In this document: positions 1 to 64,000 of the stretch, one piece after another
How the letters are laid out: the number at the start of each line of letters is the position of its first letter
How positions within the stretch are numbered: position 1 is the first letter of the stretch
Source: Cellulosimicrobium cellulans
GTDB lineage: Bacteria; Actinomycetota; Actinomycetes; Actinomycetales; Cellulomonadaceae
NCBI RefSeq assembly: GCF_016921195.1
Contig: NZ_JAFGYF010000004.1
Coordinates: 248,001-312,000 of the forward strand
Direction of reading: 5' to 3'
DNA: 64,000 nucleotides
Notes under the pieces: generated by a model
What the model was told of the DNA's origin: nothing
Databases searched by the model: none
The model's input: only the letters and a program-made list of their open reading frames with translations
Program-made: the position numbers and the translations under genes

Positions 1-1191
1 CAGCACGAGCACGACGCGGTCGAACCGCCCGGGCCGCAGGAGCGCGGTGTCGACGTCCCACGGGTGGTTCGTCGCCCCGAGGACGAACAGCCCGTCGTTG
101 TCGGAGCCGATGCCGTCCATCTCCTGGAGGAGCTGGTTGACGACGGTCCGCATGCCGGACGAGCCGGAGTACTGCGCGCGCTTGCCGCCGATCGCGTCGA
201 CCTCGTCGAGGAACAGCACGGCGGGTGCGAGCCGGCGCGCCTTCTGGAACAGCGCGTGCAGGTTCTGCTCGCTCTCCCCGATGTACTTGTCGAGGATGTC
301 CGCGAGCGTCACCGTGAGGAACCGCGCGCCGAGCTCGCCCGCCACGGCACGCGCCATGTACGTCTTGCCGGTCCCGGGCGGGCCGTAGAGCAGGAGCCCC
401 CCGCGCAACGACTTGCCGAACGCCTTCGCGATCGCCTGGTGGCGCATCGGCTCGAGGAACGCCTCGCGGATGCGCTGCTTCACCGGCTCCAGGCCCCCGA
501 CGTCCGCGAGCGTCACCGTCTCGCGCGAGACCTCGAGCAGCCCGGACCCGTCGTCGGGGACGTCGTCGCGCGCGGGCACGAGGAACGGCTGCCCGCCCGG
601 GGAGGACGCCGCGCCGGCGTCGTCCCGGCCGGGCGCCACGCCCGGTCCGGGCGGCGGGGCGACGGGCGGCTCGGCGGCCCGGTCGACCGGCGGCGCGTCG
701 ACGAACGGCGGCGGGACCCGCACGCCCACCTCGTGCTCCAGCCGGTCCCAGTCGATGCCCGACGGCGCCGCGGTGCCGGGCGCGGGAGGGACCGCGGGAG
801 CCCCGGCCCCGGGCGGCGCGCCGGGGTTCGTGGTGCCGGGCGGCGGCGTGGCCGGTGCGCGCGGGATCGTCGCGTCCGACGGCACGCCCGTGATGAGACC
901 GTCGTCGAGGCCCCCCGGCGCGGAGGTCGGCACGTGCAGGCCCGCGCCCGAGTGCGCGGCGTCCGGGTCGATCGCCGGCCGGGCTCCCGTCGCCGCCGCG
1001 GCGGCCGACTCCTGGACGAGGCGGAGCGCCTCGCCGTCCGCCGGGTCGATCCGCAGCGCGGCGCTCGCCTGCTCGAGCGCCTCGACCGGGTGTCCGGCGG
1101 CGAGCAGGAGGCTCGCGTAGTGCACGCGCAACGGTGCGCTCGACGGCGCTGCCGCGACGGCGGCGGCGAGCGCGGCCAGGGCGTCGGACAT
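1..1191 (-). CDS. AAA+ ATPase with N-terminal TPR-like segment (C-terminus outside window)
   Basis: The reading frame enters from the left edge and its ATG lies at 1191, giving 397 visible residues. Residues 1-60 look like a TPR-type helical repeat ([20 protein letters not shown], then [20 protein letters not shown]). Residues 60-230 are a Pro/Ala/Gly-rich linker. From about 235 an AAA+ module begins with [16 protein letters not shown], followed by Walker A GPPGTGKT near 270, Walker B LFLDEVD near 329 and the sensor-1 segment [12 protein letters not shown]. The frame ends at the arginine-finger region [10 protein letters not shown]. This is the layout of Cdc48/FtsH-like AAA ATPases found as stand-alone proteins in actinobacteria. 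Substrate and partners are unknown. The family call is firm; the role is not. Confidence 0.88.
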
Positions 1192-1307
1192 GGCTGCTCC
1201 TCGGGGAGACGATGGTCGGGACGACGGCGTCGTCGCGCCGGGTGCGCCCGGCCGGGACCCAGTGTGCCCTGGACGGCTGACGCCCGGCCATCGGCAGAAC
1301 TCCCCGC

Positions 1308-1321
1308 GGCAACTAGTTGCC
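1308..1321. promoter_or_regulatory. Perfect 14-bp palindrome, candidate operator
   Basis: GGCAACTAGTTGCC is a perfect palindrome 22-31 bases before the likely start of the membrane protein/winged-helix regulator pair. It is less GC-rich than its surroundings. A palindrome just before a regulator-containing operon suggests autoregulation by that regulator. This is inference from position and symmetry only. Confidence 0.45.
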
Positions 1322-1343
1322 AGATTGGAAAGTGGATGCTTGG

Positions 1344-1814
1344 ATGGCATCCATGAGCACCGACGACACGACCTCCCGCACCGCGCCCAGCCCCGCCGAG
1401 GCTTCCTCAGCGCTGGCGGACGCGTCGCGGCTCGCCGCCTCCACCCGCGCCAGGGGCTGGCGATGGGTCCGCCTCTACCTCACGGGCTGGGCTGCGGCGA
1501 GCGTCGGCCTCGTGCTCGCGCTCGGCCTCGGTGGCCGGGTCGGCTTCGTGGTCGGCATGAGCGCCTGGGCGCTGCTCGTGACCGCGGGCGTCACCTGGGC
1601 CGCGCGCCAGGGCGCCATGGTCGCCGGCGCGCGCCCGCGACTGGCCCTTGGTGCCGGTGCCTGGGCCGTCGTCTACGGCGCGACCCTCTTCGTCGGTCTC
1701 GACCGGTTCGCCGGCGACGTCGCGTTCTGGGTCCCCGCGGCGCTCGCCAGCGCCGTCCCGCTGCTCCTCGCGGCGTGGATCCCCGCGCCACGAGAGACGG
1801 CGGTGACGGCGTGA
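1344..1814 (+). CDS. Small integral membrane protein, regulator-linked
   Basis: A protein of about 156 residues with a short polar N-terminus and four hydrophobic segments: [51 protein letters not shown] and [16 protein letters not shown]. The start could be ATG 1344 or ATG 1353; GGAAAGTGG at 1327-1335 is a plausible ribosome site for either. Its TGA overlaps the GTG of the next gene, a winged-helix regulator, so the two are probably translated together. Membrane proteins of this kind beside such regulators are common in actinobacteria, but the function is unknown. Confidence 0.75.
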
Positions 1815-2176
1815 CGACCGAGCCCGCCGGGTCGTCGACGGGCGACGCCACCGAGCACCACCCACGCCACACGCTCGACGAGGTGATCCACTCCCCCGTG
1901 CGCCTCTCGGTGGTCGCGGCGCTGTCCGGCGTCGAGAAGGCCGACTTCAAGACGCTGCGCGACACCATCGAGCTCTCCGACCCGACGCTGTCCAAGCAGC
2001 TCACGGTGCTGGAGGCCGCGGGGTACGTGGAGATCTCCAAGGAGCGCTCGGGTCGCCGGGCGCGCACGTGGGTCCGCCTGACGAGCGCCGGCCGCGCAGC
2101 GCTGGGCGCGCACCTCGACGCGCTGCGCGCGATCGCGGACCTCCGCCTGCCTCCCACGCCGCCTCCGGGAGCGTGA
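1811..2176 (+). CDS. Winged-helix transcriptional regulator (ArsR/MarR-like)
   Basis: 121 residues starting at GTG 1811, which overlaps the stop of the preceding membrane-protein gene. The core reads HSPVRLSVVAALSGVEKADFK, then TIELSDPTLSKQLTVLEAAGYV (recognition helix) and a wing around EISKERSGRRARTWVRLT. This matches the small winged-helix family in which a helix-turn-helix is followed by SGRRARTWV. No metal-binding cysteines are present, so a metal-sensing ArsR role is unlikely. It probably represses its own operon, perhaps through the palindrome at 1308-1321 (inference). Confidence 0.85.
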   Translation: MTTEPAGSSTGDATEHHPRHTLDEVIHSPVRLSVVAALSGVEKADFKTLRDTIELSDPTLSKQLTVLEAAGYVEISKERSGRRARTWVRLTSAGRAALGAHLDALRAIADLRLPPTPPPGA

Positions 2177-2264
2177 GCGTGCACAGGCCCGGACACCGCG
2201 GTCCCCGTCCACAGCGGGCGCCGGAGCGTGTCGCCGTGTCGGCGGGAGCGGGCAGAGTGGACGC

Positions 2265-2891
2265 ATGACGACCGACACGACCGCGACGACGCCCCTCGCG
2301 GTGCCCGACGACGCGCCCGCCGCCCCGCAGCCCGGCGCCCGCTGCTTCGGTGACGGCGACCCGCTCTACGAGGAGTACCACGACACCGAATGGGCCGTCC
2401 CGGTGCACGGGGACACGGCGCTGTTCGAACGTCTGGCGCTCGAGGGGTTCCAGTCGGGTCTGTCCTGGATCACCGTCCTGCGCAAGCGGCCCGCGTTCCG
2501 CGAGGTCTTCGCGGGGTTCGACCCGCAGGCCGTCGCCGCGTTCGACGAGCACGACGTCGAGCGACTGCTCGGCGACGCCCGCATCATCCGCAACCGGCAG
2601 AAGATCACCGCCACGATCGACAACGCGCGCGCCCTGCTGGCGCTCCAGGAGAGCGGGCGCACGCTGGACGCGCTGATCTGGTCGTTCGCCCCGCCGGCCC
2701 GCCGCGAGCGCCCCGCGACGTGGGGCGACGTGCCCGGGTACACGCCCGAGTCGACCGCGCTCTCGAAGGCGCTCAAGAAGCACGGGTTCCGGTTCGTCGG
2801 GCCGACGACGGCCTATGCCGCGATGCAGGCGTGCGGGCTCGTCGACGACCACCTCGCGACGTGCCCCGTCGTCCTGGGGAGCACCGCCTGA
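2265..2891 (+). CDS. tag: DNA-3-methyladenine glycosylase I
   Basis: 208 residues. Tag removes 3-methyladenine from alkylated DNA in base-excision repair. The sequence carries the family signatures DPLYEEYHDTEWAVP, LALEGFQSGLSWITVL, LLGDARIIRNRQKI, ALSKALKKHGFRFVGPT and MQACGLVDDH. The zinc-binding residues known for the family correspond to Cys27, His39, His196 and Cys200. Glu60 and Trp68 lie in the base-recognition motif. The N-terminus has about 20 extra residues compared with E. coli Tag. The gene appears to be monocistronic, 88 bases after the winged-helix regulator. Confidence 0.96.
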   Translation: MTTDTTATTPLAVPDDAPAAPQPGARCFGDGDPLYEEYHDTEWAVPVHGDTALFERLALEGFQSGLSWITVLRKRPAFREVFAGFDPQAVAAFDEHDVERLLGDARIIRNRQKITATIDNARALLALQESGRTLDALIWSFAPPARRERPATWGDVPGYTPESTALSKALKKHGFRFVGPTTAYAAMQACGLVDDHLATCPVVLGSTA

Positions 2892-2961
2892 CCCGCCGTC
2901 CCGAGCATTCGCTATAGCAAAAACCGCCCGCATCGTGGGACGAGGTGCGACGATGGGGTCC

Positions 2962-4404
2962 ATGAGCGCGTACGTGTCGGTCCTCGACCTCTTCTCCGTC
3001 GGCGTAGGGCCGTCGAGCTCGCACACCGTCGGCCCGATGCGGGCGGCGAAGGCGTTCGTCGCGACGCTGGAGGCCGACGGCGTGCTGGACTCGGTCACCG
3101 GCCTGCGGGTGGTGCTCTGCGGGTCGCTGGGGGCCACGGGCGTCGGTCACGGCACGCCGGACGCCGTCGTGGCCGGCCTCCTCGGCCTCGACCCCGAGAC
3201 GTGCGACCCCGCCCGGGTCCCCGGGTCGTGGGAGAAGCTGGGCGACGGCGCGCCCGTCGCGCTCCTGGGCCGGCACCGCATCACGATGACGAGCGAGGAC
3301 GTGCGGCTCGCGCCGCTGACCCGCATGCCCGGCCACCCCAACGGCATGGGCTTCACCGCGCTCGACGCCGACGGCGTGACGCTCGCCGAGGAGGCGTACT
3401 ACTCGGTCGGTGGCGGGTTCGTCCTCACGGCCGCCGAGCTCGAGTCCGCGGCGGCGAACGAGGCCGCACAGCTCGGCGCCGAGCTCGCGGGCGAGGCCAT
3501 CGACCCGCGCACCGAGCCCGCCGGCGTCCCGTTCCCCTTCGCCAACGCCGCCGAGCTCCTCGCCCTGTGCGAGCGCGAGCGCACCTCCATCGCGGCGGTC
3601 GCATGGGCGAACGAGTCCGCGCTGCGTCCCGCCGCCGAGGTCGAGGCGGGCGTCGACCGGATCTGGGACACCATGAGCGCGTGCGTCGACGCGGGGCTCG
3701 AGCGCGACGGGGTGCTGCCCGGGCGCCTCAAGGTCCGCCGTCGGGCGCGGGCCCAGCGCGAGCGCCTCGAGCTCGCGGACGAGCGCGGGGCCGACACGAC
3801 CATCGAGTGGCTCCAGGCCTTCGCCATGGCCGTCAACGAGGAGAACGCCGACGGGCGCCGCGTCGTCACAGCCCCGACGAACGGCGCCGCCGGCATCATC
3901 CCGGCGGTCGGTCGGCACTTCCTGCGCACCCACCCGGACGTCGCCGCGGACCCCGCGCGCCGGCGTCGGGCCATGCGCACCTACCTCCTCACGGCCGCCG
4001 CGATCGGCGCGCTCTACAAGCGCAACGCGTCCATCTCCGGCGCGGAGGCGGGCTGCCAGGGCGAGGTCGGCTCGGCGTGCTCGATGGCCGCGGGCGCGAT
4101 CTGCGCCGTGCTCGGCGGCACGCCCGCCCAGGTGGAGAACGCGGCCGAGATCGCGATGGAGCACAACCTCGGGCTCACGTGCGACCCCGTGGGCGGGCTC
4201 GTCCAGGTCCCGTGCATCGAGCGCAACGCCATCGCCGCCTGCACCGCCGTCTCCGCGGCGCGCCTCGCGCTCCAGGGCGACGGCTCGCACGTCGTCTCGC
4301 TCGACACCGTCATCGAGACGATGCGCCAGACCGGCGTCGACATGTCGACCAAGTACAAGGAGACCTCGACCGGCGGCCTCGCGGTCAACGTGGTCGAGTG
4401 CTGA
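2962..4404 (+). CDS. sdaA: L-serine ammonia-lyase (iron-sulfur type, fused alpha/beta)
   Basis: 480 residues from ATG 2962 (ATG 2953 is also possible). It deaminates L-serine to pyruvate using a 4Fe-4S cluster. The N-terminal half has the beta-chain hallmark SVLDLFSVGVGPSSSHTVGPM. The C-terminal half has the alpha-chain motifs VVTAPTNGAAGIIPAV, GAEAGCQGEVGSACSMAAG, MEHNLGLTCDPVGGLVQVPC and the terminal STKYKETSTGGLAVNV. Cysteines in the GCQGEVGSAC and LTCDPVGGLVQVPC motifs fit the cluster ligands. The two chains are fused in the single-polypeptide order usual in actinobacteria. A weak -10-like TATAGC lies at 2913-2918. Confidence 0.95.
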   Translation: MSAYVSVLDLFSVGVGPSSSHTVGPMRAAKAFVATLEADGVLDSVTGLRVVLCGSLGATGVGHGTPDAVVAGLLGLDPETCDPARVPGSWEKLGDGAPVALLGRHRITMTSEDVRLAPLTRMPGHPNGMGFTALDADGVTLAEEAYYSVGGGFVLTAAELESAAANEAAQLGAELAGEAIDPRTEPAGVPFPFANAAELLALCERERTSIAAVAWANESALRPAAEVEAGVDRIWDTMSACVDAGLERDGVLPGRLKVRRRARAQRERLELADERGADTTIEWLQAFAMAVNEENADGRRVVTAPTNGAAGIIPAVGRHFLRTHPDVAADPARRRRAMRTYLLTAAAIGALYKRNASISGAEAGCQGEVGSACSMAAGAICAVLGGTPAQVENAAEIAMEHNLGLTCDPVGGLVQVPCIERNAIAACTAVSAARLALQGDGSHVVSLDTVIETMRQTGVDMSTKYKETSTGGLAVNVVEC

Positions 4405-4405
4405 G

Positions 4406-4419
4406 CCGGAGGCCTCCGG
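4406..4419. terminator. Palindrome between convergent genes
   Basis: CCGGAGGCCTCCGG is a perfect palindrome filling the 15-base gap between the convergent serine dehydratase and acetyltransferase genes. It could form a short hairpin, but the loop would be minimal and no T-tract is present, so a terminator role is weakly supported. Confidence 0.3.
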
Positions 4420-4962
4420 TCACCACGTGCGGCGCACCGCCGCCTTGGTGCCGGTGACGAGGCTGCGCGGCGGGACGTCGTCGGTCACGACCGCGCCGGC
4501 GGCGACGACCGCGTCGCGACCGATGGTCACCCCGGGCAGGATCGTGGCCCCTGCGCCGATCCACACGTTCTCGTGGACGTCGATCGGGCCGCCGGTGAGC
4601 CAGACCTTGCGGTCGTCGGTGTCGACGGGGTGCCCGACGGTGATGAACGTGACCTTCGGCGCGACCATGACGCGCTCGGCCAGCCGGATGCCCGCGTAGT
4701 CGAGGAACGTGCAGTTCTGGTTGACGAACACGCGCTCCCCCAGGTCCAGGTTCAGGCCGTGGTCCGTGAAGAAGGGCGGGTAGATCGTCACGCGCGGACC
4801 CAGCGGGCGGCCCAGGATCTGCTCGAACAGCTGCGCCCGGCCCTCCTCGTCGTCGAACGGCAGGACGTTGAGCCGCGAGGTGAGCTCGGTGGCGCGCAAC
4901 ACCCTCTCGGACATGGCCCGGAACTCGGGACCGTGGATACGCATGAGCAGGTCGCTGGACAT
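4420..4962 (-). CDS. Sugar O-acetyltransferase, left-handed beta-helix (maltose acetyltransferase-like)
   Basis: 180 residues from ATG 4962, preceded by GATCGGGGG. The N-terminal helical cap (FRAMSERVLRATELTSRLN) is followed by a hexapeptide-repeat beta-helix: TIYPPFFTDHGLNLDLGERV, FVNQNCTFLDYAGIRLAERV, then WIGAGATILPGVTIGRDAVV and AAGAVVTDDVPP. The catalytic histidine is expected in FITVGHPVDTDDR. Such enzymes move acetyl groups from acetyl-CoA to sugars, but the natural acceptor is unclear. It is convergent with the serine dehydratase, and its upstream neighbour is transcribed divergently. Confidence 0.9.
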   Translation of the reverse strand: MSSDLLMRIHGPEFRAMSERVLRATELTSRLNVLPFDDEEGRAQLFEQILGRPLGPRVTIYPPFFTDHGLNLDLGERVFVNQNCTFLDYAGIRLAERVMVAPKVTFITVGHPVDTDDRKVWLTGGPIDVHENVWIGAGATILPGVTIGRDAVVAAGAVVTDDVPPRSLVTGTKAAVRRTW

Positions 4963-5042
4963 CCCCCGATCTTCCTCGCCGCCGGGCGCCGCGTCGTCCC
5001 GCAGCCCTGGCGCACCGTCGGGCACCGCGCCTACCGTGTGCC

Positions 5043-5642
5043 ATGAGCACCCTCACCCCCGGCTTCCACGGCCGACCGCGCCCGCAGGGCGTGGCGCTCC
5101 CGCCGGGCCAGTACGTCGAGACCGGGTTCCCGGTGCTCTCGGCGGGGCCCACACCGCGCGTCGACACCGCGACCTGGCGGCTCGACGTCACGACCGAGAC
5201 CGGCACGACCCACGCGTGGTCGTGGGCGGACCTCATGGCGCTCCCCCAGGACGAGCCGACCGTCGACATCCACTGCGTGACCCGCTGGTCCAAGTTCGGG
5301 ACGTCGTGGCGCGGCGTCTCGCTCGACACGCTCCTCGCCGACGTGGAGTCGACCGCGGACTTCGCGATGATCGGCTGCTACGGCGGCTACACGACGAACC
5401 TTCCGGTCGCGGAGCTGCTGGGCGGCAAGGCGTGGGTCGTCCACACGTTCGACGGCGCCCCGCTGCACCCCGTGCACGGCGGCCCGGCGCGGCTGCTCGT
5501 GCCGCACCTGTACTTCTGGAAGTCGGCCAAGTGGGTCAACAGCATCACGCTCATGCCCATGGACCGGCAGGGCTTCTGGGAGCGCCTGGGCTACCACGAC
5601 CTCGGCGACCCGTGGCGCGAGCAGAGGTACCAAGGTGATTGA
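5043..5642 (+). CDS. Sulfite oxidase-like molybdopterin oxidoreductase
   Basis: 199 residues forming a single oxidoreductase molybdopterin-binding domain. The motif VDIHCVTRWSKFGTSWRGVS places the predicted molybdenum-ligating cysteine at Cys78. Further family motifs are IGCYGGYTTNLPVAELLGG and GGPARLLVPHLYFWKSAKWV. No signal peptide or heme domain is visible, so it is probably cytoplasmic. The next gene, nine bases downstream, is a flavin/NAD reductase and probably its electron partner. The substrate is unknown; family members act on sulfite, sulfoxides or related compounds. Confidence 0.92.
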   Translation: MSTLTPGFHGRPRPQGVALPPGQYVETGFPVLSAGPTPRVDTATWRLDVTTETGTTHAWSWADLMALPQDEPTVDIHCVTRWSKFGTSWRGVSLDTLLADVESTADFAMIGCYGGYTTNLPVAELLGGKAWVVHTFDGAPLHPVHGGPARLLVPHLYFWKSAKWVNSITLMPMDRQGFWERLGYHDLGDPWREQRYQGD

Positions 5643-5651
5643 GGTCCCACG

Positions 5652-6455
5652 ATGACCGAGGCTCCCGTCCGCCTCGGTGCCCGGTACGCGACGCCGTCGC
5701 GCTGGCAGGTCGCGACTCTCGTCGACGCGTGGGAGGAGAGCCCGACCGCGCGGACGCTCGTCCTCGAGGTCCCCGCCTGGCCAGGGCACCTGGCCGGGCA
5801 GCACGTGGACCTGCGTCTCACCGCACCCGACGGCTACACCGCCGAGCGCAGCTACTCGATCGGCAGCGCGGCGACGCGCGCGAGCGTGCCCGACGACGGC
5901 TCCCCCGCGCGCGTCGAGGTCACCGTGCAGCGCGTCCCGGGAGGGGAGGTCTCGACGTACCTCACCGACGTCTTCGCGATCGGGGACGCGATCGAGCTGC
6001 GCGGGCCGATCGGCGGCTGGTTCGTCTGGTCCCCGGACCGCGACGCCGGGACGCCGGTCCTGCTCGCGGCCGGCGGGTCGGGGCTCGTGCCCCTCATGGC
6101 GATGCTGCGGACCCGCCGCGACGCGGGCGACCGGACGCCGTTCCGGCTCGTCTACTCCGTCCGCCGCCCCGAGGACCGGCTGTACGTCGACGACCTCGAC
6201 CGGCTCGCCTCCGCGCACGACGGTCTCGACGCCCAGGTCGTCTTCACGCGCTCGACGCCGCTCGGGTCGATGCGCGGCCCCGGTCGGCTCGAGCGTCGCG
6301 AGCTCGCAGCGTGGGGCTGGCCGGCCGAGATCGAGCCCGCGTGCTTCGTGTGCGGGCCGACGGGGTTCGTCGAGGCAGTCGCCCGCCAGCTCGTCGCGCT
6401 CGGCCACGACCCGGCGCGGGTCAAGACCGAGCGCTTCGGTCCGGCCGCGGACTGA
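5652..6455 (+). CDS. Ferredoxin/flavodoxin reductase-like FAD-NAD(P) oxidoreductase
   Basis: 267 residues. The N-terminal FAD-binding barrel contains AGQHVDLRL and the flavin motif RSYSIGSA. The NAD(P)-binding half contains LLAAGGSGLVPLMAML and the C-terminal CFVCGPTGFVEAV. No 2Fe-2S domain is fused, unlike many oxygenase reductases. It lies nine bases after the molybdopterin oxidoreductase and very likely passes electrons to or from it. Two-gene units of this type recur in actinobacteria. It is followed by a 900-bp gap rich in repeats. Confidence 0.9.
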   Translation: MTEAPVRLGARYATPSRWQVATLVDAWEESPTARTLVLEVPAWPGHLAGQHVDLRLTAPDGYTAERSYSIGSAATRASVPDDGSPARVEVTVQRVPGGEVSTYLTDVFAIGDAIELRGPIGGWFVWSPDRDAGTPVLLAAGGSGLVPLMAMLRTRRDAGDRTPFRLVYSVRRPEDRLYVDDLDRLASAHDGLDAQVVFTRSTPLGSMRGPGRLERRELAAWGWPAEIEPACFVCGPTGFVEAVARQLVALGHDPARVKTERFGPAAD

Positions 6456-6524
6456 GGGCGGACCGCGGGACCACGCCGACGGCGCCGTCCACCCCGCGCG
6501 GACCCGGGCGTCGCGCTCGCGAGT

Positions 6525-6734
6525 GAACAACCCGGGCGAGCCGAAACGGAACCCTGCTTGGCCGGAGGAGAACCGCAGTCGCACGAGCGAGAACACCGGT
6601 CCGCCGAGGTAGAACCGTGGTCGCGCGAGGTAGAACCGTGGTCACGCGAGGTAGAACCGTGGTCGCGCGAGGTAGAACCGTGGTCCGCCGAGGTAGAACC
6701 GTGGTCCGCCGAGGTAGAGCCATGGCCCGCGCGC
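6525..6734 (+). repeat. Ten-unit 21-bp tandem repeat array
   Basis: A GAAC core recurs at 6525, 6549, 6570, 6591, 6612, 6633, 6654, 6675 and 6696, and as GAGC at 6717. Every interval from 6549 onward is exactly 21 bases. Five units starting at 6609, 6630, 6651, 6672 and 6693 are nearly identical: GTAGAACCGTGGTC, then CGCGCGAG, ACGCGAG or CGCCGAG endings. The left units have decayed in sequence but keep phase. Read on the plus strand the unit encodes the heptad EVEPWSR. Units abut with no unique spacers, so this is not a CRISPR. Inverted copies lie at 7010-7083 and a third cluster at 61836-61884. Confidence 0.93.
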
Positions 6735-6878
6735 GCGAGGTGACCGGTGTGCGCGAGCGCATGTGGTTCACTGCCGAGCCGGAGAGCCAGCCGTAACCAG
6801 CCCGCGCCGACGGCGTCGGGTCGTCCACCGCGGGCGGTCGCCCGGGCGCGCGTCGGACCAGGGCGAGACGACGCCGGG

Positions 6879-6971
6879 CGGGGTGGGTGGTGGTGCCGCG
6901 TCGTGGCGGGCCTGGCGGGAGCCGCGAGGAACGAGCGGCGGATGGTAGACGCGGCACCACCACCCACCCCG
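6879..6971. repeat. 24-bp perfect inverted repeat with 45-base loop
   Basis: The left arm is 6879-6902 (GGGGTGGGTGGTGGTG, then CCGCGTC) and the right arm is 6948-6971 (GACGCGGCACCACC, then ACCCACCCC). They pair perfectly over 24 positions around a 45-base loop. The structure sits midway between the direct 21-bp array and its inverted counterpart, so the whole gap 6525-7083 is organised as nested dyads. No T-tract follows it. No gene is seen in the gap. Confidence 0.88.
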
Positions 6972-7009
6972 ACCACCCAACCCGACCGCACGCCGTCGAG
7001 CACAAGAAC

Positions 7010-7083
7010 CACAGTTCTACCTCGCGCGACCACGGTTCTACCTCGCGCGACCCGGGTTCTATCTCGCGGGACGGGGGTTCTAC
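7010..7083 (-). repeat. Inverted-orientation cluster of the 21-bp repeat
   Basis: GTTC cores at 7014, 7035, 7056 and 7077 are spaced exactly 21 bases. The unit at 7021-7041 is the exact reverse complement of the commonest unit in the array at 6609-6692; those at 7042 and 7063 have a few changes. A transcript through both clusters could pair over several units. Confidence 0.9.
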
Positions 7084-7121
7084 CTCGACGAACATGGCGC
7101 ATCGGGCGCTTGCGGGATCTC

Positions 7122-7150
7122 TTGACGGCCCCTTCAGCCGACAGTAGCGT
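7122..7150 (+). promoter_or_regulatory. Sigma-70-type promoter of the GH87 gene
   Basis: TTGACG (7122-7127), a 17-base spacer and TAGCGT (7145-7150) form a strong housekeeping-type promoter. It would give a leader of about 200 bases before ATG 7358. Confidence 0.65.
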
Positions 7151-7156
7151 TCTTGC

Positions 7157-7179
7157 GTGTTGATGCAAGAATTCAACAC
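7157..7179. promoter_or_regulatory. Candidate repressor operator at the GH87 start site
   Basis: GTGTTGA (7157-7163) and TCAACAC (7173-7179) form a 7-bp dyad with a 9-base spacer. It lies at the predicted transcription start of the promoter 7122-7150. It is unusually AT-rich for this genome, as expected for a regulator-binding site. The regulator is not identifiable here. Confidence 0.45.
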
Positions 7180-7357
7180 ACCGTTGTGCGGTGCGGCACA
7201 GCGGGTCCGCAATTCTCGAAGGTACTGACCCGAGCCACCCGGCCCCGGCCGGACGTGCGCCGCGGCCCGTCCTCCGACCCGGGCGCCCGCTCCGGTGCGG
7301 GGTCGCGCTCGGCGCGGCCTGACGCCCGTCGACGACGACGGGAGATCGAGGACATCG

Positions 7358-10300
7358 ATGAGACATCGACCCAGCACGTCGAACCGCACAACCGCCCAGG
7401 CGCCGCGGCGCCGGCTCCGCCTGCTCGCCGCGGCGGCGGGGGCGGCGGCCCTGCTCGTCCCGCTCGGCCTGACCACGACGGCGACGGCGGCGCCCACGGT
7501 GCTGTCCGCCGGGAAGTCGACGGCGGCGAGCAGCAACAACTCCCCGTACCTGTCCGGCAACCTCACCGACGGCAACCAGGGCACCTACTGGGAGTCGACC
7601 AACAACACGTTCCCGCAGTGGGCACAGGTCGACCTCGGCGCGGCCGCCACGGTCGAGGACCTCGTGCTCAAGCTGCCCACGGGCTGGGAGACCCGCAACC
7701 AGACCCTCAGCGTGCAGGCGAGCACCGACGGCGCGAGCTTCTCCACGATCAAGGCGAGCCAGGCGTACGCGTTCAACCCCGCGTCGGGGAACACCGTGAC
7801 GGTCGACGTGCCGGACACGTCCGCGCGCTACGTGCGCGTGCACATCACCGCGAACACGGGCTGGCCCGCGGGGCAGCTCTCCGAGCTCGAGGTGCGCGGC
7901 ACGGCGGGCACCACGGACCCGGGCGGACCCGGGAACCCCGAGCCGCCCACCGGTACCAACCTCGCGCTGAACAAGCCGATCGAGGCGTCGTCGACGGAGT
8001 GGCAGTTCGTCGCGAAGAACGCGAACGACGACAGCACGTCGACCTACTGGGAGGGCGCGGGCGGCCAGTACCCGAGCACGCTCACGGTCTCGCTCGACGC
8101 CGCGGCCCAGCTCACGGACGTCGTCGTCAAGCTCCCGCCCGCGTCGGTGTGGGGCCCGCGCACCCAGACGTTCGAGGTCCAGGGTCGCGCGACCGCCACC
8201 GGCGCGTGGCAGACCCTCAAGGCCTCCGCGGGCTATGCGTTCTCCCCGAGCACGGGCAACACCGTGACCGTCCCCGTCACCGGCACCGCCAAGGACGTGC
8301 GACTGCGGTTCACCGGCAACACCGGCTCCGGGAACGGTCAGGTCGCCGAGCTCCAGGTGTTCGGCACCGCGGCTCCGAACCCCGACCTCGTCGTCACGAG
8401 CGTCACCGCGACCCCCACGTCGCCGCTGGAGTCGCAGGCGATCACGCTGTCGGCGGTCGTGAAGAACATCGGCACGCAGGCGTCCGCCGCGACCGACGTC
8501 GCGTTCACGCTCGACGGTGAGACCGTCGCGACGAAGCCGGTCGCCGGCCTGGCGGCCGGCGCCCAGGCGACCGTCACCGCCGACGTCGGCGCGCGGCCTG
8601 CCGCGAGCTACACGATCGGTGCGGTCGCCGACGCGGGCGCCACGGTCGCGGAGCAGAACGAGGGCAACAACGCCTACGCGAACCCGACCCCGCTCGTCGT
8701 CACGGCCGTCCCGAGCTCGGACCTCGTCCCGACGCTCACGTGGTCGCCCAGCAACCCGTCCGCGGGGAGCACGGTGACCTTCTCCGCGACGATCGCGAAC
8801 CAGGGCAACGTCGCGACCTCCACGGCTGCCCACGGACTCACCGTGACCGTGACGAACAAAGCGACGGGCGCCGTCGTGCGCACCCTGACGGGCTCCGCGA
8901 GCGGTGCGATCGCCGCGGGCGCGAGCAGCACGAGCGTCGACCTCGGCACGTGGACCGCCGCCGACGGCAACTACGACGTCAAGGTCGTCGCCGCGCCGGA
9001 CTCGACCGAGGTCTCCGCGAAGCAGGCCAACAACACCGTCACCCGCCCGCTCTTCGTCGGGCGCGGCGCCAACCTGCCGTTCGACACGTACGAGGCGGAG
9101 GACGGCGTCACGGGCGGGGGCGCGACCGTGCTGGCGCCGAACCGCGTCGTCGGCGACCTCGCGGGCGAGGCCTCGGGCCGTCGCGCGGTGACGCTCGACC
9201 AGACCGGCGCGTACGTCGAGTGGACCACCAAGGCCCCGACGAACACCCTGCTGACCCGCTTCTCCATCCCCGACTCGGCGGGCGGCGGCGGGACGAACGC
9301 GACCCTCGCGATCTACGTCGACGGCCAGTTCCTCAAGAACATCGATCTCACGTCGCGCTACGCGTGGCTCTACGGCAACGAGACCAACCCGGGCAACCAG
9401 CCGGGCCAGGGCGCGCCGCGGCACATCTACGACGAGGCCAGCACGCTGCTCGGCACGACCGTCCCCGCGGGCTCGACGATCCGTCTCCAGAAGACGGCGA
9501 GCAACACGAGCCGGTACACGATCGACTTCGTCGACCTCGAGCTCGCGACGCCGCAGGCGAACCCGAACCCCGCGCAGTACACGCAGCCTGCGGGCTTCAC
9601 GCACCAGGACGTCCAGGCCGCGCTCGACAAGGTCCGGATGGACACCACGGGCACGCTCAAGGGCGTCTACCTGCCCGCCGGCGACTACCAGACCGCGAAC
9701 AAGTTCCAGGTGTACGGCAAGGCGGTCGACGTCGTCGGCGCCGGGCCGTGGTTCACCCGGTTCTTCGCGCCGCAGGGTCAGGAGAACACCGACGTCGGCT
9801 TCCGCGCCGAGGCGAGCGCGAACGGCTCGACGTTCCGTGACTTCGCGTACTTCGGGAACTACACGTCACGGATCGACGGCCCGGGCAAGGTCTTCGACTT
9901 CGCCAACGTGAAGGACATCCGATCGACAACATCTGGGTCGAGCACATGATCTGCATGTTCTGGGCGTCCAACATGGACGACTCGGAGGTCAAGAACTCCC
10001 GCATCCGCAACACGTTCGCGGACGCGATCAACATGACCAACGGCAGCGCGAACAACCACGTGCACAACAACCAGGCACGCGGCACGGGCGACGACTCGTT
10101 CGCGCTCTTCGCGGCCACCGACAACGGCGGCAGCGGGCAGCGCGGCAACGTGTTCGAGAACCTCACGTCGACCAACACGTGGCGTGCGGCGGGCCTCGCG
10201 GTCTACGGCGGGCAGGACAACACGTTCCGCAACATCTACATCGCGGACACCCTGGTCTACTCGGGCGTCACGATCAGCTCGCTCGACTTCGGCTACCCGA

Positions 10301-10737
10301 TGGAGGGCTTCGGCCCGGCGCCGACGGTGTTCGACGGGCTCACGGTCCTGCGCTCCGGCGGGCACTTCTGGAACGGCCAGGTGTTCGGGGCCGTGTGGAT
10401 GTTCTCGGCGTCGAAGGCGTTCGGGAACATCCAGGTGAACAACCTCGACGTCATCGACCCGACGTACTCCGGGATCATGTTCCAGACGCAGTACCTCGGC
10501 GGCCAGCCGGTCAACCCGATCCAGAACCCGACCTTCACCAACGTCACCATCACGGGGGCGAAGAAGAGCGGTGACCAGTACGACGCGAAGTCCGGTTACG
10601 GCATCTGGGCCAACCCCATGCCGGAGGCCGGCCAGGGTCCGGCGGTCGGCATGGCGACGTTCACCAACCTCACGTTCTCGGGCAACTTCCGGGACATCGA
10701 GAACACGACGTCGACCTTCACCATCACGCGCAACTGA
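7358..10737 (+). pseudogene. Secreted alpha-1,3-glucanase-like enzyme (GH87 type), broken by a one-base frameshift
   Basis: ATG 7358 follows GAGGAC. The protein has an Arg-rich signal peptide (cleavage near residue 45), two F5/8-type C carbohydrate-binding domains (about 46-183 and 203-340), two CARDB-like domains (about 342-448 and 452-570) and a right-handed beta-helix catalytic region from YEAEDG near 574. At 9917-9921 the frame reads KDIRSTTSG and stops. Losing one base restores the expected sense KDI-x-IDNIWVEHMICMFW, which continues in the other frame to 10737. The downstream part carries FADAINM and GTGDDSF, which fit the three catalytic aspartates of GH87. The intact protein would be about 1126 residues. 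The break removes all catalytic residues. It is a real mutation or a sequencing error. Confidence 0.85.
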
Positions 10738-10755
10738 GCACGTCCCGGCCCGACG

Positions 10756-10785
10756 CCGCAGCCCGCCTCACGGGGCGGGCTGCGG
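10756..10785. terminator. Bidirectional hairpin terminator
   Basis: CCGCAGCCCGCC (10756-10767) pairs perfectly with GGCGGGCTGCGG (10774-10785) around a six-base loop. It lies between the convergent GH87 gene and the flavin-oxidase-like gene and overlaps the latter's stop codon. There is no long T-tract, as is common in actinobacteria. Confidence 0.75.
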
Positions 10786-11355
10786 TGCGTCGGGGGCAGG
10801 CAGGGCGGGCCGCTCGTCCGGCCCGAACCGCCACCGCATGGCCGCGTGCTCGGCCGTGCGCTGGTAGGCGAACACGACCTCGGGGCGCACGGAGAAGACG
10901 AGCGACTCGCCGGTGTCGGAGTTCCGGAACGCCCCGTCCTGCACGGTGAAGGTCCACTCGTCGCCGTACTTGCAGCGCCACCGCTCGGCGAGCCGGTGCA
11001 GCGTCGCGTCGTCCGTGACGCGGACGGCCGTCCCCTCCACGACGACGTCGAGCGCGTCCTCGAACGCGTTCGTCCCGGTCGTGAGCACCACGTGCGCGTT
11101 CTCGGCGAGGTTGCGGGCCTTGCGTTCGTGCGGCCCCGTGGTGACGTGCACGCAACCGTCCGCCACGACCGTCATGAGCGGCGTGACGTGCGGGCGCCCG
11201 TCGGGTCGCACGGTCGAGATCCAGGAGATCTCCGCGCGCTCGAGCGCGCGCCGCACGGTCTCCCACGGCACCGGGGCGGCACCGGGCGAGCTGTAGTTCG
11301 GGATCAGCGTCCCGTCCGGCGCGTCGGACGGGACGGGGTGGGCAGCGGCGGTCAT
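10768..11355 (-). CDS. Pyridoxamine 5'-phosphate oxidase-fold flavin (FMN/F420) protein
   Basis: 195 residues. The split-barrel core reads ISWISTVRPDGRPHVTPLMTVVADGCVHVTTG, then ERKARNLAENAHVVLTTG and LDVVVEGTAVRVTD. This is the flavin-binding fold of the PNPOx-like family, which includes F420-dependent reductases in actinobacteria. The cofactor cannot be decided from sequence alone. The last bases lie inside a strong hairpin shared with the convergent GH87 gene. Confidence 0.85.
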   Translation of the reverse strand: MTAAAHPVPSDAPDGTLIPNYSSPGAAPVPWETVRRALERAEISWISTVRPDGRPHVTPLMTVVADGCVHVTTGPHERKARNLAENAHVVLTTGTNAFEDALDVVVEGTAVRVTDDATLHRLAERWRCKYGDEWTFTVQDGAFRNSDTGESLVFSVRPEVVFAYQRTAEHAAMRWRFGPDERPALPAPDAPQPAP

Positions 11356-11439
11356 GGCCGGTCCTCTCGTCGGTCGGCTCTCGGTCCTCCTCCTGACCGA
11401 CGCCAGGTCCCGGACTCATCGGTCCGATGCTCGTGGTCC

Positions 11440-11898
11440 TCAGCGGAGCCCTTCGGTCCCCGCCTCGTGGCCGGGACGCCCGGCCGTGCGACGCTCCTGC
11501 TTCATGCGCGCCTCGAAGAGATGGCGCACGCCGCCCGCGAGCTCCTCGCGCGCCGCGCGCTCGTGGTCGCGGAAGACCGACCAGTAGCCGTCGTCGTACT
11601 CCTCGACGAGCTGGAACGTCCAGCGTCCGGGCGCGACGTTGCGCCCCACCAGGTCGGCCGCGATCCGGTCGGCGACCTCAGCGTGCCCCGCCGCCCGGAG
11701 CTTCTCGACGGCGTCGCCGAGCGCGAGGTCCGCCTCCCCGGTGAGCTGGTGGAACGTGTAGAGGTGCCCGCGCGCCCGCTCCGTCGTCTCGAGCGCCTCG
11801 CTCAGCGCGCCGAGCGCCTCGACGGTCGCGTCGCTCACGCCCGGCGGGGTCGCCCGCGTGGGCAGGTCGGCAGGGTTCGGGGGCGTCTGCTCGCTCAC
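11440..11898 (-). CDS. Conserved hypothetical protein
   Basis: 152 residues, hydrophilic and predicted mostly helical. A recognisable block is ERARGHLYTFHQLTGEADLALGDAVEKLRAAGHAEVADRIAADLVGRNVAPGRWTFQLVEEYDDGYW, with a Trp/Tyr-rich end followed by a basic tail. It has no signal peptide, membrane segment or known motif. The strong third-position GC bias supports it being real. It resembles an uncharacterised actinobacterial family; no function is proposed. Confidence 0.75.
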   Translation of the reverse strand: MSEQTPPNPADLPTRATPPGVSDATVEALGALSEALETTERARGHLYTFHQLTGEADLALGDAVEKLRAAGHAEVADRIAADLVGRNVAPGRWTFQLVEEYDDGYWSVFRDHERAAREELAGGVRHLFEARMKQERRTAGRPGHEAGTEGLR

Positions 11899-12037
11899 GC
11901 GCCCACGCTAGGTTCGGGCGCACCCGCCCGCACCCCGCCGGGCCCGGGCCGCGCGCCGAGGCCGGCCGGCGCCGCGCGCGTCGGCGGGCTGTGACAGGGT
12001 TGACCAGCCACCCCCGACCGAGGACACCGCTGCGCCC

Positions 12038-13111
12038 ATGCCCCAGACCGCACCCGTACCGACCGTCACGACCGAGGCCACGCCGAGCCAGCGACCCCAC
12101 CGGGCGGCGCGGCTCGAGGACCGGTGGCGCGCCGTCGTCTCCCGCTTCCAGAAGGCGCGCGGGTGGCGCCCGCGCGTCGAGCCGTTCGCCGGGTACGGCA
12201 GCCCGCGACGCGTCCGCGTCCTGGGCCGTGTGCTCCTCGCGAGCCCCGCGTTCGACCCCGCGCTGCACGAGCGCGAGTCCGCGGACCGCCGCGGCTGGCG
12301 GTACTTCTTCACCGCCCCGGCACCGCGGGAGGAGGTCCGGGTCCACGTCGGCGACACGACCGTCGACCTCGTCTCCGACCGCGGCGGCTACCTCGACGCG
12401 ACGATCGACGTCGCGCTGGACCCCGGCTGGCACGACGTGACCTTCCGTCCGTCGTCGGGCGCGGTCGCGAAGGGTCACGTCTTCGTCGTGGCCGACGGCC
12501 GCCGGCTCGGCGTCGTGTCCGACATCGACGACACCGCGATGGTGACCGCGGTCCCCCGTCCGCTCATCGCGGCGTGGAACACGTTCGTGCGGCACTCGAG
12601 CGCGCGCGTGCCCGTGCCGGGCATGGCCGCCCTCTACCGCGGCATCGCGACGGAGCGCCCCGGCACGCCGTTCGTCTACGTCTCCACGGGCGCCTGGAAC
12701 ACCGCCGCGAACCTGCGGCGGTTCCTCCAGCGGCACGGGTTCCCGCCCGGCCCGCTCCTGCTCACCGACTGGGGCCCGACGAACACCGGCTGGTTCCGCA
12801 GCGGCCCCGAGCACAAGGACACGTCCCTCGACCGCCTCTTCCGCGAGCTGCCCGACGTCGACTGGCTGCTCGTGGGCGACGACGGCCAGCACGACCCCGA
12901 GATCTACGCGCGCGCCGCGCGGCGGTACCCGGACCACGTCGCGGCCGTCGCGATCCGCGAGCTGACGCCCGCGCAGCAGGTCCTCGCCCACGGCTCCCCG
13001 CTGCCCACGCCGGGCAGCCTCCCGGGCGAGGTCGGCAGCGGCGTCCCGACGGCGTTCGGCCCCGACGGCGACGCGCTCACCCGGGCCCTCGCCCGGGCCC
13101 TGCGCCGCTGA
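12038..13111 (+). CDS. APP1-domain phosphatidate phosphatase-like protein
   Basis: 357 residues. The C-terminal domain has the haloacid-dehalogenase-like motif DIDDT at 162-166 (GVVSDIDDTAMVT), followed by VYVSTGAWNTAANLRRFLQRHGFP and LLVGDDGQHDPEIYARAARRYP. These are the signatures of the APP1 catalytic domain, named for yeast phosphatidate phosphatase App1. The N-terminal part (about 45-155) is a beta-rich domain common to bacterial homologues. No signal peptide is seen. The substrate in bacteria is unproven; a lipid phosphatase role is inferred from the family. Confidence 0.92.
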   Translation: MPQTAPVPTVTTEATPSQRPHRAARLEDRWRAVVSRFQKARGWRPRVEPFAGYGSPRRVRVLGRVLLASPAFDPALHERESADRRGWRYFFTAPAPREEVRVHVGDTTVDLVSDRGGYLDATIDVALDPGWHDVTFRPSSGAVAKGHVFVVADGRRLGVVSDIDDTAMVTAVPRPLIAAWNTFVRHSSARVPVPGMAALYRGIATERPGTPFVYVSTGAWNTAANLRRFLQRHGFPPGPLLLTDWGPTNTGWFRSGPEHKDTSLDRLFRELPDVDWLLVGDDGQHDPEIYARAARRYPDHVAAVAIRELTPAQQVLAHGSPLPTPGSLPGEVGSGVPTAFGPDGDALTRALARALRR

Positions 13112-13170
13112 CCGGCAGCGGTTCGGCGCGCCGGGATGCCGCGCGTCGTCGCGGGTGGTTGCCTGAGGGA

Positions 13171-14022
13171 ATGACGACGCCCGAGCTGCCCTTCCCCACG
13201 CCCGACCCCGAGCCCGAGCAGCCGCGGCGCACCTGGCCGTGGATCGTGCTCACGATCGTCGCGGTGGTGGTGATCGGTGTCGTCGTGTGGCTCGTCAACC
13301 GCCCGGCGGACGACGCGCCTGCGGCGGAGACCCCGACCGCCACGGAGTCCCCGAACCCGTCCCCGGCGGACTCGGGCTTTCCCACAGACGCGACGTCCAC
13401 GCCCGCCGCCGAGGGCTGCCCTGCGACCGGCGACGGCGTCCCCGCCGGGGCGGGCACGCACGAGATCGTCAACGTGGACGGCGACGGCCGCCCGGACACC
13501 GCGTGGCTGACCGGCGGAGCGGACCGTGCGTTCGGGATCACGACCGCGTCGGGCGCGACGTTCTCCGCGCCGATCGAGTCCGCGAGCCCGGTCGCGGCGA
13601 GCGCGATCGTCCAGCTCGTCGCCGCGGGCGACGCCACGGCGCCGATCGCCCTCGTCGACACGGGCCGCGAGGTCCTGCTGTTCTCCGCCGCCGACTGCGC
13701 CGTGACCCCGACGCAGAACGCCCAGGGCGAGCAGTACACGTTCGACAAGGGCTTCACCGGGTTCGGCACGGGCGTCGGCTGCACGGAGGTCGACGGGGAG
13801 CTGCACCTCGCGGGCCTGGACGCCGTGTCCGACGACGGCACGTCCTTCACCGTGTCTCGCACCTTCGTCGACCTCGCCGCGGGCGCGAAGACGGCGACGA
13901 ACGGCGAGGAGGAGACGGTCGCGCAGGACGCCGCCGCTGACGACCCTGTCGTCACGACGGCCCAGGAGACCACCTGCGGCGACCTGGTCGCCGGCCAGGA
14001 CGGCCCGGTCGAGCCGCAGTAG
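13171..14022 (+). CDS. Membrane-anchored extracytoplasmic protein of unknown function
   Basis: 283 residues starting at ATG 13171 with GAGGGA just upstream. A short proline-rich cytoplasmic tail precedes one transmembrane segment (WPWIVLTIVAVVVIGVVVWLV, about 23-43). A Thr/Pro/Ser-rich linker and an exported domain from about residue 85 follow. The exported part contains NVDGDGRPDTAWLTGG, resembling a calcium-binding FG-GAP-type repeat, and three or four cysteines that could form disulfides. It is a single-pass anchored protein; its role is unknown. Confidence 0.8.
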   Translation: MTTPELPFPTPDPEPEQPRRTWPWIVLTIVAVVVIGVVVWLVNRPADDAPAAETPTATESPNPSPADSGFPTDATSTPAAEGCPATGDGVPAGAGTHEIVNVDGDGRPDTAWLTGGADRAFGITTASGATFSAPIESASPVAASAIVQLVAAGDATAPIALVDTGREVLLFSAADCAVTPTQNAQGEQYTFDKGFTGFGTGVGCTEVDGELHLAGLDAVSDDGTSFTVSRTFVDLAAGAKTATNGEEETVAQDAAADDPVVTTAQETTCGDLVAGQDGPVEPQ

Positions 14023-14028
14023 CCCCGC

Positions 14029-14083
14029 CGAGCACGACCTTGCTGTCGTCATCGGGCTGATGACGACAGCAGTGTCGTGCTCG
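14029..14083. terminator. Long (23-bp) hairpin between convergent genes
   Basis: CGAGCACGAC (14029-14038) plus TGCTGTCGTCATC (14041-14053) pair with GATGACGACAGCA (14059-14071) plus GTCGTGCTCG (14074-14083). One two-base internal mismatch interrupts the stem and the loop has five bases. The stem is perfect otherwise and symmetric, so it can terminate both convergent genes. Confidence 0.85.
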
Positions 14084-14139
14084 ACGGGGAGCTTCCTCGG
14101 GGTCGCCACCGCACCGGGGGTGTCGGCGGCAATCGGGGG

Positions 14140-15084
14140 TCAGCGGGCGTCGGCGAAGCGGTCCAGCTGGCTCGGGGACAGCGTGACGTCGCGCGCGGAC
14201 ATCGCCTCGTCGACCTGCTCGATCCTGCTCGCCCCGACGATGGGCGAGATCCCCTGGCTCATGAGCCAGGCCAGGACGACCTGGTTCGGCGTCGCCCCCG
14301 TCTCCCGCGCGACCTCGCCGAGCACCCGGAGCACCCGCTCGGTGCCGGGGTGGTCGTAGCCCGCGGAGAACGGGCGGTCCGCACGGGTGTACCCGCCCAT
14401 CATCAGGGGCGTGTAGCACCACAGGTCGAGCCCTTCCGTGCGGGCGTGGTCGAGGTCGTCCGGGGCCAGGAGCTTGTGGCCCGCCTCGGGGACCGTCGTG
14501 CCCGGGCGCGGCTGCACGAGGGAGTGCCGGAGCTGCAGCGCCGACCACTCGGCCACGCCCTGCCGACGCGCGAGGTCACGCGCCTGCTGCACCCGCCACG
14601 ACGCGTGGTTGGCCGCGCCGATCCGGGTGGCACGCCCCTCGGCCACCGCTTCCCCGAACGCGGCGACGGTCTCGCCGAGGTCCACCGTCCGGTCCTCCGC
14701 GTGCGCCCACAGCAGGTCGACGTGGTCGACGCCGAGGCGCTCGAGGCTCCCGTCGAGGCCGGCCCGGACGGCGGGCGCGGAGAGCCCCTCCGCGCTCTCG
14801 GGCCACGCGTGCGCGACCAGCGGGTCCTGACGGACCTTGGTCGCGAGGCCGACGGCCGAGCGCGCCCCCGGGTTCGCCCGCAGCCACGCGCCGAGCACGC
14901 GCTCGCTGGCACCGCCCAGACCGCTCGGGTCGGTCCAGAAGGCGTAGCAGTTGGCGGTGTCGAGCCAGTGGCCACCGGCCTCGACGAAGCGGTCGAGCAG
15001 CCGGAACGCGGTGGACTGCTCCACGCGCGTGCCGTGGTCCATGGTCCCGAGGACGATCTGGGGATCGTTCATCTGTGCGGTCAT
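14140..15084 (-). CDS. Aldo/keto reductase
   Basis: 314 residues with the family (alpha/beta)8 barrel. The catalytic tetrad appears as Asp42 and Tyr47 (LDTANCYAF), Lys83 (LATKVRQ) and His128 (LLWAHAED). The C-terminus has the NADPH-binding segment SPIVGASRIEQVDEA. It is an NADPH-dependent carbonyl reductase of unknown substrate, in the YajO/Tas-like group. It is preceded by a MerR gene in the same orientation. A MerR-type promoter sits exactly between them, so it is the likely target of that regulator. Confidence 0.93.
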   Translation of the reverse strand: MTAQMNDPQIVLGTMDHGTRVEQSTAFRLLDRFVEAGGHWLDTANCYAFWTDPSGLGGASERVLGAWLRANPGARSAVGLATKVRQDPLVAHAWPESAEGLSAPAVRAGLDGSLERLGVDHVDLLWAHAEDRTVDLGETVAAFGEAVAEGRATRIGAANHASWRVQQARDLARRQGVAEWSALQLRHSLVQPRPGTTVPEAGHKLLAPDDLDHARTEGLDLWCYTPLMMGGYTRADRPFSAGYDHPGTERVLRVLGEVARETGATPNQVVLAWLMSQGISPIVGASRIEQVDEAMSARDVTLSPSQLDRFADAR

Positions 15085-15090
15085 GCCTTG

Positions 15091-15121
15091 ATGCTCGATG
15101 CTGGAGCGCGCTCCAGGTCAA
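15091..15121 (-). promoter_or_regulatory. MerR-type promoter/operator of the aldo-keto reductase
   Basis: On the minus strand, -35 TTGACC (15116-15121) is followed by a 19-base spacer and -10 GAGCAT (15091-15096). The spacer contains the palindrome CTGGAGCGCGCTCCAG (15101-15116, one base shared with the -35). A long 19-bp spacer centred on a dyad is the known arrangement of MerR-controlled promoters. The -35 overlaps the merR-like gene's stop codon. Confidence 0.8.
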
Positions 15122-15534
15122 GCGGTGCTCGACGGCGGAGCCGGCTCCCCCTCGACGCTCGGGCCCGGGCTCCCTCCCGACTGCTCGCGGTAGTACGCGA
15201 TCTTCTCGTCGAGCACGCCGAGCGCGAGGTCGATCCGCGCCCTGCGCTCGTGCAGCTGCCGCCGATGACCCTGGAGGAACGCGACGCGGTCCGCGGGGCT
15301 CCCCTCGCGGCGGAGGAGCGAGGTGAACTCGCGCAGCTCGGAGATGCCCAGCCCGGCGTCCCGGAGGCACGTCACCAGCCCGATCCAGAACAGGTCGTCC
15401 CCGTCGTAGGCCCGGTGCCCGCCGGCCGTCCGGGCGATCGGCCCGATGAGGCCCTCCCGCTCGTAGTAGCGGAGCGTGTCGAGGCTGACGCCTGCTCGGG
15501 CGGCGGCCGCCTGCGGCGTGAGCGCGTCGGACAT
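15118..15534 (-). CDS. MerR-family transcriptional regulator
   Basis: 138 residues from ATG 15534 with GAGAGGCTCCTC upstream. The N-terminal helix-turn-helix AAARAGVSLDTLRYYEREGLI and the wing GGHRAYDGDDL are typical of MerR. A coiled-coil dimer helix follows (VAFLQGHRRQLHERRARIDLALGVLDEKIAYYREQ). The cysteines used by metal-sensing MerR proteins are absent, so it is closer to the TipA/HMR-like group sensing organic or reactive compounds. It is flanked by two promoters carrying the same dyad, one its own and one of the aldo-keto reductase. Confidence 0.92.
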   Translation of the reverse strand: MSDALTPQAAAARAGVSLDTLRYYEREGLIGPIARTAGGHRAYDGDDLFWIGLVTCLRDAGLGISELREFTSLLRREGSPADRVAFLQGHRRQLHERRARIDLALGVLDEKIAYYREQSGGSPGPSVEGEPAPPSSTA

Positions 15535-15571
15535 GAGGAGCCTCTCTCTGCGCGATCGGTACCCGCTCCTG

Positions 15572-15602
15572 ATTCTGGGTCCTGGTGCGCGCTCCAGGCC
15601 AA
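15572..15602 (-). promoter_or_regulatory. MerR-type promoter/operator of the merR-like gene
   Basis: On the minus strand, -35 TTGGCC (15597-15602), a 19-base spacer and -10 CAGAAT (15572-15577). The spacer holds a dyad CCTGGAGCGCGCACCAGG (15581-15598) that matches the aldo-keto reductase operator except for one symmetric position. The copy predicts autoregulation. Confidence 0.75.
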
Positions 15603-15613
15603 CGCCACCCGGC

Positions 15614-16774
15614 TCACCCGCGCCCGCACACCCGGCACGTGCCACGGCGCCGGAGCCAGTACGCGTAGGTGGCGGCGCCGAGCGCGAGCGACCAGACCGG
15701 CCACAGGAGCGTCGGCCCGACGGCGCCCCACGAGTCCGCGGTCAGGGCCAGCCGGCTCTCGCCGAGCCCGAGGACGATGAGCGAGAGCCCCGCGGGGAGC
15801 ACCGCGACCGCGACGATCGTGGCGGGGACGACCGCCAGCCCGACCGGGACCCTGCGGCCCGCGAGCCCGACCATCCACCGGGGGAAGACCTCGCCCCAGC
15901 GCTGGAACAGGCCGAGCGTGAGCACCGCGCCGACGAGCGCGAAACCGCCCAGCCCGAGCGCGGCGACCCAGCCGTCGTCCCCGGCGAGCTGTGCGACGTC
16001 GTCGGGCGAGAAGCCGAGCGGGATGCCGAGCACCCAGGCGATGCGCGTCACCGCGTAGAAGGCGGGGATCGCGGCGGCGACGAGCGCGGCGGTCCGGCCC
16101 CAGCGCGCGGCGGCGGCGGGCGTGGTCCACGCCGGGTCGTGCCCGTCGTGGCGGCGCCCGCAGGACGCGCACGCCCCGGCCCCGCGGCGCACGAACCGCC
16201 ACGTCGAGGCGACGAGCAGGACGCCGCCGGCCAGGAGCGCGAGCTGGGTGAGCGGGCCCGGGCCCAGGAAGTCCTCGAACGCCGCCCGGATCACGGGGTC
16301 GAACGGCGCCATGACGAGGGTGACCGGGAGGTACCCGAGCCGCGCCAGGATCGACGCGTCGGTGAGGGCGAGCACCCCGGCCGAGACGAGCGCGGTCGCC
16401 GCGACGGTCAGCGCGCGGTCGGCCCGCGCGACGGGGCGGTGCCGAGCCCCGAGCCACGCCCGCAGCGCGGTCGTCGCACCGACGAGCGCGAGGACCGCGA
16501 CCCACGGCGTGAGCGTCGCGCCCGCGACCCCGCTCAGGGCGCCGAACGACAGGTCGTTCGCGTCGCCGACCGCGAGCGTGCCGCCGGTCAGGGTCACGAC
16601 GAGCGCCGCGAGCCCTCCGGCGGCCCACCACACGGCGGCGGTCGGGGCGATCCACCGGTCGCGGACGCCGTGCGCCCCGGGACCGGGCGGCGTACCGGCG
16701 AGGGACCCGACGACGACCGTGCGCGGTCCGGGAGAGGCAGTGGCGGAGGACGGGGGCGGGGTTCGCGTGCTCAT
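15614..16774 (-). CDS. Polytopic membrane protein with two CxxC motifs
   Basis: 386 residues with about eight hydrophobic segments, for example WWAAGGLAALVVTLTGG, WVAVLALVGATTALRAW, LTQLALLAGGVLLVAS and TLLWPVWSLALGAATYAYW. Two short cysteine motifs, CASCGRRHDGH in a central loop and CRVCGRG at the very C-terminus, could bind zinc together. No known domain is recognised. The merR-like promoter begins 12 bases after its stop, so it is probably transcribed separately upstream of that gene. Confidence 0.75.
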   Translation of the reverse strand: MSTRTPPPSSATASPGPRTVVVGSLAGTPPGPGAHGVRDRWIAPTAAVWWAAGGLAALVVTLTGGTLAVGDANDLSFGALSGVAGATLTPWVAVLALVGATTALRAWLGARHRPVARADRALTVAATALVSAGVLALTDASILARLGYLPVTLVMAPFDPVIRAAFEDFLGPGPLTQLALLAGGVLLVASTWRFVRRGAGACASCGRRHDGHDPAWTTPAAAARWGRTAALVAAAIPAFYAVTRIAWVLGIPLGFSPDDVAQLAGDDGWVAALGLGGFALVGAVLTLGLFQRWGEVFPRWMVGLAGRRVPVGLAVVPATIVAVAVLPAGLSLIVLGLGESRLALTADSWGAVGPTLLWPVWSLALGAATYAYWLRRRGTCRVCGRG

Positions 16775-16806
16775 GACTCGACCCTGGCGCCCGCCGTCGC
16801 GCGCCG

Positions 16807-16848
16807 GATCCCCCGCGACGACGACGTCGCTCCCCCGTGCGGGGGATC
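16807..16848. repeat. Inverted repeat in the 285-bp gap 16775-17059
   Basis: GATCCCCCGC (16807-16816) pairs perfectly with GCGGGGGATC (16839-16848) around a 22-base loop. It lies close upstream of the membrane-protein start and about 210 bases past the response-regulator stop. It may be a terminator or a leader structure. No gene is seen in the gap. Confidence 0.5.
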
Positions 16849-17059
16849 AGCCGTGCGTACCGACCGGGAGCCAGGACGGCACCTGAGACTGGAGCTCCTC
16901 TCGCGCGACCGTGAGTTGGCCGACGCCCGCGTCCACCGGGGCGCGCCCGAGCGTGACGCCGGCGAGCGTGGCGGTGCGTGGCGGGTGAGCACGGCGAGGT
17001 CCGTGGCGCGATCGTCGCACCGGCCCGGGCACCCGCGGCTCCGCGCGTCGGCCCGCTCG

Positions 17060-17710
17060 TCAGCCCGCCCGCACGAACCCGGACTCGTAGGCGCGCACGA
17101 CGGCCTGGGTGCGGTCGCGCACGCCGAGCTTGGCGAGCACGTTGCCCACGTGCGTGCGCACCGTCTCGACGCCGAGGTAGAGCTCGGCCGCGATCTCCGC
17201 GTTGCACAGGCCCCGCGCGACGAGCCGGAGCACCTCGCCCTCCCGCTCGGTGAGCCGCGCGTCGCGCAGCTCGTCGCCCGCGGGCGGCCGCGCCGTCGCG
17301 AGCCGGCGGACGGCGTCGGGGAACAGGAGCGAGTCGCCGCGCGCGACGACCCGCACGGCCTGCGCGACCTCCTCCGGCCGCGCGCGCTTGAGCAGGAACC
17401 CGTGCGCGCCCGCCCGCAGCGCGTCGAGCACGTGGTCGTCGTTCTCGAACGTCGTGAGGACCAGCACCCGCGGCGCGTCGGCGCGTGCGAGGAGCGCGCG
17501 CGTCGCGGCGATCCCGTCGACGCGCGGCATGCGCACGTCCATGAGCACGACGTCGGGGCGCGCCCGCGCGACGGCGCCCGGCACCTCCGCGCCGTCCCCG
17601 GCCTCGCCGACGACCTCGAGGTCCGGCTCCGCGTCGAGGATGACGCGCAGCCCCGCCCGCACGAGCGGCTCGTCGTCCGCCAGCAGCACGCGCGTCGTCC
17701 CGTCGGTCAT
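17060..17710 (-). CDS. Two-component response regulator, NarL/LuxR type
   Basis: 216 residues. The receiver domain has the acidic pair Asp12-Asp13 (VLLADDEP), the phosphorylation site Asp58 (VVLMDVRMP), a conserved Thr in VLTTFENDD and Lys in FLLKRARP. The C-terminal LuxR helix-turn-helix reads LTEREGEVLRLVARGLCNAEIAAELYLGVETVRTHVGNVLAKLG. Its ATG overlaps the stop of the histidine kinase gene as ATGA, so the pair is co-translated. The signal and targets are unknown. Confidence 0.96.
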   Translation of the reverse strand: MTDGTTRVLLADDEPLVRAGLRVILDAEPDLEVVGEAGDGAEVPGAVARARPDVVLMDVRMPRVDGIAATRALLARADAPRVLVLTTFENDDHVLDALRAGAHGFLLKRARPEEVAQAVRVVARGDSLLFPDAVRRLATARPPAGDELRDARLTEREGEVLRLVARGLCNAEIAAELYLGVETVRTHVGNVLAKLGVRDRTQAVVRAYESGFVRAG

Positions 17711-19065
17711 CCGACCGATCCTGCCAGCGGGAACGTCGCGCGCACGACCCACGCGCCGCCGTCGCGCTCAGGGCCCGCCGCGAGCTCTCCGCGCAGCAGA
17801 CGGGCCCGCTCGCGCATGCCCGCGAGGCCACGGCGCTCGCGGCCGGACCCATCAGGTGCCCGACGCCGCGTGCCCGGCCCGAGCGGGTTGCGCACCTCGA
17901 CGACCAGCGCGTCGCCCGGACCCCGCGCCACCGCGACGGCGACGGGCTCGCCCGGGGCGTGGCGGAGCGCGTTCGTGAGCGCCTCCTGCACCACCCGGTA
18001 CGCCTCCTGGGACACCGCGCGCGGGACGTCCGGCAGCGCGGCGTCGTCGTCGCGCGCGAGGCGCACCTCGACGCCCGTGCGGCGCGCGTCGTCGAGCAGG
18101 GCGTCGAGGTCGGCGAGCGTGCGCGCCGGGCTGCGCACGGGGGCGGCCGCTCCACCCGTGTCCGTCGGCGCGGCCGGCGCCGCCTCCGCGCGGAGCAGCC
18201 CGAGGACGTGGTCGAGGTCCGCCATCGCGGTACGACCCGTGTCCTCGATCGCGACGAGCGCGGCGCGTGCCGCGGCGGGGTCGGAGTCGAGCAGGCGGGC
18301 GGCCGCGGCCGCCTGGAGGGTCGTGACGGTCAGCGCGTGACCCACGGAGTCGTGCAGCTCGCGCGCGAGCCGTCCGCGCTCGGCGGCGCGGTCCGCCGCC
18401 GCCTCGAGCTCCGCGATGCGCTCCGTCTGGTCGGGCCCGAGCAGCGGGAGGGCGGCCTGGCGCAGCACGCCGCGCGCGAGCACGACCGCGTACGGGACGG
18501 CGAGGAGCGCGAGCACCGCGGTGAGCAGCCACGCCCACGGGGGCAGCGCCTCCCACGGACGCCAGTCGGCGAGGAGCACCGGCTCGACCCCGGTCGCGGA
18601 GAGGACGAGCTGCGTCGCGACCGGGACGAGGAACAGCACCACGACGAGCACCGCGGCGCCGAGCGCGAGGTGCAGCCCGTACCAGGCGGCGCCGCGCCAG
18701 CGCGTGGCCGCACCGGGCGGGGTCGCCCCGGCCGCGGGCAGGGGCACGTCGACGTCGAGGAACGTCCGCACGGCCGCGATCTCGAGCGTGCGGACCGGGG
18801 CGAGGAACGGCGGCGTGCTCACCAGGACCGCGGAGACGAGCGCGAGGACGACGGTCGCGACCCGCGGCGTCTGCAGCGAGGCGAACATCTGCACGAACCC
18901 GGCGACGAGGACCACGTACGCGCCGGCGACCACGCCGCCGACCACGAGGTAGACCCCGGCCCGCACCGTGGCGGCGCTGCGCAGCGGCGCGACGACCCGG
19001 CCCCACGCGCCCCGCCCCGAGGCGGCGGTCGCCCGACGGGTCGGGCGCGCGTCGTCGAACGTCAT
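17707..19065 (-). CDS. Sensor histidine kinase (HisKA_3 type)
   Basis: 452 residues from ATG 19065. The N-terminal half has four transmembrane segments (AGVYLVVGGVVAGAYVVLVAGF; VATVVLALVSAVLVSTPPF; LHLALGAAVLVVVLFLVPVATQ; AWLLTAVLALLAVPYAVVL). The phosphoacceptor motif is RELHDSVGHALTVTTLQAAAA. The HATPase domain contains VVQEALTNALRHAPG and GRERRGLAGMRERARLLRGEL. The lack of a large sensor loop suggests membrane-embedded sensing, as in cell-envelope-stress kinases. It pairs with the NarL-type regulator immediately downstream. Confidence 0.95.
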   Translation of the reverse strand: MTFDDARPTRRATAASGRGAWGRVVAPLRSAATVRAGVYLVVGGVVAGAYVVLVAGFVQMFASLQTPRVATVVLALVSAVLVSTPPFLAPVRTLEIAAVRTFLDVDVPLPAAGATPPGAATRWRGAAWYGLHLALGAAVLVVVLFLVPVATQLVLSATGVEPVLLADWRPWEALPPWAWLLTAVLALLAVPYAVVLARGVLRQAALPLLGPDQTERIAELEAAADRAAERGRLARELHDSVGHALTVTTLQAAAAARLLDSDPAAARAALVAIEDTGRTAMADLDHVLGLLRAEAAPAAPTDTGGAAAPVRSPARTLADLDALLDDARRTGVEVRLARDDDAALPDVPRAVSQEAYRVVQEALTNALRHAPGEPVAVAVARGPGDALVVEVRNPLGPGTRRRAPDGSGRERRGLAGMRERARLLRGELAAGPERDGGAWVVRATFPLAGSVG

Positions 19066-19211
19066 GGCCCCAGTCTCGCGGGACCGGCCAGGGCGCGCCT
19101 CCCCCGACCGGGGGAGCCCGCCGCAGCCCGGTCGCTCCCCGCCCGTGCGCGCGCTCGGCTCCCGGCCCACGCCCGCGCGCGCTCCCGCGCGAGCGCTGGT
19201 CCAATGGGCGC

Positions 19212-19955
19212 ATGCTCGGGTTCTGGTGGGGCCTCGTCGGCGCGTCGTCGCTGCCCCTCGGAGCCGCGCTCGTCTTCTGGCGGCCGCCGGGCCAGCGCCT
19301 CGTCGGGCTCGTCATGGCGTTCGGGTCGGGCGTGCTCATCAGCGCCGTCGCGTACGACCTCGTGGAGGACGCGTCCACGCACGCGAGCGGGCTCGTCCTG
19401 CTCGCGGGCCTCGCGGGCGGCGCGCTGACCTTCTTCGTCGGCGATCGCATCATCGACCGGATGGGCGGTGAGGGCCGCAAGCGGTCCACGGGCGTGCAGG
19501 CGGGGTCCGTCCAGGCGGCAGGGGGCACCGGCGGCGCGGCGATCGCCCTCGGCACGGTGCTCGACGGCGTCCCCGAGTCGGTCGTCCTCGGCGCGACGCT
19601 CATCGGGGGCGGCGGTGTCAGCGTCGCGATGCTCGCCGCCGTGTTCGTCTCGAACCTGCCCGAGGCCATGTCCGCGACGTCCGGGCTGCTCAAGGCGGGG
19701 ACGAAGCCCTCGCGGCTCTGGGTCCTGTGGGGGTCGACGACCCTGGTCTCGGCGCTCGCGGCCGGTATCGGCTACGTCGCGCTCGACGGCGCCTCGCCCG
19801 CGGTCGTGGCGGTCACGCAGGCGTTCGCCGCCGGGGCGCTGCTCACCATGCTCGTCGACACGATGATCCCCGAGGCGACGGAGTTCGGCGGCCCGGTCAC
19901 CGGGCTCGTCACGGTGCTGGGTTTCGCGACGGCGTTCGGGCTGAGCTCGCTCTGA
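19212..19955 (+). CDS. ZIP-family metal transporter
   Basis: 247 residues with about eight transmembrane segments. The conserved metal-site helices are represented by GTVLDGVPESVVLGATLIGG and VFVSNLPEAMSATSGLL. These correspond to the HNxPEG-type motifs of ZIP proteins, with Asp in place of His in the first. The usual His-rich loop is short and lacks histidines. ZIP proteins import zinc or other divalent metals; the ion here is not known. It is convergent with the acyltransferase gene, with three bases between stops. Confidence 0.85.
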   Translation: MLGFWWGLVGASSLPLGAALVFWRPPGQRLVGLVMAFGSGVLISAVAYDLVEDASTHASGLVLLAGLAGGALTFFVGDRIIDRMGGEGRKRSTGVQAGSVQAAGGTGGAAIALGTVLDGVPESVVLGATLIGGGGVSVAMLAAVFVSNLPEAMSATSGLLKAGTKPSRLWVLWGSTTLVSALAAGIGYVALDGASPAVVAVTQAFAAGALLTMLVDTMIPEATEFGGPVTGLVTVLGFATAFGLSSL

Positions 19956-19958
19956 GCG

Positions 19959-20603
19959 TCAGGCCGCGAGGTCCTGGCCGCTCATGCGGTGGATCGACGC
20001 CATGACCTCGTCCGTGAGCTCGCGCCGCGCCTGCGCGGGCTTGGTGCCGGCCGTGATCTGACGCTGCGGGTCGATGGGCTTGCCGAAGTGCACCTCGACG
20101 CGGTGCAGGCGCGGGATCCTCTTGCCGATGGGCTGGACCTTGTCCGTGCCGCGCACCGCGACGGGAACGACGGGTGCGTGCCCGGCGAGCGCGAGCCATG
20201 CGACGCCCGTGCGGCCCGGGTGGAGCTTGCCGTCGCGCGAGCGCGTGCCCTCGGGGTAGATGCCGAACGCGCCGCCGCGCTGCAGGACCTCGAGCGCGTC
20301 CTCGAGCGAGCGCTGCCCCGCGCGCGGGTCGTCGCGCTGGACGGGGATCATGCCGATCGTCGTGAAGAACCAGCGCGTCAGGCGACCCTTGAGCCCGCGC
20401 CCGGTGAAGTACTCGGCCTTGGCGAGGAACGTGACGTGCCGGGGCGCGACGATCGGGATGAGGATCGAGTCGATGAACGACAGGTGGTTGCTCGCGAGGA
20501 TGACCGCCCCGCTGCGCGGGATGTTGTTGCGCCCCGTCACCTGAGGCCGCAGCAGCACGTAGGCGAGCAGAGACAGGATGAGCCTCAGGACGCGGTAGGT
20601 CAT
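19959..20603 (-). CDS. 1-acyl-sn-glycerol-3-phosphate acyltransferase (PlsC family)
   Basis: 214 residues. The HX4D catalytic motif is His40-Asp45 in ILASNHLSFIDS, and the substrate motif is YPEGTRS near 116-122. Family block FFTTIGMIPVQRDD and a hydrophobic N-terminal helix (LRLILSLLAYVLL) suggest a membrane-associated enzyme. It would acylate lysophosphatidic acid in phospholipid synthesis. Actinobacteria carry several paralogues, so the precise acceptor is uncertain. Confidence 0.93.
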   Translation of the reverse strand: MTYRVLRLILSLLAYVLLRPQVTGRNNIPRSGAVILASNHLSFIDSILIPIVAPRHVTFLAKAEYFTGRGLKGRLTRWFFTTIGMIPVQRDDPRAGQRSLEDALEVLQRGGAFGIYPEGTRSRDGKLHPGRTGVAWLALAGHAPVVPVAVRGTDKVQPIGKRIPRLHRVEVHFGKPIDPQRQITAGTKPAQARRELTDEVMASIHRMSGQDLAA

Positions 20604-20690
20604 CCGTTCATTGTGCACTCTCGTCGGCGCACGTCCGTGCACGCGGCGTTCGTCCCCGGTGTCCCCGCGGGCCCCCGCGTCACCTCCGGT

Positions 20691-22178
20691 TCACGCGTCC
20701 CGGCGCGACGCCGCCGACGCGACGCGGCGTGCGCGGCCGGCGCGGGTCACCGCGTAGAGGGCCAGGATGACGGCGACGAGTCCCGCCGTGGACACGAGCT
20801 GGGCGCGCGCTGCGTCGTCGGTCAGCATGAGGACGGCGAGCGCCGCGAGCCCGGCGAGCACGGCCCAGGTGAGCCACGGGAAGCCCCACATGCGCAGCGT
20901 CATCGGCTCGCCCGCCGCGCGCGCCTGCGCCTCGATCCGGCGTCGCAGCCGGAGCTGCGACACCGCCACGAGCACCCACACGACGAGCAGCGCCGCGCCC
21001 ACGGCGTTGAGCAGGATGCCCAGCAGCGCCTCGGGCAGGAGCCAGTTGAGCCCGACCGCGACGAGCGCGAAGAACACCGACACGAGCACCGAGACCCAGG
21101 GCACGTCGCGGCGCGACACCCGCCGCAGCGCGCGCGGGCCGTCGCCGCGCCCGGCGAGCGAGTACGCCATGCGCGACGTCCCGTAGACGTTCGCGTTGAA
21201 CGCCGACAGCAGCGCGACGACCACGACGACCTCCATGACGCGCGCCGCCCCGGGCAGCCCGGCGAGGTCGAGCACCGCGACGAACGGGCTCTCCGCGAGC
21301 AGGGGCGAGTCCCACGGCAGGACGAGCACCATGATGGCGACCGAGCCCAGGTAGAACACGAGGATCCGCCACACGATGCTGCGGGTCGCACGCGCGACGG
21401 CGGTGCGCGGCTCGCGCGCCTCCGCCGCCGCGATCGTGACGATCTCTATGCCGCCGAACGCGAAGACGACGACGAGCAGCCCGGCGGCGATCCCGCCCCA
21501 CCCCTCGGGCGCGAAGCCCCCGTGGCCCAGGAGGTTCGACGTGCCGACGGGGTCGGTCCCGGGCAGCAGCCCGAGGACCAGCAGGACGCCGACGACGAGG
21601 AAGCCGACGATCGCCGCGACCTTGACGAACGCGAACCAGAACTCCAGCTCGCCGAACTGCCGCACGCCCCACAGGTTGATCACCGCGAACACGACGACCA
21701 CGGCGAGCGCGACACCCCACTGCGGCACGTCCGGGTACCAGCCCGTGACGATCCGCGCCGCGCCCGTGATCTCGGCGCCCAGGACCATGACGAGCATGAA
21801 CCAGTAGAGCCAGCCCAGCAGGAACCCGGCCCACGGCCCCAGCGCCTCCTCCGCGTAGACGGAGAACGACCCGCTCACCGGTCGCGCGCTCGCCATCTCG
21901 GCGAGCATCCGCATGACGAGGATGACGACGACGCCCGCGATCGCGTACGACACGAGCACGGCCGGGCCTGCGGTCGCGATCCCGACGCCCGAGCCGAGGA
22001 ACAGGCCTGCGCCGATCGCGGAGCCGAGCCCCATCATCGTCAGGTGCCGCGTCCGCAGCCCGGTGCCCAGGTGGTCGGCGGAGGTCCCGGGTTCGGAGGT
22101 GCCGCCGGACGCCGGCGGTCGCCCCGAGGGAGACGGGTGCCCGGTCGGTGCCGAGGGTTCGGGCATGGGGGTGCTCAT
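20691..22178 (-). CDS. Amino-acid permease (APC superfamily)
   Basis: 495 residues with twelve predicted transmembrane segments. The start HLTMMGLGSAIGAGLFLGSGVGIATAGP is the APC/AAT signature loop, followed by GVVVILVMRMLAEMASARPVSGSFSVYAEEALGPWAGFLLGW. It is closest in pattern to GABA/aromatic/proline permeases of the AAT family. The polar N-terminal 35 residues are Pro/Ser-rich. The amino-acid substrate cannot be fixed from sequence alone. It is probably transcribed alone. Confidence 0.93.
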   Translation of the reverse strand: MSTPMPEPSAPTGHPSPSGRPPASGGTSEPGTSADHLGTGLRTRHLTMMGLGSAIGAGLFLGSGVGIATAGPAVLVSYAIAGVVVILVMRMLAEMASARPVSGSFSVYAEEALGPWAGFLLGWLYWFMLVMVLGAEITGAARIVTGWYPDVPQWGVALAVVVVFAVINLWGVRQFGELEFWFAFVKVAAIVGFLVVGVLLVLGLLPGTDPVGTSNLLGHGGFAPEGWGGIAAGLLVVVFAFGGIEIVTIAAAEAREPRTAVARATRSIVWRILVFYLGSVAIMVLVLPWDSPLLAESPFVAVLDLAGLPGAARVMEVVVVVALLSAFNANVYGTSRMAYSLAGRGDGPRALRRVSRRDVPWVSVLVSVFFALVAVGLNWLLPEALLGILLNAVGAALLVVWVLVAVSQLRLRRRIEAQARAAGEPMTLRMWGFPWLTWAVLAGLAALAVLMLTDDAARAQLVSTAGLVAVILALYAVTRAGRARRVASAASRRDA

Positions 22179-22299
22179 GGTGCGGTCCTGCGGTCGGGTC
22201 CCGGTCGCCGTGCTCGACGCCGACCCACGACGCTACACGGCCCGTCGCCACCCTCTGCCCGTCGCCCCGCCGGGCCACCCCGGACGCTCCGTACGACGG

Positions 22300-22341
22300 C
22301 GCCCCGCACCCGGCGCGAGGGGGTCGCTCGGGTGCGGGGCG
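22300..22341 (-). terminator. Hairpin terminator after the purine permease gene
   Basis: CGCCCCGCACCCG (22300-22312) pairs with CGGGTGCGGGGCG (22329-22341), thirteen perfect pairs with a 16-base loop. It begins 28 bases beyond the permease stop on the minus strand. Confidence 0.75.
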
Positions 22342-22368
22342 GCGTCGGGCACGACGCTGTGCCTGTGT

Positions 22369-24009
22369 CTACGGGGTCGCGGTCCGCGGGAGCGGCGCGA
22401 CGGCGTGGTGCCGTGGAGCAGCGGTGCCGTCGCCGGAGGTCGGTCCGGTCGGGTCGTCGGCGCGGTCGCCCGCACCGTCGGGGGTGCCGGTCCGTCGGTC
22501 GCCGTCGCCGGTCGCCGGGGCGTCAGCGGACGGCGCCGCGGTGTCGACGGCGGCCGGCCGGCGCGTCGAGCCGTTGAGGACACCGTCGTCCTGGAGGTCC
22601 TCTAGGTCCTCGTCGTCCACGGCGTTGGCGCCGTGCTCCGCGCCCGCGGCGAAGACGGACGGGTCGGGCGGCGTGCCGAACTTGAGGTGGTTGAACAGCA
22701 GGTTGAGCAGGATCGCCATGACCGCGGCGGAGCTGATGCCCGAGTGGAAGATGATGCCGAACCACGTGGGGAACTGGTCGTAGAAGTCGGGCTTGGCGAT
22801 GGGGATCATGCCGAACGAGATCGACGCCGCCACGATGATGAGGTTCATCGGCCGGGAGTAGTCGACCTTCGCGAGCGTGCGGATGCCCGACGCGGCGACC
22901 GAGCCGAACAGCACGACGCCCGCACCACCGAGGACCGGCGTCGGGACCGCGGCCACGACGCGGCCCAGGACCGGCAGGAGGCCGAGGACCACGAGGATCG
23001 CGCCGCCCGCCGCGACGACGAACCGCGACTTCACGCCCGTGATGGCCACGAGCCCGACGTTCTGGGCGAACGCCGACTGCGTGAACGAACCGAAGAACGG
23101 CGAGACGACGGACGACGCCATGTCGGCGCGCAGACCGTTCGCGATGCGCTTGCGGTCCACCTTGGTGTCGACGATCTCGCCCACGGCGATGATGTCCGCC
23201 GTCGTCTCGGTGAGGGTCACGAGGATGACGATGAGCATCGAGATGATCGCGGCGATCTCGAACGTCGGGGCGCCGAAGCCGAGGAACGACGGGAACGCGG
23301 CCACCGGGCCGTCGCCGACCCCGGAGAAGTCCGCCTTGCCGAGCGCGAGGGCGATGAGGGTGCCCACGACGATCGCGATGAGGATCGACAGCCGCGAGAT
23401 CGTGCCGCTGCCGACCTTCGACAGCAGGATGACGATCGCGAACGTCAGCGCGGCGAGGCCGATGTTGCTCACCGAGCCGTAGTCGGGCGAGCTCGCGTTG
23501 CCGCCCATCGCCCAGTTCGCCGCGACGGGCATGAGCGTCAGGCCGATCGTCGTGATGACGACGCCCGTGACGACCGGCGGGAAGAACCGGATGATCTGCG
23601 CGAAGAACGGCGTGATGAGCAGGCCGATCGCCGACGCGACGAGCACGGCTCCCAGCACCCCGGGGATCCCTCCCCCGCCGTTGACGATCGCGACCATCGT
23701 CGACACGCCCGCGAACGACACGCCCTGCACGAGCGGGAGCTGCGACCCGAAGAACGGGATGCCCAGCGTCTGCAGGATCGTCGCGAGGCCGCCCATGAAG
23801 AGGGACGCCGCGACGAGCGTCCCGATCTCGGACCCGGTCAGCCCGGCGGCGCCGCCCACGATGAGCGGCGGCGCGATGATGCCGCCGTACATCGTCAGCA
23901 CGTGCTGGAACCCGTACCCGAACGTCGACCCGATGGGCAGCCGCTCGTCCTCGGGGCGTACCGGACGACGTTCGGCGCCGTCCGTGGTCCTCGTGGCTCG
24001 CGCGTTCAT
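22369..24009 (-). CDS. NCS2 purine/xanthine permease
   Basis: 546 residues with about fourteen membrane segments. The nucleobase-ascorbate transporter signature is present as SFTQSAFAQNVGLVAITGVKSR. TETTADIIAVGEIV is the conserved helix-8 region, and GFQHVLTMYGGIIAPPLIVGG the N-terminal block. The 100-residue C-terminal tail is acidic and Thr/Pro-rich. It lies downstream of an 8-oxoguanine deaminase-like gene in the same orientation, but has its own promoter. The pair suggests uptake and use of purines. Confidence 0.94.
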   Translation of the reverse strand: MNARATRTTDGAERRPVRPEDERLPIGSTFGYGFQHVLTMYGGIIAPPLIVGGAAGLTGSEIGTLVAASLFMGGLATILQTLGIPFFGSQLPLVQGVSFAGVSTMVAIVNGGGGIPGVLGAVLVASAIGLLITPFFAQIIRFFPPVVTGVVITTIGLTLMPVAANWAMGGNASSPDYGSVSNIGLAALTFAIVILLSKVGSGTISRLSILIAIVVGTLIALALGKADFSGVGDGPVAAFPSFLGFGAPTFEIAAIISMLIVILVTLTETTADIIAVGEIVDTKVDRKRIANGLRADMASSVVSPFFGSFTQSAFAQNVGLVAITGVKSRFVVAAGGAILVVLGLLPVLGRVVAAVPTPVLGGAGVVLFGSVAASGIRTLAKVDYSRPMNLIIVAASISFGMIPIAKPDFYDQFPTWFGIIFHSGISSAAVMAILLNLLFNHLKFGTPPDPSVFAAGAEHGANAVDDEDLEDLQDDGVLNGSTRRPAAVDTAAPSADAPATGDGDRRTGTPDGAGDRADDPTGPTSGDGTAAPRHHAVAPLPRTATP

Positions 24010-24033
24010 AGCGGACCTCCTCGTCAGCTATCG

Positions 24034-24090
24034 TTCCGCTTGGCGGAAAACTACTTCCACTATTCGAACGCCAAGTGTGACGTGTGTCAA
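24034..24090 (-). promoter_or_regulatory. Promoter and operator of the purine permease
   Basis: On the minus strand, TTGACA (24085-24090), 17 bases and TCGAAT (24062-24067) form a promoter. Just past the predicted start lies the perfect dyad TTCCGC-N3-GCGGAA (24034-24048), a good roadblock operator position. A weaker related dyad TTCCACTATTCGAA overlaps the -10 region (24055-24068). The TTCC-GGAA pattern resembles IclR-family sites, by memory only. The ribosome site is GAGGAGG before ATG 24009. Confidence 0.65.
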
Positions 24091-24131
24091 GTCCCGTCCG
24101 GCAACTCGGGCGTGGCCTGCGGCGACGGGCC

Positions 24132-25505
24132 TCAGCCCACGAGGCGGCGGGCCGCCGCCGAGTGCTCCGCGACCAGGGCGTCCAGATCGAGGCCGGGGAT
24201 CGCGCCGTCGACCACGCGCCACTCGCCGCCGACCATGACGCGGTCCGCGCGGTCGGCCCCGCACAGCAGGAGCGCGGCGACCGGGTCGTGCGATCCCGAG
24301 AAGCGCAGCTCGTCGAGGCGCCACAGCGCGAGGTCCGCCTGCTTGCCGACGGCGAGCACGCCGACGTCGTCGCGGCCCAGGACGCGCGCCGAGCCGCGCG
24401 TGCCCCAACCGAGCGCGCGGGTCACGGGGATGTCGGCGCCGTACTTGAGACGCTGGAGGTAGAGCGCCTGGCGGGCCTCGAGGATCATCGTCGACGCGTC
24501 GTTCGACGCCGAGCCGTCGACCCCGAGCCCGACGGGCGCGCCCGCGTCCTCCAGCTCTACGGCACGGGCGATGCCGGAGGCGAGGCGCATGTTCGACGTC
24601 GGGCAGTGCGCGACGCCGGTGCCCGCGACCCCGAGGCGGCGCACCTCCTCGTCGTCGAAGTGGATGCCGTGGCCGAGCCACGCGCGGTCCGTGAGCCAGC
24701 CGACCGACTCGAGGTAGTCGACCGTGCGCATCCCGAAGCGCTCGCGGCAGAAGTCCTCCTCGTCGATCGTCTCGGCGAGGTGCGTGTGCAGGCGGACGTC
24801 GAGGTCCTCCGCGAGCGCCGCGCTCTCGCGCATCGCGTCGGTCGTCACCGAGAACGGCGAGCACGGCGCGAGCGCGATCTGGACCTGCGCCCCGGCGCCC
24901 CGCTCGTGATGGCTCTCCACGAGGCGCTGGGAGTCGGCGAGGATCACGTCCAGGCTCTGCACGACCGACTGCGGCGGCAGACCGCCGTCGTCCTGGCCGA
25001 GCGTCATGGACCCGCGCGTGAGGGTCGCGCGCATCCCGAGCCGTCTGACGGCGGCGACCTGGAGGTCGATCGCGTCGTCGAGGCCGGCCGGGAACACGTA
25101 GTGGTGGTCGGCCGCCGTCGTGCAGCCGGAGAGCAGCAGCTCGGCGAGCGCGACCGTCGTCGCCAGCTCGTGGTCGCGCGGGGTGAGGCGCGCCCACACC
25201 GGGTAGAGGCGCTGCAGCCAGGGGAAGAGCGGGGCGTCGGCGACCGGCCCCCAGGCGCGCGTGAGCGTCTGGTAGAAGTGGTGGTGCGTGTTGATCAGCC
25301 CAGGCGTGAGCACGTGCTGGGACGCGTCGAACGTCTCGTCGGCCGGCGCGGACGGTGCGGCGCCTGCCGCGACGACCTCGACGATCACCCCGTCCTCGAC
25401 GACGACCCCACCGCGCGCGTCGGGCGCGTCCGGGGAGTCGTCCGCGGTGAAGACGCCGAGCGGGTCGCGGACCCAGGTGCGGGTGCCGGCTGAGGGGCTG
25501 GTCAT
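24132..25505 (-). CDS. 8-oxoguanine deaminase-like amidohydrolase
   Basis: 457 residues from ATG 25505 with AGGAGG upstream. It is a metal-dependent amidohydrolase of the TrzA/AtzA group. Key motifs are TPGLINTHHHFYQTLTRAW (metal HxH), LSGCTTAADHHYVFP, the HTHLAET block, WLGHGIHFDDEEVRRLG, GVAHCPTSNMRLASG and GLGVDGSASNDAS (metal Asp). This full set matches bacterial 8-oxoguanine deaminases and related hydroxydechloroatrazine-type hydrolases. The adjacent purine permease supports a purine substrate. Specificity is inferred. Confidence 0.87.
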   Translation of the reverse strand: MTSPSAGTRTWVRDPLGVFTADDSPDAPDARGGVVVEDGVIVEVVAAGAAPSAPADETFDASQHVLTPGLINTHHHFYQTLTRAWGPVADAPLFPWLQRLYPVWARLTPRDHELATTVALAELLLSGCTTAADHHYVFPAGLDDAIDLQVAAVRRLGMRATLTRGSMTLGQDDGGLPPQSVVQSLDVILADSQRLVESHHERGAGAQVQIALAPCSPFSVTTDAMRESAALAEDLDVRLHTHLAETIDEEDFCRERFGMRTVDYLESVGWLTDRAWLGHGIHFDDEEVRRLGVAGTGVAHCPTSNMRLASGIARAVELEDAGAPVGLGVDGSASNDASTMILEARQALYLQRLKYGADIPVTRALGWGTRGSARVLGRDDVGVLAVGKQADLALWRLDELRFSGSHDPVAALLLCGADRADRVMVGGEWRVVDGAIPGLDLDALVAEHSAAARRLVG

Positions 25506-25741
25506 GGTGCCTCCTGGTGGCTCGTGCTCACCGGGGCGCGGCTCCGGCGCCACGGTGCGCCGGCTCAGTGGTCCTGTCTGCCGATCCAGGTGCCGCGGGA
25601 CCCGCGGCCGGGCCGACCGTAGGCCGGGTCGCGACGGGCCGTCAACCCCTGGTGGACGACGACGCGGACGCACGCCGCGCGCGACCTGCGGCGCTGCGGG
25701 ATCCTGGGACCGGCCGACCGCCGAGACCCGGAGACCCGCCC

Positions 25742-26947
25742 GTGAACGTCTACGCCCCGCTCGTCCCGGTGTTCGTCGTCGCGCTGCTCGCGCCGCTGCT
25801 CGCGGGCCTCATGCCGGTGCGGTCGCGCGTGCCGCAGGTCGTCGTCCTGCTGCTCGGCGGCATCCTCATCGGTCCTTCCGCGCTCGACCTCGCGACGCCG
25901 GACGACGTCACGCTCCTGTCCGACCTCGGCATGGGCTTCCTCTTCCTCCTCGCCGGGTACGAGCTGGAACCGAGCCTCCTGCGCGAGCGCGTCGGGCGGC
26001 GGGCGGGGGCCGCGTGGCTGACGTCGCTCGTCGCCGGGGCGGTGCTGGTCCTCGTGGTCGTGGGCGACGGCTCGCCGCACCGCGTGGCAGCAGGGGCGAT
26101 CGCGCTCACGACCACCGCGCTCGGAGTCGTGCTGCCCATCCTGCGCGACGGTGGCCAGCTCGGCTCACGGCTCGGCCGCGCGGTGCTCGTGGTCGGGGCG
26201 GTGGGCGAGCTCGCCCCGATCGTCGCGATGGCGGTGCTGCTGGGGACGCGCGAGAGCGGTGTGGCGGCGATCCTGCTGGTCCTGTTCGCCGCCGTCGCGA
26301 TCGCGGTGTCCGTGCTGCCGGGCCGGCTGGGACGCATCAAGGCCCTCGGTGGCGACCGCCTCTTCAGCGCCGCGGAGCACGGGACCGGCCAGAGCACGCT
26401 GCGCCTCACGGTGCTGCTGCTCGTCGCGCTGCTCGCGCTCGCCGCAGGGCTCGGGTTCGACGCCGTGCTGGGCGCGTTCGTCGGCGGCATGGTGCTGCGG
26501 CGCTGGGCGCCCGGCGACGTCGAGGCGCTGGAGAAGAAGCTCGACGCGGTCGCGTGGGGCGTGTTCGTCCCGGTGTTCTTCGTCAGCTCCGGCATGGGCC
26601 TGGACATCGACTCCATCGTCGCGTCGCCGCTGCTGCCGCTGACGTTCTTCGCGCTCATGGTGGTCGTGCGGGGCGGGCCGGTGCTCCTGTGGTTCCGGCG
26701 CGAGCTGCCGTCGGTCGAGCGTGTCCAGACCGCGCTGTACGCCGCGACGGCGCTGCCGCTGCTCGTCGCGCTCACCGAGATCGCGGTCGAGCAGGGCGCG
26801 ATGACGTCGCGCGTCGGCGCTGCGCTCGTGGGCGCGGGCGTGCTCTCCGTGATCGTGCTCCCGATGGTCGCGAGCCGGCTCGGCCCGCGACCCGCGGAGC
26901 CCGACGACGTCGCGGCCCCGCCGACGGAAGAACGCGGCGCCGGATGA
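25742..26947 (+). CDS. CPA2-type cation:proton antiporter
   Basis: 401 residues from GTG 25742. About twelve transmembrane segments of the Na+/H+ exchanger fold are visible, with the conserved blocks VVLLLGGILIGPSALD, LSDLGMGFLFLLAGYEL, GFDAVLGAFVGGMVLRR and VFVPVFFVSSGMGLDIDS. No RCK/TrkA domain is fused. It would exchange K+ or Na+ for protons. The 236-base upstream gap also holds the deaminase gene's ribosome-binding site and start on the other strand. Confidence 0.9.
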   Translation: MNVYAPLVPVFVVALLAPLLAGLMPVRSRVPQVVVLLLGGILIGPSALDLATPDDVTLLSDLGMGFLFLLAGYELEPSLLRERVGRRAGAAWLTSLVAGAVLVLVVVGDGSPHRVAAGAIALTTTALGVVLPILRDGGQLGSRLGRAVLVVGAVGELAPIVAMAVLLGTRESGVAAILLVLFAAVAIAVSVLPGRLGRIKALGGDRLFSAAEHGTGQSTLRLTVLLLVALLALAAGLGFDAVLGAFVGGMVLRRWAPGDVEALEKKLDAVAWGVFVPVFFVSSGMGLDIDSIVASPLLPLTFFALMVVVRGGPVLLWFRRELPSVERVQTALYAATALPLLVALTEIAVEQGAMTSRVGAALVGAGVLSVIVLPMVASRLGPRPAEPDDVAAPPTEERGAG

Positions 26948-26959
26948 CCCCGGACGAGC

Positions 26960-27018
26960 GACGCGTCCGTGCGCGAGAGATGCGCCCAGGGGACGCAGCG
27001 CTCGCACACGGACGCATC
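26960..27018. terminator. Bidirectional hairpin between antiporter and glucanase genes
   Basis: GACGCGTCCGTGCGCGAG (26960-26977) pairs with CTCGCACACGGACGCATC (27001-27018) at 16 of 18 positions, two of the others being possible G-U pairs in one orientation. The loop is 23 bases. It sits between convergent genes. Confidence 0.6.
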
Positions 27019-27035
27019 GGTCGGCGGCGGACCGG

Positions 27036-28349
27036 TCAGAAGGTCCACTGCTGGTTGGTCGACCCGTGGCAGCCCCAGATCACGAACCGCTGGCCCTCGT
27101 AGAGCGGGTTGCCGCCCTCGGCGTCCAGGCACTTCCCCGACTGCGGGTTGCGCAGCGTCTTCGCCGACGCGTCGTAGGCCCACTTCTGGGCGCCCGTGCC
27201 GTTGCAGGTCCAGAGCTGGACCGCCGTCCCGTCGGCCGTGCCGCTGCCGCTCACGTCGAGGCACTTGCCGAGCGCGCGGATCGTCCCGTCGCTCCCCCGC
27301 GTCCAGGTCTGCGCGACGTTGCCGTTGCACGGGACGATCTGCACGCGGTTGCCGTCGTGCGCCTGGCCCCACGGGACGTCGAGGCAGTACCCGTTCGCGA
27401 TCCGGATCGTCCCGGTCCCGGTCGGGAGGCTGCCGCCGGGGTTCGGCGGGTTCGAGGTCCCCGAGCCGTTGTCGTAGACCCGGACGTAGTCGACCTTCAT
27501 CTGCTGGGGGAAGGTGGTCGTACCGTCGGGATACCCGGGCCACTGCCCGCCGACCGCGACGTTGAGGATGAGGAAGAACGGCTGGTCGAACACCCACGCG
27601 TTCGCACCGACGCTCGCGCGCGTCACACGGTGGAACTGCTGCCCGTCCACGAACCACGTGATCTCACCGGGCTTCCAGTCGACGGCGAAAGTGTGGAACG
27701 TGTCCGCGAACGACCACCCCTGCGGGTGCTGGTACATGCCCGTGATGCCGGCGCCGCCCGAGTAGCCCGGTCCGTGCACCGTGCCGTGCACGCGGTGCGG
27801 CTCGAAGCCGACGTTCTCCATGACGTCGATCTCGCCCGACGACGGCCACGGCGTGCCGGGGAAGCTCCCGCCGAGCATCCAGAACGCCGGCCAGATGCCC
27901 TGGCCGCGCGGGATCTGGATGCGCGCCTCGATGCGCCCGTACTGCGGCTGGTACTTGCCCTGGGTCGTCAGGCGCGCGGACGTGTACGACCCGTCGGCCT
28001 CGCGGCGGGCCGTGATGACGAGGTTGCCCTGGCCGTCGAGCGCGGAGTTGGCGCGCGAGGCCGTGTAGTTCTGGAGCTCGGCGTTGCCCCACCCGTGCGC
28101 GCCGGTCTCGTGGTTCCACACGGCGGGGTTCGGGGCCGCGCCCGCGGCGCCGTCGAACTCGTCGGACCAGACGAGATCGCCTGGCGCGGCGGCGGCCGAC
28201 GTCGCCGGGACGGTCACCGCGAGCGCAGCCGCGGCGGCGGTGAGCGCGGCGACGACGGCGCCCGCGACCCGCCGCCGGGGACGGGCACCGGTGCGGGCCA
28301 GGGATCTGGGCGGGGTGCTGGGCAGGGAGCGCTGACGTGCGAGGTCCAT
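27036..28349 (-). CDS. Secreted GH16 endo-beta-1,3-glucanase with ricin-type lectin domain
   Basis: 437 residues. A twin-arginine-like basic start and hydrophobic stretch (VVAALTAAAAALAVTVPAT) end in a cleavage site near residue 55. The GH16 domain (about 57-295) has the catalytic motif EIDVME at 173-178, with Glu173 the nucleophile and Glu178 the acid/base. After a Gly/Pro linker, a ricin-B beta-trefoil (about 308-437) shows three QTW/QKW/QQW repeats. This is the architecture of yeast-lytic beta-1,3-glucanases from Cellulosimicrobium/Oerskovia. It degrades fungal or yeast wall glucan outside the cell. Confidence 0.95.
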   Translation of the reverse strand: MDLARQRSLPSTPPRSLARTGARPRRRVAGAVVAALTAAAAALAVTVPATSAAAAPGDLVWSDEFDGAAGAAPNPAVWNHETGAHGWGNAELQNYTASRANSALDGQGNLVITARREADGSYTSARLTTQGKYQPQYGRIEARIQIPRGQGIWPAFWMLGGSFPGTPWPSSGEIDVMENVGFEPHRVHGTVHGPGYSGGAGITGMYQHPQGWSFADTFHTFAVDWKPGEITWFVDGQQFHRVTRASVGANAWVFDQPFFLILNVAVGGQWPGYPDGTTTFPQQMKVDYVRVYDNGSGTSNPPNPGGSLPTGTGTIRIANGYCLDVPWGQAHDGNRVQIVPCNGNVAQTWTRGSDGTIRALGKCLDVSGSGTADGTAVQLWTCNGTGAQKWAYDASAKTLRNPQSGKCLDAEGGNPLYEGQRFVIWGCHGSTNQQWTF

Positions 28350-28460
28350 CGATCCTCCAGGTCCGGCGGCGGGTGCCGCCTGCGTCTCGCCACGGTGCGC
28401 GACGTGCTCTCGGCGCGACTCTGCACCGGGCGGGGGCCGTTCCTCGACCCTCCGCCCGCG

Positions 28461-28523
28461 AACCTACGGGCGCGGCGCGCCGCCGAGCAAGCGCTCTCTC
28501 GGCGTGTCGTGGAATCGCTCCCA
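28461..28523 (-). promoter_or_regulatory. Promoter and CebR-like operators of the GH16 glucanase
   Basis: On the minus strand, TTGCTC (28485-28490), 18 bases and TAGGTT (28461-28466) form a promoter. TGGAATCGCTCCCA at 28510-28523 matches the known CebR/cellobiose-repressor box TGGGAGCGCTCCCA at 12 of 14 positions. A weaker half-matching site (GAGCGCTTGCTC) overlaps the -35. This suggests sugar-responsive LacI-family control. Confidence 0.65.
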
Positions 28524-28570
28524 CATCGTCCATCACCCGCGGGAGCGACGACGCGGCGCCGCGGCTGCGC

Positions 28571-29143
28571 TCAGGCTGCCGTCGACGGGACCGCCGCGTC
28601 GAGGATCGCCTCCGCCGCCCGGCGGGCCTGGCGCGCGACGTCGACGTCCTGGGTGATGGCCGCCGTCGTCTGCGCGCCCTCGGCGAGCAGCACGACCTGG
28701 AGCGCGACGTCGTCGGGCAGTCCCGCCTCGCGCACGACGCCGCGCGCGTACCGCTGGAACGACTCCTTGTGCTCGCGCACGGCCGCGGCCACGGCGGGGG
28801 ACGTCGCGCCGAGCTCGCCGAACGAGTTGATGAACGCGCACCCACGGAACCCGTCCTCGCGGAACCACGCGTCGAGGAAGTCGAACACCGCGAGCAGACG
28901 CCCGCGGGGCGCGGTCGCGCCGGCCGCCGCGCGCGCGATCCCCGCGTCCCACTGCTCGGTGCGGTGCCGCAGGACGGCGACGACGAGGTCGTCCTTGGAC
29001 GGGAACAGCGAGTAGATGCGCTTGAGCGACACCCCGGCCTCGGCACGGACCGCGTCCATCCCCACGGACTGGACGCCGCGCGCGTAGAACAGCCGGTCGG
29101 CCGCAGCCACCACGGCTGCGCGGGCGCTCGCGTCGTCGAGCAT
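28571..29143 (-). CDS. TetR-family repressor
   Basis: 190 residues. ATG 29143 is preferred over ATG 29149 because CAGGAG lies six bases before the former and directly abuts the latter. The helix-turn-helix reads VGMDAVRAEAGVSLKRIYSLFPSKDDLVVAVL. The C-terminal domain has Phe/Trp-rich helices (VFDFLDAWFREDGFRGCAFINSFGE) suited to binding a hydrophobic ligand. It is divergent from an alpha/beta hydrolase, and two identical-pattern dyads lie between them. Confidence 0.93.
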   Translation of the reverse strand: MLDDASARAAVVAAADRLFYARGVQSVGMDAVRAEAGVSLKRIYSLFPSKDDLVVAVLRHRTEQWDAGIARAAAGATAPRGRLLAVFDFLDAWFREDGFRGCAFINSFGELGATSPAVAAAVREHKESFQRYARGVVREAGLPDDVALQVVLLAEGAQTTAAITQDVDVARQARRAAEAILDAAVPSTAA

Positions 29144-29170
29144 CGTCATCTCCTGTTCACGTCGTACCGC

Positions 29171-30096
<926 letters not shown>

Positions 30097-30102
30097 CCCG
30101 GA

Positions 30103-30129
30103 CCGGGCGCCGGGACGACCGGCGCCCGG
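30103..30129. terminator. Hairpin terminator
   Basis: CCGGGCGCCGG (30103-30113) pairs perfectly with CCGGCGCCCGG (30119-30129) around a five-base loop, between the convergent hydrolase and NYN-domain genes. Confidence 0.75.
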
Positions 30130-30153
30130 CGCCGCGGCGGTCGGGCGGCAGCG

Positions 30154-31434
30154 TCAGGCGACCGTCACGCGGTAGTCGTCGGCGTCGTCGTCCCACGCGA
30201 GGTCGACGGCGCCGGCGGCCTGCGCCGCCTTGCAGAACTGCAGGAAGCCGCGGTACCCGAGCGCCTTCTCGCTGAAGTCCGGGCGCTTCTTGCGGATGGC
30301 GTTCTTCAGCCCGGACAGGACGGTCGAGCCGCCCTCCTCCCGCACCACCTCCTGCACGAGCGCGAACGCCTGGTCGGTGTCGCCCTGCGCGGGCAGGGAG
30401 ACCTCGGGGTCGCCGGTCGCGGGGCCGGGAGCGAGCTCCACGAAGCCCCGGTCGGCGAGGAACCGCAGGAACTCGCCGAAGTTGCGGAACCCGTAGTCGG
30501 CCTCGCTGAACGTCGGGTCCTTGCGCAGGAGCGTGCGCTTGAGCACCGACGCGGTGACCGCCCCGCTCGTGGACGCCTCGAGGTCGGCCAGCGTCTGCGC
30601 GACGCGCACCTCCATGGGGACGTCCTCGCCCGACGGCGCGTCGTCGTCGGCCTCGGGGGCGGCCGCGACGGCCGCGGGCTCGTCGGCGGGCTGCTCGACG
30701 GGCGTCGTCTCGCCGTCGACCTGCGCGTTCTCGGTCACGACGGGCTCCCCGCGACGCGACGACCGCCCGACGGCCTCGCCCAGCTCCGCGAGCGCCGCCG
30801 CCGCCGCCGGCGTCTCGGCCTCCGGCTCCGCGATCTCGGTCGCCTTGCGGCGCCCGGACGTGCGCGCGCCGGAACGCTTCGCCTTGGCGGCGCCCGACGT
30901 CGTCGCGCCGGACGCGCGGGAGCCGCGCACCGACCGGGGCTCCGGCTCGTCCGGGACGTCGACGCCCTCGAGCCGGTCGTAGAAGAGGAACTCGTCGCAC
31001 GCGGGCGGCAGGAGCCGGGACGTCGACTTCTCGACGCCGACGCCGATGACGCGCTTGTTCAGCTCGCGCAGCTTGTGGACGAGCGGGGAGAAGTCGCTGT
31101 CCCCCGTGCACATGACGAACGTCGAGATGTAGTCGCGCTCGAACGCCATCTCGATCGCGTCGACGACCATCTTGATGTCGGCCGCGTTCTTGCGCGACGC
31201 GCCCATGCGCTGCGGCATCTCGATGAGCTCGACCTGGTGCCGCGTGAGCGAGCGCCGGTCCTCGTCGAAGTACGACCAGTCCGCGTACGCGCGCCGCACC
31301 ACGACCCGCCCGCGCACGGCGAGCGCGTCGGCGATCGGGCCGAAGTCGAACGTCATGCCGCCCAGGTGCTCGCGCGCCCCGAGCGCGAGGTTCTCGTAGT
31401 CGATGAAGACGGCCAGGCGCTCCTCGGTGTCCAT
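30154..31434 (-). CDS. NYN-domain putative RNase with two OST-HTH (LOTUS) domains
   Basis: 426 residues from ATG 31434. Residues 5-165 form a PIN-like NYN nuclease domain: VFIDYENLALG with Asp12, then RKNAADIKMVVDAIE and FVMCTGDSDFSPLVHKLRELNKRVIGVG, which supply the usual acidic metal ligands. A charged, Ala/Glu-rich linker follows. Two OST-HTH/LOTUS domains then occupy about 275-340 (KRTLLRKDPTFSEADYGFRNFGEFLRFL) and 355-412 (KNAIRKKRPDFSEKALGYRGFLQFC). LOTUS domains bind RNA, and the same NYN-LOTUS combination occurs in animal MARF1. A role in RNA cleavage is inferred; targets are unknown. Confidence 0.93.
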   Translation of the reverse strand: MDTEERLAVFIDYENLALGAREHLGGMTFDFGPIADALAVRGRVVVRRAYADWSYFDEDRRSLTRHQVELIEMPQRMGASRKNAADIKMVVDAIEMAFERDYISTFVMCTGDSDFSPLVHKLRELNKRVIGVGVEKSTSRLLPPACDEFLFYDRLEGVDVPDEPEPRSVRGSRASGATTSGAAKAKRSGARTSGRRKATEIAEPEAETPAAAAALAELGEAVGRSSRRGEPVVTENAQVDGETTPVEQPADEPAAVAAAPEADDDAPSGEDVPMEVRVAQTLADLEASTSGAVTASVLKRTLLRKDPTFSEADYGFRNFGEFLRFLADRGFVELAPGPATGDPEVSLPAQGDTDQAFALVQEVVREEGGSTVLSGLKNAIRKKRPDFSEKALGYRGFLQFCKAAQAAGAVDLAWDDDADDYRVTVA

Positions 31435-31539
31435 GCCCGCCAGCCTAGGCGCAGACCACCGCGCCCCGCCGCCGGACCCCGGGTCGTGCGTCACGTACCA
31501 CCGCACGCGACGCACGACCCGGGCCGTCGGGCCCCGCGC

Positions 31540-32826
31540 TCAGCGGACGGAGCGGACGAGGAGGATGAGGACGGCCCCGACGAGGGCCAGCCCGGCGGCG
31601 ACGGGGAACATCGCCTGGTAGCCGAGCGCCGTGATCGCCGCCGCGGCGAGGACGGGGCCGAGGATCTGCCCGCCCGTGTTGGCGAGGTTGAGGATGCCCA
31701 GGTCCTTCGCAGCCGTCTCCGGGTTGGGCAGCACCTCGACGTTGAGCGCCTGGTCGACGGCGTTGAAGGCGCCCATGCCGATCCCGGCGACGAGGCCGTA
31801 GACGAGCATCGTCCACGGCTCGGCGGACACGAACGGCACGAACGCGCCGAGCGCGACGAGCACGGCCGCCACGACGACGGGCAGCCGCCGTCGCCGCAGG
31901 CGGTCCGAGACCGGGCCGGCGACGGCGGACATCACCAGCGCCGTGACCATGAGGAACAGGGACACCAGCGACACGTACCGCGACGTCTCGTCCTCGCCGA
32001 GGCGCATGTAGTCCGTCAGGATGTAGAGCTGGTACCCCGAGATCGCGAACGTGGCCGCGATGATGAGGAACTTCCCGAACAGCGCCAGGTAGTAGTCGCG
32101 CGCACCGCGTCGAGGGAACGAGAAGTTGTCCAGCAGCATCCGCTTGTCGAAGCGGCGCCGAGCCATCCCCAGGCTCGACCCCTCGCGCATGAGCACGGCG
32201 GCGACCGGGCCCGAGAGCAGGGTCAGGGCGGCCAGGACCGCGAACCCGGCCGTCAGCGAGCCGAGGAACTGTGCCCCCACGATCTGCCCGCCGTACAGGC
32301 CTGCGGAGTACCCGAGGGCGTAGACGGACGAGATCGTGCCGCGGTGGCGCGGGGCGACACGGTCGGAGATCACGGCGATGAGCGGCGCGACGATCGCGTT
32401 GAGGAAGAACTGGTACACGCACCACACCACGACGAGCAGCCCGACGCTGCGCACCGAGCCCACGACGAGCAGCATCGCCGCCGACGCGACGGACCCCCCG
32501 ACGATCCACGGCGTGCGCCGCCCCCCGCGCGAGCGCGTGAGGTCGGACAGGGCGCCGAACAGGATGTTCGCGATCGTGGCGACGACCATCGCGCTCGTGG
32601 CGAGGAGCGCGACGACCGCCTCCTTGTTCGCTGGCGCGACCTCCGCGACCCGCGCGGGGAGCAGCACGGCGTTGACCCCGAGGTACGGTCCCAGCCACAG
32701 CACCACGCCCAGCGCCAGGGCGACGCCGACGCGCAGCGGCCGGCGAGGCTGCTGGCCGTCCTCGACGGTGCCGGTCCACTCGCTCACGACCTCGGGCGCG
32801 ACGGCGCCGGGTCCCGTCGTGGTCAC
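31540..32826 (-). CDS. MFS sugar transporter, GPH/cation-symporter type
   Basis: 428 residues from GTG 32826, overlapping the GH3 stop by four bases (GTGA). Twelve transmembrane segments and the loop GALSDLTRSRGGRRTPWIVGG fit the glycoside-pentoside-hexuronide or sugar MFS group. Because translation is coupled to the GH3 glycosidase gene, it most likely brings in the glycoside or disaccharide that GH3 hydrolyses. Expression is probably controlled by the TetR gene transcribed divergently from GH3. Confidence 0.9.
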   Translation of the reverse strand: MTTTGPGAVAPEVVSEWTGTVEDGQQPRRPLRVGVALALGVVLWLGPYLGVNAVLLPARVAEVAPANKEAVVALLATSAMVVATIANILFGALSDLTRSRGGRRTPWIVGGSVASAAMLLVVGSVRSVGLLVVVWCVYQFFLNAIVAPLIAVISDRVAPRHRGTISSVYALGYSAGLYGGQIVGAQFLGSLTAGFAVLAALTLLSGPVAAVLMREGSSLGMARRRFDKRMLLDNFSFPRRGARDYYLALFGKFLIIAATFAISGYQLYILTDYMRLGEDETSRYVSLVSLFLMVTALVMSAVAGPVSDRLRRRRLPVVVAAVLVALGAFVPFVSAEPWTMLVYGLVAGIGMGAFNAVDQALNVEVLPNPETAAKDLGILNLANTGGQILGPVLAAAAITALGYQAMFPVAAGLALVGAVLILLVRSVR

Positions 32827-35051
32827 AGGTCGGCCTCCGCCCGCGCGGCACCGGTGTCGCCCCAGTGCGACGACGCCTCCAGCACGACCGGTCCGGCCGC
32901 GACGGTGACGGCGCGGGCCCGCTCGTCCCAGCGCCCGACGGGCGTGAGGTCGAGCGCCACGGGCACGGTCACGCTCGAGCCGGCCGGCACGTCCGCCACG
33001 GCGAAGCCGAGCAGCTCGCGCTCGCCCGCGCGGTCGCCGTCCGCCCGGGAGCCGTACACCTGGACCACGTGGCGCCCGTCGCGGCCGCCCGTGTTGCGCA
33101 CGGCCACGCGGACCTCGCCGCGGCCCGCGGCTCGGTCGAGCACGCCGACCTCCATGCCCGTCACCTCGTACGTCGTGTACGCGAGCCCGTGCCCGAGCGG
33201 GAACAGCGCCTCGACGCCGTCGCGCTGGAGCAGCCGCTGCCCGTACCAGCGGTCGTACGTGATCGCGGTCGCGTCGATGTCGAGCGGCGGCAGGTGGTCC
33301 GCGGACGCCGGGATCGGGTAGGGCAGGCGACCGGACGGGTTGTGGGCGCCGAGCAGCACGTCGGCGAGGGCGTGGCCGCCCTCCATGCCCGCGTACCAGC
33401 CGAGCAGGACGGCCGGGACGTCGTCGACCCACTCCTCCATGAGCACGGCGCCGGCGCTGACCACGACCACGACGGTGCGCGGGTTGGCCGCCGCGACGGC
33501 GCGGACCGTCTCGACGTCCTCGGGCCGCAGGTGCAGGTCGCGGCGGTCGCCGCCCGCGGTCCCGCTGCCCACGACGCTCAGGCCCTGGCCCATCGCCGCC
33601 ATGACGGCGTCGCGGTCGGCGCGCTGGGCGTCGTCGACGGGGTCCGGGTAGAGACGCAGCAGGTCCTCGCGCGTCGCCACCGAGCCGTCGACGAACTCGC
33701 CCTCGTCTGCGGCGGTGTACCCGACGACGACGACGGCCGCGTCGGCACCGCGGGCCGCGTCCGCGGCGGCAGGGGCGCCCTGCTGCGGGTCCGCCGTGAC
33801 GATCTCGGCCTCGGGGAGCGCGGCGCGCAGGCCCTCGACCGCCGTGACGACGTACGGCGCCCGCACGTCGGACGACCCGTGGTCCCCGGTGTTCGCGACG
33901 TCCGCGAGCCGGCCGACGACGGCCAGGCGACGCAGGGCGGCGGCGTCGAGCGGGAGCGCCGGGGCGCCGGACGCCTCGTCGTTCTTGAGGAGCACGACGG
34001 CGCGTCGCGCCGCCTCGCGCGCCAGGTCGACGTGCTCGGCGCTCGCCACGGTGCCCTGCGGCTCGTCGGCGTCCCGCCCGGCGTGGTGGCGCAGCTGGGT
34101 CGCGAGGATCCGCACGCCGGCGCGCTCGACGTCCGCCCACGTGGCCCGGCCGTCGTCGAGCGCGTCCCGCAGCCACGCGCCGCGCTGCTGGTGGAACGGC
34201 GCCTCGACGTCGAGCCCGGCGGCGAGCGCCTTCGCCCCGTCGCGCATGCCCCAGATGAAGTCCGTGACGACGGTGCCCTCGAAGCCCCAGTCCTCGCGCA
34301 GGACCGTGGTGAGGGTGTAGGGGTTCTGCCCGCCCCACTCGCCGTTCACCGAGTTGTAGGAGCTCATGACGGCGGCCACGCCCGCGTCCGACACCTGCTT
34401 GAAGTGCGGGAGGTAGACCTCGTGGAGCGTGGCCTCGTCGACCGTGACGTCGACGGTGAAGCGCGCGTTCTCCATCGAGTTGAGCGCGTAGTGCTTCATG
34501 CACGCCATGGCGTGGTGCTGGACGCCGCGCGTGAGCGCGGCCCCGAGCGCGCCGAGCAGCACGGGCTGGTCGGAGTACGTCTCCTGCGAGCGGCCCCACG
34601 CCGGGTGGCGCGGCAGGTTGATGCACACGCCCCCGAAGAAGTTGCCGCCCTGCTCGCGGATCTCCGCCCCGATCGCGTGGCCGACGCGCTCCTCGAGCTC
34701 GACGTCCCACGTCGCGCCGCGCGCCATGGAGACGGGGAACGCGGTCGAGCGGCCCACGACGCACCCGCGCGGTCCGTCGACGAACCGGAGACCGGGGATG
34801 CCGAGGCGGTCCACGGCACCCATCACGTAGGGGAAGACGTTGTAGCCGTCCTCGACGAACGAGCGCATCCCCTTCCAGAACTCCAGGTCACCGTCGAGGA
34901 GCCAGAGCCGCTCCTCCTCCGTGAGCCGGTCGTACAGGCCCTGGGCCTGGGCGACGGGGTCCGCGCCTGCGCGCACCTCGTCGGTCGCGAGGCCGAAGGC
35001 CTCCGTGTCGGTCGGGACCGTCGTCGTCCCCGCAGCGTCGTCGCTCGTCAT
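32823..35051 (-). CDS. GH3 family glycosidase (beta-glucosidase-like), cytoplasmic
   Basis: 742 residues from ATG 35051; no signal peptide. The GH3 barrel contains RFVDGPRG, FFGGVCINLPRHPAWGR, KHYALNSMENARF and the nucleophile segment VVTDFIWGMRDGAKAL, with Asp in place of the usual SDW context. The second domain has AVVLLKNDE and the helper motif VVVVSAGAVLMEEWVDDVPAVLLGWYAGMEGG. A fibronectin-III-like C-terminal domain starts around LFPLGHGLAYTTYEV. It hydrolyses an imported glycoside, probably via the coupled MFS transporter. The exact sugar is unknown. Confidence 0.95.
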   Translation of the reverse strand: MTSDDAAGTTTVPTDTEAFGLATDEVRAGADPVAQAQGLYDRLTEEERLWLLDGDLEFWKGMRSFVEDGYNVFPYVMGAVDRLGIPGLRFVDGPRGCVVGRSTAFPVSMARGATWDVELEERVGHAIGAEIREQGGNFFGGVCINLPRHPAWGRSQETYSDQPVLLGALGAALTRGVQHHAMACMKHYALNSMENARFTVDVTVDEATLHEVYLPHFKQVSDAGVAAVMSSYNSVNGEWGGQNPYTLTTVLREDWGFEGTVVTDFIWGMRDGAKALAAGLDVEAPFHQQRGAWLRDALDDGRATWADVERAGVRILATQLRHHAGRDADEPQGTVASAEHVDLAREAARRAVVLLKNDEASGAPALPLDAAALRRLAVVGRLADVANTGDHGSSDVRAPYVVTAVEGLRAALPEAEIVTADPQQGAPAAADAARGADAAVVVVGYTAADEGEFVDGSVATREDLLRLYPDPVDDAQRADRDAVMAAMGQGLSVVGSGTAGGDRRDLHLRPEDVETVRAVAAANPRTVVVVVSAGAVLMEEWVDDVPAVLLGWYAGMEGGHALADVLLGAHNPSGRLPYPIPASADHLPPLDIDATAITYDRWYGQRLLQRDGVEALFPLGHGLAYTTYEVTGMEVGVLDRAAGRGEVRVAVRNTGGRDGRHVVQVYGSRADGDRAGERELLGFAVADVPAGSSVTVPVALDLTPVGRWDERARAVTVAAGPVVLEASSHWGDTGAARAEADL

Positions 35052-35082
35052 CCTGCACACCTCGTCCGTGAGTCGTGAGTGG

Positions 35083-35109
35083 TACTGAGTACCTAGTAGG
35101 TATTCAGTA
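35083..35109. promoter_or_regulatory. 27-bp near-perfect dyad between GH3 and TetR genes
   Basis: TACTGAGTACC (35083-35093) and GGTATTCAGTA (35099-35109) are complementary at 10 of 11 positions around the five-base centre TAGTA. The site is AT-rich and lies in the divergent promoter region of the GH3 and TetR genes, as expected for the TetR operator. It overlaps the likely GH3 core promoter. Confidence 0.75.
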
Positions 35110-35250
35110 AGATAGGTCGTGGCGGCTTCCCCAGGCAAGAGGGCCTTCGTCCCGCGTCTCGTCGGGGCCCGCCGTCACGGGGGCCCCGACCCGCCTGACC
35201 AGCCGCGACGCCTCGGCGTAGAGTGGCGGAGGACGACCCGACGAGGAGCG

Positions 35251-35874
35251 ATGACCACAGCCCCCTGGAGCGCACGACCCCGCACGCGCATGGCCGCGGC
35301 AGACCGCCGCGCGCAGATCCTCGCGTCCGCGAGCCGACTCATCGCCGAACGCGGGTTCTGGGGCCTGACCCTGCGCGACGTCGCGCTCGACTGCGGCATC
35401 ACCGAGGCCGGGGTCCTGCACCACGCCGGCTCGAAGGACGGCCTCCTCGTGGCCGTGCTCGAGCACCGCGACGAGGTGGACATGGCAGCGCTCGCCGAGC
35501 GCCTCGCGGTCCCCGTCACCGCCATCGACGACGACCCCCTGCCCGTGGGCCTGCGCGACCTGTGCGCCGCGCTCGTCGCCCGCAACGCCACCCAGCCGGA
35601 GATCGTGCGCCTGTACACGGTGCTGCAGGGCGAGTCGCTCGACGAGTCGCACCCCGCCTACGCCTACTTCCAGCAGCGCGAGGAATGGGTCATGGACCTG
35701 TTCTCCCGCGCAGCCCGTACCGACGGCGTCCCGGGCCCCGCCGTCGTGACGACGGCCCGCGAGACGCTCGCCGCCATGGACGGGCTGCAGCTGCGCTGGC
35801 TGCGCTCCCCCGCGACGGTGGACCTGGTCGCCGAGTGGGACGCCTTTGCCGAGAGGCTCCTCGCCGGACGCTGA
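35251..35874 (+). CDS. TetR-family regulator of the GH3/MFS operon
   Basis: 207 residues from ATG 35251 with CGAGGAGCG upstream. Helix-turn-helix: LTLRDVALDCGITEAGVLHHAGSKDGLLVAVLEHRDEVD. The C-terminal TetR_C-type domain contains RNATQPEIVRLYTVLQGESLDESHPAYAYFQQREEWV, a pattern seen in regulators of sugar-degradation genes in actinobacteria. It is divergent from the GH3 gene and shares the dyad at 35083-35109, so it likely represses GH3 and the transporter until a sugar signal appears. Confidence 0.92.
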   Translation: MTTAPWSARPRTRMAAADRRAQILASASRLIAERGFWGLTLRDVALDCGITEAGVLHHAGSKDGLLVAVLEHRDEVDMAALAERLAVPVTAIDDDPLPVGLRDLCAALVARNATQPEIVRLYTVLQGESLDESHPAYAYFQQREEWVMDLFSRAARTDGVPGPAVVTTARETLAAMDGLQLRWLRSPATVDLVAEWDAFAERLLAGR

Positions 35875-35882
35875 CCGGTTCA

Positions 35883-35921
35883 TGCGTACGAACGTACGCA
35901 GCATGTGTACGATCGTCCGCA
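35883..35921 (+). promoter_or_regulatory. Tandem 18-bp operators overlapping the MFS start codon
   Basis: TGCGTACGAACGTACGCA (35883-35900) is a perfect 8-bp-arm dyad. TGTGTACGATCGTCCGCA (35904-35921) is a degenerate copy, and its last base is the A of ATG 35921. Centres are 21 bases apart, two helical turns. No Shine-Dalgarno sequence precedes ATG, so the mRNA may be leaderless. The TetR gene two genes downstream is the obvious candidate regulator. Confidence 0.75.
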
Positions 35922-37243
35922 TGACGTCCCCCACCCTCGCGCGCCCGGCGCCGGACGTGCGTCGGGCACGGGTCGCCGTCGCCGCGCTGTTCCTCACGAA
36001 CGGCGCGCTGTTCGCGAACCTCGTGCCGCGCTACCCCGAGATCAAGGCCGGTCTCGACCTCGGCAACGCCACGTACGGGCTCGCCGTCGCGGCGTTCCCC
36101 GCGGGGGCCATCACCGCGGGCCTCGCCGCCGCGGCGCTCGTGCGGCGGTTCGGGTCGGCGCGCGTCGCGGTCGCCGGCACCGTGCTCACCGCGGCCGGGC
36201 TGCTGCTCGCGGGCCTCGCGCCCGTGCTGCCGCTGCTCGTCGTCGCGCTGTTCGCGGCGGGCGCGATGGACGCGTTCACCGACGTCGCTCAGAACGCGCA
36301 CGGACTGCGGGTGCAGCGCCGCTACGGCCGCTCGATCATCAACGGCTTCCACGCGCTGTGGTCCGTCGGCGCGGTCGTGGGCGGCGGCATGGCGGCCGCC
36401 GCCATCGCGCTCGGTCTGCCCCTCGGGGTGCACCTCGCGATCACGGGCGGCCTGTTCGCCACCGTCGCTCTCGTCGCGCTGCGCTGGTGCCTGCCCGGGC
36501 TCGACGGCACGGCGCCCGACGCCGCCGAGGCCGGGGCCTCGCCCGGCGCCCCGGCAGGCACCGAGGGCTCGGGAGCCCGCGCCGGCGCGGCCCTGGCGCG
36601 CACGTCCCGCGCGCGCACGGCCGCCGTCCTCGCCGCGCTCGTGCTCGTCGCCGTGGCGGGCACCCTCGTCGAGGACGCGGGCAGCACGTGGGCCGCCGTC
36701 TACCTGTCCGGGCCGCTCGGCGCCCCCGCGACGCTCGCCGCCGCCGGCTTCGTCGCGCTCGTCGGCGCCCAGTTCGTCGGCCGCCTCGTGGGCGACCGGC
36801 TCGTCGACCGGTTCGGGCAGCGCACCGTCGCCCGGGTCGGTGGCGCGCTCGTCGCGCTCGGCACCGGCCTCGCGCTCGCGTTCCCCTCCGTGCCCGGCAC
36901 GATCGCCGGGTTCGCCGCGGCCGGGTTCGGCGTCGCGACGCTCGTCCCCGCCGCGATGCAGCAGGCCGACGAGCTCCCGGGACTGCGCGCGGGGACCGGC
37001 CTCACGCTCGTGTCGTGGCTCATGCGGCTCGGGTTCCTCCTGTCCCCGCCGATCGTCGGGCTCGTCGCCGACGCCACGAGCCTGCGCACCGGGCTGCTCG
37101 TCCTCCCGCTGGCGGGCGTCGTCGTCGTGCTGCTCACCGGCGTGCTCGCCCCGCGCCGGCCCGCGAGCGGACCGGGCGCCGGCGACCGGCACGACGACCC
37201 CGACCACCGCAGGACCCCCGCGACCGAGGAGGCCGCCGCATGA
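35921..37243 (+). CDS. MFS transporter
   Basis: 440 residues with twelve transmembrane segments. The first loop reads VPRYPEIKAGLDLGNATYGLAVAAFPAGAI, and the segment AMDAFTDVAQNAHGLRVQRRYGRSIINGFHALWSVGAVVGG is typical of the YbjJ/fucose-permease-like MFS subgroup. The start is set by lack of any other good ATG and by the operator at the start codon. It overlaps the next gene as ATGA. The operon MFS-acetyltransferase-TetR suggests export or detoxification of a compound that can be acetylated, though import cannot be excluded. Confidence 0.9.
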   Translation: MTSPTLARPAPDVRRARVAVAALFLTNGALFANLVPRYPEIKAGLDLGNATYGLAVAAFPAGAITAGLAAAALVRRFGSARVAVAGTVLTAAGLLLAGLAPVLPLLVVALFAAGAMDAFTDVAQNAHGLRVQRRYGRSIINGFHALWSVGAVVGGGMAAAAIALGLPLGVHLAITGGLFATVALVALRWCLPGLDGTAPDAAEAGASPGAPAGTEGSGARAGAALARTSRARTAAVLAALVLVAVAGTLVEDAGSTWAAVYLSGPLGAPATLAAAGFVALVGAQFVGRLVGDRLVDRFGQRTVARVGGALVALGTGLALAFPSVPGTIAGFAAAGFGVATLVPAAMQQADELPGLRAGTGLTLVSWLMRLGFLLSPPIVGLVADATSLRTGLLVLPLAGVVVVLLTGVLAPRRPASGPGAGDRHDDPDHRRTPATEEAAA

Positions 37244-37833
37244 CCACCGACTACTTCGCCGGCGACGACCGCACGAGCTACGAACGGATGGCCGCGGGCG
37301 ACCTGTACGTCGCCGACGACCCGGAGATCGCGCGCGGCGTCCACCGGGGCATGCGCCTCGTCGACGCGTTCCACCGCGCCGTCCTCGACGGCGACGGCGA
37401 CGAGACGCGCGCCCGCGAGATCCTCGCCGACCTGCTCGGGTCGCTCGGCGAGGGGTCGTGGGTCAAGCCGCCGCTCGCGGTGGACTTCGGCAGCAACGTG
37501 CACCTCGGTGACCGGACGTTCGTCAACTCCGGGCTGACCGCGCTCGACGTCGCGGCGATCACGATCGGCGACGACTGCCTCCTGGGCCCGAACGTCCAGC
37601 TCCTCACCCCGACGCACCCCGTCGACCCGCAGCCCCGGCGCGACAAGCTCGAGGCCGCCGAGCCCATCACGCTCGGCGACAACGTGTGGCTCGGTGGCGG
37701 CGTGATCGTGTGCCCGGGCGTGACGATCGGCGACAACACCGTGGTGGGCGCGGGGTCCGTCGTCACGCGCGACCTGCCCGCGAACGTCGTGGCGGTGGGC
37801 AACCCGGCACGCGTGATCCGCGAGAACATCTGA
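37240..37833 (+). CDS. Sugar O-acetyltransferase (LbH-MAT family)
   Basis: 197 residues, overlapping the MFS stop by four bases. The N-terminal cap (TSYERMAAGDLYVADDPEIAR) and hexapeptide helix VNSGLTALDVAAITIGDDCLLGPNVQLLTPTHPVD place the catalytic histidine in TPTHPVD. WLGGGVIVCPGVTIGDNTVVGAGSVVTRDLP completes the coil. It is a second homologue of the gene at 4420-4962 but with a longer N-terminal domain. It is co-transcribed with a transporter and a TetR repressor. Confidence 0.93.
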   Translation: MTTDYFAGDDRTSYERMAAGDLYVADDPEIARGVHRGMRLVDAFHRAVLDGDGDETRAREILADLLGSLGEGSWVKPPLAVDFGSNVHLGDRTFVNSGLTALDVAAITIGDDCLLGPNVQLLTPTHPVDPQPRRDKLEAAEPITLGDNVWLGGGVIVCPGVTIGDNTVVGAGSVVTRDLPANVVAVGNPARVIRENI

Positions 37834-37835
37834 CC

Positions 37836-38414
37836 ATGAGCGCCCCCCCGGACCCGGCCGGACCGATGCCCCGCGCCCGCCGCCACGACCCGGAGCGACG
37901 GGACCGCATCATCGACGCGTGCCTCGACGTCGTCGCGGAGCACGGCGTCGCGGGCACGTCGCACCGGCGCGTCGCGGCCGCGGCCGACGTCCCGCTCGGG
38001 TCGATGACGTACCACTTCTCCGGGATGGAGGAGCTGCTGCGCGAGGCGTTCGGCCGGTTCGCGCGTGACGCCGCCGCCCAGTTCGAGCGGCGCATGAGCG
38101 ACGCGCGCACGCCCGAGGAGGCCGTCCAGGCGGTCACGACGCTCATCACGCACGACGTGTTCGCGACGCAGCGCGACCTCGTCCTGTCGCACGAGCTCTA
38201 CACGCTCGCGGCACGGGACCCGGCCTACCGGACGCTGACGAACGACTGGATGCGCCGCAGCCGTGACGCGCTCGGCCGGCACTTCGACCCCGCGACGTGC
38301 CGCGTGCTCGACGCGTTCATCGAGGGCATGACCATCCACCGCGCGCTCGACACCGAGCCGCACGACGACGTCGACGTCCTCGGTGCGGTGCGGCGCCTCA
38401 CGCGGGTGCCCTGA
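37836..38414 (+). CDS. TetR-family regulator
   Basis: 192 residues, two bases after the acetyltransferase stop. The helix-turn-helix reads TSHRRVAAAADVPLGSMTYHFSGMEELLREAFGRFA, typical of the RutR/YcdC-like TetR group. The C-terminal domain has YTLAARDPAYRTLTNDWMRRSRDALGRHF. Last gene of the MFS operon, it probably autoregulates it through the two dyads at 35883-35921. Confidence 0.93.
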   Translation: MSAPPDPAGPMPRARRHDPERRDRIIDACLDVVAEHGVAGTSHRRVAAAADVPLGSMTYHFSGMEELLREAFGRFARDAAAQFERRMSDARTPEEAVQAVTTLITHDVFATQRDLVLSHELYTLAARDPAYRTLTNDWMRRSRDALGRHFDPATCRVLDAFIEGMTIHRALDTEPHDDVDVLGAVRRLTRVP

Positions 38415-38427
38415 GGGGCGCGCTCCG

Positions 38428-38982
38428 TCAGGGCGCGGTCACGTCGAACAGCTCGCACGTCGTGTCGTAGTACGCGTCGGTCGTGCCGCGGTGCGTCATG
38501 CCGATCCGCCGGCACACCGCCTGGGACGCCGCGTTGTCGGCGTGCGTCACGGCGACGACCCGGTCGAGACCCCGCGCGAACGCGTGCGCGAGCACCGCGG
38601 CCGCCGCCTCCGTCGCGTACCCGCGGCCCCACGCGTCGGGGTGGAAGTGCCACCCGATCTCCGTGTCGCCCGACGGCTGCAGCGGGTCGCCCGTGCCCGA
38701 CGCCGGGATGAGCTTGAGCAGGATGGTCCCCACGGGCGCGCCGTCGGGCAGCACCGTGCCCTCGCTCTCGCGCGGGACGACCGCCCACACCCCGTGCGTG
38801 CCGTCGTCGACGGCGGCCCAGCGCTCGACCCGCTCCATCGCCTCGTCGCGGTGCTCCAGGACGCGCGGCGTCACCCCGACGTACCGCACGACGTCCCAGC
38901 GCGAGTAGATGTCGAGGACGGCGTCGGCGTCGTCGGGCCGCCAGGGGCGGAGGGTGAGGCGGGGCGTCGTCAGGATCTGCAC
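38428..38982 (-). CDS. GNAT-family N-acetyltransferase (RimJ/RimL type)
   Basis: 184 residues. The RimJ/RimL signature is TTPRLTLRPWRPDDADAVLDIYSRWDVVRYVGV. The acetyl-CoA-binding segment is IGWHFHPDAWGRGYATEAAAAVLAHAF, and VTHADNAASQAVCRRIGM completes the fold. It transfers acetyl groups to a protein N-terminus or small amine; the acceptor is unknown. Confidence 0.93.
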   Translation of the reverse strand: MQILTTPRLTLRPWRPDDADAVLDIYSRWDVVRYVGVTPRVLEHRDEAMERVERWAAVDDGTHGVWAVVPRESEGTVLPDGAPVGTILLKLIPASGTGDPLQPSGDTEIGWHFHPDAWGRGYATEAAAAVLAHAFARGLDRVVAVTHADNAASQAVCRRIGMTHRGTTDAYYDTTCELFDVTAP

Positions 38983-39025
38983 CGCCCCAGGCTACGAGCA
39001 CGCCGCGGGCACGGGCACCGCGGCG

Positions 39026-39667
39026 TCAGACGATCTTGGGGAACGCGAGGAGGAACCCCACGCCGACCACGAACAGGAGGCACGCCATGCCGACCATCCC
39101 CCACTCGGCCCGGTCGGAGCGGAACCGCCCCGCGAACGCACCGAAGAACAGCACGAGCGCGAACAGCACCGTCACGAGCGTGTAGTTGTCGCCCCGCTGG
39201 TTGTTCGCGAGCGCCTGCTCGAAGAGCGCGTCCGCCCGCGCGTCGGCCTCGACCGCCTCGACCTCGCCGGGCGGGACGTACGAGTCCAGCGCGAACGGGC
39301 TCGGCGCCGCGTCGGGGTTCTGCAGGGGGCGCGACGCGAGCCACTCGTCGAACGCCGGCCGGAAGTGGGGCGTGAAGCGCTCGCTCGCGAAGTCGGCGAG
39401 CAGGTCGTTCTCCTCGGCGACGCCCTGGAGGTACAGCGCGAACACCTGGAGGTCGATCTCGCGGGCCGCGTCCGCGTGCGACCGCTCCGTGGATGCCTCG
39501 ATGCGCTGCGTCGACGCGCGCGAGAACGCGATCGACATCTCGCCGCCCCACTTGCTCGCCTCGAACCCGCTCCAGGCCGTGAGCACGGCCGTCACCGAGA
39601 GCAGCACCACCGTGACGGTCTCCCGCAGGGACCTGCCGCCCTTGCTGTCCGCTTCCTCGTCGGCCAC
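39026..39667 (-). CDS. Membrane protein of unknown function
   Basis: 213 residues. One N-terminal membrane segment (VTVVLLSVTAVLTAWSGFEAS) is followed by a 110-residue helical, likely extracytoplasmic region with AFSRASTQRIEASTERSHADAAREIDLQVFALYLQGVAEENDLLADF. Two C-terminal segments follow (YTLVTVLFALVLFFGAFAGRF and GMVGMACLLFVVGVGFLLAFP). The pattern of two close C-terminal helices after a helical hairpin recurs in uncharacterised bacterial proteins. No function is proposed. Confidence 0.8.
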   Translation of the reverse strand: MADEEADSKGGRSLRETVTVVLLSVTAVLTAWSGFEASKWGGEMSIAFSRASTQRIEASTERSHADAAREIDLQVFALYLQGVAEENDLLADFASERFTPHFRPAFDEWLASRPLQNPDAAPSPFALDSYVPPGEVEAVEADARADALFEQALANNQRGDNYTLVTVLFALVLFFGAFAGRFRSDRAEWGMVGMACLLFVVGVGFLLAFPKIV

Positions 39668-39719
39668 GTCAGGACCGTAGCCCGCACGGGCCTGCTGCGC
39701 GCGGCGACCGGCGCACGCA

Positions 39720-39739
39720 CTCCCGGGCGCCGCCGGGAG
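39720..39739 (-). terminator. Hairpin after the surface-protein gene
   Basis: CTCCCGG (39720-39726) and CCGGGAG (39733-39739) pair around a six-base loop, just past the stop of the repetitive surface protein on the minus strand. Confidence 0.55.
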
Positions 39740-39742
39740 CTG

Positions 39743-42454
39743 TCATCCCGCTCCGTCGCGCCCGTGGCGGCGCCGCAGGGCGAGCACGACGACCCCGGCC
39801 AGGAGGGCGGCAAGAGCCACCGCGAGCAGCACGCCGACGTCGGAGCCCGTCGCGGCGAGGCCGTCGTCGGGCGTCGCTCCCGGTGTCGCCGTGCCGTCCG
39901 GCTCCGGGGCGTCCGACGTCGGCCCGTCGGTGGGCGCGGCCGTCGGGGCGGTGGGGGTGGGGGTGGGAGTCGGCGGGTCGAGGACCGTGTTCACGACGGT
40001 GCACCCGACGTCCGCACCGTCGTCGACGCGCACGGTGTCGGCGCCGACGAGCTCGCCGCCGTCGCACACCCACTCCTGCTGGGCGTAGTCCCACTCGCCG
40101 CCCGACTCGGACAGGCGGTACGTGCCCTCGGCGACGGGCACGGCCGTCACGTCGGGGGCCCCGTCGTGCCCGGAGAGCGGCGTGGGGCCCATGGCGGTGA
40201 GCTCCCAGTCGTCGGCGGGGGCGACGTCGTCGACGACCTCCTTGTGGAGCGTGAGCGTGCCCGCGAGCCAGTGGTTCGTCACGGTGCACACGACGTCCGC
40301 CCCCGGCGGGACGATCACGGTCGAGCCCGCGACGCGTGCCCCCTCGCACCACCACCCGAGGGACGTCCACCCGGCCGGCCCGCTCTCCGCGAGCGCGTAG
40401 CGCCCGGGCTCGACGCTCACGTGCGAGACGGCGGCGCTCGCGCTCGGGCCGGAGGCCGAGAACCCTGCGCCCTCGGCGGAGAGCGTCCAGTCGGTGACCT
40501 CGACCTCTCCGGTGAACCCGCGGTCGTCGAGCGCCTTGACGAGCGTGAGGTGCGGGAGCTGCGCGACGTTCGTCACGGTGCACGTCGCGACGCCGCCCCG
40601 CGGCAGGGAGACGGTCGAGCCCGTCAGCGTCGCGTGGCCCGTGCAGGACCATCCCGCGCTGTCGTAGCCGCTGAACCCGCCGGACTCGGAGAGGTCGTAC
40701 TCGCCCGCCGGCAGGTGCCGGCGCGTCGTCGCGGCCGTGCCGCTCGCGCCCTCGACGACGACGCCGCCCGCCGCGTCGGTCGCGGTCAGCGTCCACGCGG
40801 CCGGGTCGGCGGACCCGCCCTCGACGTCCTTGACGAGCGTGAGCGTCGCACCGACGTAGGTGTTCGTCACGCGGCACACGACGTCGTCGTCCGGCGCGAT
40901 CGTGACGACGGGCCCGCTCTGCCCGGACGCCCCGTCGCACACCCAGTCCCCCGCCTCGTGGTCGGGCCGCTGCGTCAGCTCCGCGAGCGTGTGGTCGCCC
41001 GCCCCGACGTGCACGTGGGACACCTCGACGCCGCCGGAGGGGCCGCTGATCGTCGCCGTCGTGCCGTCGGGCTGCGGCCCGGTCGCGGCGAGCTCCCAGT
41101 CGGCGGGCTCGGTGGGCCCACCGGTGAGCTCCTTGACGAGCGTGAGGTGCGGCAGCACGACGGCGTTCGTCACCGTGCACACGACCGTCGCACCGGGCGC
41201 GACGCTGACGACCGCACCGTCGAGCCCGCCTCCCGTGCACTGCCACGCGCCCGGGTCGAACCCGGTCCAGCCGGACTCGGAGAGCGCGTAGTCGCCCGGC
41301 GGGACCGGGACGGCCGTGACCGCGGGCGAGCCGCTCGGCCCGGTGACCGTGGTGGCCCCGCCAGCAGCCGTCAGCGTCCAGTCCGCGGGGACGGCCGTCG
41401 TCGTGCCCGCGAGCTGCTTGACGAGGGTGAGGGTGCCGCCCTGCCAGGTGTTGGTCGCGGTGCACGTCACGTGCTCGCCGGGCGCGACGGTGACGGTGCC
41501 GCCGTCGCCCTCGCCAGCCGCGGCGCCGGTGCACGACCACGTCGCGGCGTAGCCTGCGGGGCCCTGCTCCGTGAGCGCGTACTCGCCCGGCTCGACGACG
41601 ACCGCCGTCACCGCCGGGTCCCCGGTCGCGCCGGAGACCTGCTCGGGCCCGGTGGCGGAGAGCGTCCAGTCGGCGACGGCGGCCGGTCCGCCCACGACCT
41701 CCTTGACGAGAGTGAGGGTCGGCTCGTCGCCGACGGCGTCCGACACGTTGCGGACCGTGCACGTCACCGACCGGCCGAGGTCGAGGGTGACGACGTCGCC
41801 GGACAGCGGGGCGCCGTCGCACCGCCAGCCCTCGCTCCGGTACCCGACGGGATCGCCTTCCTCGGAGAGCGTGTACTGCCCGATGCGGACGGCCTGGTTC
41901 GTCACCGCGTCGGACCCGGACGGTCCGGCGATCGACGACGGCCCCTGCGCGCGCAGCGTCCACTCCTCGGGCGACGCCGTGCCGCCGACGACCTCCTTGA
42001 CGAGCGTGAGCGTCGGGGAGATCGCCTCGTTGTCCACCGTGCACGTGAGCGTGCCGCCCGGCGGGACGACGACCTCGGGCGTGGGGTCGAGGATGTCCTC
42101 CCCGCCGCAGTTCCAGTTCTGGAACCGGAAGCCGGCGACCCCGCCCGTCTCCCAGATCCGGTAGGTGCCCGCCGGGACCTCGAGCGACTGGACGCCGTTG
42201 AGCCCGTCGCCCTCGACGACCTCCCCGGTCCCGAGGTGACGTGCGTGCATCGTCCACAGCTCGCGTCGGCCCTCCGACGAGCCCGTGTCGAGGTTCTCGA
42301 TGCGCTTGAAGAGCGAGAGCCTGCCCGTCTCGGCCTGCGCGGAGGCGGGCAGTGCACCGGCAGCGGCGAGCGCGAGCACGGTGCCGAGGGCGAGGACGAG
42401 CGCGACGACCACCGCCGTCGGGCGGGACGCGCGGGGCGAGGAGGAGGACGGCAT
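39743..42454 (-). CDS. Sortase-anchored surface protein with eight prealbumin-like/CnaB-type repeats
   Basis: 903 residues from ATG 42454 (CGGAGGTG upstream). A signal peptide (cleavage near 40) precedes eight repeats of about 85-110 residues, each starting xLTLVKEV and ending VxCTVTN. The inner pattern is DWTLxAxGP, G.Y.LSE.G, then W.C.G. The first repeat (LSLFKRIEN) is the most divergent. The recurrent Lys in LVK, Glu in Y.L.E and Asn in VTN fit intramolecular isopeptide bonds of CnaB/SpaA domains. The paired cysteines could also form disulfides. After a Pro/Thr stalk comes LAATG at 866-870, a membrane helix and a basic tail, the substrate signal of class E sortases. It is a cell-wall stalk or adhesin (inference). 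Confidence 0.88.
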   Translation of the reverse strand: MPSSSSPRASRPTAVVVALVLALGTVLALAAAGALPASAQAETGRLSLFKRIENLDTGSSEGRRELWTMHARHLGTGEVVEGDGLNGVQSLEVPAGTYRIWETGGVAGFRFQNWNCGGEDILDPTPEVVVPPGGTLTCTVDNEAISPTLTLVKEVVGGTASPEEWTLRAQGPSSIAGPSGSDAVTNQAVRIGQYTLSEEGDPVGYRSEGWRCDGAPLSGDVVTLDLGRSVTCTVRNVSDAVGDEPTLTLVKEVVGGPAAVADWTLSATGPEQVSGATGDPAVTAVVVEPGEYALTEQGPAGYAATWSCTGAAAGEGDGGTVTVAPGEHVTCTATNTWQGGTLTLVKQLAGTTTAVPADWTLTAAGGATTVTGPSGSPAVTAVPVPPGDYALSESGWTGFDPGAWQCTGGGLDGAVVSVAPGATVVCTVTNAVVLPHLTLVKELTGGPTEPADWELAATGPQPDGTTATISGPSGGVEVSHVHVGAGDHTLAELTQRPDHEAGDWVCDGASGQSGPVVTIAPDDDVVCRVTNTYVGATLTLVKDVEGGSADPAAWTLTATDAAGGVVVEGASGTAATTRRHLPAGEYDLSESGGFSGYDSAGWSCTGHATLTGSTVSLPRGGVATCTVTNVAQLPHLTLVKALDDRGFTGEVEVTDWTLSAEGAGFSASGPSASAAVSHVSVEPGRYALAESGPAGWTSLGWWCEGARVAGSTVIVPPGADVVCTVTNHWLAGTLTLHKEVVDDVAPADDWELTAMGPTPLSGHDGAPDVTAVPVAEGTYRLSESGGEWDYAQQEWVCDGGELVGADTVRVDDGADVGCTVVNTVLDPPTPTPTPTAPTAAPTDGPTSDAPEPDGTATPGATPDDGLAATGSDVGVLLAVALAALLAGVVVLALRRRHGRDGAG

Positions 42455-42523
42455 CGGCAGGGGCACCTCCGAACGGGGTCGCGTCGAACGTATCGCCCGG
42501 CTCGGCGGGGCGCGCGACGACCG

Positions 42524-42557
42524 CCGTTCGTCGCACGTGGGCCACCGTTCGTCGCAC
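42524..42557. repeat. Two 13-bp direct repeats at 21-bp period
   Basis: CCGTTCGTCGCAC occurs at 42524-42536 and 42545-42557, exactly 21 bases apart, upstream of the surface-protein gene and divergent cstA. The spacing is two helical turns, so a protein could bind both copies on one face. Confidence 0.6.
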
Positions 42558-42575
42558 ACCTCGACCGCCGGTCGA

Positions 42576-42612
42576 CGTGACGTGGATCACCCGCTCACGG
42601 GCTCCCTAGCCT
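42576..42612 (+). promoter_or_regulatory. CRP/GlxR-like site and -10 of cstA
   Basis: GTGACGTGGATCAC (42577-42590) matches the core TGTGA-N6-TCACA of CRP-type sites at all eight GTGA/TCAC positions. A -10 TAGCCT lies at 42607-42612 with no good -35, suggesting an activator-dependent promoter. cstA is a known CRP/GlxR target in other bacteria. Confidence 0.6.
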
Positions 42613-42653
42613 TCCGTGGTCGGACCGCAACGACGCGACCCTGGAGAGGCTCG

Positions 42654-44951
42654 ATGACGACAGACACCCGCGCGGCGCGGAACGCCGCGGACGACGACCC
42701 GGAGATCGTGCCGGACCCGTCCCTGCCCCCCACCGCGGTGCCCGAGGAGCTTCCCGGAGCACAGGCGCGCACGCGCTGGACGCCGCAGAAGATCGCGCTG
42801 TGGGCCGCGATCTCGCTGCTCGGCGGCGTCGCGTGGGTCATGCTCGCGGTGGTCCGAGGCGAGACGGTGAACGCGATCTGGTTCGTGTTCGCCGCCGTGT
42901 GCACGTACCTCATCGGGTACCGGTTCTACTCCAAGGTCATCGAGCGCTACATCACGCGCCCCGACGACCGCCGGGCCACCCCCGCCGAGGCGCGCGAGGA
43001 CGGCAAGGACTACGTCCCGACCGACCGGCACGTGCTGTTCGGCCACCACTTCGCCGCGATCGCCGGCGCGGGCCCGCTCGTCGGCCCGGTGCTCGCCGCG
43101 CAGATGGGCTACCTCCCGGGCACGATCTGGATCATCGTCGGCGTCGTGCTCGCGGGCGCCGTGCAGGACTACCTCGTCCTGTTCTTCTCCATGCGCCGCG
43201 GCGGGCGGACCATCGGCCAGATGGCGCGCCAGGAGCTCGGGCGTGTGGGCGGCACCGCCGCGATCGTCGCGTCGCTGCTCATCATGATCATCATCGTCGC
43301 GATCCTCGCGCTCGTGGTCGTCAACGCGCTCGGCGAGAGCCCGTGGGGCGTGTTCTCGGTGTCGATGACCATCCCCATCGCGCTGTTCATGGGCGTGTAC
43401 CTGCGGTACATCCGCCCGGGCAGGATCACCGAGGTCTCGATCATCGGCTTCGCCCTGCTGCTCGCCGCGATCGTCGGCGGCGGCTGGATCGCGGACACCG
43501 CCTGGGGCGCCGAGCTCTTCCACCTCGACCGCACGACCATCGCGGTCGGCGTGATCGTCTACGGCTTCGTCGCCGCGGTCCTGCCCGTGTGGCTCCTGCT
43601 CGCCCCGCGCGACTACCTGTCGACGTTCATGAAGGTCGGCGTCATCGTGGTCCTCGCCGTCGCGGTGATCGTCGTGCGGCCCGAGATCACGGTGCCCGCG
43701 ATCAGCGAGTTCGCGAGCGGCGAGACGGGCCCGGTCGTGTCCGGGGCGCTGTTCCCGTTCCTCTTCGTCACCATCGCGTGCGGCGCGTTGTCCGGGTTCC
43801 ACGCGCTCATCGCGTCAGGGACGACGCCCAAGCTCGTCGAGAAGGAGCGCCAGACGCGCTTCATCGGCTACGGCGGCATGCTCATGGAGTCGTTCGTCGC
43901 GATCATGGCGCTCGTCGCCGCGATCTCGATCGACCGCGGCATCTACTTCGCGATGAACTCCTCGGCGGCCGCCACGGGCGGCACCGTCGAGGGCGCCGTC
44001 GCGTTCGTCAACGGGCTCGGCCTCATGGGCGTGAACCTCACGCCGGACATGCTCACGTCCACGGCCGAGGCGGTCGGCGAACCGTCGATCGTGTCCCGCA
44101 CGGGCGGCGCCCCGACGCTCGCCCTGGGCCTCGCGCACATCATGCAGCAGCTCGTGGGCGGCACGGCGATGATGGGCTTCTGGTACCACTTCGCGATCAT
44201 GTTCGAGGCGCTGTTCATCCTCACCGCCGTCGACGCCGGCACGCGCGTCGCCCGGTTCATGCTCCAGGACACGATCGGCAACGTGGCGCCGAAGTTCCGG
44301 GACGTGACCTGGCGACCGGGCGTGTGGTTGTGCACCGCGATCATGGTCGCCGGGTGGGGCAGCATCCTCTACCTCGGCGTCACCGACCCGCTCGGCGGCA
44401 TCAACACGTTCTTCCCGCTGTTCGGCATCGCCAACCAGCTCCTCGCGGCCATCGCGCTCGCCGTCGTGCTGGCGATCGTCGCCAAGCGTGGGCGCAGCTA
44501 CCAGCGCTGGCTGTGGATCGTCGCGGCGCCGCTCGCGTTCACCGCGGTCATCACCATCTGGGCGTCGATCGAGAAGATCTTCTCCCCCGTCCCCGCGGTG
44601 GGGTACTGGGCCAACCACGACGCGTTCAAGGACGCGCTCGCCGCGGGCGAGACGTCGTTCGGCACCGCCGGCTCGGTCGAGGCCATGGAGGCGGTCGTCC
44701 GCAACACGTTCGTCCAGGGCACGCTGTCGATCGTGTTCGTCGTGCTCGCGATCGTCGTCATCGTCGCCTCGGTCCTCGTGACCGCGAAGGCGCTGCGCGA
44801 CGGCGGCGGCACGAACCACGAGGACCCGCCCGTGGCGTCACGCCGCTTCGCCCCGGCCGACCTGGTCGCGACGAGGGCCGAGAAGGAGATCCAGAAGGAG
44901 TGGGCGGCGCTGCCGCCCGAGAAGCGCCCTGCCGCGACGGGGCACCGGTGA
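42654..44951 (+). CDS. cstA: CstA carbon-starvation protein, peptide/pyruvate transporter
   Basis: 765 residues from ATG 42654, with GGAGAGG upstream. About sixteen to eighteen membrane segments carry CstA hallmarks: HVLFGHHFAAIAGAGPLVGPVLAAQMGYLPG, GAVQDYLVLFFSMRRGGRTIGQMAR, ACGALSGFHALIASGTTPKLVEKE and GGINTFFPLFGIANQLLAA. The polar N-terminal 45 residues and C-terminal tail are longer than in E. coli CstA. In E. coli the family transports peptides and pyruvate during carbon limitation. The following YbdD-type gene overlaps it. Confidence 0.97.
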   Translation: MTTDTRAARNAADDDPEIVPDPSLPPTAVPEELPGAQARTRWTPQKIALWAAISLLGGVAWVMLAVVRGETVNAIWFVFAAVCTYLIGYRFYSKVIERYITRPDDRRATPAEAREDGKDYVPTDRHVLFGHHFAAIAGAGPLVGPVLAAQMGYLPGTIWIIVGVVLAGAVQDYLVLFFSMRRGGRTIGQMARQELGRVGGTAAIVASLLIMIIIVAILALVVVNALGESPWGVFSVSMTIPIALFMGVYLRYIRPGRITEVSIIGFALLLAAIVGGGWIADTAWGAELFHLDRTTIAVGVIVYGFVAAVLPVWLLLAPRDYLSTFMKVGVIVVLAVAVIVVRPEITVPAISEFASGETGPVVSGALFPFLFVTIACGALSGFHALIASGTTPKLVEKERQTRFIGYGGMLMESFVAIMALVAAISIDRGIYFAMNSSAAATGGTVEGAVAFVNGLGLMGVNLTPDMLTSTAEAVGEPSIVSRTGGAPTLALGLAHIMQQLVGGTAMMGFWYHFAIMFEALFILTAVDAGTRVARFMLQDTIGNVAPKFRDVTWRPGVWLCTAIMVAGWGSILYLGVTDPLGGINTFFPLFGIANQLLAAIALAVVLAIVAKRGRSYQRWLWIVAAPLAFTAVITIWASIEKIFSPVPAVGYWANHDAFKDALAAGETSFGTAGSVEAMEAVVRNTFVQGTLSIVFVVLAIVVIVASVLVTAKALRDGGGTNHEDPPVASRRFAPADLVATRAEKEIQKEWAALPPEKRPAATGHR

Positions 44952-45181
44952 CGGTGCGGCAGGGCTCGCAGGGTCCCGCCACGACGGTCCGCGCGACCGT
45001 CGTGGCGGGGCTCCGCGCCGCCCGCTGGTACGTGCGGCAGGTCATGGGCGACGACGCGTACGCGACCTATGCCGCGCACCAGCGCGCGGTGCACCCGGGC
45101 GGGGTCGTGATGACCGAGCGCGAGTTCTGGCGCATGCGCCACGCCGAGCAGGACGCCAACCCGGGCTCGCGCTGCTGCTGA
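44948..45181 (+). CDS. YbdD/YjiX-family small protein, CstA partner
   Basis: 77 residues from GTG 44948, overlapping the cstA stop by four bases. The family core is WYVRQVMGDDAYATYAAHQRAVHPGGVVMTEREFWRMRHAEQD, ending in NPGSRCC. These proteins are encoded next to CstA/BtsT transporters across bacteria and are needed for their transport activity in E. coli. It is cytoplasmic, with no membrane segment. Confidence 0.95.
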   Translation: MTVRQGSQGPATTVRATVVAGLRAARWYVRQVMGDDAYATYAAHQRAVHPGGVVMTEREFWRMRHAEQDANPGSRCC

Positions 45182-45199
45182 CCGCCTAGGCTCGGCGCC

Positions 45200-45661
45200 G
45201 TGCTGCGCGTACCCGTCGACCTGCTCCTGCCGCGGGTCTCGACCGCCGATGTCCGGCGACGCGCCGCGGAGCTCCCCCGGCGCGGGCAGGAGGTCCGGGT
45301 CCGCGTACGGGGCGACCTGCTGGTCGCGCGCCGCTGGGCCAGCGGTGCCCACGCGAGCGGCCACAGCGTGCTGCGGGCCCGTCTCACCCAGGAGCCCGGC
45401 GGTGTCCGGGTGCGCGGGGCGGTCGTGCCGAGCGGGCTCGACCTCCTCCTGGTCGCGATCTGGCTCGCCGCGGCCGGCGGGCTCGCGGCGCTCGGCGCCG
45501 TCTACGACAGCGAGGTCGCGTGGTTCGTCGCGCTCCTCCCGCTCGCGTTCGGGGCCGTCTTCGCCGCCTGGCTGCCCGGGGCCGCACGGGCCGGTCACGC
45601 GGTCCTGCTCCGGGCGCTCACCGGTCTCGGCGAGAGACCCACGTCGCAGGGACTACGGTGA
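45200..45661 (+). CDS. Small membrane protein
   Basis: 153 residues from GTG 45200. A basic, beta-prone N-terminal part (RVSTADVRRRAAELPRRGQEVRVRVRG) is followed by two membrane helices, LDLLLVAIWLAAAGGLAALGAV and AWFVALLPLAFGAVFAAWLPGA. Its stop overlaps the GTG of the next gene. No family is recognised. Grouping with the two following genes suggests a common envelope-related role. Confidence 0.65.
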   Translation: MLRVPVDLLLPRVSTADVRRRAAELPRRGQEVRVRVRGDLLVARRWASGAHASGHSVLRARLTQEPGGVRVRGAVVPSGLDLLLVAIWLAAAGGLAALGAVYDSEVAWFVALLPLAFGAVFAAWLPGAARAGHAVLLRALTGLGERPTSQGLR

Positions 45662-46197
45662 CGGGCGTGGCTCGCCCTCCCGTCCCCATCACGCTCGACC
45701 CGCCGCGGGGTCAGATCCCCACCGTCTCGGTCCTGCTCGCCACCGACGCGTCGACCGCGGCCGGCTGGGTCGCGGAGGCGTTCGGTTCCCAGCGCTGGAA
45801 GCGCCGCGCCTCGGACGCCGCCCACCGGGCCGGTGCGGCGCTGTGGGAGATCGGGGGCGCCGGTCGCGCCTTCCTCCTCGACGACCTCGACGTGCTGCGC
45901 TGGGTCTCCCCGCGCGCGACGGCGTTCGTCTCGCACGGCCGGGCCGTCGCGACGGTCGGCGCCCTCGACCGGGGAACGAGCGAGCCTCCCGCCGCGACCG
46001 TCGCCCTGTCCCTCGTCGACGGCGCCTTCTCGTGCCGCGAGAGCCTCGCTGCCGTCGCGCGCGGTCTGCGCGACCGCGCCGTCCGCGCCGGGGCGCTGCA
46101 CCCGGACGACGTCCCGGTCTGGGCGAACGCCATCGAGCTCCCGGCCGGGTCGCCCCTCCACCCGGCCACAGGGCGAAAGCTCTTCCGCCGTGGCTGA
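45658..46197 (+). CDS. Hypothetical protein
   Basis: 179 residues from GTG 45658 (GTG 45667 is possible). Alternating hydrophobic and polar stretches such as IPTVSVLLATDASTAAGWVAEAFGSQRWKRR and AFLLDDLDVLRWVSPRATAFVSHGRAVATVGALDRG suggest a compact soluble alpha/beta protein. No signal peptide or known motif is seen. The overlap with the preceding stop supports co-translation. Confidence 0.6.
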   Translation: MTGVARPPVPITLDPPRGQIPTVSVLLATDASTAAGWVAEAFGSQRWKRRASDAAHRAGAALWEIGGAGRAFLLDDLDVLRWVSPRATAFVSHGRAVATVGALDRGTSEPPAATVALSLVDGAFSCRESLAAVARGLRDRAVRAGALHPDDVPVWANAIELPAGSPLHPATGRKLFRRG

Positions 46198-46219
46198 CAC
46201 GACGACGCCCGGACGTGGG

Positions 46220-46852
46220 ATGATCCCACCCGTGATCGAGCTGGCCATGGGCGACGCCGCCAAGCGTCAGGTGCTGCGTTCCAACATGACGATGATCTCG
46301 ATCTTCGCGCCGCTCGTGGGCCTCGCCCAGCTCCCCGCCGCGATCGCGAGCGGGAACCCGGCCCTCGCGCTCGGGTTCCTCGCGTTCGCGCTGTCCATGA
46401 TCCCGCTGACGTACGCGACCGCGCGCCGCATGGTCGACCGCACGCGGATCGTCCTCGGCGACGGGACGTACACGGTGCACGGCTGGGGCCGGACCAAGCG
46501 CTTCACCGTCGCGGACGTCGACCGGGTCGTCACCGTGGACCGCATGGCGTTCGGGCCGGCCAAGGCGACGCACCACCTCATCGTCGTCGGCCCGACGACG
46601 CGGCTGCTCCTGCTCGTGGGTCAGATGTGGGACCGCGAGCAGCTCTCGACGGTCGCGCTCGACCTCGCGCGCCGGGGCGTCCCGCTCACGCCGTGGCACC
46701 GACCGGTCACACCGGCCCAGCTCCGGGCGTTCGACCGGCGGCTCGTGCCCTGGCGTCAGGCGCACCCGGTCGCCCTCGGCCTCCTGGTCGGGCTCGGCAC
46801 GCTCCTCGTCCTCGTGGTGCTGCTCGTCGTCGTCGTCGCGCTCGTCGTCTGA
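46220..46852 (+). CDS. Membrane protein with PH-like (YcxB-type) domain
   Basis: 210 residues. Two N-terminal helices (MTMISIFAPLVGLAQLPAAIASG and ALALGFLAFALSMIPLTYAT) precede a beta-rich domain: DRTRIVLGDGTYTVHGWGRTKRFTVADVDRVVTVDRMAF, then KATHHLIVVGPTTRLLLLVGQMWDREQL. A final membrane helix ends the protein (LGLLVGLGTLLVLVVLLVVVVALVV). The arrangement resembles YcxB-like proteins, function unknown. ATG 46220, GTG 46232 and ATG 46247 are possible starts. Confidence 0.65.
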   Translation: MIPPVIELAMGDAAKRQVLRSNMTMISIFAPLVGLAQLPAAIASGNPALALGFLAFALSMIPLTYATARRMVDRTRIVLGDGTYTVHGWGRTKRFTVADVDRVVTVDRMAFGPAKATHHLIVVGPTTRLLLLVGQMWDREQLSTVALDLARRGVPLTPWHRPVTPAQLRAFDRRLVPWRQAHPVALGLLVGLGTLLVLVVLLVVVVALVV

Positions 46853-46892
46853 GCGTTCGCGAAGGCGCGTCCCCGGGCGGCCCGTGGGCTCC

Positions 46893-47876
46893 TCAGGCTC
46901 GCGGCGCGTCGACGTCCCGCTCCGGCCCTGGCCGGGCGCGGTCGTGCCAGTAGCCCTGCGCGTGCACGCGCGACCTCGCGATCCCTGCCGCCACCAGCTC
47001 GGCGCGGACCCGCGCGACGGTGGCGCTCTCGGTCGCGCACCACGCGTAGAAGCCGCTGCCCGCGTCGGCCGCGGACCGTCCGTGCTCCGCGGCCCAGGCC
47101 CGGACCGCGCCCAGCACGGCCCGCTCGCGCCCACGGTGCTGCCGGGGCACGTGCGCGACCCGCACGGTCCCGCGCACGTCCCCGACCGGCGCGTCGGCCG
47201 GGTCGCCGGCCTCCACGAGCACGTGCACCCGCACGTCGGGGCGCAGGCTCGCGAGGATGCCGCGCACCGCGGGCGCCGAGGTCTCGTCCCCCACGAGCAG
47301 CACGTGCGCGACGTCGGGCCCCGGGTCCCACTGGGTGCCGTGGTCGGTCACGCCGAACCGCGCGTGCGGCGCCGAGAGCAGCACACGGTCCCCGGGCGCC
47401 GCGCGACGCGCCCAGGCGCTCGCCGGCCCGGCGGGCTGGTGCAGGTACAGGTCGAGGTCCACCTCGGCGTCCCGCGGCCGCACGGCCACGGGCGTGTACG
47501 AGCGCATCACCGGCCGCACGTCGTCACGGAGCGCGGACCACTCGCGCCGCCACACGCTCTCGGCCGCGAGCCCCGCCCGCCGCGCGAGCTCGTCCGCGCC
47601 CGGCCCCGGGAGCAGGATCTTCACGCGCTGGTCGAGCCCGACGTCGGCGCACCCCGCGAGGTCCGGGCCGGCGAGGGTCACGCGCACGAGGCGCGGGCCG
47701 ACGTCGTGCACGCGCGCGACCGTCGTCCGGAAGAGCACGTTGGGCGACCGGTGGAACCGGCACCCGACCGCGCCGCCGGCCGCGCTCCCGACCGTGGCCG
47801 ACGGCCCGGCCGGCCGGTCAGGACCCGGCACGGTCCTGGAGGAACCGCTCGACGTCGTCGAGCACGGCCTGCCCAC
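46893..47876 (-). CDS. Siderophore-interacting protein, FAD-dependent ferric reductase
   Basis: Up to 327 residues. The FAD domain has RSYTPVAVRPRDAEVDLDLYLH and PASAWARRAAPGDRVLLSAPHARFG. The NAD(P)-binding half has VLLVGDETSAPAVRGILASL and FYAWCATESATVARVRAELV, and it ends QGYWHDRARPG. These are ViuB/SIP-family motifs; the enzyme releases iron from siderophores by reduction. ATG 47876 overlaps the substrate-binding protein gene by 59 bases; GTG 47738 is the next choice, so the start is uncertain. It forms an iron operon with that gene. Confidence 0.9.
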   Translation of the reverse strand: MGRPCSTTSSGSSRTVPGPDRPAGPSATVGSAAGGAVGCRFHRSPNVLFRTTVARVHDVGPRLVRVTLAGPDLAGCADVGLDQRVKILLPGPGADELARRAGLAAESVWRREWSALRDDVRPVMRSYTPVAVRPRDAEVDLDLYLHQPAGPASAWARRAAPGDRVLLSAPHARFGVTDHGTQWDPGPDVAHVLLVGDETSAPAVRGILASLRPDVRVHVLVEAGDPADAPVGDVRGTVRVAHVPRQHRGRERAVLGAVRAWAAEHGRSAADAGSGFYAWCATESATVARVRAELVAAGIARSRVHAQGYWHDRARPGPERDVDAPRA

Positions 47877-48783
47877 CGAGGGGGCCCACGCCGCTGATCC
47901 AGTACGACTGGTCGACGACGCGCACGTCGGGGAACGACGCCGCGTTGAGCGGGATCTCCGCCGGGACCGCGGCCGGGTCGGCGGGATCTGCGGCCGAGAC
48001 GAGGACGAGGTCGGCGGCGGCCTCGGTCACGCGCTCGGGCGACAGGTCGACCGAGATGTCCTCGCCCCAGTCCTGCTCCGGCGTCGAGAACCCGACGCAC
48101 TCGAGCGTGCTGCCCGCGAACGACCGCGGTCCGTAGGCGGACACGATGCCGTCGCGCGGGCGCAGGAGCTGCGCCGTCCCGGAGACGTCGTAGTCCTCCT
48201 GGAGCTGCGCGCACCGCTCGTCGTAGGCGTCCAGCAGGGCCTGGGCGTCGCTCTCGCGGCCGAGCGCACGACCCACGAGCAGCACGTTCTCCTGCCACGG
48301 GTCGGTCTGCGTCGCCATGAACACCGTCGGCGCGATCCCGGCGAGCTGGTCGTAGAGGTCGGCGTGGCGCGACTCCGTGCCGAGGATGAGGTCGGGCTCG
48401 AGCGCGGCGATGGCCTCGAGACTCGGCTCGGGCACGGTGCCCACGACCTCGATCGCCTGCGCCTCCTCGCCGAGGTAGGTCGGCACCCCGGCCTCGACGC
48501 TCAGCACGGCGGCACCGACCGGCACGACGCCGAGCGCGACCGCGGTGTCCGTCTCGACGGGCTCCAGCGTCACGACGCGCTGCGGCGCCGCCGCGAGCTC
48601 GGCGGTCCCCCGCGCGTGCTCGACGGCGTACCCGGCCGCGGTGGCGTCCGTCGTCGCGGTCGGTGCGGGCTCCCCCGGGCCGGACGAGCAGGCGGCGAGC
48701 AGGGCGGAGACGAGCACGAGCGCACCGACGAGGGCGTCGCGGCGCACGCGGGGGCTGGACGATGCGGTCCGGGAGATCGGCAC
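47818..48783 (-). CDS. Iron-siderophore ABC transporter substrate-binding lipoprotein
   Basis: 321 residues from GTG 48783 with GAAGGAACC upstream. The lipobox LLAAC places the lipidated cysteine at Cys32. The periplasmic-binding FhuD/BtuF fold shows PQRVVTLEPVETDTAVALGVVPVGA, LEAIAALEPDLILGTESRHADLYDQLAGIAPTVFM and the C-terminal VDQSYWISGVGPLGGQAVLDDVERFL. It captures an iron-loaded siderophore outside the membrane. No permease or ATPase gene lies nearby. An iron-regulator box precedes it. Confidence 0.95.
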   Translation of the reverse strand: MPISRTASSSPRVRRDALVGALVLVSALLAACSSGPGEPAPTATTDATAAGYAVEHARGTAELAAAPQRVVTLEPVETDTAVALGVVPVGAAVLSVEAGVPTYLGEEAQAIEVVGTVPEPSLEAIAALEPDLILGTESRHADLYDQLAGIAPTVFMATQTDPWQENVLLVGRALGRESDAQALLDAYDERCAQLQEDYDVSGTAQLLRPRDGIVSAYGPRSFAGSTLECVGFSTPEQDWGEDISVDLSPERVTEAAADLVLVSAADPADPAAVPAEIPLNAASFPDVRVVDQSYWISGVGPLGGQAVLDDVERFLQDRAGS

Positions 48784-48802
48784 AGGGGTTCCTTCACCAC
48801 GA

Positions 48803-48821
48803 GTAGGTTTGCCTCACCTTA
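48803..48821 (-). promoter_or_regulatory. IdeR/DmdR-type iron box
   Basis: The minus-strand sequence TAAGGTGAGGCAAACCTAC matches the known iron-box consensus TTAGGTTAGGCTAACCTAA at 15 of 19 positions. It lies 20-38 bases before the substrate-binding protein start, a repressing position. Iron-replete repression by an IdeR/DmdR1-type regulator is expected. Confidence 0.85.
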
Positions 48822-48869
48822 CCTGGCGGCGGAGGCGGGCGACGACGTGACGCTGGTTACGATCGCTGC

Positions 48870-50063
48870 ATGTCCGGGCCCGTGTTCGCCGGCGCCGTCG
48901 CCGGTCTCGTCGTGGGCGTGCTGCTCACCCTCGGGCTCGTGCTCGCCTGGCGGCTCGCGCGCGGGTCGCGCGAGCTCGGGAGCGACTCCGACCGGGCGAC
49001 GTTCCGCACCCTGCACCTCGCGTCGCGCGCCGCGACGCACCTGCGGGGCGGGCTCGACGGCGACGACGTCGGCCGCGCGGCCCGCTCGCTGCGCCAGCTC
49101 CTCGGCGCGGACGCGCTCGCGGTGGTCACCGCCGAGGGCGCGGTCGCGCTAGACGGCAGCACGACCCTCGAGCCCGACGCGCGCCGGGTCGCCGAGCGCG
49201 TGCTCGCCACCGGTCGGCGGCACGTCGAGAGCGGGGCCACCGGGAGCGAGGGTGGCGACGTCGCCGACGCCGTCGGGGCGCCGGTCGTCGCGGGCGGGCG
49301 CGTCGCGGGCGTCGTCGTCGCGTTCGCGGGGACCGTCCGTCCGCCGCTCGTGCGCGCGACGGGCGAGGTCGCGCAGTGGTGCTCGGCCCAGCTCGAGCTC
49401 GGCGAGCTGGAGGCGTCGCGCACGGCGCTCGCGCAGGCCGAGCTGCGCGCGCTGCGCGCCCAGATCAGCCCGCACTTCGTCTACAACGCGCTCGGCGCCA
49501 TCGCCTCGTTCATCCGCACGGACCCGGAACGGGCGCGCGACCTCGTGCTCGACTTCGCCGACTTCACGCGCTACTCGTTCCGGGGCCGCGGCGACTTCAC
49601 GACCCTCGCGGACGAGCTGCGCTCCATCCACTCCTACGTCGAGCTGGAGCGCGCCCGGTTCGGCGAGCGCCTCGCCGTGACCCTCCAGATCGCGCCCGAG
49701 TCGCTGACGACCGTCATCCCCTTCCTCTCGGTGCAGCCGCTCGTCGAGAACGCCGTCCGGCACGGGCTGGAGCCCAGGGAGCGCGGCGGGACGATCGTCA
49801 TCACCGCGCGCGACGAGGGCACCCAGACCGAGATCACGGTCGAGGACGACGGCGTCGGCATGGACCCCGCCGTCGTGCGCGAGCTCCTCACGTCCCGCGG
49901 GAGCGAGCACGTGGGCCTGCGCAACGTCGACCGGCGCGTGCGCCGGCTCTACGGCGACGACCACGCGCTCGACATCGAGACCGCGCCCGGCTCGGGCACG
50001 CTCGTGCGTCTGCGCGTGCCGCGGTCCCAGCCCTTGCACGAGACGGAGGTGAGCGTGCCGTGA
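48870..50063 (+). CDS. LytS-type sensor histidine kinase
   Basis: 397 residues. One N-terminal membrane helix (FAGAVAGLVVGVLLTLGLVLAW) precedes a GAF-like domain (about 45-165). The His_kinase (PF06580-type) motif is LRALRAQISPHFVYNALGAIASFIRTDPERARDLVLDFADFTRYSF. The HATPase domain contains PLVENAVRHGL, EDDGVGMDP and GLRNVDRRVRRLYGD. LytS/YehU-like kinases of this family sense cell-envelope state or external carboxylates. It is first in a four-gene operon with GTGA overlaps. Confidence 0.95.
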   Translation: MSGPVFAGAVAGLVVGVLLTLGLVLAWRLARGSRELGSDSDRATFRTLHLASRAATHLRGGLDGDDVGRAARSLRQLLGADALAVVTAEGAVALDGSTTLEPDARRVAERVLATGRRHVESGATGSEGGDVADAVGAPVVAGGRVAGVVVAFAGTVRPPLVRATGEVAQWCSAQLELGELEASRTALAQAELRALRAQISPHFVYNALGAIASFIRTDPERARDLVLDFADFTRYSFRGRGDFTTLADELRSIHSYVELERARFGERLAVTLQIAPESLTTVIPFLSVQPLVENAVRHGLEPRERGGTIVITARDEGTQTEITVEDDGVGMDPAVVRELLTSRGSEHVGLRNVDRRVRRLYGDDHALDIETAPGSGTLVRLRVPRSQPLHETEVSVP

Positions 50064-50986
50064 CCGGCACCGACCCGGCAGCGGACCGGGCCCCGGGGCG
50101 GACGCCTGCCCTGCCGACGAGCCGGCCGACGAGCCGGCCGACGGGCCCGGGCGCCGCGGCCGAGGAGGACCCGGCCGACGTCGGGCTCGACGTGCTCGTC
50201 GCCGACGACGAGCGGCCCGTGCTCGACGAGCTCGTCGCCCTGCTGCGGCGCGACCCGCGCGTGCGGACGGTGCTCGGGGTCGCGACCGGCTCGGAGGCCT
50301 TGCGCGAGCTCTCCTCGCGCACGGTCGACGCGGCGTTCCTCGACATCCACATGCCCGGGCTGACCGGCCTCGACCTCGCCCGCGCGCTCTCGCGCTTCGC
50401 CGACCGCCCTGCCGTCGTGTTCGTCACCGCCGACGAGGCACGCGCGCTCGAGGCGTTCGACGTCGAGGCCGTCGACTACGTGCTCAAGCCCGTGCGGCGC
50501 GAGCGCCTGACGCGCGCCGTCGACCGGGTCGTGGAGCGCGTCGCGGACCGCGCGGGTCGAGCCGGCGCCGCCCCGGACGCCGGAGCGACGCCCGCGAGCG
50601 CCGCTCCCCCTGCCGCGGGGTCGGGTGCGGGGCGCGAGGCGCCGGACGACGAGACGCTCGTCGTGACGGTCGGCACCACGACGCGGCTCGTGCGCCGCAG
50701 CGCGGTGCGGTGGGTCCAGGCTCAGGGCGACTACTCGCGGCTCGTGACGGACTCCGAGCAGTTCCTCGTGCGCGAGCCGTTGTCCGACCTGGAGGAGCGG
50801 TGGGCTCCGGCGGGGTTCCTGCGCGTCCACCGGTCGTACCTCGTCGACCGCGCGGCCGTGACGGCGGCACGGTTCGGCGGGGCGCAGCCCGCGCTCGTCG
50901 TGGCGGGGCAGGAGGTGCCGGTGAGCCGACGCATGGTCCCGGCCGTGCGCGAGGCGCTGCTCGGTCCGCACCGGGGCCCGTCGTGA
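50060..50986 (+). CDS. LytTR-type response regulator
   Basis: 308 residues from GTG 50060. After a Pro/Thr-rich start with TSRPTSRPT, the receiver domain shows VLVADDERPVLDELVALLRR, Asp95 (FLDIHMPGLTGLDLA) and Lys in DYVLKPVRRERL. The LytTR DNA-binding domain includes VRRSAVRWVQAQGDYSRLVTDSEQFLVREPLSDLEER and FLRVHRSYLVDRAAV. LytTR regulators typically bind direct repeats near target genes. It is translationally coupled to the LytS kinase before it and the DUF485 gene after it. Confidence 0.96.
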   Translation: MTGTDPAADRAPGRTPALPTSRPTSRPTGPGAAAEEDPADVGLDVLVADDERPVLDELVALLRRDPRVRTVLGVATGSEALRELSSRTVDAAFLDIHMPGLTGLDLARALSRFADRPAVVFVTADEARALEAFDVEAVDYVLKPVRRERLTRAVDRVVERVADRAGRAGAAPDAGATPASAAPPAAGSGAGREAPDDETLVVTVGTTTRLVRRSAVRWVQAQGDYSRLVTDSEQFLVREPLSDLEERWAPAGFLRVHRSYLVDRAAVTAARFGGAQPALVVAGQEVPVSRRMVPAVREALLGPHRGPS

Positions 50987-51513
50987 GCGACCCGGACCCC
51001 ACGGCGGACCCGAGCCGGCCGCCCGCCGGAGGCGTCCCCGCCGCCGCGTGGCGTCCCGGGACGCAGCACTCGGACACCGAGGCAGTTCTCGGCCGGGGGC
51101 GTGTGCGTGTCCGGTCGACGGACCCGTGGCCCGACGCCGGCGGCCCGGCCGGGGACTCGCCGCCGGGCGGCTCCCGTGCGCACCCGGAGGAGGGGGACGA
51201 CGACGTGGCCCACTACACGCGCGGCCTCGTCCGGGCGCAGCTCCGGCTCGGGCTCGCGTGCGTGGTCTCGTTCCTCGCGGTCGTCACGCTGCTCACGGTG
51301 ACGATGAGCGCCGTGCCCGCGCTGGACGCCGTGGTGGTCCTCGGCGTCCCGCTGCCGTGGCTCGTGCACGCGTACGGCTTCTACCCCGTGATCGTCGCGT
51401 TCGCGGTCGTGTTCGCCGTCGCGGCGGCGCGCAACGAGCGCCGGTACCGCGCGCTCGCCGAGGGATCGACCGGGTCCTCCGAGCCCGGACCCGACGAGGC
51501 AGGCGCCCCGTGA
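50983..51513 (+). CDS. DUF485-type membrane protein, symporter partner
   Basis: 176 residues from GTG 50983. A long polar N-terminal extension (about 95 residues) contains RSTDPWPDAGGPAGDSPPGG. Two membrane helices follow (LGLACVVSFLAVVTLLTVTMSAV; LPWLVHAYGFYPVIVAFAVVFAVAAARNERRY), the DUF485 pattern. DUF485 proteins (YjcH type) accompany acetate/solute:sodium symporters. Its stop overlaps the start of such a symporter. Family members normally lack such a long N-terminal extension. Confidence 0.88.
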   Translation: MSDPDPTADPSRPPAGGVPAAAWRPGTQHSDTEAVLGRGRVRVRSTDPWPDAGGPAGDSPPGGSRAHPEEGDDDVAHYTRGLVRAQLRLGLACVVSFLAVVTLLTVTMSAVPALDAVVVLGVPLPWLVHAYGFYPVIVAFAVVFAVAAARNERRYRALAEGSTGSSEPGPDEAGAP

Positions 51514-53033
51514 GCGCGCTGCCCCTCGTCGCGATCGGGCTGCTCCTGCTCGCGACCGGTCTCATCGGGTTCTACGGCCTGCGCATCTCGCGCACCACGA
51601 GCGACTTCTTCGTCGCGTCGCGCACGGTGCGGCCCGTGTGGAACGCGTCGGCGATCAGCGGCGAGTACCTGTCGGCGGGCACGTTCCTCGGCCTCTCGGG
51701 GCTCGTGCTGCTCTCCGGCGCCGAGGCCTTCTGGTTCCCCGTGGGGTATGCGGCGGGCTACCTGCTCGTCCTGCTCTTCGTGGCGGGACCGCTGCGCCGC
51801 AGCGGCGCGTACACGATCCCCGACTTCGTCCACGCCCGGCTCGACTCCGTCGTCGCACGCCGCGTCACGAGCGTGCTCGTGCTCGTCATCGGCTGGCTGT
51901 ACGTCGTGCCGCAGCTCCACGGCGCGGCGCTCGTCATCACGAGCGTCGCGCCCGTCCCGCCGTGGGTCGGGTCGGTGGGGATCGCGGTCGTCGTGAGCGC
52001 CGTCGTCGCCGCGGGCGGCATGCGCTCCATCACGTTCGTCCAGGCGTTCCAGTTCTGGGTCAAGCTCACCGCGCTCGCGCTGCCCCTCGTGTTCGTGCTC
52101 ATGGCGCTCGGCGGGGCGTTCGAGCCCGGCGGCGCCGTCGTGACGTTCGACCCCGCCGCCGTGTTCCCCCACGACGCCGGGCCCGGCGGCCTCGACGCCT
52201 ACGCGACCGTGTCGCTCCTGCTCGCCCTCCTGCTCGGCACGACCGGCCTTCCGCACGTCCTCGTGCGCTTCTACACCTCGCCCGACGGCGGCTCGGCCCG
52301 CCGCACGACCGTCGTCGTGCTCGTGATGATCAGCGTGTTCTACATGGTGTCCAGCACGCTCGGGCTCGTCGCCCGGGTCGTCGCGCCCGACCTCGCCGAG
52401 CCCGGGGTCGCGGACACCGTGGTGCTCACCCTGCCGACCCGCCTCGTGCCCGGGCTCGGCGGAGAGCTGCTCGCGGCACTCGTCGTCGCCGGCGCGTTCG
52501 CCGCGTTCCTCGGCACGTCGTCCGGGCTCGTCGTGGCGCTCGCGGGCGTCGTGAGCCAGGACCTGTTCGGCGGGACCGTGCGGTCGTTCCGGTGGTCGGC
52601 GGTCGCGTGCACGCTCATCCCGCTCGCGTTCGCGCTGGTCACCATCCCGCAGGGCCTCGTGACGAGCGTCGGGACGGTGTTCGTCTTCGCCGCCTCCGCC
52701 CTGTCCCCCGTGATCCTGCTCGGCGTGTGGTGGCGCCGCCTCACCGCGCGCGGCGCGGTGGCGGGGATGGTCGTGGGGTCCGTCCTGTGCGCGACGGCGC
52801 TGCTCGCCTCGTCCGCGCTCGTCGCCGCCGGGTACGGGGCCGGCCCGTCAGGCGTGACGGCGGACGGCGTCCCCGGCGTCGTGCGCGCCCTGCTCGCCCA
52901 GCCCGCGGCGTGGACCATCCCGCTCGCGACGGCGACCGTCGTCGTCGTGTCGCTCCTCGACCGCCACGGCCCGCCCCTGCGCACCGACCGGTTCCTCCGG
53001 CGCCTGCACGTGCCGGAGCGCCGCCGGCCGTGA
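51510..53033 (+). CDS. Sodium:solute symporter (ActP/MctC-like)
   Basis: 507 residues from GTG 51510. Thirteen membrane segments of the SSS family are seen, with the signature VRPVWNASAISGEYLSAGTFLGLSGLVLLSG, YTIPDFVHARLDSVVARRV, GTTGLPHVLVRFYTSPDG and GAFAAFLGTSSGLVVALAGVVSQDLFGG. These match acetate/pyruvate permeases (ActP, MctC). The operon LytS-LytT-DUF485-symporter implies control of carboxylate uptake by its own sensor. The precise substrate is inferred from family. Confidence 0.95.
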   Translation: MSALPLVAIGLLLLATGLIGFYGLRISRTTSDFFVASRTVRPVWNASAISGEYLSAGTFLGLSGLVLLSGAEAFWFPVGYAAGYLLVLLFVAGPLRRSGAYTIPDFVHARLDSVVARRVTSVLVLVIGWLYVVPQLHGAALVITSVAPVPPWVGSVGIAVVVSAVVAAGGMRSITFVQAFQFWVKLTALALPLVFVLMALGGAFEPGGAVVTFDPAAVFPHDAGPGGLDAYATVSLLLALLLGTTGLPHVLVRFYTSPDGGSARRTTVVVLVMISVFYMVSSTLGLVARVVAPDLAEPGVADTVVLTLPTRLVPGLGGELLAALVVAGAFAAFLGTSSGLVVALAGVVSQDLFGGTVRSFRWSAVACTLIPLAFALVTIPQGLVTSVGTVFVFAASALSPVILLGVWWRRLTARGAVAGMVVGSVLCATALLASSALVAAGYGAGPSGVTADGVPGVVRALLAQPAAWTIPLATATVVVVSLLDRHGPPLRTDRFLRRLHVPERRRP

Positions 53034-53164
53034 CCTCCGCCAGACAGGCAGGGTGAGGAGGCGAGCGCCCGGAGCGCCCGGGGTAGCGGGGCCTGGGATC
53101 TGTAGCGTAGGAGGCCGAGGAGCTCCGCGTCGGTTTCCTACCGGGGCGGGAGCACGCGAGACCC

Positions 53165-54109
53165 GTCCACTCGGGAGCAGGCCGGTTCGTCACGTTTCGC
53201 ATACGTCCTATGAGCCTCCTGGAGCGAGGGTTCGCAGAACCCACCGGCAGCCTCGGCGACCTGCTGGACGGGTCTCGGCCCGAGATCACCGGGTCGTCGA
53301 AACACGGCACACGTGACTACGTCGACGAGATCGTGCGTTCTGGGTTCCCGGACATCCACGGCCTCGCACCGCGCGCCCGCCGGCACCGGCTCGAGGGATA
53401 CGTCGACCTGATCGTCACGAGGGCGTTCCCCGAGCAGGGACTCGTCGTGCGTCGCCCCGGCGTCCTGCGCGCCTGGCTCACCGCCTATGCAGCCGCGACG
53501 TCGACGACTGCGACCTACCAACGAATTCTCGACGCCGCCACACCCGGCCTCTCCGAGAAGCCCGCTCGGAGCACCCTGACCGCGTACCGCGACGTTCTCG
53601 AACAGCTCTGGATGCTCGATCCCGTCGAAGCGTGGCTCCCAGGCCGGAACCACCTCGGCCGGCTCGCGCGCGCACCCGAGCACCAGCTGGCGGACCCCGG
53701 TCTCGCCGCTCATCTGCTCGGTGCAGACCAGTCCGCGCTTCTCGGGGGCGGCGAAGGCCCCGTCCCCAACCTCCGCGACGGAACCTTGCTCGGATCGCTG
53801 TTCGAACACCTCGTCACTCTGGACGTCCAGGTCTATGCCGAACGGTCCGCAGCACGGGTACGTCACCTCCGGACGGCCGACGGCGCGCACGAGGTCGACA
53901 TCATCGTCGAGCGTCCGGACGGCCGGGTCCTGGCGATAGAGGTCAAGCTGGCGACCACGGTCACGGACCACGACGTCCGGGACCTCGCTTGGCTGCGCGA
54001 CAGGATCGGCGACGACCTCCTCGACATGGTCGTCGTCACCCCCGGGCCGCACGCCTACCGACGCAGGGACGGGGTCGCTGTGGTGCCAGCCGCGTTGCTC
54101 GGCCCCTGA
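53165..54109 (+). pseudogene. 5'-truncated DUF4143 ATPase remnant
   Basis: An ATG at 53210 opens 299 codons, but homology extends in frame upstream of it: VHSGAGRFVTFRIRP directly precedes MSLLERGFAEPTGSLGDLLDG. HSGAGR is the loop found inside the AAA domain of DUF4143 ATPases. An in-frame stop at 53108 and no Walker A or Walker B upstream show that the N-terminal ATPase half is missing. The DUF4143 nuclease-like half is intact: GSLFEHLVTLDVQVYAE, HEVDIIVERPDGRVLAIEVKLA and DLLDMVVVTPG. Family proteins are about 400-450 residues. A truncated protein could still be made from 53210, but normal ATPase function is lost. Confidence 0.82.
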
Positions 54110-54136
54110 ACCCGCGCGCCACCAGGATCGTCGCTC

Positions 54137-54400
54137 TCAGATCCAGCGCGCGCCGATCTCGTCGTGGAGCTGCTGCGTCTTCTGCACGCGCAGGACGCCG
54201 TCCTCGACCGCGGCCTCCAGGCCGACCTCCCGCGCGATCGCGACGATCGCGTCGCGCTGCTCCGGGTGGTCGTCGGCGTCACCGCCGTCCCACAGCTCGA
54301 GCCACCGGTCGGTGGGGTCGTCGCTGCCGCAGTCGGCCCACACCCGGCAGATCCGGTCGAGCTCGTCCTGCGTCATCGGGCGGGTCGGGGTCGCGTACAC
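54137..54400 (-). CDS. Small acidic hypothetical protein
   Basis: 87 residues, pI acidic, no membrane segment. Motif TQDELDRICRVWADCGSDDPTDRWLELWDGGDADDHPEQRDAIVAIAREVGLEAAVEDGVLRVQK suggests a small helical domain then a beta hairpin. No recognised family. It sits between the DUF4143 remnant and a hydrolase on the opposite strand to the former. Confidence 0.6.
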   Translation of the reverse strand: MYATPTRPMTQDELDRICRVWADCGSDDPTDRWLELWDGGDADDHPEQRDAIVAIAREVGLEAAVEDGVLRVQKTQQLHDEIGARWI

Positions 54401-54448
54401 GGCGTGCTCCTGTGCTCGCTCGGCGTCGGTGAGAAGTCGTGGCTCACC

Positions 54449-55393
54449 CTAGACCCCGGCCGGCGCCCCCCGCGCGTCGGTTCCCCCCGACCTGGCTGCC
54501 GACCGCGCGGCGGACCCCGCCCGGTCGAGCGCGTCGTCGACGAACGGGGCGAGGAGTGCGGCGACCTCGCTCGCGTGCGTCTCGAGCAGGAAGTGGCCGG
54601 CGTCGTAGACGTGCACGGCGAGGGTCTCCATGACCTCGTGGTACGCGAGGACCTCGCGGATGTCGAAGAACGTGTCGAAGCGGCCCCAGAGGACCAGGCA
54701 CGGGGGCTGGTGGCGCCGGTGGTAGGCGGCGATCGCGGGGAAGCGTGCGACGTGCGACCGGTAGTCGGTGAAGAGCCGGAACTGCAGGTCGGTCATGCCC
54801 GGGCGCGAGAGCCGCTCCCAGTCGAGGTGCCACGACTCGGGCGGATGAAGCTCCTGGACGCTCGGAGGCGACCCGGCGAGGTACTGGTCCCGGGTCCCTT
54901 CGAAGGTCAGCCAGTCCGGGAGCGCCGCGCGGTTCTCCGGGGTCGGGTCGGCCCAGAATCGCCGGGCCGTGTCCCACGCGTCCCCGAGGCCCGCGTCGTG
55001 CGCGTTGCCGTTCTGCACGACCAGTCCCAGGACGCGGCCGGGGTCGCGCATCGCCAGCGAGTACCCGACGGGGGTGCCGAAGTCGGTGACGTAGAGGACG
55101 TAGCGCTCGATCCCCAGGCTCGCGACGAGCGCCTCGGTCACGTCCGTCAGGCGCTCGAACGTGTACTCCTCGGGCGGGAGGGCGTCGGAGAAGCCGAAGC
55201 CGGGAAGGTCGGGGGCGACGACGTACGCGTGGTCGGCGAGCACCGGCAACACGTCCCGGAACGAGTGGGACGAGGCGGGGAAGCCGTGCAGGAGCAGCAC
55301 CGCGGTCGACGAGGGCACCCCGGCCTCGCGGTAGTGGACACCTACCCCGTCGACCTCCCGGGAGCGGTGCCGCGGTCGGGACGAGTGCTTCAC
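54449..55393 (-). CDS. Alpha/beta hydrolase with Asp nucleophile (epoxide hydrolase/haloalkane dehalogenase type)
   Basis: 314 residues from GTG 55393, chosen because AGGAGGATC lies eight bases upstream. The nucleophile elbow reads YVTDFGTPVG, with Asp104 in place of Ser. Oxyanion motif: LLHGFPASSHSFRDVLP; early loop: DLPGFGFSD. Catalytic His lies in YDAGHFLLETHASE, and Trp near WGRFDTFF. An Asp nucleophile with this fold fits epoxide hydrolases or haloalkane dehalogenases. The 20-residue C-terminal tail is Ala/Gly/Ser-rich. Substrate unknown. Confidence 0.9.
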   Translation of the reverse strand: MKHSSRPRHRSREVDGVGVHYREAGVPSSTAVLLLHGFPASSHSFRDVLPVLADHAYVVAPDLPGFGFSDALPPEEYTFERLTDVTEALVASLGIERYVLYVTDFGTPVGYSLAMRDPGRVLGLVVQNGNAHDAGLGDAWDTARRFWADPTPENRAALPDWLTFEGTRDQYLAGSPPSVQELHPPESWHLDWERLSRPGMTDLQFRLFTDYRSHVARFPAIAAYHRRHQPPCLVLWGRFDTFFDIREVLAYHEVMETLAVHVYDAGHFLLETHASEVAALLAPFVDDALDRAGSAARSAARSGGTDARGAPAGV

Positions 55394-55492
55394 ATCGGAT
55401 CCTCCTGAGCGCTCCGAGCGACAGGTCATGGCCGTCCGCCCATCATAGAAAGGAGGCCTCGACCGGGCGGGCGTCTCAGCAGGCGAGCACCC

Positions 55493-55521
55493 TCGACCGC
55501 ATGGCGGATGCGCCGTAGGAT
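55493..55521 (+). promoter_or_regulatory. Promoter of the SAM-riboswitch metF-metE unit
   Basis: TCGACC (55493-55498), 17 bases and TAGGAT (55516-55521). The predicted transcription start near 55527 coincides with the 5' end of the riboswitch, which supports the call. Confidence 0.65.
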
Positions 55522-55525
55522 CGTC

Positions 55526-55630
55526 TCAACCATCCAGAGCGGTCGAGAGTCCTGGCTCGACGACACCGCAGCAACCCGCCGACGGAAGCCTCCCGAGGAC
55601 AAAGGTGCTAACGCCAGGGTCGATGGAGTG
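55526..55630 (+). promoter_or_regulatory. S-adenosylmethionine riboswitch (S-box, SAM-I type)
   Basis: The leader matches the S-box core in order. CCATC (55530-55534) and GATGG (55622-55626) make P1. Then come CCAGAGCGGTCGAG, CTGG, CTCGACGACACCG and CAGCAACC (P2 and the kink-turn region), and later AAAGGTGCTAACGCC (55601-55615), the conserved J3/4-P4 signature. It lies 98 bases before the metF start. In other bacteria SAM binding to this RNA turns off methionine genes. The expression platform was not resolved; GGGCAGCACGTGCCC at 55668-55682 could be part of it. Confidence 0.9.
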
Positions 55631-55723
55631 ACGCATGGTCTCAGAGGCATCCTTCGCGCACCTTCCGGGCAGCACGTGCCCGACGACGGTCGCGCACGCA
55701 CGTACCTCCGGCGGGGCGGCGTC

Positions 55724-56788
55724 GTGAGCGTCGCGGACGCCGTCGGGCAGGCCTACGGCGGAGCGGCCCGGCCGACGGTCTCGTTCGAGCTCATGCCCCC
55801 GCGGCGCCCGGACGCGGCGCCCAAGTTCTGGGAGACGGCACGCCGCCTCGTGGCGACGCACCCCGACTTCGTGTCCGTGACGTACGGCGCGGCCGGGACC
55901 GACCGCGCGACCGCGCGCCAGGTCGTCGGCCGCCTGCTCCAGGGCACGCCCGTGCTGCCGATCGCGCACCTCACGTGCGTCGGGGCGTCGCGCGAGGACG
56001 TCGAGGAGGTCATCTCCGACTTCCTCGACGAGGGCGTGCGCAGCTTCCTCGCGCTGCGGGGCGACCCGCCGCGCGACCAGCCGGACTGGCAGCCCGCGCC
56101 CGACGGCGTCCGGTCGTCGACCGAGCTCGTCGCGCTCCTGCGCGAGGTCGAGGCGTCGCGCTGCGCGTCCGACCCGGCCGCCGCGCTGCGCGGTGCTGCC
56201 CGCCCGCTGACGATCGCCGTCGCGACGTTCTGCGACGGCAACCCCGCCGCCGGCACGACGCGGAGCCAGGAGGTGCGCCGCCTGTGGCAGAAGCAGCAGG
56301 CCGGCGCGAGCTTCGCGATCACGCAGCTCTTCTACGACGCGTCGTCGTACACCGACTTCGTCGCCGAGGCCCGCGCGGCCGGCGTGACGATCCCCATCCT
56401 CGCCGGGCTGCTGCCCACGACGGAGCCCGCGCGGCTCCGCCGCGTCGAGGAGCTCACGGGCGTGCGCGCGCCCCAGCACCTGCTGGACGCGCTCGACGCC
56501 CTGCCCGACCCGGAGGCGCAGCACGCCTACGGGATCGCGTACTCGGTCGACCTCGCGCAGCGCGTCCTCGACGCCGGCGCGCCCGGTCTGCACGTGTACA
56601 CGTTCAACAAGCACCGCGCCGCTCTTGACCTGCTCGAGGGTGTCCACCTCGGCGGCGGGTCGGGCGGGACGGGAGACAGCACCAGCGCTGCCGCCGCCCC
56701 GCTCGTCCCGGACCTGGCCAGCGGGCCGTGGGTCACCGGCACCTCCCTGCCCACGACGAGCGCGGCCACGCACGGCACGCCCGTCTGA
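55724..56788 (+). CDS. metF: 5,10-methylenetetrahydrofolate reductase
   Basis: 354 residues from GTG 55724. MetF uses FAD and NAD(P)H to make 5-methyltetrahydrofolate. Family motifs are [109 protein letters not shown] and [19 protein letters not shown]. The C-terminal 50 residues are Gly/Ser/Thr-rich and not conserved. It is the first gene behind a SAM riboswitch, and supplies the methyl donor for MetE encoded next. Confidence 0.97.
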
Positions 56789-56820
56789 CCGGTCCTCCGG
56801 ACCAGCAAGAGGTTTCGATC

Positions 56821-59340
56821 ATGGCCACTTCCGTACCCTCCCCTACCCAGATCCAGGCCGGCTTCCCCGCCGGCACCGTGCTCGGCTACCCGCGCATCGG
56901 GCGCCGCCGCGAGCTCAAGAAGGCCGTCGAGGCGTTCTGGGCCGGCAAGACGTCGGCCGACGAGCTCGAGGCCACGGCTCGTGAGCTGCGCCTCGCGACC
57001 GTCCGCCGGCTCGTCGACCTCGGCCTCGGCGCCGGCGACGCGTCGGTCCCCGGCTCGTTCTCCTACTACGACCAGGTGCTCGACGTCGCCGCAGCCCTCG
57101 GGGCGGTCCCGTCGCGGTTCGCGTCGCTCCTCGGCACCGGGCCGGCCGACGCGGGCCGCCTCGACCTCGCGGGCTACTTCACCGTGGCGCGCGGTCAGGG
57201 CGACGACGCCCCGCTCGAGATGACCAAGTGGTTCGACACGAACTACCACTACCTCGTGCCCGAGATCGGCCCGGACACCCCGATCCGGTTCGTCGACGAC
57301 CGTGTGGTGCGCGAGTTCGTCGAGGCCAAGGAGGCGGGCGTCGTGACGCGGCCCGTCGTCGTCGGGCCGGTGACGTTCCTCGCGCTGTCCAAGGCCGCCG
57401 ACGACGCGCCCGCCGGGTACTCGCCGCTCGACCGTCTCGACGACGTCGTCGCCGCCTACGCCGACCTGCTGCGCGCCCTCGCTGCCGCCGGCGCGCCGTG
57501 GGTCCAGCTCGACGAGCCGATCCTCGTCACCGACTCGGTCGACGTGCCGTTCGCCGACCTCGCCGCCGCGGTGGAGTCGGCGTACCGCGCCCTCGCGACC
57601 GACCTCCGCCCCGTGCCGAACCCGGGGTCTTCACCGGACTCGTCCGCGAACCCGGCCGCAACCCCGGGTTCGGCACAGGACGTGCGACCCGCGATCCTCG
57701 TCGCCGCGCCGTTCGGCGGGCTCCAGGCCGGTGCCGAGACCGCCGGTGGGGCGGTCCGGGACGGGCTCGCGCTCCTCGCGGGCACCGACGTCGACGCGAT
57801 CGCGATCGACCTCGTCAAGGGCGCCGTCCCGACGGCGGCCGACGGCGGCGTCCCCGGCCTCGCCGGCAAGACGCTCGTCGCGGGAGTGATCGACGGGCAC
57901 AACGTGTGGCGCGCGGACCTCGCGGCGAAGCTCGACGTGCTCGAGGCCGTGCGGGGCCTGGGCGCGGGAGCGGTCGCCGTCGGCACGTCGACGTCGCTGC
58001 TGCACGTGCCGCACGACGTCGAGGACGAGGTGTTCCGCTCGACGGACGACGCGACCGGCCCGGCGTCGGGCACGACGCTCGACCCGCGCCTGCGCGACTG
58101 GCTCGCGTTCGCGGACCAGAAGGTCGGCGAGGTCGCGACGCTCGCCCGCGCTCTGACCGAGGGTCGCGACGCCGTCGCGGCCGAGGTCGAGGCGTCCCGC
58201 GCGGCGGTGGCGTCGCGCGCGGAGGCGAGCGGCGTCGTCGTGCCGGCGGTGCGCGAGCGCGCGGCCGCGCTGACCGACGCGGACTTCGCGCGCGGCGACC
58301 ACGCCGGGCGCGCGGCCGCGCAGCAGGAGCGCCTGAACCTGCCGCTGCTGCCCACGACGACGATCGGCTCGTTCCCGCAGACGCCCGAGATCCGCCGCGC
58401 CCGCGCGCTGTGGACCAAGGGCGAGCTCTCGGACGCGGACTACACGACCGCGATGCGCGAGGAGATCGCGCGGGTCGTCGCGCTCCAGGAGGAGCTGGGC
58501 CTCGACGTGCTCGTGCACGGCGAGCCGGAGCGCAACGACATGGTGCAGTACTTCGCGGAGCACCTCGACGGGTTCGCGGTCACGGCGAACGGCTGGGTCC
58601 AGTCGTACGGGTCGCGCTGCGTGCGCCCGCCGATCCTGTGGGGCGACGTGACGCGCCCGGAGCCCATCACGGTCGAGTGGTCCGCGTACACGGCGTCGCT
58701 CACCGAGAAGCCCGTCAAGGGCATGCTGACCGGGCCGGTGACGATCCTCGCGTGGTCGTTCGTGCGCGACGACCAGCCGCTCGGCGACACCGCGAACCAG
58801 GTGGCCCTCGCGCTGCGCGACGAGATCGCGGACCTGGAGGCCGCGGGCATCGGGATCGTGCAGGTCGACGAGCCCGCGCTGCGCGAGCTCCTGCCGCTGC
58901 GCAAGGCCGACCAGCCGGCGTACCTCGACTGGTCCGTCGGGTCGTTCCGCCTCGCGACGTCGGGCGTGGCAGCGGCGACGCAGATCCACACCCACCTGTG
59001 CTACTCGGAGTTCGGCGAGGTCATCGGGGCGATCGACGGCCTCGACGCCGACGTGACGTCGCTCGAGGCGGCGCGCTCGCGCATGGAGATCGTGCCGGAG
59101 CTGCGCGACGCCGGCTACGCGCGCGGCATCGGGCCGGGCGTCTACGACATCCACAGCCCGCGCGTGCCCTCGACCGAGGAGGTCACGGAGCTGCTGGAGC
59201 TCGCCGTGAAGTCGATCGACCCGACGGTCGTGTGGGTCAACCCCGACTGCGGCCTGAAGACGCGCCGCTACGAGGAGACCGTGCCGTCGCTCGAGCACCT
59301 CGTCGCGGCGGCGAAGGCGGTCCGGGCCACGCTCGGCTGA
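56821..59340 (+). CDS. metE: Cobalamin-independent methionine synthase, with an in-frame palindromic insertion
   Basis: 839 residues, versus about 750 for E. coli MetE. The N-terminal half has [20 protein letters not shown] and the C-terminal half has [51 protein letters not shown] (about 722-733) and NPDCGLKTR (807-815), which hold the zinc ligands. Part of the extra length is a Pro/Asn/Ser insert, [20 protein letters not shown], near residues 263-285. It is encoded by a 64-base palindrome (57613-57676). It follows metF by 32 bases with AGAGG upstream and transfers the methyl group to homocysteine. Both genes are under the SAM riboswitch. Confidence 0.97.
57613..57676. repeat. 64-bp palindromic element inside metE
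   Basis: GTGCCGAACCCGGGGT (57613-57628) and ACCCCGGGTTCGGCAC (57661-57676) are perfect 16-bp inverted arms around a 32-base loop. A further copy of CGAACCCGG sits in the loop at 57647-57655. The element encodes a Pro/Asn/Ser-rich stretch in frame, in a region not conserved in MetE. It looks like a short mobile palindromic unit tolerated in a surface loop. Confidence 0.85.
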
Positions 59341-59354
59341 CCCGCACGGGCGCC

Positions 59355-59385
59355 GGAGGCCGGGTCCCCTCGGGACCCGGTCTCC
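59355..59385 (+). terminator. metF-metE operon terminator
   Basis: GGAGGCCGGGTCCC (59355-59368) pairs with GGGACCCGGTCTCC (59372-59385) with one G-U pair and a three-base loop, 14 bases after the metE stop. It also serves the convergent small gene at 59398. Confidence 0.8.
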
Positions 59386-59397
59386 GTGTCGCGCGCG

Positions 59398-59649
59398 TCA
59401 GCGCTCGGTCGTGCCCGTGCCGGCCATCGGGAGGGCGAACGCGAGCGTCGCCGCGAGGAGCCCGCCGACGAAGAGCCACACGCCGCCGTCGACGCCGGAC
59501 ATGCCCGACCCCATGAGGACCAGGCCCCCGATGAAGAGGGCGAACGAGACGACGAACCGCGCCAGCGCACCCGCGTGCCCGGGGATGTCGCGGCCTTCCG
59601 TCCCGGTGGGGAGGGGGCTGTCGGCCGCCTGCTCGCTGGTCGTGGTCAT
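59398..59649 (-). CDS. Small two-helix membrane protein
   Basis: 83 residues. A polar N-terminus (MTTTSEQAADSPLPTGTEGR) is followed by two membrane helices, LARFVVSFALFIGGLVLMGSGMSGV and VWLFVGGLLAATLAFALPMAG. AAGGAGA precedes ATG 59649. No known family; its size and topology suggest an accessory membrane protein. Confidence 0.7.
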   Translation of the reverse strand: MTTTSEQAADSPLPTGTEGRDIPGHAGALARFVVSFALFIGGLVLMGSGMSGVDGGVWLFVGGLLAATLAFALPMAGTGTTER

Positions 59650-59703
59650 GGTGGTCTCCTTCTGAGGTCGGTGCGGGAGCCCGGACGTCGTCGTCCGCGA
59701 CGA

Positions 59704-59952
59704 TCAGTCCAGGTAGTTCTCCACCGTACCGGGGTCGCGCACGGTCGCCGCATCCGGGTCGCGGCCGAACTCCCGCGCGGCGTCGCGCTGGCGCAGCAGG
59801 TCCCAGCACTGGTCGAGCTCGACCTCGATCGCGCGGAGGCGCTCGTGCTCCTGGCCCCCGGTGATCTCCCCCTGCGCGAGCTGCTCGCGGAGCTCGCGCT
59901 CCTGCGCCACGAGGTCGCTGATCGTCCTGCGGATGCCGCCGTCGGTCGCCAT
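59704..59952 (-). CDS. DUF2630 family protein
   Basis: 82 residues from ATG 59952. Helical coiled-coil-like sequence ISDLVAQERELREQL, then ERLRAIEVELDQCWDLLRQRDAAREFGRDPDAATVRDPGTVENYLD. The QCWDLLRQRxAxxEFGxDPxxAxVRD block is the DUF2630 signature, widespread in actinobacteria. Function unknown. Confidence 0.9.
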   Translation of the reverse strand: MATDGGIRRTISDLVAQERELREQLAQGEITGGQEHERLRAIEVELDQCWDLLRQRDAAREFGRDPDAATVRDPGTVENYLD

Positions 59953-60043
59953 GCGGTCCACGGTATGCCCGACGGCGCACGCGCGCCCGTGAGGGCGGGC
60001 GCCGGGCGGGTGCGGTGTCGGCGGCACGGCCTAGGCTCGCCGC

Positions 60044-60442
60044 ATGACGACGACGATCGGCCGCACGGTCCTGCTCTGCCGTGACCTCGACGCGAGCGCC
60101 GCGTTCTGGGCGGACGGGTTCGGTTTCGGCACGCTGTTCCGCGGCGAGACCGACGGGTTCCCGCTGCTGCACGTCGGCCCCGGCCGCGTCGACGAGCCCG
60201 GGCTGTGGCTCGTCCCCCTCCCCGACGGCGGCGCACCCCTCGTGCGCCACGGGCTGCCGAACCTCGTGCTGTACGTGGACGACCTCGACGCCACTCTCGC
60301 GCGCCTCGCCGACGTGGGGGTCGAGCCGTTCGTCGGCCCCGACGCGGACGCGGAGTCCGGTGACCGTTACGCCCACGTCCACGACCCCGACGGGCACCGG
60401 ATCGTCGTCGTGCAGCTCGGAGCGGTGACCGAGCCCGCGTAG
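60044..60442 (+). CDS. VOC-family (glyoxalase/bleomycin-resistance-fold) protein
   Basis: 132 residues with the paired beta-alpha-beta-beta-beta fold: TVLLCRDLDASAAFWADGFGFGTLF, FPLLHVGPG, PNLVLYVDDLDATLARLADVGVEPF and RYAHVHDPDGHRIVVVQL. Candidate metal ligands are His in LLHVG and the His/Asp of VHDPDGH, but the usual full metal set is not certain. It is convergent with the epsilon-like gene by three bases. Substrate unknown. Confidence 0.9.
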   Translation: MTTTIGRTVLLCRDLDASAAFWADGFGFGTLFRGETDGFPLLHVGPGRVDEPGLWLVPLPDGGAPLVRHGLPNLVLYVDDLDATLARLADVGVEPFVGPDADAESGDRYAHVHDPDGHRIVVVQLGAVTEPA

Positions 60443-60445
60443 GGG

Positions 60446-60760
60446 CTACCGCGCCTGCACCCAGGTCGCGTCGTCGGCGAGGATCGTCACCTCGTCGTCG
60501 TCGACCACGAGCAAGCCGCCGCCGATGCGCAGCTCGGCCGTCGGGCGGTCGGGCGTGCGCAGCCGCACGCGCCCGGCCTTCAAGGTCGCCGCGACGGGCT
60601 GGTGCCGCGCGAGGATCCCGAGCGTGCCGGACACCGACGGGACCGTGACGCTGCGCGCCGGGCCCGACCAGAACACCCCGGACGGCACCACGACCTCGAC
60701 GGACACCAGGCGCTCCCCCACGGGTGCGGCGGTCTCGGACGCTGACGGCGCGACGGGCAC
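60446..60760 (-). CDS. atpC: Orphan F1-ATP synthase epsilon-subunit-like protein
   Basis: 104 residues from GTG 60760 with GAGGAGG seven bases upstream. Sequence LVSVEVVVPSGVFWSGPARSVTVPSVSGTLGILARHQPVAATLKAGRVRL then ELRIGGGLLVVDDDEVTILADDATW matches the N-terminal beta-sandwich of AtpC. The C-terminal helical hairpin is missing, as in many actinobacterial short forms. No atpA, atpG or atpD lies upstream; the adjacent 540 bases hold no gene. The SD overlaps the palindrome GGAGGATCCTCC. Either an isolated copy, or moved away from the operon. Confidence 0.8.
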   Translation of the reverse strand: MPVAPSASETAAPVGERLVSVEVVVPSGVFWSGPARSVTVPSVSGTLGILARHQPVAATLKAGRVRLRTPDRPTAELRIGGGLLVVDDDEVTILADDATWVQAR

Positions 60761-60775
60761 GGAGGATCCTCCTCG

Positions 60776-61319
60776 ACGACGGGTGGCGGAGCTCTGAGTC
60801 TCGCGCCCGCGAAGAGCGGGGCTCGTCGTCTTTCGTCCCTTTCCGGGCGCCGGAGGTCACCGGACACGACGCACGTGCCGAACCCGCGGCGACGCCGAGC
60901 GACGGCAATCACGTTGACGACAGCGGTGCGCGAGGCGCACCATCGAGGGTGACGGTTGCCGAGGGGCAGCCGTTCGTCGTGCCGGACGGGCACGACCACG
61001 GATCAGGGCGCGCCGGACGGCGCGTCGCACGGGACGAGGAGACGCGGATGCACGGCACCGCAGGCTGCGAGGTGGCCATGGCGGCCTGCTCGGGCGCCCT
61101 CCCCTCCCGCACCGTCACCCGCTGAGGTCCTCAGCCGGGCGCCGCCTCCGGCGCCCCACCCGGTGGTGGTGCGGGCATGCCGTCATCCCCGCCTTCCCGG
61201 CCGTGGCCGAGCGGCGCGGTCGTGCGCCACGGCGACCCGCGTCGTCGTGAGCCGACCGCCCGTGCCGCCGCACGCCGTCGGGCAGGGTGGGACCGCACCG
61301 ACACGGAAGCCCTGAGACC
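60776..61319. other. Intergenic region without a supported gene
   Basis: No convincing coding sequence is seen in these 540 bases; open frames lack ribosome sites and natural protein composition. It holds a perfect 15-base dyad GCTGAGG-T-CCTCAGC (61121-61135) and an adjacent hairpin GGGCGCC/GGCGCCC (61137-61143, 61150-61156), near the middle of the gap between the divergent epsilon-like and EF-G-binding-type genes. Confidence 0.6.
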
Positions 61320-61826
61320 ATGAACCCCCTGACCGAGAAGCAGATCCGCGCGTCGTTCGTCAACGCGTCCAAGCGAGAGGCCGCGCAGGCCACCCTTCCC
61401 GACCTCGACACGCTCGACTGGGACCGCCTCGACTACCTCGGGTGGCGCGACCGCAAGGCGCCGCTGCTCGCGTACGCCGTCGTCGAGGTCGACGGCGAGC
61501 CGCGCGGCGTCCTGCTGCGCTCGACCGACGCCAAGACGGGCGGCATGCGCAAGCGCGCCCTGTGCGCGTGGTGCGAGGACGTCGTCGTGACGGACGACGT
61601 CAGTCTCTACGTCGCCCGCCGCGCCGGCGCCGCCGGGCGCCGCGGCAACACCGTCGGCACCCTCATCTGCACCCAGTTCCTGTGCTCGCAGAACGTCCGC
61701 CGGGCCCCCACCCGCACCGAGATGGGCGACGACGGGTCGATGCGCGAGCTGTTCGTCGAGCTCCGTGTCGACGGCCTCCGCGAGCGCTCCGCCCGCTTCG
61801 TCACCGAGGTCATGCGCGACGTCTGA
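61320..61826 (+). CDS. EF-G-binding (FBP/FusB-type) zinc-finger protein
   Basis: 168 residues from ATG 61320. The N-terminal half, MNPLTEKQIRASFVNASKREA then DLDTLDWDRLDYLGWRDRKAPL, and the C-terminal treble-clef zinc finger (Cys82, Cys85, Cys117, Cys122 in CAWCEDV and ICTQFLCSQNVRR) match the FBP family. In staphylococcal FusB the finger binds EF-G and releases it from the ribosome, giving fusidic-acid resistance. In actinobacteria the role is likely housekeeping. Its 3' end overlaps the convergent MMPL gene by 17 bases. Confidence 0.92.
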   Translation: MNPLTEKQIRASFVNASKREAAQATLPDLDTLDWDRLDYLGWRDRKAPLLAYAVVEVDGEPRGVLLRSTDAKTGGMRKRALCAWCEDVVVTDDVSLYVARRAGAAGRRGNTVGTLICTQFLCSQNVRRAPTRTEMGDDGSMRELFVELRVDGLRERSARFVTEVMRDV

Positions 61827-64000
61827 CCAACCTCGGCTCTACCTCGGCGGACCGGGGCTCTACCTCGCGGGCGCGAGGCTGTCCCTCGCGCCACCACGGC
61901 CACCAGTTCCGGCGACCGAGGAGCGTCATCGTCGCGGGCAGCAGGAGCCCGCGCACGACGGTCACGTCGAGCAGCACGGCGACGGCCATGCCGACGCCGA
62001 CCTCCTTCATGGCGACGAGCTCGCCCGCGGCGAAGCCGAGGAACACGATGCCGATGGCGACGGCCGCCGTCGTGACGACCGGGCCGGTCGCGGTGATGCC
62101 GCGGAGCACGGCCCGGTCGTTCGCGGCGCGCGGGTCCTCGCCGGGCGTGCGCGCTCGCCACTCCTCGGCCGTGCGCGCGAGGAGGAACACCTCGTAGTCG
62201 GTCGACAGGCCGAACACGAGCATGCCGATGAGCAGCGGCGTCGTGACGTCGAGCGCGCCCCAGGGTTCGAACCCGAGCAGCGAGGCGCCGACGCCGTGCT
62301 GGAACACCGTGACGAGGACGCCGAGCGTCGCGGCGAGCGTGAGCAGGTTGAGCACGAGCGCCTTGAGCGGCACGACGAGCGAGCCGGTCAGCAGGAAGAG
62401 GAGGACGAACGTCGCGAGCACGACGACGCCCGCCGCGAGCGGGAGGCGCTGCGCGAGGTGCTCCTGGGTGTCGACGACCTCGGCGGCCGGGCCGGCGACG
62501 TGCACGTCGAGGTCGCCGGTGTCGATCGCGCGGATGGCACGCAGCAGGTCCTGGGCCTCGGCGGCGGTCGCGTCGCCACCCTCGCCGACGTCGGGCGTGA
62601 CGTCGACGACGAGGACCTCGGGAGGGTAGTCGGTGTCCTGCATCGCGTCCTCGACGCCGGGCAGGGCCGCGACGCGGTCGAGGTAGGCGGAGGCTGCCTC
62701 GTCCCCGCGCGGCGCCTCGACGAGCACGGTGATCGGGGTGACGCCGAGGTCGGCGAAGCGCGAGGTGGACGCGTCGGCGGCGAGCCGCGCCTCGGCGTCG
62801 GCGGGCAGGGAGCGGACCTCCGAGCTGCCGAGCGTCATCGAGCCGAGCGGCGCCGCGAGCGCGAGGAGGAGTGCCGTCGCGCCGAGCGTGACGAGCACGG
62901 CGTGCCGCTGGGCGGTGCGCGCGAGGCGGCCGAGCGTCCCCGCGCCGCCGCGCCCGGTCCACGGGTGCGACCACGTGCGGGCGCCCGGGGCCGGGACGGC
63001 GCGGTGCCACGTGGCGACGAGCGCGGGCACGAGCGTGAGCCCGGCGGCGGTCGCGACGAGCACGACGACGGCGCCCCCGACAGCCATGCCGGAGAGCAGC
63101 GAGTCGCCGAGCAGGAGCAGGCCGGCAAGGGCGATCGCGACGGCGAGCCCCGACGCGAGGACGGCGCGCCCGGCGGTCGCGAGCGTGCGCCCGACGAGCT
63201 CGTCGAGCGGGAGACCCGGGCTCTCGGCGCGTTCCTCGCGGAAGCGCGCGAGCACGAGCAGGGAGTAGTCGACCGTGAGGCCGAGGCCGAGCAGCGTCAC
63301 GACGTTCACGGCGAACTCGTTGACGGGCACGATCCCCAGCAGGCCGCTGAGCACGAGCAGCGCGACCGCGATGGCGGCGAGCGCGGACAGCAGCGGCACC
63401 AGGCCGGCGCGGAGCCCGCCGAGCACGACGACGAGCACGACGAGCAGGACGGCGATCGCCACGCCCTCGCCCACCGCGGCGTCGGTGATCGCCTGGTCGA
63501 CGAACGCCTCCTCGGCGAGCAGGGCGCCGCCGACGAGCACCTCGGGGGTGTCGATCGTGTGGAGCGCGTCGGCGACCTGGTGCGCGAGGGCCAGCGCCTC
63601 GTCGTCGGACAGCGCGGGGTCGAGCTCGACGACGACGAGGGAGCCCTGGCCGTCGTCGGCGATGAGGCCGCCGCCGGTGTAGGCGTCGAACAGCTCGACG
63701 ACGCCGGGCATCGCGCGGATGCCGTGCATCACCTCGCTCGCCTGGGCGATGAGGTCCGTGGAGAAGTAGTCGCGCCCGGACAGGACCGCGACGACGGTCT
63801 CGCCCTCGGGCTTCAGCTCGTCGAGACGCTCGGCGGCGAGCGCGGAGGCGCTGCCGGGCGGGGCGGGCTCGACGTCGGTGGTCTTGTCGAAGACCGCGCC
63901 GCCGAGCACCGCGCCGACGACGAGGAGGACGGCCCAGACGCCGAGGACGACGGCGCGGCGGCGCGCGGCGAACCGTCCGGTCCGGTGCAGGAGGCGTCCG
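61810..64000 (-). CDS. MMPL-family transporter (N-terminus outside window)
   Basis: The frame runs off the right edge; 729 residues are visible. Two MMPL/RND halves are evident: helices LVPLLSALAAIAVALLVLSGLLG and NVVTLLGLGLTVDYSLLVLARFREER, and again in the second half LLIGMLVFGLSTDYEVFLLARTAEEW. The N-terminal start RLLHRTGRFAARRRAVVLGVW is typical of MMPL proteins, so few residues are missing. They export lipids or drugs by proton motive force. The last 20 residues derive from the 21-bp repeat and the stop lies inside the convergent gene; the natural end was probably near NWWPWWREG. Confidence 0.92.
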   Translation of the reverse strand, partial: GRLLHRTGRFAARRRAVVLGVWAVLLVVGAVLGGAVFDKTTDVEPAPPGSASALAAERLDELKPEGETVVAVLSGRDYFSTDLIAQASEVMHGIRAMPGVVELFDAYTGGGLIADDGQGSLVVVELDPALSDDEALALAHQVADALHTIDTPEVLVGGALLAEEAFVDQAITDAAVGEGVAIAVLLVVLVVVLGGLRAGLVPLLSALAAIAVALLVLSGLLGIVPVNEFAVNVVTLLGLGLTVDYSLLVLARFREERAESPGLPLDELVGRTLATAGRAVLASGLAVAIALAGLLLLGDSLLSGMAVGGAVVVLVATAAGLTLVPALVATWHRAVPAPGARTWSHPWTGRGGAGTLGRLARTAQRHAVLVTLGATALLLALAAPLGSMTLGSSEVRSLPADAEARLAADASTSRFADLGVTPITVLVEAPRGDEAASAYLDRVAALPGVEDAMQDTDYPPEVLVVDVTPDVGEGGDATAAEAQDLLRAIRAIDTGDLDVHVAGPAAEVVDTQEHLAQRLPLAAGVVVLATFVLLFLLTGSLVVPLKALVLNLLTLAATLGVLVTVFQHGVGASLLGFEPWGALDVTTPLLIGMLVFGLSTDYEVFLLARTAEEWRARTPGEDPRAANDRAVLRGITATGPVVTTAAVAIGIVFLGFAAGELVAMKEVGVGMAVAVLLDVTVVRGLLLPATMTLLGRRNWWPWWREGQPRAREVEPRSAEVEPRLVRRRA
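61836..61884 (-). repeat. Third cluster of the 21-bp repeat, coding for the MMPL C-terminus
   Basis: Cores GCTC at 61836 and 61857 and GCTG at 61878 are spaced exactly 21 bases; the clean unit is 61843-61863. On the minus strand the repeat is translated in frame as REVEPRSAEVEPRLV, the same heptad as encoded at 6609-6720. Confidence 0.85.

Follow-up and report, generated by a model that had tools for sequence, protein, structure and literature searches.

Facing arrays of a 21-bp unit, some of them around a structured hairpin, are dispersed through the Cellulosimicrobium cellulans genome, mostly at gene 3' ends

Introduction

Dispersed palindromes of bacterial genomes are best known from the Proteobacteria, and many of them are associated with a RAYT transposase; REP and BIME sequences are short, high-copy extragenic palindromes that include GTAG- and CGTC-tagged families (PMC3733652). 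The repeats of Cellulosimicrobium described here resemble REP and BIME sequences in being short, high-copy extragenic palindromes found mainly in gaps between convergent or same-direction genes, with pairs in opposite orientation common, some copies inside genes, and a tandem reiteration that some REP/BIME families share (PMC3733652). Unlike REP/BIME, the arms of the Cellulosimicrobium repeats grow as 21-bp arrays and are joined to a hairpin module with a conserved loop.

Mycobacterial MIRUs are intergenic tandem repeats of variable copy number that can overlap stop codons. The Cellulosimicrobium repeats are likewise actinobacterial, intergenic, tandem, variable in copy number, and able to overlap stop codons, but their unit is much shorter, has a palindromic core, and occurs in facing pairs. 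The ends of Tn7 and Mu carry repeated 22-bp transposase sites, and the arrays are similar to them in that phased sites about two helical turns apart face each other across a cargo. In contrast to Tn7 and Mu, no transposase was found (the Y1 family was searched), no target duplication was seen, arrays have up to 12 units, and array positions are common to several species. The hairpin resembles the structured RNAs collected in Rfam in that its stems covary heavily and its loop segments are nearly invariant. Among the papers listed by searches of an open-access library, we recognized no earlier account of the 21-bp unit or of the hairpin.

Results and Discussion

Anatomy of the element

The window is a 64,000-nucleotide stretch (C18:248001-312000) of the 4.58-Mb draft genome of C. 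cellulans, which is assembled in 23 contigs. An earlier note on the window had described an intergenic array of ten units in strict phase, with ten GAAC cores, nine of them at exact 21-base spacing. The array is real, but it has nine GAAC cores, at 6525, 6549, 6570, 6591, 6612, 6633, 6654, 6675, and 6696, and one GAGC, at 6717. Nine of the ten units, namely the GAGC and the eight GAAC units that precede it (6549 to 6717), are joined by exact 21-base steps, and the strict phase claimed for the array applies to these; the outermost core, at 6525, lies 24 bases from the next one and is off phase by 3. The core GAGGTAGA(A/G)CC is present in the units that start at 6606, 6627, 6648, 6669, 6690, and 6711. 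The longest in-register chain of GAAC has eight members in the array, compared with two in the rest of the window and two in a set of 30 random sequences, each 64 kb long and similar in composition. TRF independently detected the array, with scores of 190 at period 21 and 216 at period 42.

Positions 6525 to 7090 comprise two facing arrays of the 21-bp unit around a 187-bp module that carries a 97-nt hairpin (Table 1). RNA folding predicts that the two arrays pair with each other, with the hairpin nested between them. The inverted partner array, the hairpin between the arrays, and the small copy at 61835 to 61866 are additions to the earlier note.

Table 1. Features of the element and its surroundings in the window
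Feature	Position	Strand	Remarks
Upstream gene, FAD/NAD-binding oxidoreductase	5652..6455	+	ends about 70 bp before the left array
Left array	6525..6734	+	nine units in exact 21-bp register and one decayed core
187-bp module	6826..7012	+	repeated genome-wide; ends directly at the facing array
Long hairpin, 97 nt	6877..6973	+	26-bp outer stem, inner stem, and almost invariant loop segments; covaries across the family
Conserved loop core TC-GTGGCGGGCCTGGCGGGAG-CCGC-GAGGAACGA-GCGG-CGGATGGTA-GA	6901..6949	+	
Right facing array, four units	7013..7086	-	cores at 7013, 7034, 7055, and 7076
Downstream gene, alpha-1,3-glucanase-like protein	7358..9949	+	F5/8C and CARDB domains
Second copy, two units	61835..61866	-	inside an MMPL-family gene, at its 3' end; codes for part of the C-terminal tail

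A genome-wide family of facing arrays

The genome-wide search for the unit that the earlier note had proposed shows that the unit is not confined to this locus. Exact copies of the 11-mer GAGGTAGAACC number 187 in the genome, compared with 2 for a reversed control, and a two-unit pattern with up to three mismatches occurs 392 times versus 4 for its control. Clusters, defined as two or more units with at most one mismatch and at least one of them exact, were collected from 50 stretches around matches and from the window; the rest of contig C20 and contigs C21 to C23 fell outside this sample, so the counts are minima. The 51 stretches contain at least 61 clusters, with units on both strands in 39 of the 61 and on one strand only in the other 22, some of which are cut by contig ends. 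Arrays range from 3 to 12 units (151 arrays with at least three units).

The arrays have a preferred orientation toward each other. Among neighboring runs less than 3 kb apart with at least two units each, 26 are facing, none diverging, and 6 in the same direction, and when exact single units are added the numbers become 33, 0, and 7. If single one-mismatch units, which are taken as chance matches, are also kept, 43 are facing, 24 diverging, and 27 in the same direction.

The two-unit pattern was found in 13 of 17 genomes of the genus, that of C. cellulans included, and is lacking in 4; only 1 of the 42 other relatives searched had it, as a single match. Among the matches listed, the named records that bear the repeat are mostly C. 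cellulans and C. funkei. Two contigs labeled Desulfuromonadales (L071 and L128; GC 0.60-0.61) contain 21-bp GGCTCTACCTCTTCCGCAACA repeats that look like unrelated coding repeats and were treated as unrelated, as were the matches at L120, L136, and L140 (GC 0.31, 0.60, and 0.39). These five loci and L091, a Promicromonospora locus with one two-unit match, are left out of the unit statistics.

Ten of the 23 contigs of the C. cellulans assembly (C2, C3, C4, C5, C7, C8, C9, C11, C17, and C18) start less than about 400 bp from an array. The repeats seem to break the assembly at contig starts, and array counts are therefore lower bounds.

The unit and its palindromic form

The consensus of the unit was derived from units lying between two exact neighbors, which avoids detection bias (58 units from the C. 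cellulans genome and 154 from all loci). Positions 1-8, 10-11, 13-16, and 21 are strongly conserved, with positions 4, 13, and 21 the least so, and positions 9, 12, and 17-20 are variable. Position 9 depends on the species: it is mostly A in the C. cellulans genome (150 A and 68 G) and mostly G in four relatives (A:G of 15:110, 1:70, 1:44, and 6:23).

The compact form of the element is a 36-bp palindrome. The cores are separated by exactly 14 bp in 24 of 44 close pairs, which were collected with up to two mismatches per core, so that some are chance pairs. The two arms of a palindrome agree within a locus at 15.24 of 17 positions, compared with 14.71 in within-genome permutations (n = 29), and such agreement was reached by 18 of 10,000 permutations; the arms thus change together. 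The ends of the arrays are decayed: the two end units have means of 1.99 and 1.67 mismatches versus 0.64-1.05 for those one to three units inside. A polarity of array growth was considered and dropped because both ends decay about equally. A half-turn subrepeat, GnGGTnG every 10-11 bp, was also dropped as not significant (shuffle p of 0.10-0.17 for three Cellulosimicrobium units and 0.64 for the unit of genome G071, from another genus of the family).

A palindrome of 36 bp in at least 61 clusters has the size (20-40 bp), high copy number, and extragenic position of REP/REPIN sequences, and the rarity of divergent gene gaps is also shared (36 convergent, 29 tandem, and 4 divergent arrays). The unpaired terminal GTAG or CGTC tag of REP/REPIN is lacking, however: GTAG sits within the palindrome arm, and it is absent from the GAGATAGAGGG unit of the congener G003 and from the unit of G071. 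The Y1 (RAYT) transposase, PF01797, was found in none of the 17 genus genomes but in 5 of 14 control genomes. A RAYT-type mobilizer is unlikely, and because neither a RAYT nor a terminal tag is present, the element is not filed as a RAYT-REP.

The reading that we favor, with a probability of about 0.5, is that the left array belongs, as one of two arms, to a REP/BIME-like composite element dispersed at gene 3' ends, whose arms a putative protein would read every two turns. The elementary form would be the 36-bp palindrome, mostly at gene 3' ends. Tandem copying of its half-site, the 21-bp unit, would produce two facing arrays, and in the long form, which would be the case in the window, the 187-bp module with its conserved-loop hairpin would lie between them. 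Copy number may shift by slippage or unequal recombination, and the putative protein would hold the spacing by binding successive units from the same side of the helix, two turns apart. The facing arms may mark or insulate gene 3' ends, as a protein-bound boundary, a folded transcript end, or both.

Retention of the 21-bp phase

The earlier note had stated that spacing is preserved better than sequence, and this proved correct. With cores of at most one mismatch, the arrays of the C. cellulans genome have 10 spacings other than 21 versus 582 substitutions between neighboring units, whereas the control, 69 orthologous unit-free intergenic comparisons, has 179 indels of at most 6 bases versus 835 substitutions; indels per substitution are 0.017 in the arrays and 0.214 in the controls. 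The ratio for the arrays is 0.022-0.027 when two mismatches are allowed or when all Cellulosimicrobium loci are used, and about 0.04-0.05 with three-mismatch cores, chance cores included (39 to 1003 in the C. cellulans genome; 105 to 2238 at all loci). Thus, depending on the matching stringency, the arrays have 5- to 12-fold fewer indels per substitution than ordinary intergenic DNA, with the caveat that substitutions in block-copied units are counted repeatedly and that the control indel rate depends on alignment penalties. The majority of off-phase spacings are 20, followed by 19 and 22; 41 and others also occur.

In G071 the unit is GTCARCCACGAC followed by 9 bp, and the units are facing in all five clusters (L250, L265, L271, L273, and L275). 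The spacing in its arrays is 20 or 21, or 40 or 42 where a unit was missed, and at L273 one array starts 3 bases past the end of the called gene. The G071 arrays independently support the retention of phase. The suggestion in the earlier note that the spacing reflects two helical turns is supported both by this retention and by the finding of a 20-21-bp period in another genus, where the unit is a different one. Within Cellulosimicrobium, G012 has the unit GAGGTAGTACC / GAAGTAGTACC, which is facing around the hairpin in three of the six loci compared.

It is possible, but in our view doubtful, that the arrays are instead satellite DNA, purely selfish or neutral, in which slippage extends the arms of a REP-like palindrome and the period of 21 results from the copying of whole units, with no selection on phase. 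Such a satellite would fit the differences in unit number at one site between species, the decay of both array ends, the 42-bp periodicity, and the overrunning of stop codons by the arrays. It fits less well with indels per substitution roughly 5- to 12-fold rarer than in neighboring intergenic DNA, or with the same period in another genus that has a different unit. The earlier note had offered selection on spacing or recent expansion by slippage as alternatives. Phase retention speaks for the former, and slippage plausibly sets the number of units, which varies between species.

Position relative to genes

Genes were called with a codon-usage caller, whose calls in the window were inspected visually. 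Arrays are found between convergent genes (36), between same-direction genes (29), between divergent genes (4), inside called genes (6), and at the edges of stretches (15). For comparison, these stretches contain 290 gaps of 60 bp or more, counting those that bear arrays: 50 convergent, 148 same-direction, and 92 divergent. Sixty-nine of the 75 non-edge arrays are outside called genes. Of these 69 classifiable arrays, 52 have the 3' end of the outer gene beside them, compared with a gene end at 248 of 580 borders of intergenic gaps (p 6e-8 in a binomial test, which leaves out the 6 inside-gene and 15 edge arrays and counts two arrays that share a gap as independent although they are not). In the remaining 17 of 69 a gene start abuts the array.

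The median distance from the gene 3' end to the array is 14 bp, and arrays overrun stop codons: judged by the start of the first detectable unit, the stop codon is the unit's own TAG in 11 of the 52 arrays at gene ends. The units at 61835 to 61866 encode the tail of the MMPL protein, and in two relatives the hairpin is in this tail, in one of them together with units. The conclusion of the earlier note that the array does not code for a supported protein is true of the left array but not of some other copies, which provide stop codons or C-terminal tails.

Bidirectional terminators, or stabilizers of mRNA 3' ends, that work as RNA hairpins would be expected to show this bias to gene ends and convergent genes, and the compact elements do fold strongly (mean of -25.5 kcal/mol, n = 29; z of -8.7 in one example) and have covarying arms. 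However, TTTT was found within 12 nt on neither strand of any of the 29 compact elements. Intrinsic terminators were rejected on this count, and because no adjoining TTTT is present the compact elements are not classical terminators. Furthermore, a stem does not need a single genome-wide sequence, and a hairpin does not need retention of 21-bp spacing. We consider a function purely as such RNA hairpins unlikely.

The module and its hairpin

The hairpin is strongly supported as a structured element separate from the arrays. A full or near full-length module is present in 14 of the 33 facing pairs in the C. cellulans genome, the window included, and a fragment in three more; near full-length modules in these pairs are 89-96% identical. 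In 27 copies chosen for diversity, both sides change in 24 of the 31 base pairs of the hairpin. There are 163 covarying cells versus 45.7 in shuffles, a value that none of 500 shuffles reached, and sliding the partner by 1-3 columns lowers paired cells from 94% to 40-51%.

The near-invariant loop segments are GTGGCGGGYCTGGCGGGAG, GAGGVACGA, and CGGATGGWA. Their invariance is in part a product of selection, because copies were gathered with a loose loop pattern, but similarity searches made without the pattern also retain the loop best. Among 63 distinct stems, 56 show perfect pairing of the inner stem. On the loop strand these 63 stems have 24 G-T pairs versus 5 A-C mismatches, with 45 other mismatches, and as the copies are partly related by descent the comparison is not a clean probability. 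The excess of G-T suggests that the loop strand is the strand that folds, either as RNA or as single-stranded DNA.

Among 111 hairpins, 24 of those located between same-direction genes are in the sense orientation and 19 in the antisense orientation, and all 10 inside called genes are antisense, in about six independent genes. The antisense in-gene hairpins are at L181 (LigD), L160, L179, L214, and L218 (NHL-repeat protein), L061 and L086 (MMPL), L161 (glycosyltransferase), L237, and L256. In LigD of G007 the hairpin lies between the phosphoesterase and ligase domains. At L174 (G014) a sense-strand hairpin is found where the LigD homologue changes frame, at a site called intergenic.

The hairpin motif can be searched for elsewhere with a covariance model. 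Model R1 matches 49 of 150 genomes of the family, in 11 of 25 genera, and in a phylum sample it matches 2 of 396 genomes, the source genome and a weak match in the same order (E 9e-5). The number of matches reported for each genome was capped in both searches. No Rfam 15 family reached its gathering score in 14 hairpin loci; in the window, from 6400 to 7400, the only Rfam hit was MIR1437, a microRNA hairpin model, at 27.1 bits versus a gathering score of 168.

History of the site

The orthologous site was compared in 15 congeners, with G001 left out at a contig end. The module and right array are present in the C. cellulans genome and in G004, G005, G006, G011, and G016 and were not found in the other ten congeners. 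A left array of more than one unit is present in the C. cellulans genome but in none of the 15 congeners. Behind the oxidoreductase gene, 10 of the 15 congeners have a small reverse-strand frame of about 56 amino acids that is membrane-like, and the left array begins where this frame lies in them. The frame was not found in the C. cellulans genome (window positions 6456 to 6530) or in G005, G010, G007, G003, and G013. At the orthologous site of G003 and of G014 there is a small palindromic cluster built of the GAGATAGAGGG unit, and two-unit arrays of GAGATAGAGGG have three exact matches, all in G003. The number of units at one site varies between species. Many array sites are common to several species, and these shared sites are therefore old.

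If the arrays were transposase-binding sites at the ends of miniature transposons, with the hairpin module as cargo, the facing orientation would be readily understood: all oppositely oriented neighbors are facing (33 of 33, and 26 of 26 with the stricter runs), and a facing unit accompanies 42 of the 44 amplified-type modules from all loci, at most 120 nt away and on the same side. That species differ in having or lacking the element at a site also fits. However, this explanation is improbable, because many sites are old, neither a clean empty site nor a target duplication was seen by eye among the gaps listed, and no transposase candidate emerged, with Y1, the family searched, in 0 of 17 genomes.

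The iteron or parS-like replication or partition site proposed in the earlier note would account for phased short direct repeats but is very improbable for at least 61 clusters that are dispersed over many contigs, often face to face and mostly at gene 3' ends, with metabolic neighbors in the window (the oxidoreductase and glucanase genes) rather than replication or partition genes, and with a unit that was unmatched in plasmid and phage collections. As the earlier note had also said, the array is not a CRISPR, a class rejected here because the units are contiguous, head to tail, and have no unique spacers.

The composite 3'-end element read by a protein every two turns remains the reading that we prefer. 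These repeats are an actinobacterial counterpart of REP/BIME for which no Y1 transposase was found and whose spacing is better conserved than their sequence. The old question of selfish repeat versus site for an architectural protein becomes directly testable here by phase shift. A wider proposal, which we put forward tentatively and consider speculative, is a 3'-end boundary system common to the actinobacterial family, in which a protein would read facing arrays every two turns. The recognition sequence of this protein would drift between lineages, with phase and facing geometry retained. The arrays would be joined to an undescribed structured RNA, or a strand-specific DNA hairpin, with a near-invariant loop that might, in dozens of copies per genome, have one trans-acting partner.

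Two other observations concern the window. The CatAgl_D2 catalytic domain (alpha-1,3-glucanase) downstream of the element is split over overlapping frames at 7358-9949 and 9946-10737, with profile positions 8-109 in the first frame and 121-360 in the second, a split suggestive of a frameshift or of an error in sequencing. At 35881-35921, two 21-bp copies of the palindromic CATGCGTACGAACGTACGCAG lie immediately upstream of a gene called at 35921; this pair looks like an operator.
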